Source: Magnetospirillum sp. WYHS-4 (GTDB lineage: Bacteria; Pseudomonadota; Alphaproteobacteria; Rhodospirillales; GLO-3). Taken from it: a stretch of DNA of 49,141 nt. The stretch is taken from assembly GCA_039908345.1 (NCBI GenBank), contig JAMOBD010000028.1, forward strand, positions 1 through 49,141. Direction: 5' to 3'. Position numbers and translations under genes: made by a program. Positions 1-49,141 of the stretch are shown here, one piece after another; the stretch's first letter is position 1, and the number at the start of each line of letters is the position of its first letter. The notes under the pieces are model-generated. The model did not search any database, was not told the origin of the DNA, and worked only from the letters and a program-made list of their open reading frames with translations.

Positions 1-313
1 AGGGCGCGACGGTCGCGGGCGCCGGGGCGGCCATCGGCGCCGGCGCGGCGTCCAGGGCGGCGGCGCTTTCGCCTTCCTCCAAGATGACGGCGATGGGAGC
101 GTTGACCTTGACCCCTTCGGTGCCGGCGGGGACCAGGATCTTGCCAAGCGTGCCTTCGTCCACCGCCTCCAGTTCCATGGTCGCCTTGTCGGTCTCGATT
201 TCGGCCAGGGTCTCGCCGCTCTTCACGGCGTCGCCCTCGTTCTTCAGCCAGCGCGCCAGCTTGCCCTCGGTCATGGTGGGGGAGAGGGCGGGCATCAGGA
301 TGTTGACGGGCAT
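1..313 (-). CDS. pdhB: Pyruvate dehydrogenase E1 beta subunit with N-terminal lipoyl domain (partial)
   Basis: Only the first 104 codons are in the window; the gene runs off the left edge. The visible part is a lipoyl domain of about 80 residues with the lipoylation motif ETDKATME, the modified lysine being K43, followed by an Ala/Pro-rich hinge. It starts 3 bases after the pdhA stop, so the two are cotranscribed. In alphaproteobacteria the order pdhA-pdhB-pdhC is usual and PdhB carries an N-terminal lipoyl domain, so pdhB is the best call. The E2 acyltransferase (pdhC) begins with a very similar domain and cannot be excluded without the rest of the gene. Role: part of the complex converting pyruvate to acetyl-CoA. 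Confidence 0.8.
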
Positions 314-316
314 GGC

Positions 317-1330
317 TCAGGCCTCCACCAGGATGTCGGTATACAGCTCCGCCGGACCGGGTTCCGGGCTGGCCTGGGCGAATTCCGCCGCCTGGCCGAC
401 GATGTCCTTCACTTGCCGGTCCATCTCCTTCAGCGCCGCCTCGTCCGCCAGGCCGCGGGTGAACAGCAGGTCGCGGAGCGTATCCAAGGGATCGCTTTCC
501 TTGCGCACCCGCTCGACCTCCTCCTTGGTGCGGTACTTGGCCGGGTCGGACATGGAATGGCCGCGGTAGCGGTAGGTCTTCATTTCCAGCACGTAGGGGC
601 CCCGGCCGGCCCGGCAGTGGGCGGCGGCCTTGGCGCCGGCCTCGCGCACCGCCAGCACGTCCATGCCGTTCACCTGCTGGCCGGGGATGTCGTAGGCCTG
701 GCCGCGCCGGTAAAGCTCGGCGTTCGCCGAGGCGCGTTCCACCGAGGTGCCCATGCCGTAGCGGTTGTTCTCGATCACGTAGACCACCGGCAGCTTCCAG
801 AGCGCCGCCATGTTGAAGGCCTCGTAGACTTGGCCCTGGTTGATGGCGCCGTCGCCGCAATAGGCGAAGCAGATCCCGCCGTCGTCCTTGTACTTGTGGG
901 CGAAGGCGAGCCCGGTGCCGATGGGCATCTGGGCGCCGACGATGCCGTGGCCGCCGAAGAAGTTCTTCTCGCGCGAGAACATGTGCATGGACCCGCCCTT
1001 GCCCTTGGAATAGCCGCCGGCCCGGCCCGTGAGTTCGGCCATCACGCCCTTGGGGTCCATGCCGCAGACCAGCATGTGGCCGTGGTCGCGGTAGCTGGTG
1101 ACCACGGTGTCCTGGGGATTGGCGATCGATTGCAGGCCGACCACCACGGCCTCCTGGCCGATGTAGAGGTGGCAAAAACCGCCGATCAGACCCATGCCGT
1201 AGAGCTGGCCCGACTTTTCCTCGAAACGGCGGATCAGCAGCATCTGCCGGTAATATCCGAGCAGTTCCTCGCGGCCCGGCAGTGCCGGGTCCGGGGCCTT
1301 GGCGGACTTGCGGGTGGCCGCTTTTGCCAT
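317..1330 (-). CDS. pdhA: Pyruvate dehydrogenase E1 component, alpha subunit
   Basis: A 337-residue thiamine-diphosphate-dependent dehydrogenase subunit that decarboxylates pyruvate and passes the hydroxyethyl group to lipoyl domains. The TPP-binding motif begins with GDG at residues 159-161 and ends at the ENN about 30 residues on. The conserved loop YRGHSMSDP lies near residue 258. The start is the ATG at 1330, preceded by a clear AAGGAG ribosome-binding site; an in-frame upstream ATG at 1411 would add 27 Arg-rich residues without homology and was rejected. The N-terminus MAKAATRKSAKAP is Ala/Lys-rich, as in other alphaproteobacterial PdhA. pdhB follows 3 bases downstream. Confidence 0.96.
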   Translation of the reverse strand: MAKAATRKSAKAPDPALPGREELLGYYRQMLLIRRFEEKSGQLYGMGLIGGFCHLYIGQEAVVVGLQSIANPQDTVVTSYRDHGHMLVCGMDPKGVMAELTGRAGGYSKGKGGSMHMFSREKNFFGGHGIVGAQMPIGTGLAFAHKYKDDGGICFAYCGDGAINQGQVYEAFNMAALWKLPVVYVIENNRYGMGTSVERASANAELYRRGQAYDIPGQQVNGMDVLAVREAGAKAAAHCRAGRGPYVLEMKTYRYRGHSMSDPAKYRTKEEVERVRKESDPLDTLRDLLFTRGLADEAALKEMDRQVKDIVGQAAEFAQASPEPGPAELYTDILVEA

Positions 1331-1390
1331 GGATCGTCTCCTTCGCCTGAATCGCTGGGCTTTAGGGTAAGTCGGGATCGGACGAAAAAG

Positions 1391-1440
1391 CAAGCAAATG
1401 AAATGCTGCAACGCACTGTAAGCAAATGCGAAATTGTAAC
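1391..1440. promoter_or_regulatory. Direct repeats upstream of pdhA, possible operator
   Basis: An AT-richer stretch upstream of pdhA carries two copies of AAGCAAATG at 1392-1400 and 1420-1428, 28 bases apart. Each is followed by AAAT and then a GCAAC or GTAAC ending (to 1412 and 1440). The regular spacing and the position just ahead of the pdhA start suggest a binding site, but the regulator is not identified. Confidence 0.3.
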
Positions 1441-1493
1441 TTAACGTAATAGCGGTTATTTGTTGTTCGAAGCTTTCGCGGCCGGGGTCGGCG

Positions 1494-1512
1494 CGCGCAA
1501 AAATCTTGCGCG
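1494..1512. other. GC-rich hairpin after the CYTH/CHAD gene
   Basis: A perfect 7-bp stem (CGCGCAA with TTGCGCG) and a 5-base loop lie just beyond the stop of the minus-strand CYTH/CHAD gene. No T-run follows on either strand, so it is at best a weak or Rho-assisted terminator. Confidence 0.25.
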
Positions 1513-1526
1513 GCGCCGCAGGGGCG

Positions 1527-3074
1527 TCAGGAGTTCCAGAAAGGTTTGGCGCGCAGGAAGACGGCCAGATCGGCCTTGAGCTGATCTTCGCGCGCCACTG
1601 CCCCGTGGGCGTGCCAGCCGAGAATCAGGCCGCCGGCCAGCAGGCAGCGGACCAGAGTCTCGCCCTTGCAGCCGGCACAGAGTCCGTCGATCAGCCGGCG
1701 GGCCACGGTCACGTCGTTCAGGTACCCGAGGCCGTCCTGCAGGCCTGCCAGGCGTTCCAGGTAACGGGTGACCCGCCGCTCCGCGTAAAGGGGGCCGAAG
1801 AAATCCAGGGCGTAGCGCAGCTTCTTGACGTCGATACGCAACTGGTGTCGCTCTTCGGGCGTCAGTTCGTGGAAGCGGCGGCCGTCGCGATGTATCTGCC
1901 GGTGGCGGCGGGCCAGTTGCCGGGCCGCCAAGTCGCCGATGGGCGACAGCAGTTTGTCGGGCAGGTCGGGCCCCCAGGCGACCCGCCAGGCCTGCCCGGT
2001 CAACCACCCGCCGACTTCGAGGACGAAGATCCTCCAGCGGGCCGATTCGAGGGCGCGGCGGGCGGCGCGGCGGCGGCGGGTCCTTTCCGCGCGGATGCGC
2101 CCGGCCAGAGCCTTGAAGGCGGCGTGATCGCCGGCCCCCGCGACGGCGGGCGCGACCAGTTCGTCCTCGAAGACGTCCATGTCGCGGGCCGGGCCCAACT
2201 GTGCGGTCGCCCATTTGATCTCGGCGGTCAGCCAATCGTACTGGGCGGCCGGCAACAGCTTACGGAACAGGCGTAGCGCCGAGCGGGTACGGCGCAGGCC
2301 GACGCGCATCTGGTGGATACCTTCGGGATCGTCGCTTTCCAGTACCGAGGCTTGGTTGGCGAGGATATGGTCGAAACCTTGGCGGACCATCGAGGCCATG
2401 GCCTGTTCCACCGTCGAGTCGGGCCCCAGGTCCGAAGGCCGGCGGCGGGTCCAGCCGGGGGGCTGGTTCGCGACGAGGTCGCGGGCCCGGTCGGCCAGGG
2501 AACGGGTGGCGAGCGGCAGCTTCCATTCGACGGCGATGTGACGGGCCAGGGCGAACAGGCCGGAAGCCATCTCGGGAGCCGCCCTCAGCACCAGGCGGCA
2601 CACTTCCCGCGGGCTGCCCTGGGCGACGATCCCGCCCTCTTCGAGGATCGCGTCGACGATAGTGCCGTCGGCGGTGGACAATCGGCGCGACGTGCGCTTG
2701 ATCTCGGCGCGGTAGACGGGAGCCAGCGGCGCTTCCTCCAGGCCGTCCAGGTAGGAACGCAGGCGTTCGTCCCGCGGGGTCGCCAGGGTGGGCGCCTCGC
2801 TACGCAGAGGGGCCTCCCAGGCCAGATGCTCGGCGGCGGCGGCGAGACGCAGCCCCACCATTTCGACCCGTTCCCGGCGGCGGGTTCCGGCCGCCTCGAC
2901 GCAAAGGGAAATGTAGCGGTCGCGTAGGGCCTGGTCGGGGGTGTCGAACCACGTCAGAGTCACGGTCCGCGTCGTGGCGCGGCCGGCACCAAGCCCGCGC
3001 CACGGCGCCGCGCCCCGCAGGGTCGCCGCCTCGGCGGGACCGAGTTGGAAGGCCAGGGCAAGCTCGCGGATCAT
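1527..3074 (-). CDS. CYTH-like and CHAD domain protein
   Basis: A 515-residue protein with an N-terminal CYTH-like region (about 1-200) and a C-terminal CHAD domain (about 220-500). CHAD is recognised from its His- and Arg-rich helices, for example IHQMRVGLRRTRSALRLF and the later DVKKLRYALDFFGPLY. CYTH-CHAD proteins are related to inorganic triphosphatases such as YgiF, and CHAD domains bind polyphosphate. The catalytic ExExK signature expected at the start of CYTH is here ELALAF: the first Glu is kept, but the second Glu and the Lys are lost, so triphosphatase activity is doubtful. The pst/pho operon nearby (4518-11642) gives a loose phosphate context. The ATG start has no strong Shine-Dalgarno. 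Confidence 0.85.
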   Translation of the reverse strand: MIRELALAFQLGPAEAATLRGAAPWRGLGAGRATTRTVTLTWFDTPDQALRDRYISLCVEAAGTRRRERVEMVGLRLAAAAEHLAWEAPLRSEAPTLATPRDERLRSYLDGLEEAPLAPVYRAEIKRTSRRLSTADGTIVDAILEEGGIVAQGSPREVCRLVLRAAPEMASGLFALARHIAVEWKLPLATRSLADRARDLVANQPPGWTRRRPSDLGPDSTVEQAMASMVRQGFDHILANQASVLESDDPEGIHQMRVGLRRTRSALRLFRKLLPAAQYDWLTAEIKWATAQLGPARDMDVFEDELVAPAVAGAGDHAAFKALAGRIRAERTRRRRAARRALESARWRIFVLEVGGWLTGQAWRVAWGPDLPDKLLSPIGDLAARQLARRHRQIHRDGRRFHELTPEERHQLRIDVKKLRYALDFFGPLYAERRVTRYLERLAGLQDGLGYLNDVTVARRLIDGLCAGCKGETLVRCLLAGGLILGWHAHGAVAREDQLKADLAVFLRAKPFWNS

Positions 3075-3170
3075 TCGGTGGGCGCCCGGTTGTGGCGGAT
3101 GGGCGACTGTAACCCGATCCGCCGCCTGCGTACAGGCCCAGTCGAATCCGCCGGAAAGGGGGAAGGAGGC

Positions 3171-3842
3171 CTAAACGTCTGCGATTCCCGCCAGCCAGCC
3201 GGTCAGATCCCCGGCAGCGTAATGGACGTAGGGCTGGTCCGAGCCCTCTCGGCTCCAGGGGGTTCCCGCGTCCACCCAGACCGTGGTCATGCCCATGGCC
3301 GCCGCCGGCTCCAGGTTGCGGGCCATGTCCTCGACCATCACGGTACCGGACGGGTCGAGATCGTGGTCGGCCACCAACTGGCGGTAGACCGCGGGGTCGG
3401 GCTTGGGGACGTAGTCGGCGGAGGCGATGTCGAACACCGTCTCGAACAGGTGGGTGACGCCCAGCCGGTCGGTGACCCTCCTGGCATGGCGGACCGAGCC
3501 GTTGGTGAAGACCAGCTTGCGCCCCGGCAGGGCCGCCAAGGCTCGTCCCAGCCGGGGATTGGGCTGCACCGCCGAGACGTCGATGTCGTGGACGTAATCC
3601 AGATAGGGCTCGGGCTCCACCCCGTGGCGGTCCATCAGGCCCCGTAGCGTGGTGCCGTATTCCCGGAAGTAGAGCTTCTGGACCCGGAAGGCCTCCTCGT
3701 GGTCGACCCCCAGGAAATCGGCGATCCAGGCCTTCATTCGTTCGTCGATGCGAGCGAACAGGTCGCAGGAGGCGGGATAGAGGGTGTTGTCCAGATCGAA
3801 CACCCAGGCGGCGGCACGGCGGAGATCGGTGGGACTGAGCAT
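3171..3842 (-). CDS. HAD-family pyrimidine 5'-nucleotidase
   Basis: A 223-residue HAD phosphatase. Motif I is DLDNTLYP (nucleophile D16, acid D18), motif II is VFTNGS, the motif III lysine lies in PKPDP, and motif IV is VEDMARN. The DxDNTLYP form with this length matches the pyrimidine 5'-nucleotidase (SSM1/SDT1-like) subfamily, which hydrolyses UMP or CMP and related substrates; substrate specificity is inferred. The ATG is preceded by AAGAGG. It ends 96 bases before the CYTH/CHAD gene start on the same strand, so the two may be cotranscribed. Confidence 0.88.
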   Translation of the reverse strand: MLSPTDLRRAAAWVFDLDNTLYPASCDLFARIDERMKAWIADFLGVDHEEAFRVQKLYFREYGTTLRGLMDRHGVEPEPYLDYVHDIDVSAVQPNPRLGRALAALPGRKLVFTNGSVRHARRVTDRLGVTHLFETVFDIASADYVPKPDPAVYRQLVADHDLDPSGTVMVEDMARNLEPAAAMGMTTVWVDAGTPWSREGSDQPYVHYAAGDLTGWLAGIADV

Positions 3843-4010
3843 GACCTCTTTGTGGAGCCCTCCGCGCGGCCTGGCAAGAGCCTTGAGCCGGAATGCCGCT
3901 TGCCGATTGAAGGAGACTGGCCCTTATGGGTTCGTTAACCATGGGAGAGTCAGAATTTCCCCAATGATTTCACGCGGCCAGTTCTAACGGCGGCAAGCCG
4001 GGGAGCGGAC

Positions 4011-4475
4011 ATGGCGGAGCATTCGGGACGACGTTTGGTGGTCGAGGCGCGGCACGGGGCAACCTGGGTCACCATCACGGTCTTGTCGCCCGAGCGGGCG
4101 GAAAGGGCGGCTTCCATCGCTGTCGGCGCGCTTGGCAACCCGGCCTTCGATATCGTCCAGATATGCCTGGATACCGAGGATGAACAAGGGGGCGTGGTCC
4201 GGCGCGAGATTTTCCGGTGCCAGCGCCGACGGCCCAAGGCGGAACGGTTTTCTGCGCCTTCTCTGCCCCGACGCTTGATCGTGTCCTCGGGCAGGGTGGC
4301 GGCCCTGGCCATGGCCGCGATGGTGTCGTGGTTGGTCCTGCCCACTTCCCTTCCCCAGAAGCAGGATTCTCCCGCCGCGCGGGCGGCGAGCGTCACGAAC
4401 GGGACTGTGACGATGGCTCTTCCCTTGGCGAGAGACGAAGGGACCGGGCGCGGAAATGCCGACCGGCATCGCTGA
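4011..4475 (+). CDS. Hypothetical protein with one possible membrane segment
   Basis: A 154-residue reading frame that I do not recognise. The first 75 residues look like a compact alpha/beta region (RLVVEARHGATWVTITVLS, then FDIVQICLDTED). A hydrophobic stretch VAALAMAAMVSWLVLP at about residues 93-108 could span the membrane, followed by a low-complexity tail. A purine-rich GGGGAG lies before the ATG. It precedes phoR by 42 bases on the same strand. It overlaps no better frame, but no family supports it, so the call rests on reading frame and context. Confidence 0.5.
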   Translation: MAEHSGRRLVVEARHGATWVTITVLSPERAERAASIAVGALGNPAFDIVQICLDTEDEQGGVVRREIFRCQRRRPKAERFSAPSLPRRLIVSSGRVAALAMAAMVSWLVLPTSLPQKQDSPAARAASVTNGTVTMALPLARDEGTGRGNADRHR

Positions 4476-4517
4476 GATTTCACTTGGCGCGGACCGGACT
4501 GTCGCTATCCTTCCCCG

Positions 4518-5585
4518 ATGTTCCCGATTCCCGATGCCGTCCTGGACAGTCTGCCCGATCCGGTGATTCTGCTGGACGGGGACCGGCGCGTGCTGGCCGC
4601 CAACCGGGCGGCCGACGAGTTGCTGGGCGGCGGGCTGGTGGGGTTCAACCTGGCCCGCGCCTTGCGCCACCCGGCGGCACTGGACGCCGTCGACGCGGTG
4701 CTGGAGGGCGAGGACGACCGTCGCGAGGTCGAAGTCTCCCTGCCGGTGCCCGTGCAGCGCGACTACCGCGTCCAGGTGGTGGCCGTGCCGGTCCAGTCCG
4801 GCGGGGCGGTGCGCGCCGTGCTGGTGCTCAACGACACCACCCTGGCCCGGCGCGCCGAGCAGATGCGGGCCGATTTCGTCGCCAATGTCAGCCACGAACT
4901 GCGTTCGCCCCTTTCGGCCCTGATCGGCATCATCGAAACCCTGCGCGGTCCCGCCGCCGACGACGCCGAGGCCCGTGACCGCTTCCTCGCCATCATGGCC
5001 CGCGAATCGGGCCGCATGGCCCGCCTGATCGACGACCTGCTGTCCCTGTCGCGGGTCGAAGTCAACGAGCACATCCTGCCCCGGGCCAAGGCTCCGGTCG
5101 ACCGCCTGCTGCGCCAGGTCGCAGAATTGGTGGCCGAGCGGGCGAAAGGTCGCGGGATGACCATTCGCCTCGACCTGCCGCCCGACCTGCCGGCCGTGAT
5201 GGGCGCGGCCGACGAACTGACCCAGGTCTTCCAGAACCTGATCGACAATTCCCTGAAATACGCCCGCGAGGGCTCGACGGTGCAGGTTTCCGCCTTCACC
5301 GTCGAACGGCTGCCTTCCATCGACTGTCCCGGCGTGGCGGTGACGGTGGCGGACCAGGGCGAGGGCATCGCCCGCGACGACTTGCCGCGCCTTACCGAAC
5401 GATTCTACCGGGTGGACAAGGCGCGCTCGCGGGGCGCCGGCGGAACCGGGCTGGGCTTGGCCATCGTCAAGCACATCGTCAACCGCCACCGCGGCCGGCT
5501 GATGATTTCCAGCGAGGTCGGCGAAGGGACGACGGTGACGGTCCTTCTTCCCGTATGTCATAAAAGCGTAACCGAGCAGTCATAA
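4518..5585 (+). CDS. phoR: Phosphate regulon sensor histidine kinase PhoR
   Basis: A 355-residue histidine kinase that would phosphorylate PhoB when phosphate is scarce. It has a PAS domain (about 5-110), a HisKA domain with VSHELRSPLSAL (phospho-accepting H126), and an HATPase domain with N box QVFQNLIDNSLKYA and G boxes DQGEGIA and GGTGLGLAI. The gene starts the run phoR-pstS-pstC-pstA-pstB-phoU-phoB, which fixes its identity. There is no N-terminal membrane segment, unlike E. coli PhoR, so sensing must rely on contacts with PstB/PhoU or on membrane association by other means. The last codons overlap a Pho box. Confidence 0.93.
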   Translation: MFPIPDAVLDSLPDPVILLDGDRRVLAANRAADELLGGGLVGFNLARALRHPAALDAVDAVLEGEDDRREVEVSLPVPVQRDYRVQVVAVPVQSGGAVRAVLVLNDTTLARRAEQMRADFVANVSHELRSPLSALIGIIETLRGPAADDAEARDRFLAIMARESGRMARLIDDLLSLSRVEVNEHILPRAKAPVDRLLRQVAELVAERAKGRGMTIRLDLPPDLPAVMGAADELTQVFQNLIDNSLKYAREGSTVQVSAFTVERLPSIDCPGVAVTVADQGEGIARDDLPRLTERFYRVDKARSRGAGGTGLGLAIVKHIVNRHRGRLMISSEVGEGTTVTVLLPVCHKSVTEQS

Positions 5586-5594
5586 AATCGAAGC
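5555..5594 (+). promoter_or_regulatory. Tandem Pho box (PhoB binding site) before pstS
   Basis: Two matches to the PhoB box lie at a 22-base pitch: ATGTCAT-AAAA-GCGTAAC at 5555-5572 and CAGTCAT-AAAA-TCGAAGC at 5577-5594. The consensus is CTGTCAT-A(A/T)A(A/T)-CTGTCA(T/C). The 22-base spacing places the sites on one helix face, as in known tandem Pho boxes. The site overlaps the phoR stop codon (5583-5585) and lies 53 bases before the pstS ATG. Confidence 0.72.
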
Positions 5595-5646
5595 CGACGC
5601 TTCATAGGTTCCGCCCCATTGAGGTGAAACCCCGAGGAGACCATCC

Positions 5647-6678
5647 ATGCTCAAGAATTCCATCCTGCTCGCCGCCGTGGCGACCGTCGCCCTTACCGGC
5701 GCCGCCGAGGCCCGCGACCAGATCCGCATCGTCGGTTCGTCGACCGTCTATCCCTTCTCGACCGCGGTGGCCGAACAGTTCGGCAAGCAAGGCAAGTTCA
5801 AGTCCCCGGTGGTGGAAAGCACCGGCACCGGCGGCGGCTTCAAGCTGTTCTGCGCCGGCATCGGCCCCAACAATCCGGACATGACGAATGCTTCGCGCGC
5901 CATCAAGAAGTCCGAGGTCGAGGACTGCGTCAAGAACGGCATCACCGATATCACCGAGGTCAAGATCGGCTTCGACGGCATCGTGATCGCCAATTCCAAG
6001 AGCGCCAAGCAGATGACCGTCACCCGCCAGCAGCTCTTCCTGGCGCTCGCCAAGGACGTGCCGGACGGGGCCGGCGGCTTCAAGGCCAACCCCTACAAGA
6101 TGTGGAGCGAGATCGACGCTTCGCTGCCTGCCCAGAAGATCGAAGTGCTGGGCCCGCCGCCGACATCGGGCACCCGCGACGCCTTCGTCGAACTGGTCAT
6201 GGAACCGGGCTGCGACAAGTTCCCCGAATCCAAGGCGCTCAAGGAAGCCGACAAGAAGAAGCACCAGGCGGTCTGCCAGGGCGTCCGCGAGGACGGCGCC
6301 TTCATCGAAGCCGGCGAGAACGACGTCCTGATCGTGCGCAAGCTGGAATCCAACACCAACGCTTTCGGCATCTTCGGCTTCAGCTTCCTCGACCAGAACG
6401 CCGACAAGATCCAGGCCACCAAGGTGGAAGGCACCGACGCCAACTTCGACAATATCGCGTCGGGCAAGTACCCGGTCTCCCGTCCGCTGTTCTTCTACGT
6501 GAAGAAGGCCCATGTCGGCACCATCCCCGGCATGCAGGAATTCGTGGCCGAATTCACCAGCGAGAAGGCCTGGGGCGAGAGCGGCTACCTGGCCGACAAG
6601 GGTCTGATCCCGCTGCCCAAGGCGGATCGCGAGACCCTGGGCAAGGCCGCCCGCGACCTGGCGAACAACGTGAAGTAA
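5647..6678 (+). CDS. pstS: Phosphate ABC transporter substrate-binding protein PstS
   Basis: A 343-residue periplasmic phosphate-binding protein. Residues 1-22 form a signal peptide (MLKNSILLAAVATVALTGAA) with cleavage likely after AEA. The mature start DQIRIVGSSTVYPF contains the phosphate-binding loop GSSTVYP, and later loops TGTGGGF and TSGTRDAF supply further ligand contacts. It delivers phosphate to PstC/PstA. The start has GAGGAG upstream, and the gene lies behind a tandem Pho box, so phosphate starvation should induce it. Confidence 0.96.
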   Translation: MLKNSILLAAVATVALTGAAEARDQIRIVGSSTVYPFSTAVAEQFGKQGKFKSPVVESTGTGGGFKLFCAGIGPNNPDMTNASRAIKKSEVEDCVKNGITDITEVKIGFDGIVIANSKSAKQMTVTRQQLFLALAKDVPDGAGGFKANPYKMWSEIDASLPAQKIEVLGPPPTSGTRDAFVELVMEPGCDKFPESKALKEADKKKHQAVCQGVREDGAFIEAGENDVLIVRKLESNTNAFGIFGFSFLDQNADKIQATKVEGTDANFDNIASGKYPVSRPLFFYVKKAHVGTIPGMQEFVAEFTSEKAWGESGYLADKGLIPLPKADRETLGKAARDLANNVK

Positions 6679-6704
6679 CCTGACGGCAATCGGCGAGGTT
6701 TCCC

Positions 6705-8087
6705 GTGCAGACGACCGTTCTCCTCCTGGTCCTGATCGTGCTCACCCTGGCGGGCTTCGCCCTGGGGCGGTCGCGGGCGGTGGCCGGCGTCGGCGGGAAC
6801 CTCCGCCAATTGCATTCGCTTCCCGACTACTACGGCTACTTCGTGGCCGCCTGGTGCGGCCTGCCGGCCTTGGCCCTGCTGGCCGTCTGGCTGGTTTTCG
6901 AAGGGCGGGTGGTGGAAACCCTGGTGGTTTCCGCCCTGCCCGAATCCCTGCGCGGCCTGGACGGCTCGCGCATCGGCCTGCTGCTCACCGAAGTCCGCAA
7001 CCTGGCGCGCGGCCAGGTCTTCGGGGGCGAGCCATCGGCCGAGATGCGGGCCGCCGCCGACCACTACGCCGCACTCCGCCAGACCAGCTTTCTTGCCATG
7101 GCCGCGGTGTCCACCGCCCTGGCCGCGGCGGGCCTGACCTATGCCCGCGGGCGCATCCATCCCGACTTCCGGGCCCGCAACCGCATCGAAACCCTGGTGC
7201 GCGTCTTCCTGCTGGTCTGTTCGGTGATCGCCATCTTCACCACCCTGGGTATCGTGCTGTCGTTGCTGTTCGAGGCCATGCGGTTCTTCCAGAAGGTGCC
7301 GCCGCTCGACTTCCTGTTCGGCCTGGAATGGAGCCCCCAGACGGCCTTGCGTGCCGACCAGGTGGGCGCTTCCGGCCGCTTCGGCGCCATCCCGCTGTTC
7401 GCCGGCACCATGCTGATCTCGCTGATCGCCATGGTGGTCGCGGCGCCGACGGGCCTGTTCGCCGCCATCTACATGGGCGAATACGCCCACCCCAAGTTCC
7501 GCGACACGGTCAAGCCGCTGATGGAAATCCTGGCCGGCATCCCGACCGTGGTCTACGGCTTCTTCGCCGCCCTGACCGTGGCGCCCTTCTTCCGCGACAC
7601 CGGGGCCATGGCGGGCTTTGCCATCTCGTCGGAAAGCGCGTTGGCCGCAGGGGTGGTCATGGGGGTGATGATCATCCCCTTCGTGTCCTCGATTTCGGAC
7701 GACGTGATAACCGCCGTGCCCAGCGCCATGCGCGAAGGCTCGCTGGGCCTGGGCGCCACCCGCTCCGAGACCGTGCGCCTGGTCATCATCCCCGCCGCCC
7801 TGCCGGGCATCATCGGCGGCCTGTTGCTGGCGGTGTCGCGCGCCATCGGCGAGACCATGGTGGTGGTCATGGCCGCCGGCCTGACCGCCAACCTGACGGC
7901 CAACCCCTTCGAGGCGGTCACCACGGTGACCGTGCAGATCGTCACCCTCCTGGTGGGCGACCAGGAATTCGACAGCGCCAAGACCCTGGCGGCCTTCGCC
8001 CTGGGCCTGATGCTTTTCGTGGTGACCCTGGTGCTCAACGTGGTCGCCCTCCACGTGGTCAACAAGTACAGGGAACAGTATGAGTGA
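6705..8087 (+). CDS. pstC: Phosphate ABC transporter permease PstC
   Basis: A 460-residue inner-membrane permease starting at a GTG codon with GGCGAGG upstream. It has an extra N-terminal region of about 170 residues with membrane segments near 2-20, 45-63 and 122-140, typical of the long alphaproteobacterial PstC. The transport domain (about 235-455) carries the EAA loop REGSLGLGATRSETV that contacts PstB. The 3' end overlaps pstA by 8 bases, indicating translational coupling. Confidence 0.93.
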   Translation: MQTTVLLLVLIVLTLAGFALGRSRAVAGVGGNLRQLHSLPDYYGYFVAAWCGLPALALLAVWLVFEGRVVETLVVSALPESLRGLDGSRIGLLLTEVRNLARGQVFGGEPSAEMRAAADHYAALRQTSFLAMAAVSTALAAAGLTYARGRIHPDFRARNRIETLVRVFLLVCSVIAIFTTLGIVLSLLFEAMRFFQKVPPLDFLFGLEWSPQTALRADQVGASGRFGAIPLFAGTMLISLIAMVVAAPTGLFAAIYMGEYAHPKFRDTVKPLMEILAGIPTVVYGFFAALTVAPFFRDTGAMAGFAISSESALAAGVVMGVMIIPFVSSISDDVITAVPSAMREGSLGLGATRSETVRLVIIPAALPGIIGGLLLAVSRAIGETMVVVMAAGLTANLTANPFEAVTTVTVQIVTLLVGDQEFDSAKTLAAFALGLMLFVVTLVLNVVALHVVNKYREQYE

Positions 8088-9378
8088 CGCCGCCGCCGCC
8101 CACCTGCCCCGGGAAGTCCGCATGAACGGCGAGACCATGACCGTTTCCGCCCGCATCGAGGCGAGCCTCAGGCGCCGCTACGCCGCCGAGCGCCGGTTCC
8201 GCGCCTACGGCCTGTCGGCCATCGTCTTCGCCCTGTCCTGCCTGGCGCTGCTGTTCGTCGCCATCGGCGCCAACGGCGTTTCGGCCTTCTTGCAGACCCG
8301 GATATCCCTGGAGGTCGAGTTCGTTCCCGAACAGGTCAAGGACGGCGACTGGCAAGGCTTGGCCAAGAAGGCCCTGTGGGCCCAGTTTCCCGAGATCGCG
8401 GAACGCCGAGACCGGCAGATGCTTGCCGCCTTGCTGAGTTCGGGCGCCGGCTTCGCCTTGCGCGCCGAAGTCGAGAAGACCCCGTCCCTGGTGGGCGGCA
8501 AGGCGATGGTGGCCCTGCCTGCTTCGGCCGACGTGGACCAGCACGTCAAGGGCAACGTGCGTCGCGACTTGGCCGAGACCGAACGCCGGGTCAACGACCG
8601 CCAGGCCGCCTGGGTGAAGACCCTGGAGGACAAGGGGCTGGTCAAGAAGGCCTTCAACAGCGTGCTGTTCACCGCGGGCGATTCCCGCGAACCCGAACAG
8701 GCTGGCATCCTGGGCGCCCTCACGGGCTCGCTGCTGACCATGGCGGTGACCCTGGTGCTGTCCTTCCCGGTGGCGGTGGGCGCGGCGGTCTACCTGGAAG
8801 AATTCGCGCCCAAGAACCGCTTCACCCAGCTGATCGAGGTCAACATCAACAACCTGGCGGCCGTGCCGTCCATCGTCTTCGGCCTGCTGGGCCTGGCGAT
8901 GTTCCTCAACTTCTTCGGCCTGCCCCGGTCCGCGCCCCTGGTCGGCGGCATGGTGCTGGCCCTGATGACTCTGCCTACCATCATCATCGCCGGGCGGGTG
9001 GCCCTGAAGTCGGTGCCGCCTTCCATCCGCGAGGCTGCCTTCGGCCTGGGCGCGTCGCCCATCCAGGTGGTCTTCCATCACGTGCTGCCGCTGGCCCTGC
9101 CGGGCATCCTCACCGGCACCATCATCGGCATGGCGCGCGCCCTTGGCGAATCGGCGCCGCTGTTGATGATCGGCATGGTCGCCTTCATCGTCAACGTACC
9201 GGCCGGCTTTACCGATCCGGCGACGGTCATGCCGGTCCAGGTCTACCTTTGGTCCGACGCCCCCGAGCGCGCTTTCGTGGAACGCACGTCGGCCGCCATC
9301 ATCGTGCTGCTGGGCTTCCTCGTGTTCATGAACGCGCTGGCGGTCTACCTGCGCAAACGGTTCGAGATACGCTGGTAA
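8080..9378 (+). CDS. pstA: Phosphate ABC transporter permease PstA
   Basis: A 432-residue permease, partner of PstC. The N-terminal part (about 20-200), with a membrane segment near 45-65 and a large soluble loop, corresponds to the DUF3333 extension seen in long PstA proteins. The permease domain follows (about 205-430) with the EAA loop [15 protein letters not shown]. The ATG overlaps the end of pstC. An in-frame ATG 14 codons downstream is possible, but the overlapping start fits the operon better. Confidence 0.93.
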
Positions 9379-9386
9379 GGGATCCC

Positions 9387-10214
<828 letters not shown>

Positions 10215-10227
10215 GGGAGAGCGGGTC

Positions 10228-10953
10228 ATGACCGACCACCACATCGTCAAGTCGTTCGACGAGGAACTCGTCCGCCTCGACAATGCGATCGCCGAGATGG
10301 GCGGGCTGGCGGAGGCGCAACTGGCCGACGCCATCGACGCCCTGGTCAAGCGCGACAGCGAAAAGGCGGCCCGCGTGGTGGCCGCCGACAAGCGCATCGA
10401 CCTGCTGGAACGCCAAGTCGACCATGCCGCCATCAACCTTCTGGCGCTTCGCCAGCCCGTGGCGGGCGATTTGCGGGCGGTCGTGGTGGCGTTGAAGACA
10501 TCGGCGCTGATCGAGCGCATCGGCGACTACGGCAAGAACATCGCCAAGCGGGCCGTCGCCCTGTCCCAGACGCCGCCCATGGGGGCCGCCGCCACGGTGG
10601 CCCGCATGTCGCGTCTGGTCCAGGAAATGATGAAGAACGTGCTGGACGCCTATCTGACCCGCGACGCCGGCAAGGCCGAGGACGTGCGCCGGCGCGACGG
10701 CGACGTGGACGCGCTGCACACCAGCCTGTTCCGCGAGTTGCTCACCTACATGATGGAAGATCCCCGCAACATCTCGGCCTGCACACACCTGTTGTTCGTC
10801 GCCAAGAACCTGGAACGCATCGGCGATCACGCCACCAACATCGCCGAAAACGTGCTGTTCCTGGTGCGCGGCACCGAACCGGAAGACAGTCGGCCCAAGG
10901 GCGACACTTCCAGCTTCACCGTCATTCAACCGGACAGGAAGGGCGCCGAATGA
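10228..10953 (+). CDS. phoU: Phosphate signalling protein PhoU
   Basis: A 241-residue all-helical protein made of two PhoU repeats. The start HHIVKSFDEELVRLDNAIAEMGG and the metal-contacting motifs LIERIGDYGKNIAKR and LERIGDHATNIAENV are diagnostic. PhoU links PstB and PhoR so that high phosphate shuts off the Pho response. It follows pstB by 13 bases with GGGAG upstream, and its last bases overlap phoB as ATGA, indicating coupling. Confidence 0.96.
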   Translation: MTDHHIVKSFDEELVRLDNAIAEMGGLAEAQLADAIDALVKRDSEKAARVVAADKRIDLLERQVDHAAINLLALRQPVAGDLRAVVVALKTSALIERIGDYGKNIAKRAVALSQTPPMGAAATVARMSRLVQEMMKNVLDAYLTRDAGKAEDVRRRDGDVDALHTSLFRELLTYMMEDPRNISACTHLLFVAKNLERIGDHATNIAENVLFLVRGTEPEDSRPKGDTSSFTVIQPDRKGAE

Positions 10954-11642
10954 AGCCGCTGGCCCTGATCGTCGAGGACGAGCCCCCTCTCGTCGAGATC
11001 CTGAAATACAACTTCGAGAAGGAAGGGTTCCGCACCGCCATAGCCATGGACGGCGAGGAAGCCCTATTGCAGATCGCCGAACAAGCTCCCGACCTGGTGA
11101 TCCTGGACTGGATGCTGCCCAAGCTGTCGGGCATCGAGGTCTGCCGCCAGGTGCGCCAGAAGGGCGAGACCCGCGGCCTGCCGATCATCATGCTGACCGC
11201 GCGCGGCGAGGAAAGCGACCGCATCCGCGGCCTGGACAGCGGCGCCGACGACTATGTGGTCAAGCCGTTTTCTCCTTCGGAACTGGTGGCCCGCGCCCGT
11301 GCCGTATTGCGCCGCGCCGCGCCGGGCGGCGACGGCGAGACGCTGCGTTACGAGGATGTGGCCATGGACCTGGCCTCGCACCGGGTCAACCGGGGCGAGC
11401 GGGCGGTCCGGCTGGGGCCCACCGAGTTCCGCATGCTCAGGGTTTTCCTGGAAAAACCCGGCCGCGTCTTTTCCCGCGAACAGCTCCTGGACAAGGTCTG
11501 GGGGCGCGACATCTACGTCGAACTGCGCACGGTGGACGTCCATATCCGCCGCTTGCGCAAGGCGCTCAACGACGTGGGCGAGCGGGACCTGATCCGCACG
11601 GTCCGTTCCGCCGGCTACGCGCTGGACGCCGAAGCGGACTGA
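10950..11642 (+). CDS. phoB: Phosphate regulon response regulator PhoB
   Basis: A 230-residue OmpR-family regulator. The receiver domain (about 3-120) has the acidic pair E9-D10, phospho-acceptor D53 in VILDWMLPK, and the conserved Lys in VVKPFSPSEL. The C-terminal winged helix (about 130-228) contains VRLGPTEFRML and the recognition region VDVHIRRLRKAL. It should bind the Pho box at 5555-5594. The ATG overlaps the phoU stop. Placing phoB last, after phoU, with phoR at the front is the usual alphaproteobacterial arrangement. Confidence 0.95.
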   Translation: MKPLALIVEDEPPLVEILKYNFEKEGFRTAIAMDGEEALLQIAEQAPDLVILDWMLPKLSGIEVCRQVRQKGETRGLPIIMLTARGEESDRIRGLDSGADDYVVKPFSPSELVARARAVLRRAAPGGDGETLRYEDVAMDLASHRVNRGERAVRLGPTEFRMLRVFLEKPGRVFSREQLLDKVWGRDIYVELRTVDVHIRRLRKALNDVGERDLIRTVRSAGYALDAEAD

Positions 11643-11700
11643 CGCCAGACGCCATTTTGCGCTACCATGCCCGGCGAATCGCTTTGCCGGGAGGCTCGTC

Positions 11701-12252
11701 ATGCGAAAGACCCTGTGGATCGCCCTGGCCCTGCTGCTGGCGGCCGGTACGGTGCGGGCGGAAGGCCCCTTGCGGCCCGACGGGCTGCATACCCAGCCCT
11801 GGATCAAGGGTCTGTCCTTTCTGGTGCTTGCCGATGACATGAAGGAGGCCGTGGCGGCCGGCAGGAAGGGTTTGGTGGTGATCTTCGAGCAACTTGGGTG
11901 CCCCGGCTGCGAGCGTCTGCACAAGGAAGTCTTCGCCGACAAGGATGTCGTCGCCCTGCTGTCGGCCAACTTCGACACCCTGCAGATCAACATCCACGGC
12001 AGCCAGGAAGTCACCGGCTTCGACGGCAAGGCGATGACCGAAAAGGACTATGCGCGGAAGACCGGGGTCAACTTCACCCCCACCACCCTGTTCCTCGATC
12101 CCGCCGGCCGGGAGGTCTTCCGCATTCCCGGCCCGCTTCCGGCGGTGCTGTTCAAGGGCAGTATCGAGTACGTGCTGGACGGGGCGCCCCAGCGCGGCAT
12201 CCTGTTCCCCCAGTGGGCGCAGGAACGGCGCGAGAAGCGCCTGGGACGATAG
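11701..12252 (+). CDS. Secreted thioredoxin-fold protein (SoxW-like)
   Basis: A 183-residue protein with an N-terminal signal peptide (1-20, MRKTLWIALALLLAAGTVRA) and a thioredoxin fold with active site C67-P-G-C70 in FEQLGCPGC. The cis-proline region is NFTPTTLFLDPAG. It is probably a periplasmic disulfide reductase of the SoxW or thioredoxin_2 type. No sox genes are nearby, so its partner is unknown. The ribosome-binding GGGAGG is part of a predicted hairpin with a 6-bp stem (11670-11675 with 11686-11691). The downstream heparinase-family gene follows by 4 bases. Confidence 0.8.
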   Translation: MRKTLWIALALLLAAGTVRAEGPLRPDGLHTQPWIKGLSFLVLADDMKEAVAAGRKGLVVIFEQLGCPGCERLHKEVFADKDVVALLSANFDTLQINIHGSQEVTGFDGKAMTEKDYARKTGVNFTPTTLFLDPAGREVFRIPGPLPAVLFKGSIEYVLDGAPQRGILFPQWAQERREKRLGR

Positions 12253-12256
12253 TCCG

Positions 12257-14251
12257 ATGGGTTTGACCCATCTGGTCCGCCAGGCTCTGCGCCTGTCGCC
12301 GCGCGCGGTTGCGGTCCAAGGGGGGCGCTATCTCCGGCGCCTTGTGGGCGGACGCCTGGCCCAGGCCCGATGGAGCCGGACCTGCACCTACGCAGACGCG
12401 ACGGGCGGCCTGGGCGTCGATTTCATTCCGGCGCTTCCGTCCGCTGTTCTGGAGCCTCTGGCCGCCTTGCTGCGGGCGGAAGCCGGACGCCTCCTGGCCC
12501 ATCGTTTCGATCTGCTGGGGTCGGGCGAGGTGGAGATCGGCCACGGCATGACCTGCCCCGGCTTTCTCGGCATCCGCTTCCCGGCCGTGCCGCCGCCGGC
12601 CGAAGGCGACTTGGCGAGTTCGCTATCGCCGGGCAACCGGGGGCGCTCCCAGGCCATCCGGGCCCTGATCGGGGTCGGCTACCGCCCCATCGACTGGCAG
12701 ATCGACTTCCGATCCGGCCATCGCTGGTCGGAGGCGGTCTGGCATGCGGCCCAGCCTTACGGACACCTGCCGGGCGTCGACGTCAAGGTGCCGTGGGAAC
12801 TGGGGCGACTGCAACATCTGCCGCGCCTGGCCCTGGCCTTCGCACTCGATCCCGACGATAGCCGCCTGCGCGACGAATACCGCGCTCAGGTTCTCGACTT
12901 CCTGGCTGCCAACCCGCCCGGCTTCGGCATCCAATGGGCCTGCCCGATGGACGTGGCCATCCGGGGCGCCAACCTGGTGCTCGCCCATGGCCTGTTCGTC
13001 CGTCACGGGGCAAGGTTCGATTCTACCTTCCTGGCCGAACTGGGAGCCGGTCTGGTCGCCCACGGCCGCCATGTCCGGGCCAACCTGGAATGGCATCCGA
13101 CCCGGCGCGGCAACCACTACCTGGCAGATCTGGCCGGCTTGACGTGGATCGCCAGGGCCTTGCCCGAAGTTCCCGAGGCCCGGGATTGGCTCGTCTTGGC
13201 GACGCGGGAACTGGCGGCGGAAATTCCGCGCCAGTTAGGCCCCGACGGCGGGGGATTCGAAGCCTCCACGGGCTATCACCGCCTGGTCGCCGAAATGGCC
13301 GCCTGGTGCCTGGCTCTCGATCCCGCGGCCTTTCCGGCACCCTGCGCGGAACGTCTGATGCGGGCGGCCGAATTCAGTCTGCACGTCACCAAGCCCGATG
13401 GCCGGGCGGCGCAGGTGGGCGATACCGACAACGGCCGCTTCTTCGCCTTGCTGCCGCAAGAGGAAGCGCTCGATCACCGAACGAGCGTCGCCGCCATCAA
13501 TGGCCTGTTCGGCCGCGAGGACCTGGCCGCCTTCGCCGGTCCTCAAGCCGGGGTCGCCGGGGCCTTGGTTTTTGCCCTGGCAGGCGGCCGGCGCCTGGAC
13601 GGCGGGCCGGGCTTGGCCGCCATGGCCCGCCGCGTCGGGGCGCAAGGGGTGGAATGCACGCCGGTCGAGACCGTGATCCACCTGCCGGACCCGCGCCTCC
13701 TGGAAGGCCTGGAGGCCGCCGCCTATCCCGACTTCGGGATCTATCTGTGGCGGGGGCCGCGCTTCTTCCTGGCGGTGCGGTGCGGCGGCTTCGGGGCCGA
13801 CGGCAGCGGCGGCCACGCCCATAACGACCAACTCGCCCTCGAACTTCAGGTGGACGGGGAGGACTGGCTGGCCGATCCCGGCTCTTTCGTCTATACGGCC
13901 GATTCGGGGCTGCGGAACGCGTACAGGTCGGTTCTCGCCCACGCCGCCCCGCGCCGGGGGCGGGACGAGCCTTCGCCACTCGACCTGGGGTTGTTCCGCC
14001 TCGAGGATCGGTGCCGGGCGACCTGTCTGCGCTTCGACGCCGCCGGCTTCCTGGGCATCCACCACGGCTTCGGGCCTCCGGTGCAGCGTTCGATCCGCCT
14101 CGATGCCGCGCGCGGCTTGGTGATCGTCGGCGACAGCGGGCCGGAGCGCCGGACCTGCGAACTGCGGTCCAAGGCGGCGGTCCGGGCCCATTTCGGTCCG
14201 TTTCCCCCCTTTTCGCCCGGATACGGCCGGCGAGATGGGAAAAAGTCCTAA
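12257..14251 (+). CDS. Heparinase II/III family protein
   Basis: A 664-residue protein with an N-terminal helical toroid region (about 90-400) and a C-terminal beta-sandwich (about 440-650), as in heparinase II/III and alginate lyases. The signature GGHAHNDQLALELQ, with the catalytic-type His, is near residue 518 and is followed by DWLADPGSFVY. No signal peptide is seen. Such cytoplasmic members are common in exopolysaccharide or lipopolysaccharide clusters, and their substrate is usually unknown. The ATG at 12257 lies 4 bases after the thioredoxin-fold gene; the frame stays open upstream, but that part is the shadow of the neighbour. Confidence 0.85.
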   Translation: MGLTHLVRQALRLSPRAVAVQGGRYLRRLVGGRLAQARWSRTCTYADATGGLGVDFIPALPSAVLEPLAALLRAEAGRLLAHRFDLLGSGEVEIGHGMTCPGFLGIRFPAVPPPAEGDLASSLSPGNRGRSQAIRALIGVGYRPIDWQIDFRSGHRWSEAVWHAAQPYGHLPGVDVKVPWELGRLQHLPRLALAFALDPDDSRLRDEYRAQVLDFLAANPPGFGIQWACPMDVAIRGANLVLAHGLFVRHGARFDSTFLAELGAGLVAHGRHVRANLEWHPTRRGNHYLADLAGLTWIARALPEVPEARDWLVLATRELAAEIPRQLGPDGGGFEASTGYHRLVAEMAAWCLALDPAAFPAPCAERLMRAAEFSLHVTKPDGRAAQVGDTDNGRFFALLPQEEALDHRTSVAAINGLFGREDLAAFAGPQAGVAGALVFALAGGRRLDGGPGLAAMARRVGAQGVECTPVETVIHLPDPRLLEGLEAAAYPDFGIYLWRGPRFFLAVRCGGFGADGSGGHAHNDQLALELQVDGEDWLADPGSFVYTADSGLRNAYRSVLAHAAPRRGRDEPSPLDLGLFRLEDRCRATCLRFDAAGFLGIHHGFGPPVQRSIRLDAARGLVIVGDSGPERRTCELRSKAAVRAHFGPFPPFSPGYGRRDGKKS

Positions 14252-14320
14252 CTGGATACCCGTTTGGGCACCCCCTATGCTACCCTCTTAAAAAAAATGT
14301 GACTTCCGGTTGGGGGAACC

Positions 14321-16666
14321 ATGAATTTCAAGTCCCTGAGCGCCAAGATCGTCGCCGCCGTCTTCCTGCTGGTGGCGGTGGCTTTCGTCGCCGATCTGGT
14401 GATCGCCCGCCAGATCAACCGGTCGGTCAACGACGAGGCGGGGCGCTTGGTGGCGGAGATGAGTGCCGCCATCGAGAAGAAGGACTCCCAGCTTCAGGAA
14501 CTGATGAAGGGGTCCCTGGGCCTGCAGGAAAACAAGCTGGAGCAGTCCCACACCCTGACCGAGATGCGCGAGACCCTGAAGACGGAGCGCGAGGAAAGCC
14601 GTCTTCGCGGTCTGCATCGCGGCATTTCGTCCAGCGTCGTCACCCTGGTGCGCAACGCCATGATGACCGGCGAGGCCAGCCAGGCCCAGGCGATCATGGA
14701 AACGCTCCTGGAAAATCCGGCCATCGCCTCGATCAGCCTGTGGCGGGTCGACGGCACCTTGGCCTTCCACGACAACAAGACCATCGACGACGTCAACAAG
14801 CGCATGGGTGGCGATGCCTTCAAGAAGCGTAAGGTCGAGCCGGCGGTCACCATCCCCGCCGAAAGGGGCAGGGTGTTGAAGGAGGCAGTCTCCTCGCGTA
14901 GCGCCGACCTGGCCCTGGATGGCGAGGTGGAAAGGAACGGCGGCAGGATGGCGGTCGCCTACGCCTATCAGATCCTGGAAAATACCGAGGAATGCCAAGG
15001 CTGCCACGGCGATGAAAACGTTCCGCGCGGCGTGGTGGAAGTCGCGCTGTCGCGGGAAGAACTGGCCCGTCTCAAGACCGAGACCGATTCGCGCATGGCG
15101 GCGCTCACCGCTCAGCAGAAGGTCGACCTGGAAACGCTGGAAGGCGCCAGCCGCAAGGCGATCGCCGACACCTCCGCCGAGTCCAAGGCGGTCGCGGACC
15201 GCATTGCCGAGGTGCGTGCCCACCTCGTCGACCTGCAGGCGAGCGCCGGAACTTGGAGCCTGTTGTCCAAGATGGGCTTCTTCGTGGTCGCCGTGGTGGT
15301 GCTGGTGCTGGTGCTGCGTGGCCTGTTGAGTCGGCCGCTCAACGCCATGTCCGAAGCCATGCATCGGCTGGCGGACGGGGATAATTCCGTCTCGGTGCCC
15401 GGCAAGGGGCGGGGGGACGAGATCGGCGACATGGCCGCGGCGGTCGAGGTCTTCAAGACCAACGCGCTCAAGCTCGCCCATATCTCGGCGGGCCAGGAGG
15501 CCCAGCACCGTCGCGATCAGCGCAAGCTGCAAAGCGAAATGCTGGCGCTGACCAATGCCCTCGACGAGGAGGTGCGCGAGGCCATCGCCGCCGTGATGAA
15601 GGAAGCGGAGACCATGCATCAGGCGGCCGTCGACATGGGCCGCGCCATGACGATCACCGAAGGTGTTTCGGAAGCGGCGGCCGGTGCAGCCCACGATGCC
15701 TCGGCCAGTGTCGATGCGGTAGCTTCGGCGGCTGAGGATCTGACCCTTTCGATCCAGCAGATCGGCCAGCAGGTGGCCAAGTCCACCCAGATCGCCGACC
15801 GGGCGGTGTCGGAGGCGCAAAGCACCGACGCCAAGATCCAGGGCCTGGCTCGCGCCGCCCAGAAGATCGGCGAGGTGGTAGACCTGATTACCGACATCGC
15901 CGAACAGACCAACTTGCTGGCGCTCAACGCCACCATCGAAGCGGCGCGCGCCGGCGAGGCGGGCAAGGGATTTGCCGTGGTGGCCTCCGAGGTGAAGAAT
16001 CTGGCCAACCAGACCGCCAAGGCCACCGAGGAGATCGGCGCTCAGATCGGCGGCATCCAGACGGCGACCCGCGATGCGGTGACGGCGATCCAGGGTATCG
16101 GCACCGTCATCGGCCAGATCAACGAGATTACCACCGCCATCGCCGCGGCAGTCGGAAAGCAGGCGGCGGCCACCGCCTCGATCAGCAGCAACGCCCAGGA
16201 AGCGGCGCGCAGCACCCAGGAGACCACCTCCAACATCGGCGAGGTCTCGCAGACCACCGGGGAAACCAGCCGCCATTCCCGCTCCGTCGAACAGTCGGCC
16301 GAGCAGGTGCGCGGTCGCGTGCAGCAAATGGAGATCACTCTGGACGGGATCATGCATGCGGTCACCGACGAGGAAGAGAGGAAGCGCAACCGGCGCCATA
16401 CGGTGAACGTGGCGTGCAGCCTCTCCATGGGTGGCGAGAATATGGTCTGCCTGTTGCAGGACGTTTCCATCGGCGGGGCGGTGGTGATCGACCGGTCGCT
16501 GCGGGGCGCGCGCGGCGCGGCTCTCGAAATAGAAATTCCGGATGTGGGCAGGCTGCCCGGGATGATCGTCGCCACCACCCAGCATTCCAGTCATCTGCGG
16601 GTGGATTTGGACGATGAGCAGGCCGGGCGGCTGGATGCCTTCATCCAGAAGCGCGCCCGCACCTGA
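14321..16666 (+). CDS. Methyl-accepting chemotaxis protein with c-type haem motif and PilZ domain
   Basis: A 781-residue chemoreceptor. The first membrane segment is near residues 10-28 and the second near 317-337, enclosing a periplasmic sensor with a CXXCH haem-binding motif (C225-Q-G-C228-H229 in ECQGCHGD). A HAMP domain follows, then a signalling domain whose tip is in [22 protein letters not shown] (starting near residue 525). Residues about 686-775 form a PilZ domain with the c-di-GMP motifs RKRNR and DVSIGG. Predicted role: redox, oxygen or NO sensing coupled to CheA, modulated by c-di-GMP. It is preceded by its own 69-base gap and no che genes are in the window. Confidence 0.92.
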
Positions 16667-16671
16667 CGGGG

Positions 16672-17376
16672 CTATTCGTTCCGCGCCGGCGGCACCCAGT
16701 GGCCCAGGCCGGCGGGGGGCGGTTTGGGGACGGAGAACGGGCGAGGCTTCTCTTCGGCCGGGGCCGGGGTTTGGCCCTCCGCTTCCGGTGGGCGGCTGGG
16801 GCGGTCGGCGCCCTCGGCATCGATCCAGGTCTTGGCATCGCCCAGGTCGGCCGGGGCGTATCCCTGATCCGTGGGCGCGGAATCGTCGCCTTCCTGTCCA
16901 GAGTCCTCGTCTTCCGCCAGCAACTGCTGGGTGGGGGCGAGGTCGTCGCCGGATTGCCCGTCCTCGTCGTCGGCAGCCAGGGTGGTGTGGATATCGGGGC
17001 CGTCGCCCGGTTCGTTCCCATAGCCTTCTTCGCGGGCCAGCTTGGCCAAGCGGTCGTAGAGGAACAGGGATTCCTCGTCCGGCCCTTCCGTCTCGTCGTC
17101 TTGCGGGCGCCCAAGCCAAGCCAGGGCCGCACCGGGAAGACCGAACAGGAGCCAAGCCGGCAGGATGAGGAGACTTCCGGCCAAGGCGTCCAGCATTTCC
17201 GGCCCCAGTGCCCGGCGCGCCGCTTCCAGGGAGGAGGGCGCGAGGATGATCCAGACGTCGATGGCCGGCAGCATCCACGGGCGGTCGGAAAGGGTGGCCT
17301 GGGCGGCGATTTCCGCCGCGCCTCCCAAGAAGGCCGCTCCCAGCAGCAGCAGGCCGAATCCCCGGTACAGCATCAT
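16672..17376 (-). CDS. Hypothetical membrane protein with acidic, proline-rich tail
   Basis: A 234-residue protein that I do not recognise. Two hydrophobic segments lie near residues 5-25 (RGFGLLLLGAAFLGGAAEIA) and 65-90 (LAGSLLILPAWLLFGLPGAALAWLG). The rest is an acidic, Asp/Glu/Pro-rich cytoplasmic or periplasmic tail. The ATG at 17376 overlaps the stop of the upstream TPR-glycosyltransferase (ATGA), so the two are coupled and this protein may serve the same surface-modification pathway. The end is convergent with the chemoreceptor gene, 5 bases away. Confidence 0.65.
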   Translation of the reverse strand: MMLYRGFGLLLLGAAFLGGAAEIAAQATLSDRPWMLPAIDVWIILAPSSLEAARRALGPEMLDALAGSLLILPAWLLFGLPGAALAWLGRPQDDETEGPDEESLFLYDRLAKLAREEGYGNEPGDGPDIHTTLAADDEDGQSGDDLAPTQQLLAEDEDSGQEGDDSAPTDQGYAPADLGDAKTWIDAEGADRPSRPPEAEGQTPAPAEEKPRPFSVPKPPPAGLGHWVPPARNE

Positions 17377-18998
17377 GACGTGCAGGCCTTCCGCCACAGG
17401 TCGCGCAAGATCGCTTCGAAATTCCGGATGAACCGGGGAACGTCGCAGAGGGGAGAAGCCGCCATGGTGGGCCGCAACTCCTCGCGGTAGGCCTTCAGGC
17501 GATCCGGTTCTCCGGCCAGGGATACCGCAAGATCGATGGCCGTTTCCGAGTCGGGGGCGACGAGTTCGGGCAGGCCGGCGTTGTGGAGGTGGCTTGCCGC
17601 GAGTCGGCTTCCCTGGCGGTCTCCGGCGAAGGTGATGACCGGAACGCCCATCCATAGCGCCTCGCAGGTGTTCAGCCCCCCCGAATAAGGGAACGGATCG
17701 AGGGCGATATCGACGCCGCCGTAGCCGGCGACGAAATCGGGATGGGCGCCGCCACCCTGGAATTCCAGACGCTCCATGCCGATGCCGTGGCCGGCGAACA
17801 GGCGCCGGTAGCGATTCTGCACCCAGGCATGCCGGAATTCGCTGGCCTTCAACAGGATTCTCGATCCGGGAACCCTGTGCAGGACCCGGGCCCAGGCGGC
17901 GACGGCGGCGGGGCCGATCTTCTGGGGCATGTTGAAACAGCCGAAGGTGACGTGGCCGCGGCGCCGATGCGGCGGCGGAGTCACCGCGGGAAGGTAGGGC
18001 AGGGGATAAAAACAGATGGCATCGTCGGGCAGGCGGAAGATGGGTTCGGCATACAGGGGCTCATCTTCCGGAGTCACGAGATGGCGGTCGACGATCAAGG
18101 CATCCATGGCGGCCAGGCCGGTCGAATGGACATAGTCCATCCAGGAAACCTGGATGGGCGCCGCCCGCTTTGCGAAGACCGGCAGGCGATTGCCCCGGGT
18201 CTGTCCATTGAGGTCGACGAGCAGGTCGATCCCGTCGGCGCGGATGAGGTCGAACATCTCGTCGTCATCCAGGGTCGTGACATCGCGCCAGGCATCGGCG
18301 GCGGACTGGAAGGCCCTTGTCGAGTTGTCGGTGACCGGGGTGTTCGAATAGCAGATGGCTTCCCAGCGGTCGCGGGACCTTTGACGCAAGGGTTCCAGGA
18401 AGAAGTGCTCCAGGGCATGGAATCGGAAATCCCCCGAAACCAAGCCGATCCGCAGCCGCCGCTCCGGATCGGGATCTCGCAGCTCCGGGCGGGGCGGGAG
18501 GGTGGGAGCGAACTTGGCCGCCCAACGGCGGTGCTCCGCCGCGATGTCTTCCCGCCCTACGCCCGAGGTGTACTGCATGGCCACCAGATAACTGCTGTGG
18601 ACCTGCGGGGAGTCGGGCATCAACTCCAGGGCTCGTCGAAAAGAGACCAGCGCCAGATCCGAGTCGCCCACATAAGCCAGCAAGGCCGCAAAGCCGAAAT
18701 GGGCCTCGGCCAAGCCGGGATCGGACTGGGTGGCCCGCCACCAGGCTTCGAGGCTCTCGCCGATCCGGTCGACGGACCGCTGGGCCTCGGCCATCGCCAC
18801 CCAGGCGGCCGCATGCCAGGGATGGGCGGCGAGGAGCGGCATGAGGAGGCGGCGCGCTTCCAGCCGCCGTCCCCGTTCGACGAGGATTCGGGCCATGGCG
18901 GCCGTCCGGTCGGGCTCGGCCGATGCCCGAGCCTCCGCGGCATTCATGGCTGCCGCGTCCCCGGCCTGGATCTGTTCAAGGAGTTCCGCGTCTCGCAC
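17373..18998 (-). CDS. TPR-containing GT41 (SPINDLY/OGT-like) glycosyltransferase
   Basis: A 541-residue protein. The N-terminal part (about 15-170) has TPR repeats (AWVAMAEAQRSVDRIGESLEAW and AHFGFAALLAYVGDSDLALV). The C-terminal part is a GT41-type catalytic region: RRLRIGLVSGDFRFHALEHF, VTFGCFNMPQKIGP, and DPFPYSGGLNTCEALWMGVPV with GDRQGSRLAAS, the nucleotide-sugar site. It likely transfers a sugar to Ser/Thr of a protein or to a surface glycan; the acceptor is unknown. The start is uncertain: GTG at 18998 (AGGCGG upstream) is preferred, and an ATG at 18947 would remove 17 residues. The frame is open further upstream but looks non-coding there. Confidence 0.85.
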   Translation of the reverse strand: MRDAELLEQIQAGDAAAMNAAEARASAEPDRTAAMARILVERGRRLEARRLLMPLLAAHPWHAAAWVAMAEAQRSVDRIGESLEAWWRATQSDPGLAEAHFGFAALLAYVGDSDLALVSFRRALELMPDSPQVHSSYLVAMQYTSGVGREDIAAEHRRWAAKFAPTLPPRPELRDPDPERRLRIGLVSGDFRFHALEHFFLEPLRQRSRDRWEAICYSNTPVTDNSTRAFQSAADAWRDVTTLDDDEMFDLIRADGIDLLVDLNGQTRGNRLPVFAKRAAPIQVSWMDYVHSTGLAAMDALIVDRHLVTPEDEPLYAEPIFRLPDDAICFYPLPYLPAVTPPPHRRRGHVTFGCFNMPQKIGPAAVAAWARVLHRVPGSRILLKASEFRHAWVQNRYRRLFAGHGIGMERLEFQGGGAHPDFVAGYGGVDIALDPFPYSGGLNTCEALWMGVPVITFAGDRQGSRLAASHLHNAGLPELVAPDSETAIDLAVSLAGEPDRLKAYREELRPTMAASPLCDVPRFIRNFEAILRDLWRKACTS

Positions 18999-19119
18999 TT
19001 GGCCCGCCTCGCCGTTCCGTTCCTCCCGACAACGGGAGAATACGCCAGATCGTGCCACGTGGGGGGGGAGGCGACAAGCGGCGTTGAAAGATACCGGCTC
19101 CCTGCGGTATAGGTCGGTG

Positions 19120-19833
19120 ATGACCGTCGCCAAGCCGAGTCCCATGCCGCCGCCCCTGACGCCCTTCCTTCTGGCGGGGCTGGCCCTGCGCCCCCTGCCG
19201 CCGGCCGCGCTACAGCCGGCGCTGGACTTCGCCATGCGGGCGATCCAGCGGCGCCATCCCGGCCTGTTCGACCGCCTGTCGGGCGTGGGCGATCCGGCTT
19301 TCCTGATCGTGCCCACCGATTTGCCCTTTGTTTTCCTGCTGAAGCCCGATGCCCTGTTGCCTTCCTTGCGAGTCTTCGCCGATGTCGAGGGGCTGGAAGC
19401 CGATGCCACCATCCGCGGCCCCCTGCTTACGCTGATCCAACTTCTGGAGGGCAAGATCGACGGCGATGCCATGTTCTTCGCCCGCGATCTGACCATCGAA
19501 GGCGACACCGGTGCCGTGGTGGCCCTGCGCAATGCGGTCGACGGCGCCGAAATCGAGGTGCTGGAAGACGTCCTGGCCTTTCTCGGCCCTCTGGCCGTGC
19601 CTGCGCGCTTGGCGGTGGGTGGCGTGACTGGCCTGTTCCAACGGGCGGCGGCCGACCTGGAGACCTTGCGCAGCGCCCTCATCGCTCCCGCCTTGCGGCG
19701 TGCCGAGGCCCAGGCGGCCGAAATCCGCGAGATCAAGCAGCAGGTCGCCGGCCTCAACGGCCGCGAATCCCGCCGCCTGCCCACCGCCCGGGTTCCCTCC
19801 CGCACCAAGCGCCTGCCCGTCGCTTCTTCCTGA
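19120..19833 (+). CDS. ubiT: SCP2-domain protein, UbiT-like
   Basis: A 237-residue protein with an SCP2 sterol-carrier domain (about 40-150), seen in DLPFVFLLKP, AD.TIRGPLLTLIQLLEGKIDGD and DAMFFARDLTIEGDTGAVVALRN. This pattern, with the run FFARDL.IEGDT, matches UbiT/YhbT, the lipid-binding factor for oxygen-independent ubiquinone synthesis with UbiU and UbiV. Those partners are not in this window. The C-terminal 45 residues are basic and coiled. Its stop abuts the stop of the converging gene at 19834. The symbol is given by family resemblance only. Confidence 0.72.
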   Translation: MTVAKPSPMPPPLTPFLLAGLALRPLPPAALQPALDFAMRAIQRRHPGLFDRLSGVGDPAFLIVPTDLPFVFLLKPDALLPSLRVFADVEGLEADATIRGPLLTLIQLLEGKIDGDAMFFARDLTIEGDTGAVVALRNAVDGAEIEVLEDVLAFLGPLAVPARLAVGGVTGLFQRAAADLETLRSALIAPALRRAEAQAAEIREIKQQVAGLNGRESRRLPTARVPSRTKRLPVASS

Positions 19834-20427
19834 TCAGGTCTCGCCGCGTGGCGCGGTGGCGGCGGTTTCGCGCTCGCCGATTTCCGCTTCGATTTCCTCA
19901 AGGCGGTCGAGACGCTTTTCCAGGTGCTTTTCCAGGGCCCGCAAGCGGGCGTCCATGGTGCGCACGCGCCGGAACATGCGGCGGCGTTCGCCCGCCCGGT
20001 AGTATTTCTGCACCTTGTGGATGCCCCAGAGCGCCAGCAGGAAGAAGACCGTCGCCCCGGCCCCCAGGAACAGGAAGGCGGTCACCCGCCGGTCGGGGCC
20101 GGCCTGAAAGGCCAGGGCCGTACCCCACATGCCGAGCGTCACCAGCGCTGCCGCGCCCACCATGAAGAAGCGATCGACGAACCGCTGGTCCTGGCGCCAT
20201 ATCCGTTCGGCATCGCGGATGGCCTCGGCGATTTCGATATAGGCCATCTCCTGCCACTTCCGGAACGGCATGGCGATGCCGTCGGGGGACTTTCCCTCGC
20301 GGATGAACTGTTCCAGGCGGCGGATCAGGGTCTCGGCCCGCTCTTCGGGGCTGGGATTGGCTCCCCCCAAAGGCAACGTCGCCTGCGGTCCCTGGATCGC
20401 CGGATTGGATGAAGGTCGCATCGCCAT
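19834..20427 (-). CDS. Hypothetical two-segment membrane protein with coiled coil
   Basis: A 197-residue protein of unknown function. Membrane segments are predicted at 87-107 and 115-136, both flanked by charged helices. The C-terminal region, about 140-188, is Arg/Glu-rich with heptad-like spacing (MDARLRALEKHLEKRLDRLEEIEAEI), suggesting a coiled coil. The stop is adjacent to that of the ubiT-like gene on the other strand. An alternative ATG two codons in is possible. Confidence 0.7.
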   Translation of the reverse strand: MAMRPSSNPAIQGPQATLPLGGANPSPEERAETLIRRLEQFIREGKSPDGIAMPFRKWQEMAYIEIAEAIRDAERIWRQDQRFVDRFFMVGAAALVTLGMWGTALAFQAGPDRRVTAFLFLGAGATVFFLLALWGIHKVQKYYRAGERRRMFRRVRTMDARLRALEKHLEKRLDRLEEIEAEIGERETAATAPRGET

Positions 20428-20579
20428 GACGTCGGATTATGCCTCAGCGCGGACGGCTCATACACCATCATTCTAGGCTGCGTCGGGCTCTGGAAGCGCG
20501 TTCCATCCGCCGGAGGCCCGCGCTCCCAGGGGGAAGGCGATCCCTGGGCGGGAGCATAGGCCATTCGTTGATCTTCTGT

Positions 20580-23195
20580 TTATGTCAGGACGCTCGCTCG
20601 GTTCGCGAGCAGGTGGTGGATGGTTTTCAGGACTTCTCGCAGGTTGATGGGCTTGGTCAGGTATGAGTCGAAGCCGGCCTCCACGCCTGCTTCGACGTCG
20701 CGCGGCATGGCGGCGGCGCTGACGGCGATTACCGGGATGCCTCGGGTTTCCGGATCGGCCTTGAGCCGCCGGACGGCCTCGACGCCGCTCATGCCCGGCA
20801 GATTGACGTCCATCAGGATGATGTCGGGTCTTTCCCGCCGCGCCATATCCAGCCCTTCCTCGGCCGTGACGGCGACGAGAAGATGGAAGCCCTTCGTTCC
20901 TGCCAGGAATATCTGCATCAACTCGACATTGGTCGGGTTATCCTCGACGTAGAGGACACGGGCCCCGGCCCAGGCATGCGGCTCCGTCCCCACCCCCGCT
21001 CCCGCCTCGGACTCCGGCGCCGCCTCGGCGGAGGCCAGGGCGTCGGCGGTCGGCACTTCCACCCAAAAGGTGGTCCCCTCGCCCGGCTTGCTGGCGAAAC
21101 CGATGCGGCCTCCCATGGCCTCGATCAAGCGGCGGGTAATGGTGAGACCGATGCCGGTACCCTCGACGGTGGAACCCTCGGCCCCCAGACGGTTGAAAGG
21201 CTGGAAGACTTCCCCCTGGTGCTCCTCCGGGATGCCGGGACCGGTATCGGCGACCGCGATACGCAGCAGGCCGTTCGGCGCGTCGGAATAGAAGATGTCG
21301 ATAGCGCCCCCGTCCCGATTGTATTTCACGGCATTGGACATCAGGTTGAGCAGCACCTGCTTCAGGCGGGTATGGTCGGCTCTGACCACCCTGCCTTGGT
21401 CCGCGGCGACCCGCACCGTAATGTGCCGTTCGTCCGCCCGCGGCTGGATCAACGGCAGACAGTCGGCAACCAACGGGGCCACGGCCACGCTTTCCAAGGA
21501 CAGCTCGAGGTGCCCGGCTTCGATCTTCGCCAGATCGAGGATCTCGTTGATCAACTCCAACAGGTGGTGTCCCCCTTGCACGATATAAGCGACCGAGGAC
21601 TTCTGCTTTTCGGTCAGGGGTTCATTCGGGTTGTATTCGAGGAGTTGACCGAAGCCGATGATCGCATTCAAGGGGGTGCGCAGTTCGTGGCTCATGCGCG
21701 ACAGGAACTCGGATTTGGCGTTGTTGGCGCGTTCCGCTTCTTCCTTGGCCTCCTGGAGTTGGACCTCGGCCCGCCTCCGGTCGGTGATGTCGTTCATCAC
21801 CGAGACGAAGCCCATCACGTCGCCAGCGGCCCCCAATTCATAGCCCCAGTCGGTCTGGACCACCATTTCGGTCCCGTCCGTCCGGCGGAAGACGGCCACG
21901 TAAGGCGTGGGCTCCGGGTGCTCGGCGATGACTCTGCGGAACATCTCCAGCATGGCGGGACGTTCGGCCGCATCGACGAAATCCCAGACCTTCAGACCCA
22001 GGCTTCCGCCGGGCGGAAGGCCGAACATGGCGTCGTGAGCGGCATTGGCGAAGGTGACGGAGCCCTCCAGATCGATCTTGTTGACTCCGGCGCGGATGCT
22101 GGTCAGCAGGCTGTCGTATTCCGCCCGGGCGGCGCGGAGGCTATGTTCCATCGCCTTGCGTACGGTAATATCTTCCTTGACGGCGACGAAATGGGTGACG
22201 CTTCCGGCGGCGTCCTTGATGGGGGAGATGGAGGCCATTTCCCAGAAGGTGGTTCCATCCTTGCGCCGATTGAGGAACTCTCCATGCCACTCCTGGCCCG
22301 CCCTAAGGGCCCGCCACATGTTCCCGTAGGCGGCGGCGGGGGTGTTGCCGGACTTCAGGATGCTGGGATTCTGGCCCAGGATCTCCGCCATGGTGTAGCC
22401 GGTAAGTTCGCAGAACTTGGGATTGACGTATTCGATGCGGGCATGGGCGTCGGTGATGACGATCGAGGTCGGACTCTCCTCGACGGCCCGGGATAGCTTG
22501 CGCAAGCTTTCCTGGACTTCCGTGATTTCGCGGATATGAGCGGCGAGCCTGGTCACGGTGGGACGGAAGACGGCGAAGGCCGACAGCACGAGGACCAGCA
22601 GGATCGCCCCCAAGGTGGCGTCCTGCAACCGCGCCAGATCTTGAAGGCGTTCTTCGCTATCCGCCTGATGCTGGCTGGTCGCTTCCTCCAAGCCATCCAG
22701 TAAGCGGCCGAAGGCCAGGATGGCGAAGTCCTCCGCATGGTCATGGCCGGCCTCTCGGGAAGGAACGCCGACGGCATGTTCCTCGAAAAGCTGGCGGGCC
22801 TGATCGAGAAACGAGACTACGTCGCGATCAAGGAAACGTCTCGGCCCGAAATAGAGCGTGTGCAAGGCCTCGGTCCGCGGCGGCAGGATGCCGAGCGTGG
22901 GGTCACCCTGGACGAGGATGCGGTGGGACCGGTCCATCTGATCCAAGGCCTGGCGGTATTCCGCGCGCACCGCCGCCCGCAAGGGGCCTTCCGACAGCCG
23001 GTCGAGTTCCATACCCAACAGGCCGATGCGCTGGCTGAGCATGCGCTGGCGGCCGGCAAGGTTGAGTTCGGCGGCGCTGGTCCGCTCGCTGTCCAGGATG
23101 TTGGCGAGGAGGAGGTGCGAGCCGAACGTCAGCAGCGCCAATCCGAAAAGAACCAGCCCGTACCGGATCGTCATGCCGCGGATGATCGGGTTCAT
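20580..23195 (-). CDS. PilJ/NIT-type PAS hybrid sensor kinase/response regulator
   Basis: An 871-residue hybrid kinase. It has a membrane segment near 12-32, a periplasmic PilJ-like domain with ELNLAGRQRMLSQRI (residues about 42-57), a second segment near 193-213, two PAS/PAC units (about 235-355 and 360-480), HisKA with MSHELRTPLNAIIGF (H503), HATPase with DTGPGIPEEH and GTGIGLTI, and a receiver domain with D796 in IILMDVNLPGMSG. No separate output domain follows, so phosphate probably passes to an Hpt protein or is removed through the receiver. The input signal is unknown. The gene stands alone with 129 bases to purC and 152 bases to the next gene. Confidence 0.93.
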   Translation of the reverse strand: MNPIIRGMTIRYGLVLFGLALLTFGSHLLLANILDSERTSAAELNLAGRQRMLSQRIGLLGMELDRLSEGPLRAAVRAEYRQALDQMDRSHRILVQGDPTLGILPPRTEALHTLYFGPRRFLDRDVVSFLDQARQLFEEHAVGVPSREAGHDHAEDFAILAFGRLLDGLEEATSQHQADSEERLQDLARLQDATLGAILLVLVLSAFAVFRPTVTRLAAHIREITEVQESLRKLSRAVEESPTSIVITDAHARIEYVNPKFCELTGYTMAEILGQNPSILKSGNTPAAAYGNMWRALRAGQEWHGEFLNRRKDGTTFWEMASISPIKDAAGSVTHFVAVKEDITVRKAMEHSLRAARAEYDSLLTSIRAGVNKIDLEGSVTFANAAHDAMFGLPPGGSLGLKVWDFVDAAERPAMLEMFRRVIAEHPEPTPYVAVFRRTDGTEMVVQTDWGYELGAAGDVMGFVSVMNDITDRRRAEVQLQEAKEEAERANNAKSEFLSRMSHELRTPLNAIIGFGQLLEYNPNEPLTEKQKSSVAYIVQGGHHLLELINEILDLAKIEAGHLELSLESVAVAPLVADCLPLIQPRADERHITVRVAADQGRVVRADHTRLKQVLLNLMSNAVKYNRDGGAIDIFYSDAPNGLLRIAVADTGPGIPEEHQGEVFQPFNRLGAEGSTVEGTGIGLTITRRLIEAMGGRIGFASKPGEGTTFWVEVPTADALASAEAAPESEAGAGVGTEPHAWAGARVLYVEDNPTNVELMQIFLAGTKGFHLLVAVTAEEGLDMARRERPDIILMDVNLPGMSGVEAVRRLKADPETRGIPVIAVSAAAMPRDVEAGVEAGFDSYLTKPINLREVLKTIHHLLANRASVLT

Positions 23196-23324
23196 CGGAG
23201 GATTTCCCTTGCCATGGGCTTCTTTATCCAGGGAATCCGGAAGGGGTTCAAGAGGGAGCCCGGCTCTCGCCGTTCGTCGTCGCCGAGCTAAACTCCCTGC
23301 CTCTGTTATTCCACACCGCAGGTA

Positions 23325-24215
23325 TTACTTCCCGGTGAGGCGCCTTTCCGCCTCGCGGTATTTCTCGGCGGTACGGGCCACCACGTCGGCCGGCAGGTCC
23401 GGTGCGGGGGGCTTCTTGTCCCAGCCCGAGCCTTCGAGCCAGTCGCGGACATACTGCTTGTCGAAGCTGGGTGGGTTGGCGCCCGGCCTGTATTCGTCGG
23501 CCGGCCAGAAGCGCGACGAGTCGGGGGTCAGCAACTCGTCGATCAGCACGACCCGGCCGTCGTCGTCCATGCCGAATTCCATCTTGGTGTCGGCGATGAT
23601 GATGCCGCGCGAGGCGGCGAAATCCCGCGCCTCCTTGTAGACCTTCAGGGTGGCGTCGCGAACCTGTTCCGCGACCGTGCCGCCCAGTAGCCGGGCGGCT
23701 TCGTCGAAGCTGATGTTCTCGTCATGCTCGCCCACGGCCGCCTTGGTGGAAGGCGTGAAGATGGGCTCGGGCAGGCGATCGGCCAGACGCAAGCCGGCGG
23801 GCAGCTTGACGCCGCAGACCGCGCCGCTCGCCTGGTAGTCCTTCCACCCGGTTCCCACGATGTAGCCGCGCACGATGGCTTCCACCGGCAGGGGCTTGAA
23901 ACGCTTGGCCACCACGGCGCGGCCCCGCACCCGTTCGCGTTCGGCCGGGTCGGAAAGCACCTGCTCCAGGGGGATATCCAGGATGTGGTTGTCCATCGTC
24001 GCGTTGGTACGCTCGAACCAGAAATTGGACACCGACGTCAGAAGGCGGCCCTTGCCGGGGATGGGCGTGGGCAGGATGACGTCGAAGGCCGACAGGCGGT
24101 CGGACGCGACGATCAGCAGCTTGTCCTCGTCCACCGCGTAAACGTCGCGGACCTTGCCCTTGCGCAGCAAAGGCAGGCTCTCGAGGGCGGAATCGAACAG
24201 GGCGTCGGGGGTCAT
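23325..24215 (-). CDS. purC: Phosphoribosylaminoimidazole-succinocarboxamide synthase
   Basis: A 296-residue SAICAR synthase, the purine pathway enzyme joining CAIR and aspartate with ATP. Diagnostic motifs are [51 protein letters not shown] and [10 protein letters not shown], followed by [14 protein letters not shown]. The length is that of the longer (ADE1-like) form rather than the approximately 240-residue E. coli type. The ATG at 24215 is 55 bases downstream of the TPR-glycosyltransferase stop; an upstream extension shows no homology. No purine riboswitch was seen. Confidence 0.96.
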
Positions 24216-24270
24216 GGGCGTCCTCCAGTCTCCGGGAAGGGGAGAGCAATGGCTTGCTCCGCTTCCGCCG

Positions 24271-26241
24271 TCAAGAGGACAAGGCGACCGCCCGTTCGAA
24301 GAAGGCCGATATTTCGTCGATGTAGGTCTGGTTCTCATACAGGATTCCCGCCTTCGCCGCGATGCGGTCCCGCATGGCCTGGCGGAAATCCGGCTCCCGG
24401 CCCAGGCGGAGGGCGGTCGCGACATATCCCGCCTCGTCGGCGGCCGCCAGTTCGGGAACCTCCAGGCGCAAAAGCATGGCCGTCGTCGGATCGCCGCGCA
24501 GCATGCCGGTGCGGCGGGTGACGATGGGGGTGCCGGCCGACAGCGCCTCCAGCGAGGTGTTGCCGCCGCCGAAGGGGAAGGGATCGAGGATGACGTCCGC
24601 CAGGGCCGTGAGGGCCAGAAAATCCTCTTCCGTCTGGCGGGGAAGAAAATGGACGCGGCTGGCCGCCTCGCCCAAGTGCCGGCGGAAGCGGCGGTCCAAG
24701 GCGTCGCGGTGTTCGGCGATGCTCATGGTGTCGATCAGCACCAGGCGCCCTGTCGGGTCGCCGTCCAGCACGGCGCGGAAGACGGGATCGAAGGCCGGCG
24801 TCAGCTTGAACAGGGATTGGGGGCAAAGGTAGAGGGTGCCCGTCTCCGCCAGCCCGAAATGGGCGCGGTCGCGCCGGGGCGGCGCGGGGGGGCGGCGATA
24901 GAAGGTGGGAATCTCGTTCAGCCGCAACAGGCGTTCGGTGTAGCGCTCCTCCCCGCCCGCATCTTCCATGTCCTTCTGGATGACGAACCAATCCAGGGTA
25001 TCCAGGCCGGTGGTGACCGGATGGCCCCAGGCGACGCATTGGACCGGGGCGTAGCGTCCGAAGGCCAGGAAGTAGGTGAAAGGGTCCATGCCGATGTCGG
25101 TGAAATAGAGCAGGTCCAGCCGCTCTGCGGCCACCGCCCGCTGGGCCGCCCATAGGTCGGGCGGCAGGGCGACGGCCCGGTCGGCGACAGCCCGGATCTG
25201 CCGCCCCGTCTCGTCGACCGGCCCAGGCGCCGCCAGCAAGACGACTTCGAAGCGGTTTCGGTCCAGGCGTTCCACTAGGCCCCGGTTCAGCTTGCCGATG
25301 GTATGGTTGCGCCAGTATTTGGAAATCAGGCCGATGCGCAGGCGCCCGTCCCGCCGCCGCTCCGCCCTGTGGGGGCTGGTGTAGGACAGGGCCGGGCAGG
25401 CGCGCCGGTAGACGGCGGCCAGCCTTTCCTGCAAGGCCCGGTCGTCCAGGCCTTGGTAGGCCAGGTAGAAGGCGCAGAGCCCGATCTCGCGCAGCGGGTC
25501 CCGTAGCGTCAGGGGGCGGCTTTCCAGGTTGGCGATGCCGGCTTCGAAGCGGGCCCGCCAGCGTTGCAGGTCTTCCAGGTCGTCATAAAGCGCGGGCAGC
25601 AGCGTCGCTTCCTGCACGGCCGCCGCATCCGAGGCCCCCCGGCGGGCGGCTTCGGCGAAGGCGGCTTCGGCGGCCGGCGCCAAGCCCCGTTCCTTGAACA
25701 GGCCGCCCAGGTTGAGAAAGGGCAGGGCGCCCCCGCCCGGCACGGCCGCCGCCCTTTCGAGCCAAGTCCGGGCGGCGGCGAAGTCGTTGCCTTCGCGCGC
25801 CATGACCCCGAGGTTGTTTAAGGCCGCGGAATGGTCGGGACGCAGCGCCACGACCCGCTCGAAGGCCTCCCTTGCCTCGGCGTTCCGTCCCTGTCCCTGG
25901 CATAGGCTGCCCAGATTGTACCAGCCGGCGGGATCGTCGGGGGCGAGACGGGTGGCGCGGACGAAGACGCCTTCCGCTTCATCCTTGCGCCCCTGGGCCA
26001 GCAAGGCGGCGCCAAGGTTGGACAGCATGGCGGCCGTCGCCTGGCCCCTTTCCATTCCTTCGCGTATCAGCCGCTCGGCGCCCGCCGCGTCGCCCTTCTG
26101 CAGCGCGATCACACCCAGCAGGTGCCAGGGTTCCGGATGACCGGGATCTTGTCGCCGCGCCTCTTCGTAAAGGGCGGCGGCGCCCGCCAGGTCGCCGGCG
26201 CGATGAAGCGCCCGGCCCTGGTCGATCGGGTTTCCGTTCAC
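24271..26241 (-). CDS. TPR-glycosyltransferase, divergent GT41-like
   Basis: A 656-residue protein. Residues 1-220 are TPR repeats ([61 protein letters not shown]). The C-terminal half resembles the GT41 fold: [50 protein letters not shown], and [22 protein letters not shown]. It starts with GTG at 26241, overlapping the FkbM-family stop as GTGA, which decides the start and implies coupling. Following flhB, cckA and fkbM, it may modify flagellin or a surface glycan; this is inference. Confidence 0.85.
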
Positions 26242-27122
26242 GGGGTATCCCGCTCGTTGAAGTAAAGCCGGTTCAGGTCGCCCGCGCTCTTCAACTCGGC
26301 GGCCAGACGCACGATCCGCGCGCTTCCCTCCCGGCGATCCAGTTCGGTGACCAGGCGGAAGACGACGTCGAAGGATCGATAGACGTCGCCAAGGACGATG
26401 GCCGCCGCCGTCAGGGTATCCAGGCTCCATCCTTCCAGGTCGAAATAGGATCGGACGAACACGGCATCGGACCACAGGACTTGGCTGAGCGGCAGGAAAC
26501 GGTTGGGCCCAACGATCGGGCGCAGGGTTCGCCCCGCCACGTCGATGAGCTTGTGCAACACGAAACCCTGTTCCCGCATGAAGGTGAAGACCTCGTCGAA
26601 CAGGGGTTGTCCGCGGTATAGGGGCAGAAACTCCACCTCGATCTCGACGACGGCAGCCGAAGCCAGGGTGCGCTTCCCGTGTTGCAGAACCAGCAATTCC
26701 GCACCTTGCACGTCGAGCTTCATCAGGTCCGGCGGCGCCAGGCCGGGAACGTCGTCAAGGCGCGTGGTGGCGACCCGCTCCTTGCGGACGAGGCCGAAAT
26801 TGCCCGTTTCCGTCCCGGTGCCGATGGTCATAAAGGCATCGATGATCGTCGGGTCGGGCGCGAAAAGAGAAGAGCAGCCCGGGTAGCGGGTAATGTGGAA
26901 GTCATGATCGTCCCCATCGCCCAGGAAGACCCCATGATAGCGGTATCCTTCGGGCGCCTGTTCGCGCAGCCGGGCGAGGGAACGCGGGTCCGGTTCGAAG
27001 GCGTCGACCGTGGCGCCGCCGCTCTCGAGAAGCGGGGCGTAGCGCGGCTTTCCTTCCGGCATGGCGCCGACATCCATGATGCGAAGAGGCCGGAACGGCT
27101 GGAGAAGCGTCGCGATGGTCAT
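26238..27122 (-). CDS. FkbM family methyltransferase
   Basis: A 294-residue SAM-dependent methyltransferase. The SAM-binding motif I is in LRIMDVGAMPEG with acidic motif II in VDAFEPDP, and the FkbM signature DLMKLDVQGAELLVLQHG follows near residues 132-149. FkbM enzymes methylate sugar or glycan hydroxyls. It starts 2 bases after the cckA stop and overlaps the next TPR-glycosyltransferase, which suggests joint action on a glycosylated product, possibly of the flagellum or cell surface. Confidence 0.88.
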   Translation of the reverse strand: MTIATLLQPFRPLRIMDVGAMPEGKPRYAPLLESGGATVDAFEPDPRSLARLREQAPEGYRYHGVFLGDGDDHDFHITRYPGCSSLFAPDPTIIDAFMTIGTGTETGNFGLVRKERVATTRLDDVPGLAPPDLMKLDVQGAELLVLQHGKRTLASAAVVEIEVEFLPLYRGQPLFDEVFTFMREQGFVLHKLIDVAGRTLRPIVGPNRFLPLSQVLWSDAVFVRSYFDLEGWSLDTLTAAAIVLGDVYRSFDVVFRLVTELDRREGSARIVRLAAELKSAGDLNRLYFNERDTP

Positions 27123-27124
27123 TC

Positions 27125-29608
27125 CTAGGATCCCATTACCCGCTTGGCGGCGCTGGCCAGGTCCTTCAGGGTGAAGGGCTTGCCGATGAAATGGATGGTC
27201 GGATCGTTCTGGATTTCCTCGTTGAGCGCGTCTTCCGCATAGCCCGACATCAGGATCACCTTGACGTCCGGAAACTCCTGGCGCAGCAGCTTGATGAGGG
27301 TATGGCCGTCCATGCCGGGCATCACCACGTCGGAAACGATCAGATCGATGGGCCGTCCGGCCCGGTTGACCACCTCCAGGGCTTCCTCGCCGCTTGCCGC
27401 CTCCAGCACCTGGTAGCCCTTGTTGCGCAGCGCGCGCGAGCCGAACATGCGGACCGCCGTTTCGTCTTCGACCAGCAGTACGGTGCCCGCTCCGGTAAGG
27501 TCGGCGGCCGGCGGCTTGGCACGCATGTCTTCCACCCCCGCCGGGGCCGGAAGCTCGTCGTCGCCGGGTTCGTAGCGCGGCAGGTAGAGCGAGAAGACCG
27601 TGCCTTCGCCGGGTGCGGAATCGACGAAGATGAAACCCTCGCTCTGGTGGACGATGCCCCAGACGGTGCTGAGCCCGAGGCCGGTGCCCTTGCCCGGCCC
27701 CTTGGTGGAGAAGAAGGGTTCGAAGATGCGGCCCAGGTTCTCCTTGGCGATGCCGGTGCCGGTGTCGGCCACCTCGATCAGCACATAATCGCCGGCCGGC
27801 ATGGATTCGGCACCCCGCTCGACGGGCTGGTCCAGGGTCACGTTGGCGCTGCGGATGGCCAGCGTGCCGCCGCGCGGCATGGCGTCGCGAGCGTTCACCG
27901 CAAGGTTGACGATCACCTGGTCGAACTGGTTGGGATCGGCCCGCACCGAATGGAGGTCGCGGGCGCTTTCCATCTTCAGGTCGATGTTCTCGCCGATCAG
28001 CCGGCGCAGCAGATTGGCCAGTTCCGACAGGGCGTCGTTGACGTGCAGCACCACCGGCTTCAGGGTCTGCTTACGCGAGAAGGCCAGCATCTGGCGTACC
28101 AGATTGGTGGCCCGGTTGGCGTTCTGCTTGATCTGCATGATGTCGGCGAAGGAGGGGTCGCCTTCGCCATGCCGTTCCAGCAGCAGGTCGCAGAAGCCGA
28201 TCATGGCGGTCAGCAGGTTGTTGAAATCATGGGCGATTCCGCCCGCCAACTGCCCGACGGCCTGCATCTTCTGGGCCTGGGCGAACTGCACTTCCAGGTC
28301 TTTGCGTTCGGTGGTGTCGATGAAGTGCAGCACCAAGCCGTCCACCTCGCCCAATTCGTCCTCCAGCCGGTTGGCATAGAGCGAGGCCACCAGTTGGCGC
28401 TCGCGGGCGCCGGGCATGCGCACGTCAAGGGTGGCGGCGCGCGAGGTGCCCATCACCACCTTGGAAAGCTGGGCCAGGGCATCGGCGCGGTCCTCCTTGT
28501 TCAGCCGTTCGGCGAAGGAACGGCCGACCACGGCATCGCGATGGAGCCCGATCAGCTTGAGGTAGGCCCGGTTGCAGTCGGTGATGGTCCCCTGCATGTC
28601 GAGAAGCAGGATGCCCACGGGGGCTTCGTCGAAGAGGCCGTGCAGGCGGCGTAAGGCGGCCTGGCGGCGCTCGTCCTCTTCCTGGCGCCAGGCCAGATCG
28701 CGCAGCATCAGGGAGCGGGTGAAGGCCAGGCGGCCCCGCCCGTCGGTGGCGGCAGACTGCACCAGGCTGGCGCGAAAGGTGTCCCCGTCGGCGGCGCGCA
28801 GCACTACGTCTCCATCGCCTCCGGTGCCGGCTTCCGGCCGTCCGGCGGTGGAAACCACGAACTCGGCGAAGGGTGGACGGCGGGCCAGGATATCCTCGAC
28901 CGGCAATCCCAGCCAGTCGGCCATGGTCTGGTTGGCGAAGACGATGCGGCCCTGGGCATCGACCGAAAAGAAGCCGGCCGGCAGGTGGTCGAGAAAGTCG
29001 GTCAGCCGATCTTCTTCACGACGGCGCACCTGGTCGAGTTCATGCTCGGGTGTCATGTCCTCGGCCTGCCAGAGCACCATGTGGCGGTGCCCTTTCAGGG
29101 GGGCCACCGAGATGCGGCGCCATTCGCGTGTTCCCGAGGTCGCCAGCTTGAGGGGCACCTCGGCGCGATCGGGGATTCCCGCCGCCGCACTGCCACGCAA
29201 GCGGCGGAAGGCCTCGGTGGCATCCTCGCCGTCCAGGATGGCGGCCATATCGTCCAGGGACACGGCCATGGCGAACAGGCGATGGAACGCCGGGTTGGCG
29301 TAGATGAGTCGGCCCTCGCCATCGGCCAGCATGCGCGCCGCGGGGCTTTCTTCGGCCGCCTCCAGCAGCAGGCCCGCCACCGGCCCGTCCCAGCGGCGTC
29401 CCATGAGTGCCGCCAACCCCAGGGTGGCGACCAGTCCGACGACGGCGAAGGCTCCGGCCCCCCCCGGCTCTCCGGACAGGGCAAGAACGCCGCCCGCCGC
29501 CCCCGCCGCCAGGGCGGAAGTCGCCGCCCAGACCGGGGGCTGCCGCCAGGGCGGCAGGTTGCCGTCGCCCAGGAAGGCGGTGCGGAGCCGGTCCTTGCCG
29601 GTGGACAT
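27125..29608 (-). CDS. cckA: Cell-cycle hybrid histidine kinase CckA
   Basis: An 827-residue hybrid kinase. Two N-terminal hydrophobic segments (about 23-65) anchor it, followed by PAS domains (about 80-420), a HisKA-type domain with GGIAHDFNNLLTAMIGF (H460), an HATPase domain with DTGTGIAKENLGRIFEPFFSTK, and a receiver with D760 in LIVSDVVMPGMDG. This HDFNNLL-receiver architecture is that of CckA, which acts through ChpT on CtrA. The position next to flhB is common in alphaproteobacteria. The start is ATG 29608; a TTG at 29638 with GGGGGA upstream would add 10 residues. Confidence 0.9.
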   Translation of the reverse strand: MSTGKDRLRTAFLGDGNLPPWRQPPVWAATSALAAGAAGGVLALSGEPGGAGAFAVVGLVATLGLAALMGRRWDGPVAGLLLEAAEESPAARMLADGEGRLIYANPAFHRLFAMAVSLDDMAAILDGEDATEAFRRLRGSAAAGIPDRAEVPLKLATSGTREWRRISVAPLKGHRHMVLWQAEDMTPEHELDQVRRREEDRLTDFLDHLPAGFFSVDAQGRIVFANQTMADWLGLPVEDILARRPPFAEFVVSTAGRPEAGTGGDGDVVLRAADGDTFRASLVQSAATDGRGRLAFTRSLMLRDLAWRQEEDERRQAALRRLHGLFDEAPVGILLLDMQGTITDCNRAYLKLIGLHRDAVVGRSFAERLNKEDRADALAQLSKVVMGTSRAATLDVRMPGARERQLVASLYANRLEDELGEVDGLVLHFIDTTERKDLEVQFAQAQKMQAVGQLAGGIAHDFNNLLTAMIGFCDLLLERHGEGDPSFADIMQIKQNANRATNLVRQMLAFSRKQTLKPVVLHVNDALSELANLLRRLIGENIDLKMESARDLHSVRADPNQFDQVIVNLAVNARDAMPRGGTLAIRSANVTLDQPVERGAESMPAGDYVLIEVADTGTGIAKENLGRIFEPFFSTKGPGKGTGLGLSTVWGIVHQSEGFIFVDSAPGEGTVFSLYLPRYEPGDDELPAPAGVEDMRAKPPAADLTGAGTVLLVEDETAVRMFGSRALRNKGYQVLEAASGEEALEVVNRAGRPIDLIVSDVVMPGMDGHTLIKLLRQEFPDVKVILMSGYAEDALNEEIQNDPTIHFIGKPFTLKDLASAAKRVMGS

Positions 29609-29647
29609 CCGTCCCTTTGCCGTCGTCTTGCCGTCCAAGCTTTCCCC

Positions 29648-30745
29648 CTATTGCGTCCTCGGCCGTTCGGGCTCGCCCTTCAACTCGCCGCGCAGGCGCA
29701 TCACATAGCCGATAACCTCGGCGACCGCCTTGTAATGTTCGGGCGGAATCTCCTGGTCCAGTTCCACGGTGGCGTAGAGCGCGCGGGCCAGGGGTGGATT
29801 CTCGACGATCGGCACGTCGTTTTCCTCCGCGACCTCGCGAATCCGCAAGGCGATGTGGTCGACGCCCTTGGCGACCAGGCGGGGCGCGCCCATGGCTTCC
29901 ATCTCGTAGTGCAGCGCCACCGCGTAGTGGGTCGGGTTGGTGATGACCACGCTGGCCCGGGGGACCGCCTGCATCATTCGCTGGCGCGCCCGGGCCACCC
30001 GCAAGCTGCGGATCTTGGCCTTGATGTGGGGATCGCCTTCGGTTTGCTTGACCTCTTCCTTCACCTCCTGCTTGGTCATGCGCATCTTCTTCATGAAGCT
30101 GAACTTCTGATAGAACCAGTCGAGTCCCGCCAGGGCCACCATGACCGCCACCGTACTGGCGATCAGGCTGAAGGTGATGTCCTCCAGCCGCTGGACGATG
30201 GCGCCCATGCCCATGCCCGGGATCAGGTCCAGGTCCTTGAGCAGGGGCATGGCCATGAAATAGGAAATCGCGCCGACGGCGATCAGTTTCGCCACTCCCT
30301 TGGCGAATTCGACCATCTGCTGGATGGAAACGAGTCGCTTGAAGCCGGCGAGGGGGCTGATGGCCGCGAGCTTGGGCCGGATCTTTTCCGGTGCCCAGAG
30401 CAGTCCGATCTGCCCGATGGTCGCGGCGACCGCCATCACCATCAACAGGATGAAGATGGGCCAAGTGGCAATCGCCATTTCCTGCGACAGGTCGACCATC
30501 ATGCGCTGCAGAGACCCTGGGTCCAGAGCAATGGAATGGGGCGACTCGATGTAAGGCGTCGAGATGGCCTGGATATGCTTGGCCATCGACGGGATGAAGG
30601 TGAACAGGGCGAAGGCGGTTCCCAGCAGCAGGAAGCCGATCTTGACTTCTTGCGAAAGGGCGACCTGGCCCTTCTCGCGGGCCTTGCTCAGCCTTCGGCC
30701 TGTCGGTTCTTCTGTTTTGCTTGCGTCGTCGTCGTCGTCGGCCAT
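29648..30745 (-). CDS. flhB: Flagellar biosynthesis protein FlhB
   Basis: A 365-residue export-gate protein. The start is DDASKTEEPTGRRLSKAREKGQVA, with four membrane segments between about 30 and 210. The C-terminal cytoplasmic domain has the autocleavage motif NPTH in VVITNPTHYAVALHYE and the run VAEENDVPIVENPPLARALY. It switches export specificity from rod/hook to filament substrates. It is the last flagellar gene of the flgB-flgC-fliE-fliQ-fliR-flhB run, with cckA 9 to 39 bases after its stop. Confidence 0.96.
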   Translation of the reverse strand: MADDDDDASKTEEPTGRRLSKAREKGQVALSQEVKIGFLLLGTAFALFTFIPSMAKHIQAISTPYIESPHSIALDPGSLQRMMVDLSQEMAIATWPIFILLMVMAVAATIGQIGLLWAPEKIRPKLAAISPLAGFKRLVSIQQMVEFAKGVAKLIAVGAISYFMAMPLLKDLDLIPGMGMGAIVQRLEDITFSLIASTVAVMVALAGLDWFYQKFSFMKKMRMTKQEVKEEVKQTEGDPHIKAKIRSLRVARARQRMMQAVPRASVVITNPTHYAVALHYEMEAMGAPRLVAKGVDHIALRIREVAEENDVPIVENPPLARALYATVELDQEIPPEHYKAVAEVIGYVMRLRGELKGEPERPRTQ

Positions 30746-30752
30746 GGGACGC

Positions 30753-31523
30753 CTAGGGGGCGAGGAAGGGTGTGAACCCGTCCTGGAAGTACCTAAGGAA
30801 GACCAACATGATACTGGAGAGCGTCATCGTCAGCACGGCAATTTGCACCATGATCTGCAACGGCATGGCGGCGAAGAAGAAGGCCTGCATCTGCGGCGAC
30901 AGGCGCGAGATCATGCCCAGGCCGACGTAATAGGTCATGGAGACGATCAGGAACGGCGCCGAGAGCTGCAAGCCGATGGCGAAGCTGTCGTCGACCTTGT
31001 GGGCCAGAAGATCGGCCACATCGCCCACCTGAAACGCGGTATTGGGGTCGAACAGGCTATAGCTGTCGGCGACGGCGACCAGCATCAAATGGTGCAGATC
31101 GGTGGCGAAGACCAGAACCAGGCCGATGGTCGAAAGCAGGGTCGCCACCGTGGCGCTCTGCTGTTCGACGATGGGGTCCTGGGTAAGGGCATTGGCCAGG
31201 GAAGCGAACATGGCCAACAGGACGCCCGCGGTCTGCAACGCGCCGACCAGCACGCGGCCGACCACCCCCAGGAAGGCTCCGACCAGAATCTCGCCCGTGA
31301 ATAGGAGGGTGAGGGCCAGAACCGACACGGGTTGCGTCGGGAGCTTGCCGACCAGGCTGGGCATGAGCAACAGGCTGAGAGCCAGGGCGATGGCGACCCG
31401 CATCCGGACGTCGACGTAGGGCGCGCTGAAACCGGGCAGCAGCACGAAGGCGGTTCCGACCCGGGCGAAGATGAGCATCCAGGCGTAGATGTTGGAGGTC
31501 AGGAACTCTTCGAGGATGTTCAT
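30753..31523 (-). CDS. fliR: Flagellar biosynthesis protein FliR
   Basis: A 256-residue inner-membrane export-gate component with about six hydrophobic segments. The start is FLTSNIYAWMLIFARVGTAF, with the conserved LPGFSAPYVDVRMRVAIALALS and the C-terminal SPQMQAFFFAAMPLQI. It lies between fliQ (22-base gap) and flhB (7-base gap) in the usual order. Confidence 0.95.
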   Translation of the reverse strand: MNILEEFLTSNIYAWMLIFARVGTAFVLLPGFSAPYVDVRMRVAIALALSLLLMPSLVGKLPTQPVSVLALTLLFTGEILVGAFLGVVGRVLVGALQTAGVLLAMFASLANALTQDPIVEQQSATVATLLSTIGLVLVFATDLHHLMLVAVADSYSLFDPNTAFQVGDVADLLAHKVDDSFAIGLQLSAPFLIVSMTYYVGLGMISRLSPQMQAFFFAAMPLQIMVQIAVLTMTLSSIMLVFLRYFQDGFTPFLAP

Positions 31524-31545
31524 GACCGTTGGGAGCCTTCCGCGA

Positions 31546-31815
31546 CTATGACCCGACGGCGATCATGCGATCGAACAGGCGCAAGCCGAATTCGAGGACG
31601 GTGTTCATCATGAAGGGAAGAAAGACCAGGATGGCGAGGAAGATCACCACGATCTTGGGCACGAAGGTCAGGGTCATTTCCTGGATCGAGGTCAGCGCCT
31701 GCAAGAGCGCGATGAGGATGCCGACGACCATGCCGGCGAACATGATGGGGGCCGAGGTCGCGAGAATGACCCACATGGCGTCGCGTCCCACCTCCAGCAC
31801 GGCCGCCTGATCCAT
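31546..31815 (-). CDS. fliQ: Flagellar biosynthesis protein FliQ
   Basis: An 89-residue protein with two membrane segments (about 15-37 and 53-75) and the FliQ patterns GMVVGILIALLQALTSIQE and MTLTFVPKIVVI. It is part of the FliPQR export gate. The length matches the family, and it lies between fliE and fliR. Confidence 0.95.
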   Translation of the reverse strand: MDQAAVLEVGRDAMWVILATSAPIMFAGMVVGILIALLQALTSIQEMTLTFVPKIVVIFLAILVFLPFMMNTVLEFGLRLFDRMIAVGS

Positions 31816-31847
31816 CCCCGTTTCCTTTTCGCCAAGCCGTCCGGGGG

Positions 31848-32171
31848 TCAGACCGGCATGCGGAGGATTTCCTTGTAGGCTTCCACCACCTTGTCGCGGA
31901 CCGCAACGAAGGTCTGCAGGGTCAGTTCGGCCTCGGCCACGGCGCTGACCACTTGGCTCAGATCCGCCTTGTCCTGCAAGGCTTTGATGGACAACTTCTC
32001 GCCGTCGCGGTTGATGCGGACCGCTTCCTGGATGGCGCTCTTGACCAGACCGGCGAAATCGTCCTCGCCGCCGCCGCCCACGGATGCCGCAGGCTTGGCG
32101 CCGCCGGCGATCTTGGCGATACGGCCATAGGCGGAAACGGCGTCGTTGAAGCTGGTCGTGGGGCCGGACAT
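31848..32171 (-). CDS. fliE: Flagellar hook-basal body complex protein FliE
   Basis: A 107-residue protein joining the MS ring to the rod. The C-terminal signature is VVSAVAEAELTLQTFVAVRD followed by KVVEAYKEILRMPV, as in the family. It lies between flgC (16-base gap) and fliQ (32-base gap). Confidence 0.95.
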   Translation of the reverse strand: MSGPTTSFNDAVSAYGRIAKIAGGAKPAASVGGGGEDDFAGLVKSAIQEAVRINRDGEKLSIKALQDKADLSQVVSAVAEAELTLQTFVAVRDKVVEAYKEILRMPV

Positions 32172-32187
32172 GGCTCGCTCCTTGGGC

Positions 32188-32598
32188 CTACTTGAGGATG
32201 TCGATGGTCTGGGTCATCATGCTCTTCGAGGATTTGATGACGTTCATGTTGGCTTCGTAGCTGCGTTGGGCTTCCTGCATGTCGGACATCTCGATCAGGC
32301 TGTTGACGTTGGGCACCTGCACGTAGCCGTCCTGGTCCGCCGCCGGGTGGTGGGGGTCGAAGCGCTTCTCGAACTGGGAGCGGTCGGGTTTGATCTTGTC
32401 GATCCTGACCAGGGGCAGTCCCGTCGCCTTGTCCAACTCGTTCTTGAAGGTCACCACCTTGCGCCGGTAGGGCTGGTCGCCCGGCTTGCGGGGCAGGGAA
32501 TTGGCATTGGCGACGTTCTCGGAAATGACCCGGAGGCGCGTGCCTTGGGTCTTCATGCCGGCCGCCGAGATGCGGAATGTCTTCAAGATGTCGTCCAT
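32188..32598 (-). CDS. flgC: Flagellar basal-body rod protein FlgC
   Basis: A 136-residue proximal rod protein. The N-terminal FKTFRI.AAGMK region and SENVANANSLPRKPGDQPYRRK are typical, as is the C-terminal helix NVNSLIEMSDMQEAQRSYEANM with the final TQTIDILK. It follows flgB by 21 bases. Confidence 0.96.
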   Translation of the reverse strand: MDDILKTFRISAAGMKTQGTRLRVISENVANANSLPRKPGDQPYRRKVVTFKNELDKATGLPLVRIDKIKPDRSQFEKRFDPHHPAADQDGYVQVPNVNSLIEMSDMQEAQRSYEANMNVIKSSKSMMTQTIDILK

Positions 32599-32619
32599 GG
32601 CGTTCCGTCCCGAACCCGA

Positions 32620-33021
32620 TTACCGCTTGCCGATGGCGACGCGGATGTTGTTCATGTGTTTCTTGTAAAGCTCGGTGGTCATCTTCTGTGCCATCTGGTT
32701 TTCGTTCAGCTTGGCCATCTGCTCTTCCATGATCACCCCGTTGCCGGCGGGTGCCGTTTCGAAGGGCTTGGCCTCTTCCTGCTCGGTGAAATCGCGGACG
32801 CGCTTGCGCGTGCCTGGCAAATGACCCGGCGTGGTGACGTCCATGTTGACCTGCATGGCTTGGCGCTGGAGCATCTGGGTGAACTTCATGGGCATCAGAT
32901 CGCGGGGCCGGAAGCGCGGCGTGTCGGCGTTGGCGACGTTGTGGGCCAGGACCTCTTGCCGCTGCGCGTGCCAATTCATGCGCTGCTTCATCAGGCCGAA
33001 CATGGGATCTTCGAGTTCCAT
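32620..33021 (-). CDS. flgB: Flagellar basal-body rod protein FlgB
   Basis: A 133-residue proximal rod protein, first gene of the leftward flagellar operon. It has the signature QEVLAHNVANADTPRFRPRD and the C-terminal amphipathic stretch QMAQKMTTELYKKHMNNI. CtrA-like boxes lie upstream at 33070-33142. Confidence 0.95.
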   Translation of the reverse strand: MELEDPMFGLMKQRMNWHAQRQEVLAHNVANADTPRFRPRDLMPMKFTQMLQRQAMQVNMDVTTPGHLPGTRKRVRDFTEQEEAKPFETAPAGNGVIMEEQMAKLNENQMAQKMTTELYKKHMNNIRVAIGKR

Positions 33022-33069
33022 GGAACGCCGCCTTTCTTCGCTCCGAGGAAGCCAGTATGCGCGGTTATC

Positions 33070-33085
33070 GTTAACAAGACGTAAA
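33070..33085 (-). promoter_or_regulatory. CtrA-like box upstream of flgB
   Basis: Read on the minus strand the sequence is TTTA-CGTCTTG-TTAAC, one mismatch from the CtrA consensus TTAA-N7-TTAAC. It lies 49 bases before the flgB start. Confidence 0.55.
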
Positions 33086-33127
33086 TTCCCTGCCTTCCCG
33101 CCGCCGAATGACGCCCGATGTTCCCGC

Positions 33128-33142
33128 TTAAGCCTTCCTTAA
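33128..33142. promoter_or_regulatory. Palindromic CtrA-like box in the divergent flagellar promoter region
   Basis: The sequence is TTAA-GCCTTCC-TTAA, a perfect TTAA-N7-TTAA match on both strands. It lies between the divergently transcribed flgB and flhX genes, 43 bases from the upstream box at 33085 and 48 bases before the flhX GTG. Confidence 0.6.
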
Positions 33143-33189
33143 GCATGCCTTGCCATCCTGGAGAGCGAATCGGCAAGGGATACCTCTGC

Positions 33190-33522
33190 GTGATCGACAT
33201 CCGGGACGACGACGGCGGCGAGAAGACCGATGCCCCCGCCAAGCGGCCGGTGGCGGTCGCCCTGGACTACGATGGGACCGGGGGGCGCGCGCCGGTGGTG
33301 GTGGCCAGCGGGCGGGGCGTGATCGCCGAACAGATTCTCGGGATCGCCTTCGCCCACGGGGTCAAGGTGCGCGAGGACGCCGATCTGGCGGAAGTTCTGG
33401 CCGCGGTGGACGTCGACAGCGAGATTCCCGTCGAGGCCTTCGCCGCCGTCGCCGAAATCCTGGTCTACCTTTACAAGGTCAATCGCCAGTCACCGCCCGA
33501 GGCTCGGGAGCAGGGGCCATGA
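33190..33522 (+). CDS. FlhB C-terminal-domain homologue (FlhX-like)
   Basis: A 110-residue cytoplasmic protein that aligns with the C-terminal domain of FlhB: KRPVAVALDYDG, APVVVASGRGVIAEQILGIA, and a final SEIPVEAFAAVAEILVYLYKVN that mirrors QEIPPEHYKAVAEVIGYVM in the FlhB of this window. The NPTH autocleavage motif is absent, so it probably cannot be processed like FlhB. Start: GTG 33190 with AAGGGA upstream; in-frame ATGs at 33118 and 33145 would add residues with no homology. It overlaps the next gene as ATGA. Such stand-alone domains can substitute partly for the FlhB cytoplasmic domain in other bacteria. Confidence 0.8.
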   Translation: MIDIRDDDGGEKTDAPAKRPVAVALDYDGTGGRAPVVVASGRGVIAEQILGIAFAHGVKVREDADLAEVLAAVDVDSEIPVEAFAAVAEILVYLYKVNRQSPPEAREQGP

Positions 33523-33830
33523 GTGCCTTCCGGGCCGACGCGGAGCGGGTGGGCGCCCTGATCGCCATGGCCCGCCGTCATCTGGCGGCTGGCCGGTCGG
33601 TGGACCTTTCGGCCCTCGAAGGCCGGGTCCGCGCCCTTTGCGTCATGCTGGCCGGCAATCCGCCGGCCGATGGCGCCGAACGGGGCGAGGCGCGGGCGCT
33701 CCTTGGGCATCTGCTGCAGGATCTGGACGGGTTGGAAAGGGACTTGGCGGCCCGCCACGGCGATCCCTTCCCGGCGCCCTTGCGCCACCAGGCGGCGCGC
33801 GCCTTCGACATCCTGCGGGAAGGCAAGTAG
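33519..33830 (+). CDS. Small helical protein in the flagellar operon, unknown
   Basis: A 103-residue protein that I do not recognise. It is mostly helical with Leu/Ala/Arg-rich segments (VGALIAMARRHLAAGR, LLGHLLQDLDGLERDLAAR), no membrane segment and no signal peptide. It overlaps flhX (ATGA) and is followed 2 bases later by fliO, so it is almost certainly part of the flagellar export operon. A small export chaperone of the FlgN/FliT kind is one possibility, but nothing in the sequence proves it. Confidence 0.75.
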   Translation: MSAFRADAERVGALIAMARRHLAAGRSVDLSALEGRVRALCVMLAGNPPADGAERGEARALLGHLLQDLDGLERDLAARHGDPFPAPLRHQAARAFDILREGK

Positions 33831-33832
33831 CC

Positions 33833-34126
33833 ATGCCCAGCGAACCGGAAAGCTACATTCGCTTCGTTCTGGCCTTGATCTTCGTGCTGGCGCTGATCGG
33901 ATTTGGGGCGGCCATGGCCCGGCGGTTCGGCTTCGGCTACGGCCCCGCCCTGCGCGGCGCCGGACAGCGCCGCCTCGCCATCGTCGAGATCATCCCCATC
34001 GACACCCGTCGCCGCCTGGTCCTGTTGCGCCGCGATGGCGTCGAGCATCTCGTGCTGCTGGGGACCCAGGCGGACCTGCTCGTCGAGACCGCCATTCCCG
34101 CCCCCGTCGCGGAGATCAAGCCATGA
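33833..34126 (+). CDS. fliO: Flagellar biosynthetic protein FliO
   Basis: A 97-residue protein with one N-terminal membrane segment (about 8-30, FVLALIFVLALIGFGAAMA) and a small cytoplasmic domain with RRLAIVEIIPIDTRRRLVLLRRDGVEHLVLLG, the FliO pattern. It assists assembly of FliP. It overlaps fliP by ATGA. Confidence 0.88.
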   Translation: MPSEPESYIRFVLALIFVLALIGFGAAMARRFGFGYGPALRGAGQRRLAIVEIIPIDTRRRLVLLRRDGVEHLVLLGTQADLLVETAIPAPVAEIKP

Positions 34127-34866
34127 ACCGCCGCCCGTGGATCGCCCTGGCCGCCGTCGGCCTCGGAGGCCTGCTTCTCGCGGGGCCCGCCGCCGCCCAG
34201 TCCATCCAGCTCGACCTGGGCGAGGAAGGCGGCATGGCGACCGCCCGGGTGGTGCAACTCGTCGCCTTGATGACCGTACTGAGCATTGCGCCCAGCCTGC
34301 TGGTCATGGTCACGTCGTTCACCCGCATCATCATCGTCCTGTCGTTCCTGCGCACCGCGCTGGGTACCCAGTCGGTTCCGCCCAACCAGGTCCTGACCAG
34401 CCTGGCCTTGTTCGTCACCCTGTTCATCATGATGCCGACTTTTCAGGAATCCTACGACCAGGGCATCCGGCCGATGATCGAGAACCGCATGGAGGAGATG
34501 GAAGGCTTCACCAAGGCGGCCGAGCCCTTCCGCAAGTTCATGGTCCGCTACACCCGCGAGCAGGATCTCCACCTGTTCGCCGACATCGCCAAGGTCTCCG
34601 ACGAAGAGTTGAAGGGGGGCGCGCCGTTCCGCATCCTGCTGCCGGCCTTCATGATCAGCGAATTGCGCCGGTCCTTCGAGATGGGATTCCTGATCTTCAT
34701 TCCCTTCCTGGTCATCGACATGGTGGTGGCTTCGGTGCTGATGGCCATGGGCATGATGATGCTGCCGCCGGTGATCGTGTCCATGCCGTTCAAGATCATC
34801 TTCTTCGTGCTGGTGGACGGTTGGTACATGATCGTCGGCAGCCTGGTGAAGAGTTTCGGCGGCTGA
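34123..34866 (+). CDS. fliP: Flagellar export gate protein FliP
   Basis: A 247-residue protein with a signal peptide (1-25) and four membrane segments. Signatures are MTVLSIAPSLLVMVTSFTRI, FLRTALGTQSVPPNQVL, ALFVTLFIMMPTF, and the C-terminal MMLPPVIVSMPFKIIFFVLVDGW. It forms the core of the export gate with FliQ and FliR, whose genes are on the other strand from 31815 leftwards. Its start overlaps the fliO stop. Confidence 0.96.
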   Translation: MNRRPWIALAAVGLGGLLLAGPAAAQSIQLDLGEEGGMATARVVQLVALMTVLSIAPSLLVMVTSFTRIIIVLSFLRTALGTQSVPPNQVLTSLALFVTLFIMMPTFQESYDQGIRPMIENRMEEMEGFTKAAEPFRKFMVRYTREQDLHLFADIAKVSDEELKGGAPFRILLPAFMISELRRSFEMGFLIFIPFLVIDMVVASVLMAMGMMMLPPVIVSMPFKIIFFVLVDGWYMIVGSLVKSFGG

Positions 34867-34878
34867 GCCGGCGTCCCA

Positions 34879-34908
34879 CCACAAGAATGCCGCATTTCGT
34901 GGTATAAT
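34879..34908 (+). promoter_or_regulatory. Candidate hsp20 promoter with inverted repeat
   Basis: A -10 hexamer TATAAT lies at 34903-34908, directly after an imperfect inverted repeat (34879-34902: CCAC/GTGG outer arms, GAATG/CATTT inner arms, loop CCG). The -35 region is not obvious and the heat-shock sigma consensus is absent. The inverted repeat could be an operator, or a 3' hairpin of the fliP operon. Confidence 0.35.
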
Positions 34909-34930
34909 GGAAAACGCCGCGGAGGGGAGA

Positions 34931-34949
34931 GCCGCCTTCTGCAGGCGGC
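34931..34949. terminator. Hairpin with short T-tract before hsp20
   Basis: GCCGCC (34931-34936) pairs with GGCGGC (34944-34949) across a 7-base loop, followed by ATTTTCCTT. It may end fliP-operon transcripts or act in the hsp20 leader. The stem is only 6 bp. Confidence 0.35.
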
Positions 34950-34969
34950 ATTTTCCTTGGGAGACCGCC

Positions 34970-35509
34970 ATGCAGGTCAAGGTCGCCAAATCCAGGAAGG
35001 CCGCGCGAGCCCCGGCGGGCCCGGAACCCTTGAGTCTGGGCATCGCCGATTCCCTGGTGGCGTTGCGCCGGGAGATCGACACCCTGGTCGACAGCTTCTA
35101 CAAGGCCTCGCCCTATGGATCGGGGCGATGGAATCTTTCGCCCTTCCGGCATCTGGAACGGGCCATCGCGCCCACCTGCCCGCTGACCCCCAAGGTCAAG
35201 GTGGGCGAGACCGACACCGAATTCACCGTCAGCGCCGAACTGCCCGGCATGGACGAGGACGACATCGAGGTCATCCTGGCTGACGGCACCCTGACCGTGA
35301 AGGGCGAGAAGCGGACGGAACGCCAGGAGGCGCGGCGGAATTCCCTGATCGCCGAACGCAGCTACGGCTCATTCCGCCGCAGCTTTCCGGTGCCCGAACG
35401 GGTGGACGCGGACCGCATCACCGCCTTCTTCGACCAAGGCGTCCTGCACATGACCCTGCCCAAGCGCTGCAGCAAGCGCCCGAAGCGGGTGGAAATCAAG
35501 GGCGGCTGA
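34970..35509 (+). CDS. Hsp20/alpha-crystallin small heat shock protein
   Basis: A 179-residue ATP-independent chaperone. The alpha-crystallin domain (about 70-170) has TDTEFTVSAELPGMDEDDIEV, DGTLTVKGEKR, YGSFRRSFPVPE and the terminal GVLHMTLPK motif. The ATG at 34970 with GGGAG upstream is preferred; an ATG at 34907, within the TATAAT region, would add 21 residues and run through the hairpin. The end is 8 bases from the converging TPR gene. Confidence 0.9.
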   Translation: MQVKVAKSRKAARAPAGPEPLSLGIADSLVALRREIDTLVDSFYKASPYGSGRWNLSPFRHLERAIAPTCPLTPKVKVGETDTEFTVSAELPGMDEDDIEVILADGTLTVKGEKRTERQEARRNSLIAERSYGSFRRSFPVPERVDADRITAFFDQGVLHMTLPKRCSKRPKRVEIKGG

Positions 35510-35517
35510 CGGACGGG

Positions 35518-37669
35518 TCAGGCGGCCAGGGCGCCGGCGGCGTCGGCCAGCAGGTGCGATTCCAGAAGCTTTTCCAGGTCGGCCCGCTTCGCTTCCAGGC
35601 GGTCGCGGATGAAATCGTCGTCGATCCGGGCCCGCATGGCGGCCTTCAGCTTGCCTGCCATTAAGTTGTCGCCCGTTGGCGCGGCCGGCCCGTCGCCCAG
35701 GCCCTGGAACAGGCCGTCCCGCAAGGCCTTCGCCAGGGCGTCCCTTTCCGGTGCCGCGCGGGTCCAGTCTTCCTGGCGCCCCCAGAACTGCCGACGGGCC
35801 TGGGCGTCCGCCGCCGCCAGCAGGCCGGCCAGGGCGGTGGCCCCCGCGTGGGTGGGGAAGCGGCGGTCCAGGGCGTTCCAGTTGGCCGCCCCGCCCGCGG
35901 CCAGGGTCGCCATCGCCTGCACGCTCCAGGCCCCCGGGAAGGCGGCGGCCTCGGCCGCCAGCCTCGCCTTTTCTTCCGGCTGGTGGAGGGCCAGGGTCAG
36001 GCGGGCGTAGACGTCGTTCTGGCGGCTTTCCACCGCCTCGCCAAGGCTGGCCGTCCCCTGGTTGCGGAACCGGTCGCGCAGAAGAACGTACCAGGGGGCA
36101 TCGCCGTTTTCCGCGTCCAGCCGCGCCAGGAAGCGGGCCTCGGCCGCCTTCGCCGCCTCTGCGATCTCCGCAATCTCCGCCCCCCACGGCCGACGGGACG
36201 GCCGCGTGCCCCCTTTCCTTTGCGGGCCAGCAGTCTGGGGTGAGGGAACCGCCGTCACATGGCCGCCGGCGTCGTGGTCCGCCAGCCTCGCGGCCAGGCT
36301 CCGGGTATAAGGATCGTCCGGCCACCGCTCCATGACTTGGCGGGTCAGGGCCGCCGCCTCTTCGTCCTTGCCCAGCTTCCACAGCACGTCCGCCAGACCG
36401 GTCATGGTCACCTTGTTCCCGGCGTCGAGCGCCAGCGCTTCGCGGTAGGCCGCCTCGGCCTCGGCATGGCGGTCCTGCATCAAATAAACCTTCGCCAGGC
36501 CGGCCCGGCAAACCACATTCTCCCGAAAGTCCGCCATCGCCTGGCGATAGACGGCCTCGGCCTCGGCGGGCCGGTCGGCCGCGATCAGGCATTCGGCCAG
36601 TTGGGCACGGCATTGGACGACATGGGGAAAGCGGTTTTCCGCCGCTTCCCAGGCCACCGCCAGGGCGGCATCCGCCTTTCCGGCCGCCGCCAGGGCGTTC
36701 CACGGCCAGATCGGCGTCCCGGTCGCGAATGCGGTTGGCGATGTTGCAGGCGGTCTTGACCAGGTGTTCGCCGGTCCCGGTGGCCCGCGCGTAGGCTTCG
36801 TGGCGATCGATCAGGTCATGGATGCGGGGCTCCAGGTCGGCGAGGGGAGCCTCGTCGATGTCGTTCAGCAAGTCTTCCCGTTCCTGGCGTTCGGGCCGCC
36901 GCGGGCTCGCGTTCGACAAATCCTCCAACCCCAGCCACTTTACCGCCCGATGCCCCGGAAAGCCCGCGGCGGCCTGGGCCAGGCGGCGGCGCCAGTCGGC
37001 CTCGGGATAGGGGTAAAGGGCGCGCAGGACCAGGAGTTCCCGTTCGAACAGCTTCCTGTCCGCGCCCTTGAAATCCTGGCTCCAGCGCAGCAGGCCGATC
37101 AGGACCTCGTCGCGCAGGTCGGGATCGGTCCCGGCGGCCTTGGGCAGGCGGCGCAGGCCCAGGATGCCCGCGTCCAGCCGGCCTTCCGTGTCCGTCCCGG
37201 CCCCTTCGCACAGCCGGTACCACAGGGGCAGCCAGCGCCGGTCCCGCTGGAAGCCGGCCAGCACGCGCCGGAGTTCGTCCAGCGGGTCCCGTTCCGGCCC
37301 CTGCACCAGGGGCCAGGCCCAGCGGTGGAAGCGGAAGAAGTCGTCGTGGATGGCCTTGCCGGTCCGTTCCAGCGGCAGGCGGTGGACGGCGCGCAGCATT
37401 TCCACCGCTTCCGCCACGTAGCCGTCGATGCCGTATTCCAGGCGGTCGGCGGGCGTCCAGGCCATGCGGTAGCGGAACCAGCCGAGCGCCGCCGCGTCCA
37501 ACTGCCCGCGCCGTTCGTCGTCGGGCGGCAGGGGATCGAACAGGGCGGCCAGGATTTCGTCGGCCGGCAGGCGTTCGTAGGGGGCGATGTCGGCGAAGCC
37601 GCCGGTGAGGGCATCCAATTGCCCGTCCGGGTCCAAGGCGAAGCTGTCCAGCCAGCGGTGATGGGTCAT
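35518..37669 (-). pseudogene. TPR-repeat protein gene interrupted by a frameshift
   Basis: One gene of about 716 codons is split by a single-base change near 36703-36707. The first part (from ATG 37669) reads MTHHRWLDSFALDPDGQLDA to ANRIRDRDADLA; the second continues in another frame with WNALAAAGKADAALAVAWEA through TPR repeats (AEAEAVYRQAMADFRENVVCRAGL, AEAEAAYREALALDAGNKVT) to the stop at 35518. Removing one G from GGCCGTGG on the coding strand joins the two parts as DLAWNALAAAG, so an extra base is likely. It may be a true mutation or a sequencing error. The start overlaps the upstream gene as ATGA. Function unknown; the N-terminal 300 residues match no family I know. Confidence 0.7.
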
Positions 37670-38640
37670 GGGCTGCCCGTTCGATACGCCAGGAAACGAC
37701 CGAACGCCCCGGCCCCCGATGCCGTCCGGAGCCGTTCCAGATGGGCGTCGCGGCATTGGGCCAAGTCTTCGGTCGCCGTCGCTTCCAGGTAGGATAGCCC
37801 CTTCAGGTCGGAAAGCCCATAGAGCTTCTTGCGGTGCAGGATTTCCGGCGCCGCGCCGGCCCCCGGCGCCGGGCCCAGGAAGACCGCCCGCCCGTAGTCC
37901 TGTCCCGGCGGCACCGGCATGAACCAGCCGTGCAGGTCGCCGTCCAGCAAGGTGGGCTGGCTGAAGGCGTCCGGGCGTTCCGCCCGCGGCAGCGGGCGCA
38001 GCACCTCGCCGACCTTGTATTCGAAGCGGGCAAGCAGCCGCCGCCGGCCGTCCAGGTAATGGGCGAGGCCCAGGCGGCGGCAGAGCGCTTCCGCCCAGTC
38101 CGCACCCGCCGCTTCGGGAACGCAGTCGCGTAAGGTGGCGAAGACCGGTCGGGCGTCCCGCATGCGATGGAGACGGCGCAGGGCCTTCGCCAGAAGTTCC
38201 CGCCCCTCGTCGGGGGTCATGCCCCCCCGGTCGCGATCTTCGCTATGGGCCGCGAAGGCATCCAGCAGCCTGTCCGCGGGAACCCGGCTTCCGGCCAAGG
38301 CCCAGTCCAGGTCTTCCAGGCGCACCAGGGTGATGCCTTCGTCGATGGCGGAGAGGCCCGCCGGGTTTCCCCCCTGGAAGGTTTCGGGCAGGGACCTGCG
38401 GATACGGTCCGCCAGATAGCGCCCATGGGCCGCCGTCCAGGGGGCGGCGGCGACGGGGGCCTTGGTGCGGGCCAGGCGGGGCAATACCGGCGGATAGCCG
38501 GTTTCGTAGCCCCGCTGGCGGTCTTCCGCCACCCGGTTTTCCCAAAGGAAGTTGTCCGCCATCGCCTGATGTCCGACCGGCGCGGAAGGCCGGTTCAGGT
38601 TGTCCAGAAGGGTGGCGAAGGGCGGGGTCAAAGGCTGCAT
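37666..38640 (-). CDS. Uncharacterised protein, partner of the TPR gene
   Basis: A 324-residue soluble-looking protein that I do not recognise. It has no membrane segment, no signal peptide and no known catalytic motif. Notable stretches are PSAPVGHQAMADNFLWENRV, FEYKVGEVLRPLPRAERPD, LLDGDLHGWFMPVPPGQDYG and LHRKKLYGLSDLKGLSYLEATA. Its stop overlaps the start of the TPR gene, so the two probably work together. The ATG at 38640 lacks a clear ribosome-binding site; the ATG at MADNFLWEN is an alternative. CapA-like gene 64 bases upstream on the same strand. Confidence 0.7.
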   Translation of the reverse strand: MQPLTPPFATLLDNLNRPSAPVGHQAMADNFLWENRVAEDRQRGYETGYPPVLPRLARTKAPVAAAPWTAAHGRYLADRIRRSLPETFQGGNPAGLSAIDEGITLVRLEDLDWALAGSRVPADRLLDAFAAHSEDRDRGGMTPDEGRELLAKALRRLHRMRDARPVFATLRDCVPEAAGADWAEALCRRLGLAHYLDGRRRLLARFEYKVGEVLRPLPRAERPDAFSQPTLLDGDLHGWFMPVPPGQDYGRAVFLGPAPGAGAAPEILHRKKLYGLSDLKGLSYLEATATEDLAQCRDAHLERLRTASGAGAFGRFLAYRTGSP

Positions 38641-38704
38641 CGCCAAGAAATCGCATGCTTTTGCGCGAGATGCAACCTTCTGGATGGCCTGGGGTTGCCT
38701 CGCC

Positions 38705-40039
38705 TCAGCCCAAGACCTCCGGTCCCAGCACCAGGTCGGACAGGCGCTTGATTTCCGCGATATAGGCCGGCGGATGGCGGGTGCCGCGGCCGTCCACATG
38801 GTCGGCCAGCCTTTCCAGGCGGGTCACCAGCCGGCCGCCTTCGTCGGCGGCGCTGCGGAAGATCGGGGTCACCCTGGCGGACTCGATGTAGGTGGCCTCG
38901 CGCCCCTGGTGGCGCCCCTTGGCCAGGGACAGGTTGAGAATGGCGCTCAGGACCAGATGGGGCGCCGAATAGCCCCAGGTCAGGCTGCCCAGGGAATAGG
39001 CGATGACCGCCACCCGGTCGGGATCGCGCCGCGTGCGGTAGTATTCCACCGGCTGGATGACGTGCGGATGGTGGGCGAGGACGGCGTCCGCCCCCATTTC
39101 GACCAGCCGCCGGGCCGCTTCCACCTGCTGGCGGCGCGGGAAGAACTCGAACTCCCAGCCCCAATGCAGGGAGGCGAAGATGAAGTCGCAGCCCTGGGCC
39201 TTGCAGTCCTCGATCTGGCGCCCCACCAGGTCCAGGTCGGGATCGGCGAATTTCGAGGACAGCTTCGCATGATGGATGCGGAACTTTTCCTCGTCCGGCA
39301 TCGCATGGCCGTTGAGCCCGAAGGTGGCGGCGGCGAAGCCCAGCTTCATCCCGCCGATTTCCAGCACCCGGCCGCGGCCGTACCGGTCCGGCGTCGCGTT
39401 GGTACCGACCGGCAGGATGCCTTCTTCCGCGAAGACCTTCTGCGTGGTCTCCAGGCCTTCCACCTTGTAATCGAACATGTGGTTGTTCGCCGTATGCATC
39501 ACGGTGAAGGTCTTGCCCTTGTGGCCCTTCAGGATGTCGAACTGGTCGCGCGAACAGCATTCGTAGGGGGCTTCGCGGTCGCTGATGACTTCTTCCTTCA
39601 GTTCCTGGGTGGTGATGGGCGATTCGAAATTGGCATAGGAGACGGTCTGGCCGAACAGCAGGTCGGCCACGCTTTCGAACAGGACGTCCTTGGAATGGGC
39701 CAGCCCCTTGGCCTGCAATAGGTCCCCGCCGGCCCCCAGGGTGAGCGTCGCCTGTTTCTCGAACCCGTCGGGCAGGCGGACGCTGCCGGCATCGCGCATC
39801 AAAAGCTTCGCCATGTCCACCCCGGCCTCGGGCCGGGTTACGGGGTGGGTGCACTTGTAGACCCAGTAGAAGATGTCCCGCAGGCCCATCTCCTCGAACG
39901 TGGTCGCGGCTCTCGGGTCCGGTCGCTTCCAGAACCCGAACAGCTTCGCCGCCGTCACAGCCAGATGCATCTTCAGCTTCAGGCTGGTGGACGAAATATC
40001 CAGCGCCCCGATGGGCGTGGCGGGCAGCATGGCGGACAT
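38705..40039 (-). CDS. CapA-family protein (metallophosphoesterase fold)
   Basis: A 444-residue protein of the CapA/PgsA family (poly-gamma-glutamate synthesis-like). Motifs resemble the calcineurin-type fold: LGAGGDLLQ, YANFESPIT, HTANNHMFDY, SLHWGWEFEF and LAHHPHVIQPVEYY, which supply metal ligands. No signal peptide is apparent. The ATG at 40039 follows an excellent GGGAGG; the 9-residue upstream extension was rejected. CapA proteins act in polymer export or cell-envelope remodelling; the substrate is not known here. Confidence 0.82.
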   Translation of the reverse strand: MSAMLPATPIGALDISSTSLKLKMHLAVTAAKLFGFWKRPDPRAATTFEEMGLRDIFYWVYKCTHPVTRPEAGVDMAKLLMRDAGSVRLPDGFEKQATLTLGAGGDLLQAKGLAHSKDVLFESVADLLFGQTVSYANFESPITTQELKEEVISDREAPYECCSRDQFDILKGHKGKTFTVMHTANNHMFDYKVEGLETTQKVFAEEGILPVGTNATPDRYGRGRVLEIGGMKLGFAAATFGLNGHAMPDEEKFRIHHAKLSSKFADPDLDLVGRQIEDCKAQGCDFIFASLHWGWEFEFFPRRQQVEAARRLVEMGADAVLAHHPHVIQPVEYYRTRRDPDRVAVIAYSLGSLTWGYSAPHLVLSAILNLSLAKGRHQGREATYIESARVTPIFRSAADEGGRLVTRLERLADHVDGRGTRHPPAYIAEIKRLSDLVLGPEVLG

Positions 40040-40203
40040 GAAGGCCTCCCTATGCATTCGGCGCAAGCGCGGTGTCCGATACTACGAAACCGCGATTCGC
40101 CTTGCAACCGGACAGCCCGTGACTGAAGGGGGGCGATCCGGAAATCACGGAATCGGCCCTCGTCACTGCTTTTGGCCGCCCGCCCTCCGGGCGGAGCGAC
40201 GAC

Positions 40204-40228
40204 GCAATTCCGTCAAGAGCGGAATTGC
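40204..40228. terminator. Hairpin at the 3' end of pckG
   Basis: A perfect 9-bp stem (GCAATTCCG with CGGAATTGC) with a 7-base loop sits at the pckG stop, whose first base it overlaps. No T-run follows on either strand, so it may stabilise the mRNA end or terminate weakly. Confidence 0.4.
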
Positions 40229-42066
40229 TAGCGTTCCAGTTCCCACACCTCGGGCGCGCGGGCGATGCGTTCGGCCAGCAGTTGGCGCTGCAACTCCAGT
40301 TCCTTGGGCAGGTGGGGGCCGAAGCGGGTGAACAGTTCCTTCTGGTCTTCCGCTTCCGCCGCCGCCTCGGCCCGGTCGATGGACATCAGGCGGTGATAGG
40401 TCTCGGCACCGAAGTCCAGACCCTTCCATTCCAGGTCCAGGTAGCGCGGCATGAAACCGAAGGGGCTTTCCACCGCGTGCGCGCGGTCGTGGACGCGATC
40501 GACGATCCACTTAAGCACCCGCATGTTCTCGCCGAAGCCCGGCCAGATGAACTTGCCGTTGGCATCCTTGCGGAACCAGTTGACGCGGAAGATCTTCGGC
40601 AACTCCTGGCTGCGGCTTTCCATCTCCAGCCAGTGCTTCCAGTAATCGCCCATGTTGTAGCCGCAGAAGGGCAGCATGGCCATGGGATCGCGGCGGATCG
40701 CCGCTTGGCCGATGGCCGCCGCGGTGGCTTCCGAACCCATGGTCGCCGCCAGGTAGACGCCGTGCGACCAGTCGAAGGCCTCGTAGACCAGCGGGAAAGT
40801 CTTGGACAGGCGCCCGCCGAAGATGAAGGCGGAAATCGGCACGCCGGCCGGGTCTTCCCAGGCCGGATCGAGGCTGGGGCAAAGGCGGGCCGGCGCGGTG
40901 AAGCGGGCGTTGGGATGGGCCGCCGGACGGCCCGCGTCGGGCGTCCAGTCGTTGCCCTGCCAGTCGATGGCGTGCGACGGCACCGGGCCGTCCATGCCTT
41001 CCCACCAGACGTCGTCGTCGTCGGTGAGCGCCACGTTGGTGAAGATGCAGTCGCGATCCAGCATCATCATGGCGTTGGGGTTGGACTTCATCGAGGTGCC
41101 GGGCGCCACGCCGAAATAACCGGCTTCCGGGTTGATGGCTCGCAGCGTGCCGTCGGGGGCGGGCTTGATCCAGGCGATGTCGTCGCCGACGGTCAGCGTC
41201 TTCCAGCCCGGGAATCCTTCGGGCGGGATCATCATGGCCAAGTTGGTCTTGCCGCAGGCGCTGGGGAAGGCGGCGGCGACGTAGGTCTTCTCGCCCTGGG
41301 GGCTTTCGAGGCCCAGGATCAGCATGTGTTCGGCCAGCCAGCCCTGCTCGCGGGCCATGGAAGACGCGATGCGCAAGGCGAAGCACTTCTTGCCCAGGAG
41401 CGCGTTGCCGCCGTAACCCGAGCCGTAGGACCAGATGGCCTTTTCCTCGGGGAAGTGGACGATGTACTTGTTGGCCGGATCGCCCTCGCAGGGCCAGGGG
41501 CTGTCGGCCTGGCCGGGTTCCAGGGGGGCGCCCACCGAATGCAGGCAGGGCACGAAGTCGCCGTCGTCGCCCAGGACGTCCCACACCTTGGCGCCCATGC
41601 GGGTCATGATCCGCATGTTGACCGCCACGTAAGGCGAATCGGACAACTGCACGCCGATATGGGCGATGGGCGATCCCAACGGGCCCATGCTGAAGGGAAC
41701 CACGTAGAGCGTGCGCCCGCGCATCGAGCCCTTGAACAGGCGGCGCAGAGTCTTCTTCATTTCCTCGGGATTGGACCAGTTGTTGGTCGGGCCGGCGTCT
41801 TCCACGTTCCGCGAACAGATGAAGGTGCGGTCTTCCACCCGCGCCACGTCGGAAGGATGGGAACGGGCGAGGAAGCAGCCGGGGCGCTTGTCCGGGTTCA
41901 GGCGGATGAAGGTGCCTTTGTCGACCATTTCCTGGCACAGGCGGTCGTATTCCTCCTGGGAACCGTCGCACCAATAAACCGAATCGGGTTGGCAGAGTTC
42001 CTTCACTTCCTCGAGCCAGGCCAACACCTTGGGATGCCGGGTGGGCAGATTGGCGGACGCTGTCAT
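40228..42066 (-). CDS. pckG: Phosphoenolpyruvate carboxykinase (GTP)
   Basis: A 612-residue GTP-dependent PEPCK making PEP from oxaloacetate in gluconeogenesis. The GTP-type signature [13 protein letters not shown] (P-loop) lies near residue 275, with VGDDIAWI and the [15 protein letters not shown] region. The N-terminal [10 protein letters not shown] and [21 protein letters not shown] are family hallmarks. The ATG at 42066 is preceded by GAAGGAA. A candidate promoter is at 42116-42144. It differs from the ATP-type PckA of many alphaproteobacteria. Confidence 0.97.
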
Positions 42067-42115
42067 GGTGTCGGTTCCTTCGCTGAATTCCGCGTTCTTC
42101 CGCAATGCGCCGGGC

Positions 42116-42144
42116 GTGTTAGCAGCAACCCCCGTGCCTGGCAA
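42116..42144 (-). promoter_or_regulatory. Candidate pckG promoter
   Basis: On the minus strand TTGCCA (42144-42139) and TAACAC (42121-42116) are 17 bases apart, fitting a -35/-10 pair 50 bases before the pckG ATG. Confidence 0.3.
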
Positions 42145-42207
42145 GAAAAACTCTTATCTTTCCGATAGATGACGCCCAACCGGGGAGGGGAGTCCCACCC
42201 GAACGGG

Positions 42208-42597
42208 CTATTGCACGCTCGGCTGATCCCCGCCTTTGGCGGAATCGCCTGCCTGCCTGCCGGCGACACGATAGCGCTGCGGAATGCTGCGGTCCAGGGC
42301 GGCGACACCTTCGGCCAGGCCGCGCAAGGCGTTTTCCATCACGGCGGCCCGTGCCTCGGCCCGCTCGGCCGTTTCGCGGGCGGCGGCGGACTGGCGCTCC
42401 ACCTCGCCCATGCGGCGCATGACGGCGTCCAGGGTGGCCTTCTGGTCGGCCACCGCATCCTTCAGGGTCTTGATGTGCATCAGGTAGAATTCGCGGTTGT
42501 TGGCATCCGATTTCTTCATCAGGTCCGAGACCATCCAGATGGCCGCCAAGCTGATCAGAATCGATAGCGCCGCGATGAGTTCCGCCACTCCAGCCAT
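42208..42597 (-). CDS. Small membrane-anchored coiled-coil protein
   Basis: A 129-residue protein with one N-terminal membrane segment (AELIAALSILISLAAIWMVS, about 5-24) followed by a long charged helix with heptad character (KDAVADQKATLDAVMRRMGE and AAARETAERAEARAAVMENA). No family recognised. It may be a scaffolding protein. The ATG at 42597 is the most upstream start with sensible codon use. Confidence 0.65.
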   Translation of the reverse strand: MAGVAELIAALSILISLAAIWMVSDLMKKSDANNREFYLMHIKTLKDAVADQKATLDAVMRRMGEVERQSAAARETAERAEARAAVMENALRGLAEGVAALDRSIPQRYRVAGRQAGDSAKGGDQPSVQ

Positions 42598-42880
42598 AAC
42601 GCCCGCCGCCGATCCAAGGCCCCTACCGGCTTTCCAGTCTGCGCCAGGCGAACGGCGGAGTAAAGGATTCAGGCCGGGATTCCGACGGGGGCCGCCGGAG
42701 CATTGCCCCGGCCCTTCTGCACGGAAGGTTTCCAGCACCTCCGAAGTGAAGGGCGCCTGAACATGGCCGCCACCCCACCCAGCGTGTCCGCAATCAGGCC
42801 ATACTGGACACCGTCAGAATGATGGTTTTTCGAGATGTCCAATTGACTGGTGGTGGATTTCTGCATCCAAGATCATCACC
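42598..42880. other. Intergenic region between the coiled-coil gene and the tracrRNA
   Basis: About 280 bases without a supported gene. A 65-codon minus-strand frame at 42669-42866 (starting MQKSTTSQLDISKNHH) was considered but shows weak codon bias and no recognisable family. The right part (42820-42880) is AT-richer than the surroundings. No promoter or repeat stands out. Confidence 0.4.
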
Positions 42881-42889
42881 ATGCGTAGC

Positions 42890-43004
42890 GCAAAACGAAC
42901 GAGGGCAGGCCGGAGCCTGCCCTCATCTTGTGCCTTTAAAAGGCTTGTTAACGGGTGGACCCCGGTTCCCTATCGGCTAAATAGATTGGAGCCACCTATC
43001 AAGG
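42890..43004 (-). ncRNA. Predicted tracrRNA of the type II-C CRISPR system
   Basis: Read on the minus strand, 42983-42947 is an anti-repeat. The 24 bases at 42956-42979 are identical (on the plus strand) to bases 9-32 of the CRISPR repeat as read on the minus strand, with mismatches and small bulges on both flanks. After the anti-repeat come a 5-bp hairpin (GCCTT/AAGGC, 42944-42932) and a strong terminator hairpin (42924-42901) with a TTTT tail. The order anti-repeat, short stem, terminator is that of tracrRNAs. The 5' end is estimated: a TTGCCA (43036-43031) and TATAGG (43017-43012) on the minus strand, 13 bases apart by this count, would give a start near 43004. Length about 115 nt. Confidence 0.82.
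42892..42924 (-). terminator. Rho-independent terminator of the tracrRNA
   Basis: Perfect 10-bp GC-rich stem (42915-42924 with 42901-42910), tetraloop TCCG on the minus strand, then GTTCGTTTT. Confidence 0.85.
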
Positions 43005-43062
43005 TCTCACCCTATAGGAAATGGTCTTCCTTGGCAATACACCATAGGATAGTCTCGCCATG

Positions 43063-43068
43063 TACAAT
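43063..43068 (+). promoter_or_regulatory. Candidate -10 element of cas9
   Basis: TACAAT lies 20 bases before the cas9 ATG, with TG directly ahead of it (not the exact TGn spacing of an extended -10). No convincing -35. The cas9 and tracrRNA promoters must share the 84-base interval 43005-43088, pointing in opposite directions. Confidence 0.3.
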
Positions 43069-43088
43069 CCATACTCGTGGGGGGAGTC

Positions 43089-46000
43089 ATGACCTATCGA
43101 CTCGGGATCGACGTGGGCAGCAAATCCATCGGTTGGTGTGTGCTGCGGCTGGGGGACGACGGGGAGCCGGATGCGCTCGCCGCCGCCGGGGCGCGCATCT
43201 TCGGCGACGGCCGCGACCCCAAGAAGGGCTCCTCGCTGGCCGAGGATCGCCGGCTGGCCCGCTCGGCCCGCAAGCGGCGCGACCGCTTCCTCAGGCGCCA
43301 GGCGGCCCTGATGGCCAAGCTCATCGCCTTCGGCCTGATGCCCGCCGAGGAAAAGCACCGCAAGGCGCTGGAAGCCCTGGACCCCTATTGCCTGCGCCGC
43401 CAGGGTCTGGACGAACTCCTGCCGCGTGCCCACCTGGGGCGGGCGCTTTTCCATATGAACCAGCGCCGGGGCTTCGCCAGCAACCGCAAGGTGGACAAGG
43501 GCGGCGACGACGACAAGGGCAAGATCCGCACGGCCACGCGCAAGCTGGAAGCGGCGATGAAAGATGCCGGTGCCCGCACCCTGGGCGAATACCTGGCCCT
43601 GCTGCACGCCCAGCGCCAGCCGGTGCGGGCGCGGCTTAGGGGCGAAGGCGCCAAGGCCGAATACGACCTCTACCCCACCCGCGAGATGACGGCGCGGGAA
43701 TTCGATCTTCTCTGGGAAACCCAGGCCCGCCTCGATCCCACCCTGCCCGGTGCGGCCCGTGACGTTCTGCGCGGCATCCTGCTGCACCAGCGGCCCTTGA
43801 AGCCGGTGCCGGTGGGGCGCTGCACCCTGGACCCCGGCAAGCCCTGCGCCTTCGATCCCGACAACCGGGATGGCCTGACTCCTGGAGAGGCGAAGCTCCG
43901 CCACGAGCGCGCGCCCTGGGCGCTGCCCATCGCCCAGCGTTTCCGCATCCTCAAGGAGCTGGCCAACCTGGAAATCCGCCTGCCCGGTCAGGCCTCCCGC
44001 CCCTTGACCGTGGCGCAGCGCGACCTGTTGCTGGGCAAGCTGCTGCGGGCCAAGGAGGTTTCCTTCGACGCCATCCGCAAGACCCTCAAGCTGGAGACGG
44101 ACTGGGAGTTCAACCTGGAACGGGTCGGCCGCAAGGGCCTGAAGGGCGACGAAACGGCGGCTCGCCTGGCTCACAAGGACGCCTTCGGCAAGGCCTGGCA
44201 TGACCTGCCGCCAGTCCGCCAGCACGCCATCGTCGAGCGCCTGCTGGCCGACGAGAACGAGGAAGACCTGATCCACTGGCTGGAAAGCGAGTGCGGCCTG
44301 GCGCCGGAAGCCGCCGAGAAGGTTTCCGATACGCTGCTGCCGGAACGCCACGTGCGCTTCGGCCGCTGTGTCCTGTCGCGGCTGGTGCCGGTCCTGGAAA
44401 GGGAAGCGGTGGAATGGACCGACACCGCCACCGGCGAGGTGCTGGCGGTGCCCGTCCGCGAGGACAAGGCCATCGCCCGCCTGGAACTGCACCACTCCGA
44501 TCGCCGGCCCAAGAACATTCTGCCGCGTCTGCCCTACTACGGCCAGGTGCTGGCCGAGGACTTGGCGGGCACCGGCGATCCTTCCGATGGCCCCGAACGG
44601 CGCTACGGCCGCTATCCCAATCCCACGGTGCATATCGGGCTGAACCAGTTGCGCCGGGTGGTGAACGCCGTCATCGACGCCAACGGGCCGCCGGCCCAGG
44701 TGGTGGTGGAACTGGCCCGCGAATTGAAGCTGAGCCGCGAGGAGCGCCGGAGGAAGGAGCAGGAGAACGCCGCCAACCGGGAGAAGAACGACGAACGCCG
44801 TCGGGAACTGCACGGCATGCAACTGGCGGACACCGGCGAGAACCGCCTCCGCCTCCGCCTGTGGGAGGAATTGAGCGCCGATCCCTTCAAGCGCCAATGC
44901 GTCTACTGCGGCAGGACCATCGGTTCCGCCGAACTGCTATCCGATGCGGTGGAGGTGGACCACATCCTGCCCTTCAGCCGCACCCTGGACAATTCGGCGG
45001 CCAACAAGACCGTGGTGCATCGCGCCTGCAATCGCGGCAAGACCAACGACTCCCCCTTCGAGGCCTTCGGCCACCAGCCCCACTGGCCCGATATCCTGGC
45101 CCGCGCCCAGACCTTGCCGGGCAACAAGCGCTGGCGCTTCGATCCCGACGCCATGGATCGCTTCGAGAACGAGGAACGGAATTTCCTGGACCGCCAGCTT
45201 CAGGACACCCAGTACCTGGCGCGGCTGTCGCGCCGTTACCTGGCCCATGTCTGCGATCCCAACCAGGTCTGGGTGGTGCCGGGACGGCTGACCGAGATGC
45301 TGCGTGGCAAATGGGGACTCAACGGCCTGCTGTCGGACAACGACCGGAAGAACCGCGACGACCACCGCCATCATGCCATCGATGCCTTCGTGGTGGCGCT
45401 CACCGACCGGAGCATGTTGCAGCGCATCGCCACCGCCGGCCATCCGGACGAACGGGGCCGCATCCTGTCCAACTTCCCGGAACCCTGGGACGGCTTCCGC
45501 GAGGACTTCCGCGCCGCGCTGGACCGGATGGTGGTGGCGCATCGGGCGGAACATGGCACCGGCGGCCGCCTGCACGAGGATACCGCCTATGGGCTGGTGC
45601 GCAAGCCCGAGGACTGGGACGGCTGCAACCTGGTCCGCCGCAAGCCGCTGGCGGGCCTGAGCGACAAGGAGATCGACCGCATCCGCGACAAGGAACTGCG
45701 GCAACGGATTCTCGATTGGGTGGCCGAGGAACGGCAAGCCGCGCCGGACAAGAAGCTCAAGCTGATCCTGTCCGCCTTCGCCGAAAAGACAGGCATCCGC
45801 CACATCCGCCTGCTGAAACCGGAAAAGGACGTGGTGCCGATCCTGAACCGTCAGGGCAAGGCCTACAAGGCGGTGATTCCCGGCGACAACCACCGCATCG
45901 AGATCTTCGCGAAGGCGGACGGCACCTGGGCCGGCGAGGCGGTGACGGTCTTTCAGGCCAACCAGAAGGACCATCGCCCGCGCTGGCGTACCGAGTTTCC

Positions 46001-46280
46001 CGGTGCCCGCTTGGTGATGGTGCTGCACAAGAAGGACTTCGTGGAAATCGACCACGACGGCAAGCGCCAAGTCATGCAGGTGGTGCAGTTGGCCCCTTCG
46101 GCGAACCGTGTTCATCTGGTTCCGCATAACGAAGGAGGCGCCCTGCAGGAACGCCACGACGATCCCGATGACTCTTTCCGCTGGCTGCTGGCGTCCTATT
46201 CCCGCCTCAAGGAAGGCAAGGCCCGCCGGGTGCGGGTGGATGCCCTGGGACGGATCTTCGCCGTTCCGCCTCCGAAGTGA
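43089..46280 (+). CDS. cas9: CRISPR-associated endonuclease Cas9 (type II-C)
   Basis: A 1063-residue RNA-guided DNA nuclease, in the compact range of type II-C (NmeCas9 1082). RuvC-I: RLGIDVGSKSIGW with D8. Arg-rich bridge helix: RRLARSARKRRDRFLRRQ (about 57-75). RuvC-II: VVVELARELK with E541. HNH: CVYCGRTIG, then VEVDHILPFSRTLDNS with catalytic H625, followed by HRACNRGK; the paired cysteines suggest a zinc site. RuvC-III: DDHRHHAIDAF with H762 and D765. The remaining approximately 270 residues form the wedge and PAM-interacting region. All catalytic residues are present. Start: ATG 43089 with GGGGGGAG upstream (a GTG at 43077 would add 4 residues). cas1 follows by 10 bases. Confidence 0.97.
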   Translation: MTYRLGIDVGSKSIGWCVLRLGDDGEPDALAAAGARIFGDGRDPKKGSSLAEDRRLARSARKRRDRFLRRQAALMAKLIAFGLMPAEEKHRKALEALDPYCLRRQGLDELLPRAHLGRALFHMNQRRGFASNRKVDKGGDDDKGKIRTATRKLEAAMKDAGARTLGEYLALLHAQRQPVRARLRGEGAKAEYDLYPTREMTAREFDLLWETQARLDPTLPGAARDVLRGILLHQRPLKPVPVGRCTLDPGKPCAFDPDNRDGLTPGEAKLRHERAPWALPIAQRFRILKELANLEIRLPGQASRPLTVAQRDLLLGKLLRAKEVSFDAIRKTLKLETDWEFNLERVGRKGLKGDETAARLAHKDAFGKAWHDLPPVRQHAIVERLLADENEEDLIHWLESECGLAPEAAEKVSDTLLPERHVRFGRCVLSRLVPVLEREAVEWTDTATGEVLAVPVREDKAIARLELHHSDRRPKNILPRLPYYGQVLAEDLAGTGDPSDGPERRYGRYPNPTVHIGLNQLRRVVNAVIDANGPPAQVVVELARELKLSREERRRKEQENAANREKNDERRRELHGMQLADTGENRLRLRLWEELSADPFKRQCVYCGRTIGSAELLSDAVEVDHILPFSRTLDNSAANKTVVHRACNRGKTNDSPFEAFGHQPHWPDILARAQTLPGNKRWRFDPDAMDRFENEERNFLDRQLQDTQYLARLSRRYLAHVCDPNQVWVVPGRLTEMLRGKWGLNGLLSDNDRKNRDDHRHHAIDAFVVALTDRSMLQRIATAGHPDERGRILSNFPEPWDGFREDFRAALDRMVVAHRAEHGTGGRLHEDTAYGLVRKPEDWDGCNLVRRKPLAGLSDKEIDRIRDKELRQRILDWVAEERQAAPDKKLKLILSAFAEKTGIRHIRLLKPEKDVVPILNRQGKAYKAVIPGDNHRIEIFAKADGTWAGEAVTVFQANQKDHRPRWRTEFPGARLVMVLHKKDFVEIDHDGKRQVMQVVQLAPSANRVHLVPHNEGGALQERHDDPDDSFRWLLASYSRLKEGKARRVRVDALGRIFAVPPPK

Positions 46281-46290
46281 GGCCCGTGCC

Positions 46291-47220
46291 ATGCCGGGGC
46301 GCTTCGTGGAAATCGCCGAGGACAACCGCCACCTGGCGGTGGAGCGGGGCTTCCTGGTGGTGACGGAGAAGGGCCGCGAACTGGGCCGGGTGCCCCTGGA
46401 CGACATCGCGGCCCTGATCGCCAACGCCCATGGCCTGACCTACAGCAACAACGCCCTGCTGGAACTGGCCCGTCGGGGGGCGCCGGTGGTGCTGTGCGGC
46501 CCCCACCACCGGCCCGAGGCCTTCCTGTGGCCGGTGGACGGCCATCATGTCCAGGCCGCCCGCATGGATGCCCAGATCGCCGCGCCCCAGCCCTTGCGCA
46601 AGCGCCTCTGGCAAGGGCTGGTCAAGGCCAAGGTCCAGATGCAGGGCGCCATCCTGGAAGCCCGGGGCCAGCCCGCCGGGGCCTTCGAGGCCTTGGCGCG
46701 GGAGGTGCGGTCCGGCGATCCCGACAACATCGAGGCCCAGGCGGCGCGGCGCTACTGGCCCCTGCTGATGGGGGCGGACTTCCGCCGCGACCCCCAGGGG
46801 AGCGAGATCAACGGCCTCCTGAACTACGGCTACACGGTGCTCCGGGCGGCCACGGCGCGGGCGGTGATGGGGGCGGGGCTGCATCCCACCCTGGGGCTGT
46901 TCCACAGCAACCGGGGCAATCCCATGCGGCTGGTGGACGACCTGATGGAGCCCTTCCGGCCCCTAGTGGACCTGGCGGTGGTGCGTTTGGCCGATGGCGG
47001 TCGGCGCGAGGTGGACCGCGACAGCAAGCGGATCTTGGCGGGACTGTCCTGGGCCGATCTGCCGACGGCGGAGGGCCGGACGCCCCTGGCGGCGTGCCTG
47101 GAACGGCTGGCCCTGTCGGTGGCGCGCTCCTTCGAGAGCGGCTCGCCCGAGCTTGACCTGCCGGACCCACCGCCGCCCCTGGACCTGGCGGCCTGGGGTG
47201 AGAGCAGGCCGGAGGCATGA
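46291..47220 (+). CDS. cas1: CRISPR-associated endonuclease Cas1 (type II)
   Basis: A 309-residue integrase of spacer acquisition. It has the N-terminal beta domain (FVEIAEDNRHLAVERGFLVV, then LGRVPLDDIAALIANAHGLTYSN), the helical domain with NIEAQAARRYWPLL (metal-binding Glu), the conserved His in GLHPTLGLFHSNRGNPM and the acidic pair in LVDDLMEPFRPLVD. ATG 46291 lies 10 bases after cas9, and the stop overlaps cas2 as ATGA. Confidence 0.96.
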   Translation: MPGRFVEIAEDNRHLAVERGFLVVTEKGRELGRVPLDDIAALIANAHGLTYSNNALLELARRGAPVVLCGPHHRPEAFLWPVDGHHVQAARMDAQIAAPQPLRKRLWQGLVKAKVQMQGAILEARGQPAGAFEALAREVRSGDPDNIEAQAARRYWPLLMGADFRRDPQGSEINGLLNYGYTVLRAATARAVMGAGLHPTLGLFHSNRGNPMRLVDDLMEPFRPLVDLAVVRLADGGRREVDRDSKRILAGLSWADLPTAEGRTPLAACLERLALSVARSFESGSPELDLPDPPPPLDLAAWGESRPEA

Positions 47221-47549
47221 CGGCTCTATCGGGATACCGCCTGATGTGGATGATGGTGTTGTTCGATCTGCCGGTGGGGACCCGCGAGGAACGGGGGCGG
47301 GCGACCCGTTTCCGCAATTTCCTGCTCGACCGGGGCTTCGAGATGAGCCAGTTTTCCGTCTATCTGCGTTTCTGTACCGGGCGGGAACAGGCGGAAACCC
47401 ACGTCAAGGCTATCGAGAAGTCCGTGCCCAAGGCGGGCAAGGTCAGCATCGTCTTCTTCACCGACAAGCAGTTCGAGCAAAGCATCTCCTTCGTCGGACG
47501 CGGTCGCGAAGCCAATCCGAAAAAACCCGAGCAACTGGCCCTGTTCTGA
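47217..47549 (+). CDS. cas2: CRISPR-associated endoribonuclease Cas2 (type II)
   Basis: A 110-residue ferredoxin-fold protein that pairs with Cas1. The first strand MWMMVLFDLPVGTREERGRA carries the conserved Asp in FDLP, followed by FRNFLLDRGFEMSQFSVYLR and GKVSIVFFTDKQFEQSISF. Type II Cas2 proteins commonly have this VLFDLPV...F.V..R pattern. It overlaps cas1 and ends 73 bases before the first repeat. No csn2 or cas4 follows, which supports type II-C. Confidence 0.95.
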   Translation: MTALSGYRLMWMMVLFDLPVGTREERGRATRFRNFLLDRGFEMSQFSVYLRFCTGREQAETHVKAIEKSVPKAGKVSIVFFTDKQFEQSISFVGRGREANPKKPEQLALF

Positions 47550-47582
47550 CCCATGCCCTCCTGTTTTTCACCCCGCACGGCC

Positions 47583-47610
47583 AAAAAAAACGCCCTGTTT
47601 CCAGGGCGTT
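47583..47610 (-). terminator. Rho-independent terminator for the CRISPR transcript
   Basis: On the minus strand a perfect 9-bp stem (AACGCCCTG with CAGGGCGTT, loop GAAA) is followed by TTTTTTTT. It lies 13 bases beyond the array's last repeat in the minus direction, so it would end a leftward pre-crRNA. The T-run is only on the minus strand, so it is oriented for that transcript rather than for the cas operon. Confidence 0.85.
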
Positions 47611-47622
47611 GCAAGGGTTTGT

Positions 47623-47692
47623 ATTGTAGCCGATAGGGAACCGGGGTCCAGCCGCAACTGTAGCCGATAGGGAACCGGGGTCCAGCCGCAAC
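47623..47692 (-). repeat. Two CRISPR repeats fused without a spacer
   Basis: The 36-base repeat at 47623-47658 is followed directly by a copy starting at its third base (47659-47692, 34 bases). No spacer lies between them. This is the cas2-proximal end, the 3' end of the predicted pre-crRNA. Confidence 0.9.
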
Positions 47693-49141
47693 CCGATAGC
47701 CCGATCTGGGCCAAGCCGGGCAAATTGTAGCCGATAGGGAACCGGGGTCCAGCCGCAACCGTACAGGTGCCTTCGCGTCTTCTCGTTGTATTGTAGCCGA
47801 TAGGGAACCGGGGTCCAGCCGCAACGGCAAGTCGGTCGGCCACATCTACCGCTGGATTGTAGCCGATAGGGAACCGGGGTCCAGCCGCAACATCACATGC
47901 GGTTGGCCACCAGGCCGGTTGATTGTAGCCGATAGGGAACCGGGGTCCAGCCGCAACGACCAGGGAAAGTGGGGTTCCGCCGCCGATATTGTAGCCGATA
48001 GGGAACCGGGGTCCAGCCGCAACCGGGATCATGCCGTCCATTTCCGTCCGGAATTGTAGCCGATAGGGAACCGGGGTCCAGCCGCAACGCGGACGTCCAC
48101 CGCCCGGCCGATGGCCGGATTGTAGCCGATAGGGAACCGGGGTCCAGCCGCAACTACCAGGGTACCGACCCATCATCCGCCTCCATTGTAGCCGATAGGG
48201 AACCGGGGTCCAGCCGCAACGATGGCTTTCGCCGCCGTCTTCACCGCGCCATTGTAGCCGATAGGGAACCGGGGTCCAGCCGCAACCCACAAACCCTTGG
48301 TGAACTGGTCAACCTTATTGTAGCCGATAGGGAACCGGGGTCCAGCCGCAACTTCCAGCGTGCGGTCTGGCGCCGATGGTGATTGTAGCCGATAGGGAAC
48401 CGGGGTCCAGCCGCAACCGGGAAGCCGATCAGGACATAACAGCGCAGATTGTAGCCGATAGGGAACCGGGGTCCAGCCGCAACATGGGTGCCGGCATCCC
48501 AACCGAACCGGGGATTGTAGCCGATAGGGAACCGGGGTCCAGCCGCAACTGCTTGCGGCCACGGCGGGGCGGCGGCCAATTGTAGCCGATAGGGAACCGG
48601 GGTCCAGCCGCAACGCTAGCCGTGGCCGCGCCCTGATCGCCGCTATTGTAGCCGATAGGGAACCGGGGTCCAGCCGCAACGTACTGCCGTCCACCCCGTC
48701 GCAGTGCAGCATTGTAGCCGATAGGGAACCGGGGTCCAGCCGCAACAAAACATCCCAGGTATCCCCAGGCGCCCATTGTAGCCGATAGGGAACCGGGGTC
48801 CAGCCGCAACGATCCGGGCGTCGCCGATCGCCGCGAGCGGATTGTAGCCGATAGGGAACCGGGGTCCAGCCGCAACGCCTGGGGGGACGGCCTTGTCGGC
48901 GTGATCATTGTAGCCGATAGGGAACCGGGGTCCAGCCGCAACTGTGCCAGACCGGACGAGGCGGCCCCATGGATTGTAGCCGATAGGGAACCGGGGTCCA
49001 GCCGCAACTTGACGCTAGTGCTGGTCACCGTGGTTTTGATTGTAGCCGATAGGGAACCGGGGTCCAGCCGCAACTCATTCATCGTCCCGATTTTGCTGTC
49101 CGGAAATTGTAGCCGATAGGGAACCGGGGTCCAGCCGCAAC
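47623..49141 (-). CRISPR. Type II-C CRISPR array, 24 repeats, open at the right edge
   Basis: Repeats of 36 bases (plus strand begins ATTGTAGCC, ends CAGCCGCAAC; minus strand begins GTTGCGGCTGG, ends GGCTACAAT) at about a 66-base pitch. Repeat starts: 47623, 47659 (34-base form), 47724, 47790, 47856, 47922, 47988, 48053, 48119, 48185, 48251, 48317, 48382, 48448, 48514, 48579, 48645, 48711, 48775, 48841, 48907, 48973, 49039 and 49106. All full copies appear identical. There are 22 spacers of 28-31 bases, mostly 30. The final repeat ends on the last base of the window, so the array may continue. The minus orientation is supported by the terminator at 47583-47610, the tracrRNA anti-repeat, and the GTTG...CTACAAT repeat form shared with Neisseria type II-C. 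Confidence 0.97.

Follow-up and report, generated by a model that had tools for sequence, protein, structure and literature searches.

A putative tracrRNA gene upstream of cas9 in a type II-C CRISPR–Cas locus of Magnetospirillum sp. WYHS-4

Why should a single copy of a CRISPR repeat core stand outside the array, immediately upstream of cas9? The question is raised by positions 42890–43004 of a 49,141-nucleotide contig of Magnetospirillum sp. WYHS-4 (the whole contig, C28 in our numbering, is referred to here as the window), which belongs to a 3.65 Mb genome assembly of 172 contigs. An earlier note, made from the letters alone, had read this region as a complete tracrRNA gene on the strand opposite cas9. 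We followed up that reading in the genome and in related loci of the same order, and it is now supported by four lines of evidence: because the element is unique in the genome, is found in relatives at the corresponding position and on the corresponding strand, co-evolves with its repeat and carries covarying hairpins, we regard it as very probably (about 95%) the gene for the tracrRNA that serves a type II-C CRISPR–Cas9 locus.

A compact type II locus with a split array

The element precedes a short set of genes that, on the plus strand, runs cas9, cas1, cas2 and then the array, with no gene between cas2 and the array:

43089..46280, plus strand: cas9, 1063 aa from ATG (TIGR01865, E 2.6e-163)
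46291..47220, plus strand: cas1 of type II (TIGR03639, E 5.2e-63; Cas1_II)
47217..47549, plus strand: cas2 of type II (TIGR01573, E 4.4e-17; Cas2_II)
47623..49141, where the contig ends: CRISPR array with its crRNA sense on the minus strand; of the 24 repeats, 23 have 36 nt and one has 34 nt

The cas9 reading frame is open, with no stops, and its product has the Pfam domains RuvC_III, HNH_4 and Cas9_a as well as RuvC-I, RuvC-II, HNH and RuvC-III motifs; its best PDB matches are mostly 1055–1154 aa long. The cas4 model TIGR00372 had no match in the genome and matched in 9 of 14 control genomes, and the csn2 model PF09711 found nothing either in the genome or in the controls (0/14).

Contig C3 terminates in 31 further intact repeats in crRNA sense, and the repeats of C28 and C3 are probably one array split by the assembly. 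At the cas2-proximal end, the two repeats at 47623–47692 abut with zero spacer, the one at 47659–47692 being the 34-nt repeat, which lacks the last two crRNA-sense bases. At the far end, a C3 repeat (L062:730-749, equal to G000:C3:102229-102248) is cut to its last 20 bases, and this truncation suggests that the array is oldest at its crRNA-sense 5' end and gains new spacers near cas2. The crRNA-sense repeat ends in TACAAT, an ending found among the repeats of 17 relatives (described below) in L069, L070 and L081 only. TACAAT resembles the −10 element of Neisseria repeats, which drive crRNAs from inside each repeat.

The two array parts gave no significant match when searched against phages, the only hits being two records of one Gordonia phage at E 0.1, so that this phage search offers no target evidence for the system in use. 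Against the rest of the window, the 51 spacers reach at most 16 matched bases.

Anatomy of the anti-repeat and its tail

Read 5' to 3' on the minus strand, the element comprises the following parts:

42980..42986, minus strand: 5' flank of the anti-repeat, AUCUAUU, probably the 5' part of the RNA
42956..42979, minus strand: core of the anti-repeat, whose 24 nt all complement positions 9–32 of the crRNA repeat
42946..42955, minus strand: putative lower-stem arm of the anti-repeat, CCCGUUAACA, from the duplex fold and a motif in relatives
42932..42944, minus strand: predicted nexus-like hairpin, the first to follow the duplex, with 5 bp (GCCUU-UUA-AAGGC, loop UUA), from fold and covariation
42901..42924, minus strand: predicted terminator-like hairpin, 10 G+C-rich pairs with loop UCCG, from fold and covariation

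The plus strand at 42956–42979 reads TGGACCCCGGTTCCCTATCGGCTA and is identical at 24/24 bases to positions 9–32 of the crRNA-sense repeat GTTGCGGCTGGACCCCGGTTCCCTATCGGCTACAAT, which makes the minus strand an anti-repeat; the exact 24-base copy described in the earlier note is indeed there. By simple arithmetic, the chance expectation for one given 24-mer on both strands of 3.65 Mb is ~3e-8. The repeat-like core stops ~110 bp short of cas9 on the plus strand, and the 5' flank of the anti-repeat has CTATTTAGCC in common with an aligned relative, G077.

Cofolding gives a repeat:anti-repeat duplex of −62.2 kcal/mol with a helix unbroken over 24 bp. The lower-stem arm, in which a conserved motif G(T/G)TAACA sits, pairs with the repeat 5' GUUGCGG via one C-C mismatch and one bulged U. 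The single flank mismatch that had been pointed out (G against the repeat's C at 42955) is correct and corresponds to this C-C mismatch; the central bulge that had been expected in the cofold is absent, with the mismatch and the bulged U by the lower stem found instead. Duplexes of repeat and tracrRNA are described as typically fully complementary in Cas9 clade X (PMC7606464), so a missing central bulge is not odd in itself.

The order 3' of the anti-repeat on the minus strand is GUUAACAAG, the 5-bp hairpin, the 10-bp G+C-rich hairpin and then GUUCGUUUU to ~42892, so that both hairpins of the first description, the second with its TTTT, lie where they had been placed. The 71-nt tail folds more stably than 200/200 shuffles (z −4.56), and RNAfold lengthens the second hairpin to 13 pairs. 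One mechanical open reading frame of at least 80 aa (42881–43639, plus strand) does overlap the element, and it has no Pfam match.

A promoter scan returned no sigma-70-like promoter above threshold for the minus-strand RNA, and the best promoter hexamer pair of the window was matched or bettered in 52% of shuffles; in several relatives, TTGACA-like elements precede the anti-repeat. The hairpin at 42901–42924 was left unscored by the terminator scan despite its TTTT, and the T-run after it is short. The RNA length of 88–115 nt is thus quoted as an estimate, with a 5' boundary between the anti-repeat edge at 42979 and the 43004 of the earlier note and a 3' end at ~42892. Rfam contains a tracrRNA family, and no match to it was found in the whole window at the gathering threshold or in 42800–43100 at E up to 5; the only rows returned liken the terminator-like hairpin to part of a Brucella sRNA, far under the threshold of that sRNA's family. 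The Rfam tracrRNA is a narrow sequence family, and a match to such a family does not define the RNA class.

Uniqueness, conservation and co-evolution

We searched the genome with a 23-nt core pattern allowing up to 3 mismatches and found 56 matches, all exact: the array on its two contigs accounts for 55, and the remaining one is the present element; the reversed pattern, used as a control, had zero. A covariance model of the 3' part of the tracrRNA, built from the window's own sequence and 13 relatives, has its sole genome match at 42892–42952 on the minus strand (E 1.8e-9). A better anti-repeat elsewhere, which the earlier note had named as what would speak against it, was sought across the 172-contig assembly, and none was found. 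These searches show one anti-repeat outside the array, near cas9 and complementary to the cognate repeat, as is characteristic of a tracrRNA gene.

To place the element among its relatives, we drew on a Cas9 search that, with the present genome counted, matched in 44 of the order's 297 genomes. From the 43 other Cas9-positive genomes, we took the 20 best-scoring (the short fragments G024 and G162 were skipped) and added L031, the one relative returned by a genome contig search, giving 21 relative loci; for Cas9, viral contigs yielded one weak match. An array was detected at 17/21 relative loci, and each of these 17 carries, 64–211 bp upstream of its cas9 match, a candidate anti-repeat encoded on the other strand from cas9. 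This candidate is the best match in 16/17, an unrelated place tying with it in L070 (score 15), and in both L069 and L070 the anti-repeat matches the repeat only partly (score 15). In these two loci (L069:11335-11396 and L070:3802-3863, with flanks), which come from related genomes, pairing with the repeat is poor over the anti-repeat's 5' part, whereas the 3' part has been retained together with the hairpins. The same RNA is also present at the four loci in which no array was detected: motif and hairpins occur in L064, L076 and L071 (in the last with a model E of 0.005 and a run of N within the cas9 start region), and L031 has a variant. Compared with G077, whose Cas9 is the closest among the relatives (54% identity), 62/85 tracr positions are identical, as are 27/95 just upstream and 66/135 downstream (forced alignment).

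If these elements act as tracrRNAs, each should pair best with the repeat of its own locus. We paired every repeat with every anti-repeat region across the window and the 17 array-bearing relatives (n=18), which come from related genomes and are not independent, although their repeats differ widely. Of the 18 anti-repeats, 17 pair best, or equal best, with the repeat of their own locus, and 16/18 repeats pair best with their own anti-repeat; the sum over own pairs is −882.7 kcal/mol compared to a permutation mean of −475.4 (sd 35.9), and 0/20,000 permutations reach it. The misses among the repeats fall inside the close pairs L069/L070, whose repeats are identical, and L073/L074; the miss among the anti-repeats is that of L074, with which the repeats of L073 and L078 pair better than its own. 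This pattern points to co-evolution of the anti-repeat with its own repeat, as expected of a tracrRNA.

The tail is conserved in structure as well. A motif G(T/G)TAACA(A/C)G follows the anti-repeat in 14/18 loci with an array (L072, L081, L082 and L083 are without it), and at three pairs of the first hairpin in those 14 loci, 42/42 cells pair, with several pair types, a count that leans toward the structure as the arms were set by eye. They were set in this way, and later fitted with a model, because the MAFFT alignment (A1) misplaces the first hairpin. In the resulting 22-locus model alignment (21 distinct rows), which is fitted to the model's structure and hence also leans toward it, 93.9% of 246 cells pair; in the same alignment, there are 67 double-change cells compared to 18.3 in shuffles (0/500 with as many), and pairing drops to 38–59% when the partners are slid out of register. 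Three of the 22 are weak model matches (L031, E 0.0072; L083, E 0.018; L082, E 0.34). These alignments indicate that both 3' stem-loops covary, as they would in a structured tracrRNA.

At E ≤0.001, the model matches in 25 of the order's 297 genomes, the present one among them. Of these 25 matches, 21 adjoin a cas9 match located on the other strand and a 22nd (G213) lies beside a cas9 start at a contig edge; in G121 the model match is near a contig end and the cas9 match is on another contig. Weak tracrRNA-like matches occur at G205:C252:6455-6516 (E 4e-4) and G259:C481:9972-10020 (E 9e-4), and the stretches fetched around them hold no cas9, cas1, cas2 or array; these are possibly chance matches or orphan tracrRNAs.

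Alternative readings and the place of the RNA among type II systems

An exact copy of the repeat core is also what a stray repeat would look like, left by recombination or by a lost mini-array and without tracrRNA function, and lone CRISPR repeats do occur. Such a relic would hardly be accompanied by what is seen here: where the repeats of relatives have diverged, the anti-repeats at this position have diverged to match them, the downstream hairpins covary, conservation against G077 is higher over the tracr positions than upstream of them, and the genome searches turned up no second anti-repeat. We therefore consider a relic extremely unlikely. The plus strand could likewise be the functional one, since it presents a repeat in crRNA sense that ends ~110 bp before cas9 and might, as a solo crRNA-like RNA of the scaRNA or mini-array kind near the cas9 promoter, guide regulation of cas9; Cas9 of N. 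meningitidis is reported to bind a scaRNA (PMC13431127). The arrangement of hairpins and a following T-run, however, agrees with the minus strand, and it is in the minus-strand sense that the RNA of the relatives was aligned. The 51 spacers have no long match in 42851–43100, the best being 9 nt inside the repeat-like core. To this reading we assign next to no weight.

A third possibility would extend the tracrRNA rather than replace it. A long form of tracrRNA (tracr-L) in a type II-A system of Streptococcus is reportedly a natural single guide acting on the cas9 promoter, and a 5'-extended form of the present RNA might similarly repress the adjacent cas9 promoter, which, if true, would bring autoregulation of the type II-A tracr-L kind to a type II-C system. 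With the 5' end extended to 43010, the upstream segment folds back in RNAfold onto the anti-repeat and the lower-stem arm as a guide-like hairpin, and among relatives L066 scores low against shuffles at all three lengths (14, 11 and 9 of 200) and L073 does so at 40 nt (0/200). In the window, by contrast, the natural upstream sequence does no better than shuffled ones (40 nt, z −1.16, 31/200; 80 nt, z −0.01; 150 nt, z 0.47), and guide-like pairing is inconsistent across the 17 relatives, which makes such an additional form very unlikely.

The layout that the tracrRNA reading implies is one that has already been published, as a prediction in Bordetella pseudohinzii and for EHCas9, and the present locus adds one more case. 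EHCas9 is a metagenomic type II-C protein of clade IX with 1070 aa and closest homologues in Alphaproteobacteria, and its predicted tracrRNA is described as having supported E. coli interference and, in single-guide form, in vitro cleavage (PMC10281378). Its locus resembles ours in the order cas9-cas1-cas2-array, the 36-bp repeats, the size of Cas9 (1070 compared to 1063 aa) and a ~100 bp tracrRNA upstream of cas9, inferred to be read in the array direction, with the anti-repeat followed by two presumed stem-loops (PMC10281378). The type II-C locus of Bordetella pseudohinzii likewise has a putative tracrRNA divergent upstream of cas9-cas1-cas2 and an array downstream (PMC4624362). The likeness drawn in both cases is one of layout, and both descriptions name a predicted promoter (PMC10281378, PMC4624362), whereas none is recognisable here. 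In type II-B and II-C, the reading direction of the array can oppose that of the cas operon, as here and in the type II-C system of Neisseria meningitidis, and the place and direction of the tracrRNA vary within these groups; by that description they differ within type II-C, the present RNA being upstream of cas9 on the other strand (PMC3936727). For Neisseria, a promoter inside each repeat has been described (PMC5006608).

By analogy with known type II systems, the locus would give a minus-strand RNA of ~88–115 nt, with its 5' end upstream of 42979 and its 3' end near 42892. The anti-repeat in it would pair with the repeat part of each crRNA, and processing, by RNase III or otherwise, would presumably follow. 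Cas9 would hold the GUUAACAAG (GUUAAC) segment, the nexus-like hairpin and the terminator hairpin, and the result would be a dual-RNA-guided nuclease that cleaves invading DNA.

The RNA proposed here is of the usual type in a known kind of place, and it leaves the knowledge of type II systems unchanged. For this organism, it would complete the parts list (Cas9, dual RNA, repeat and array) of a compact 1063-aa Cas9 system, which could then be tested as a guided nuclease, and the relatives define a common tracrRNA core.
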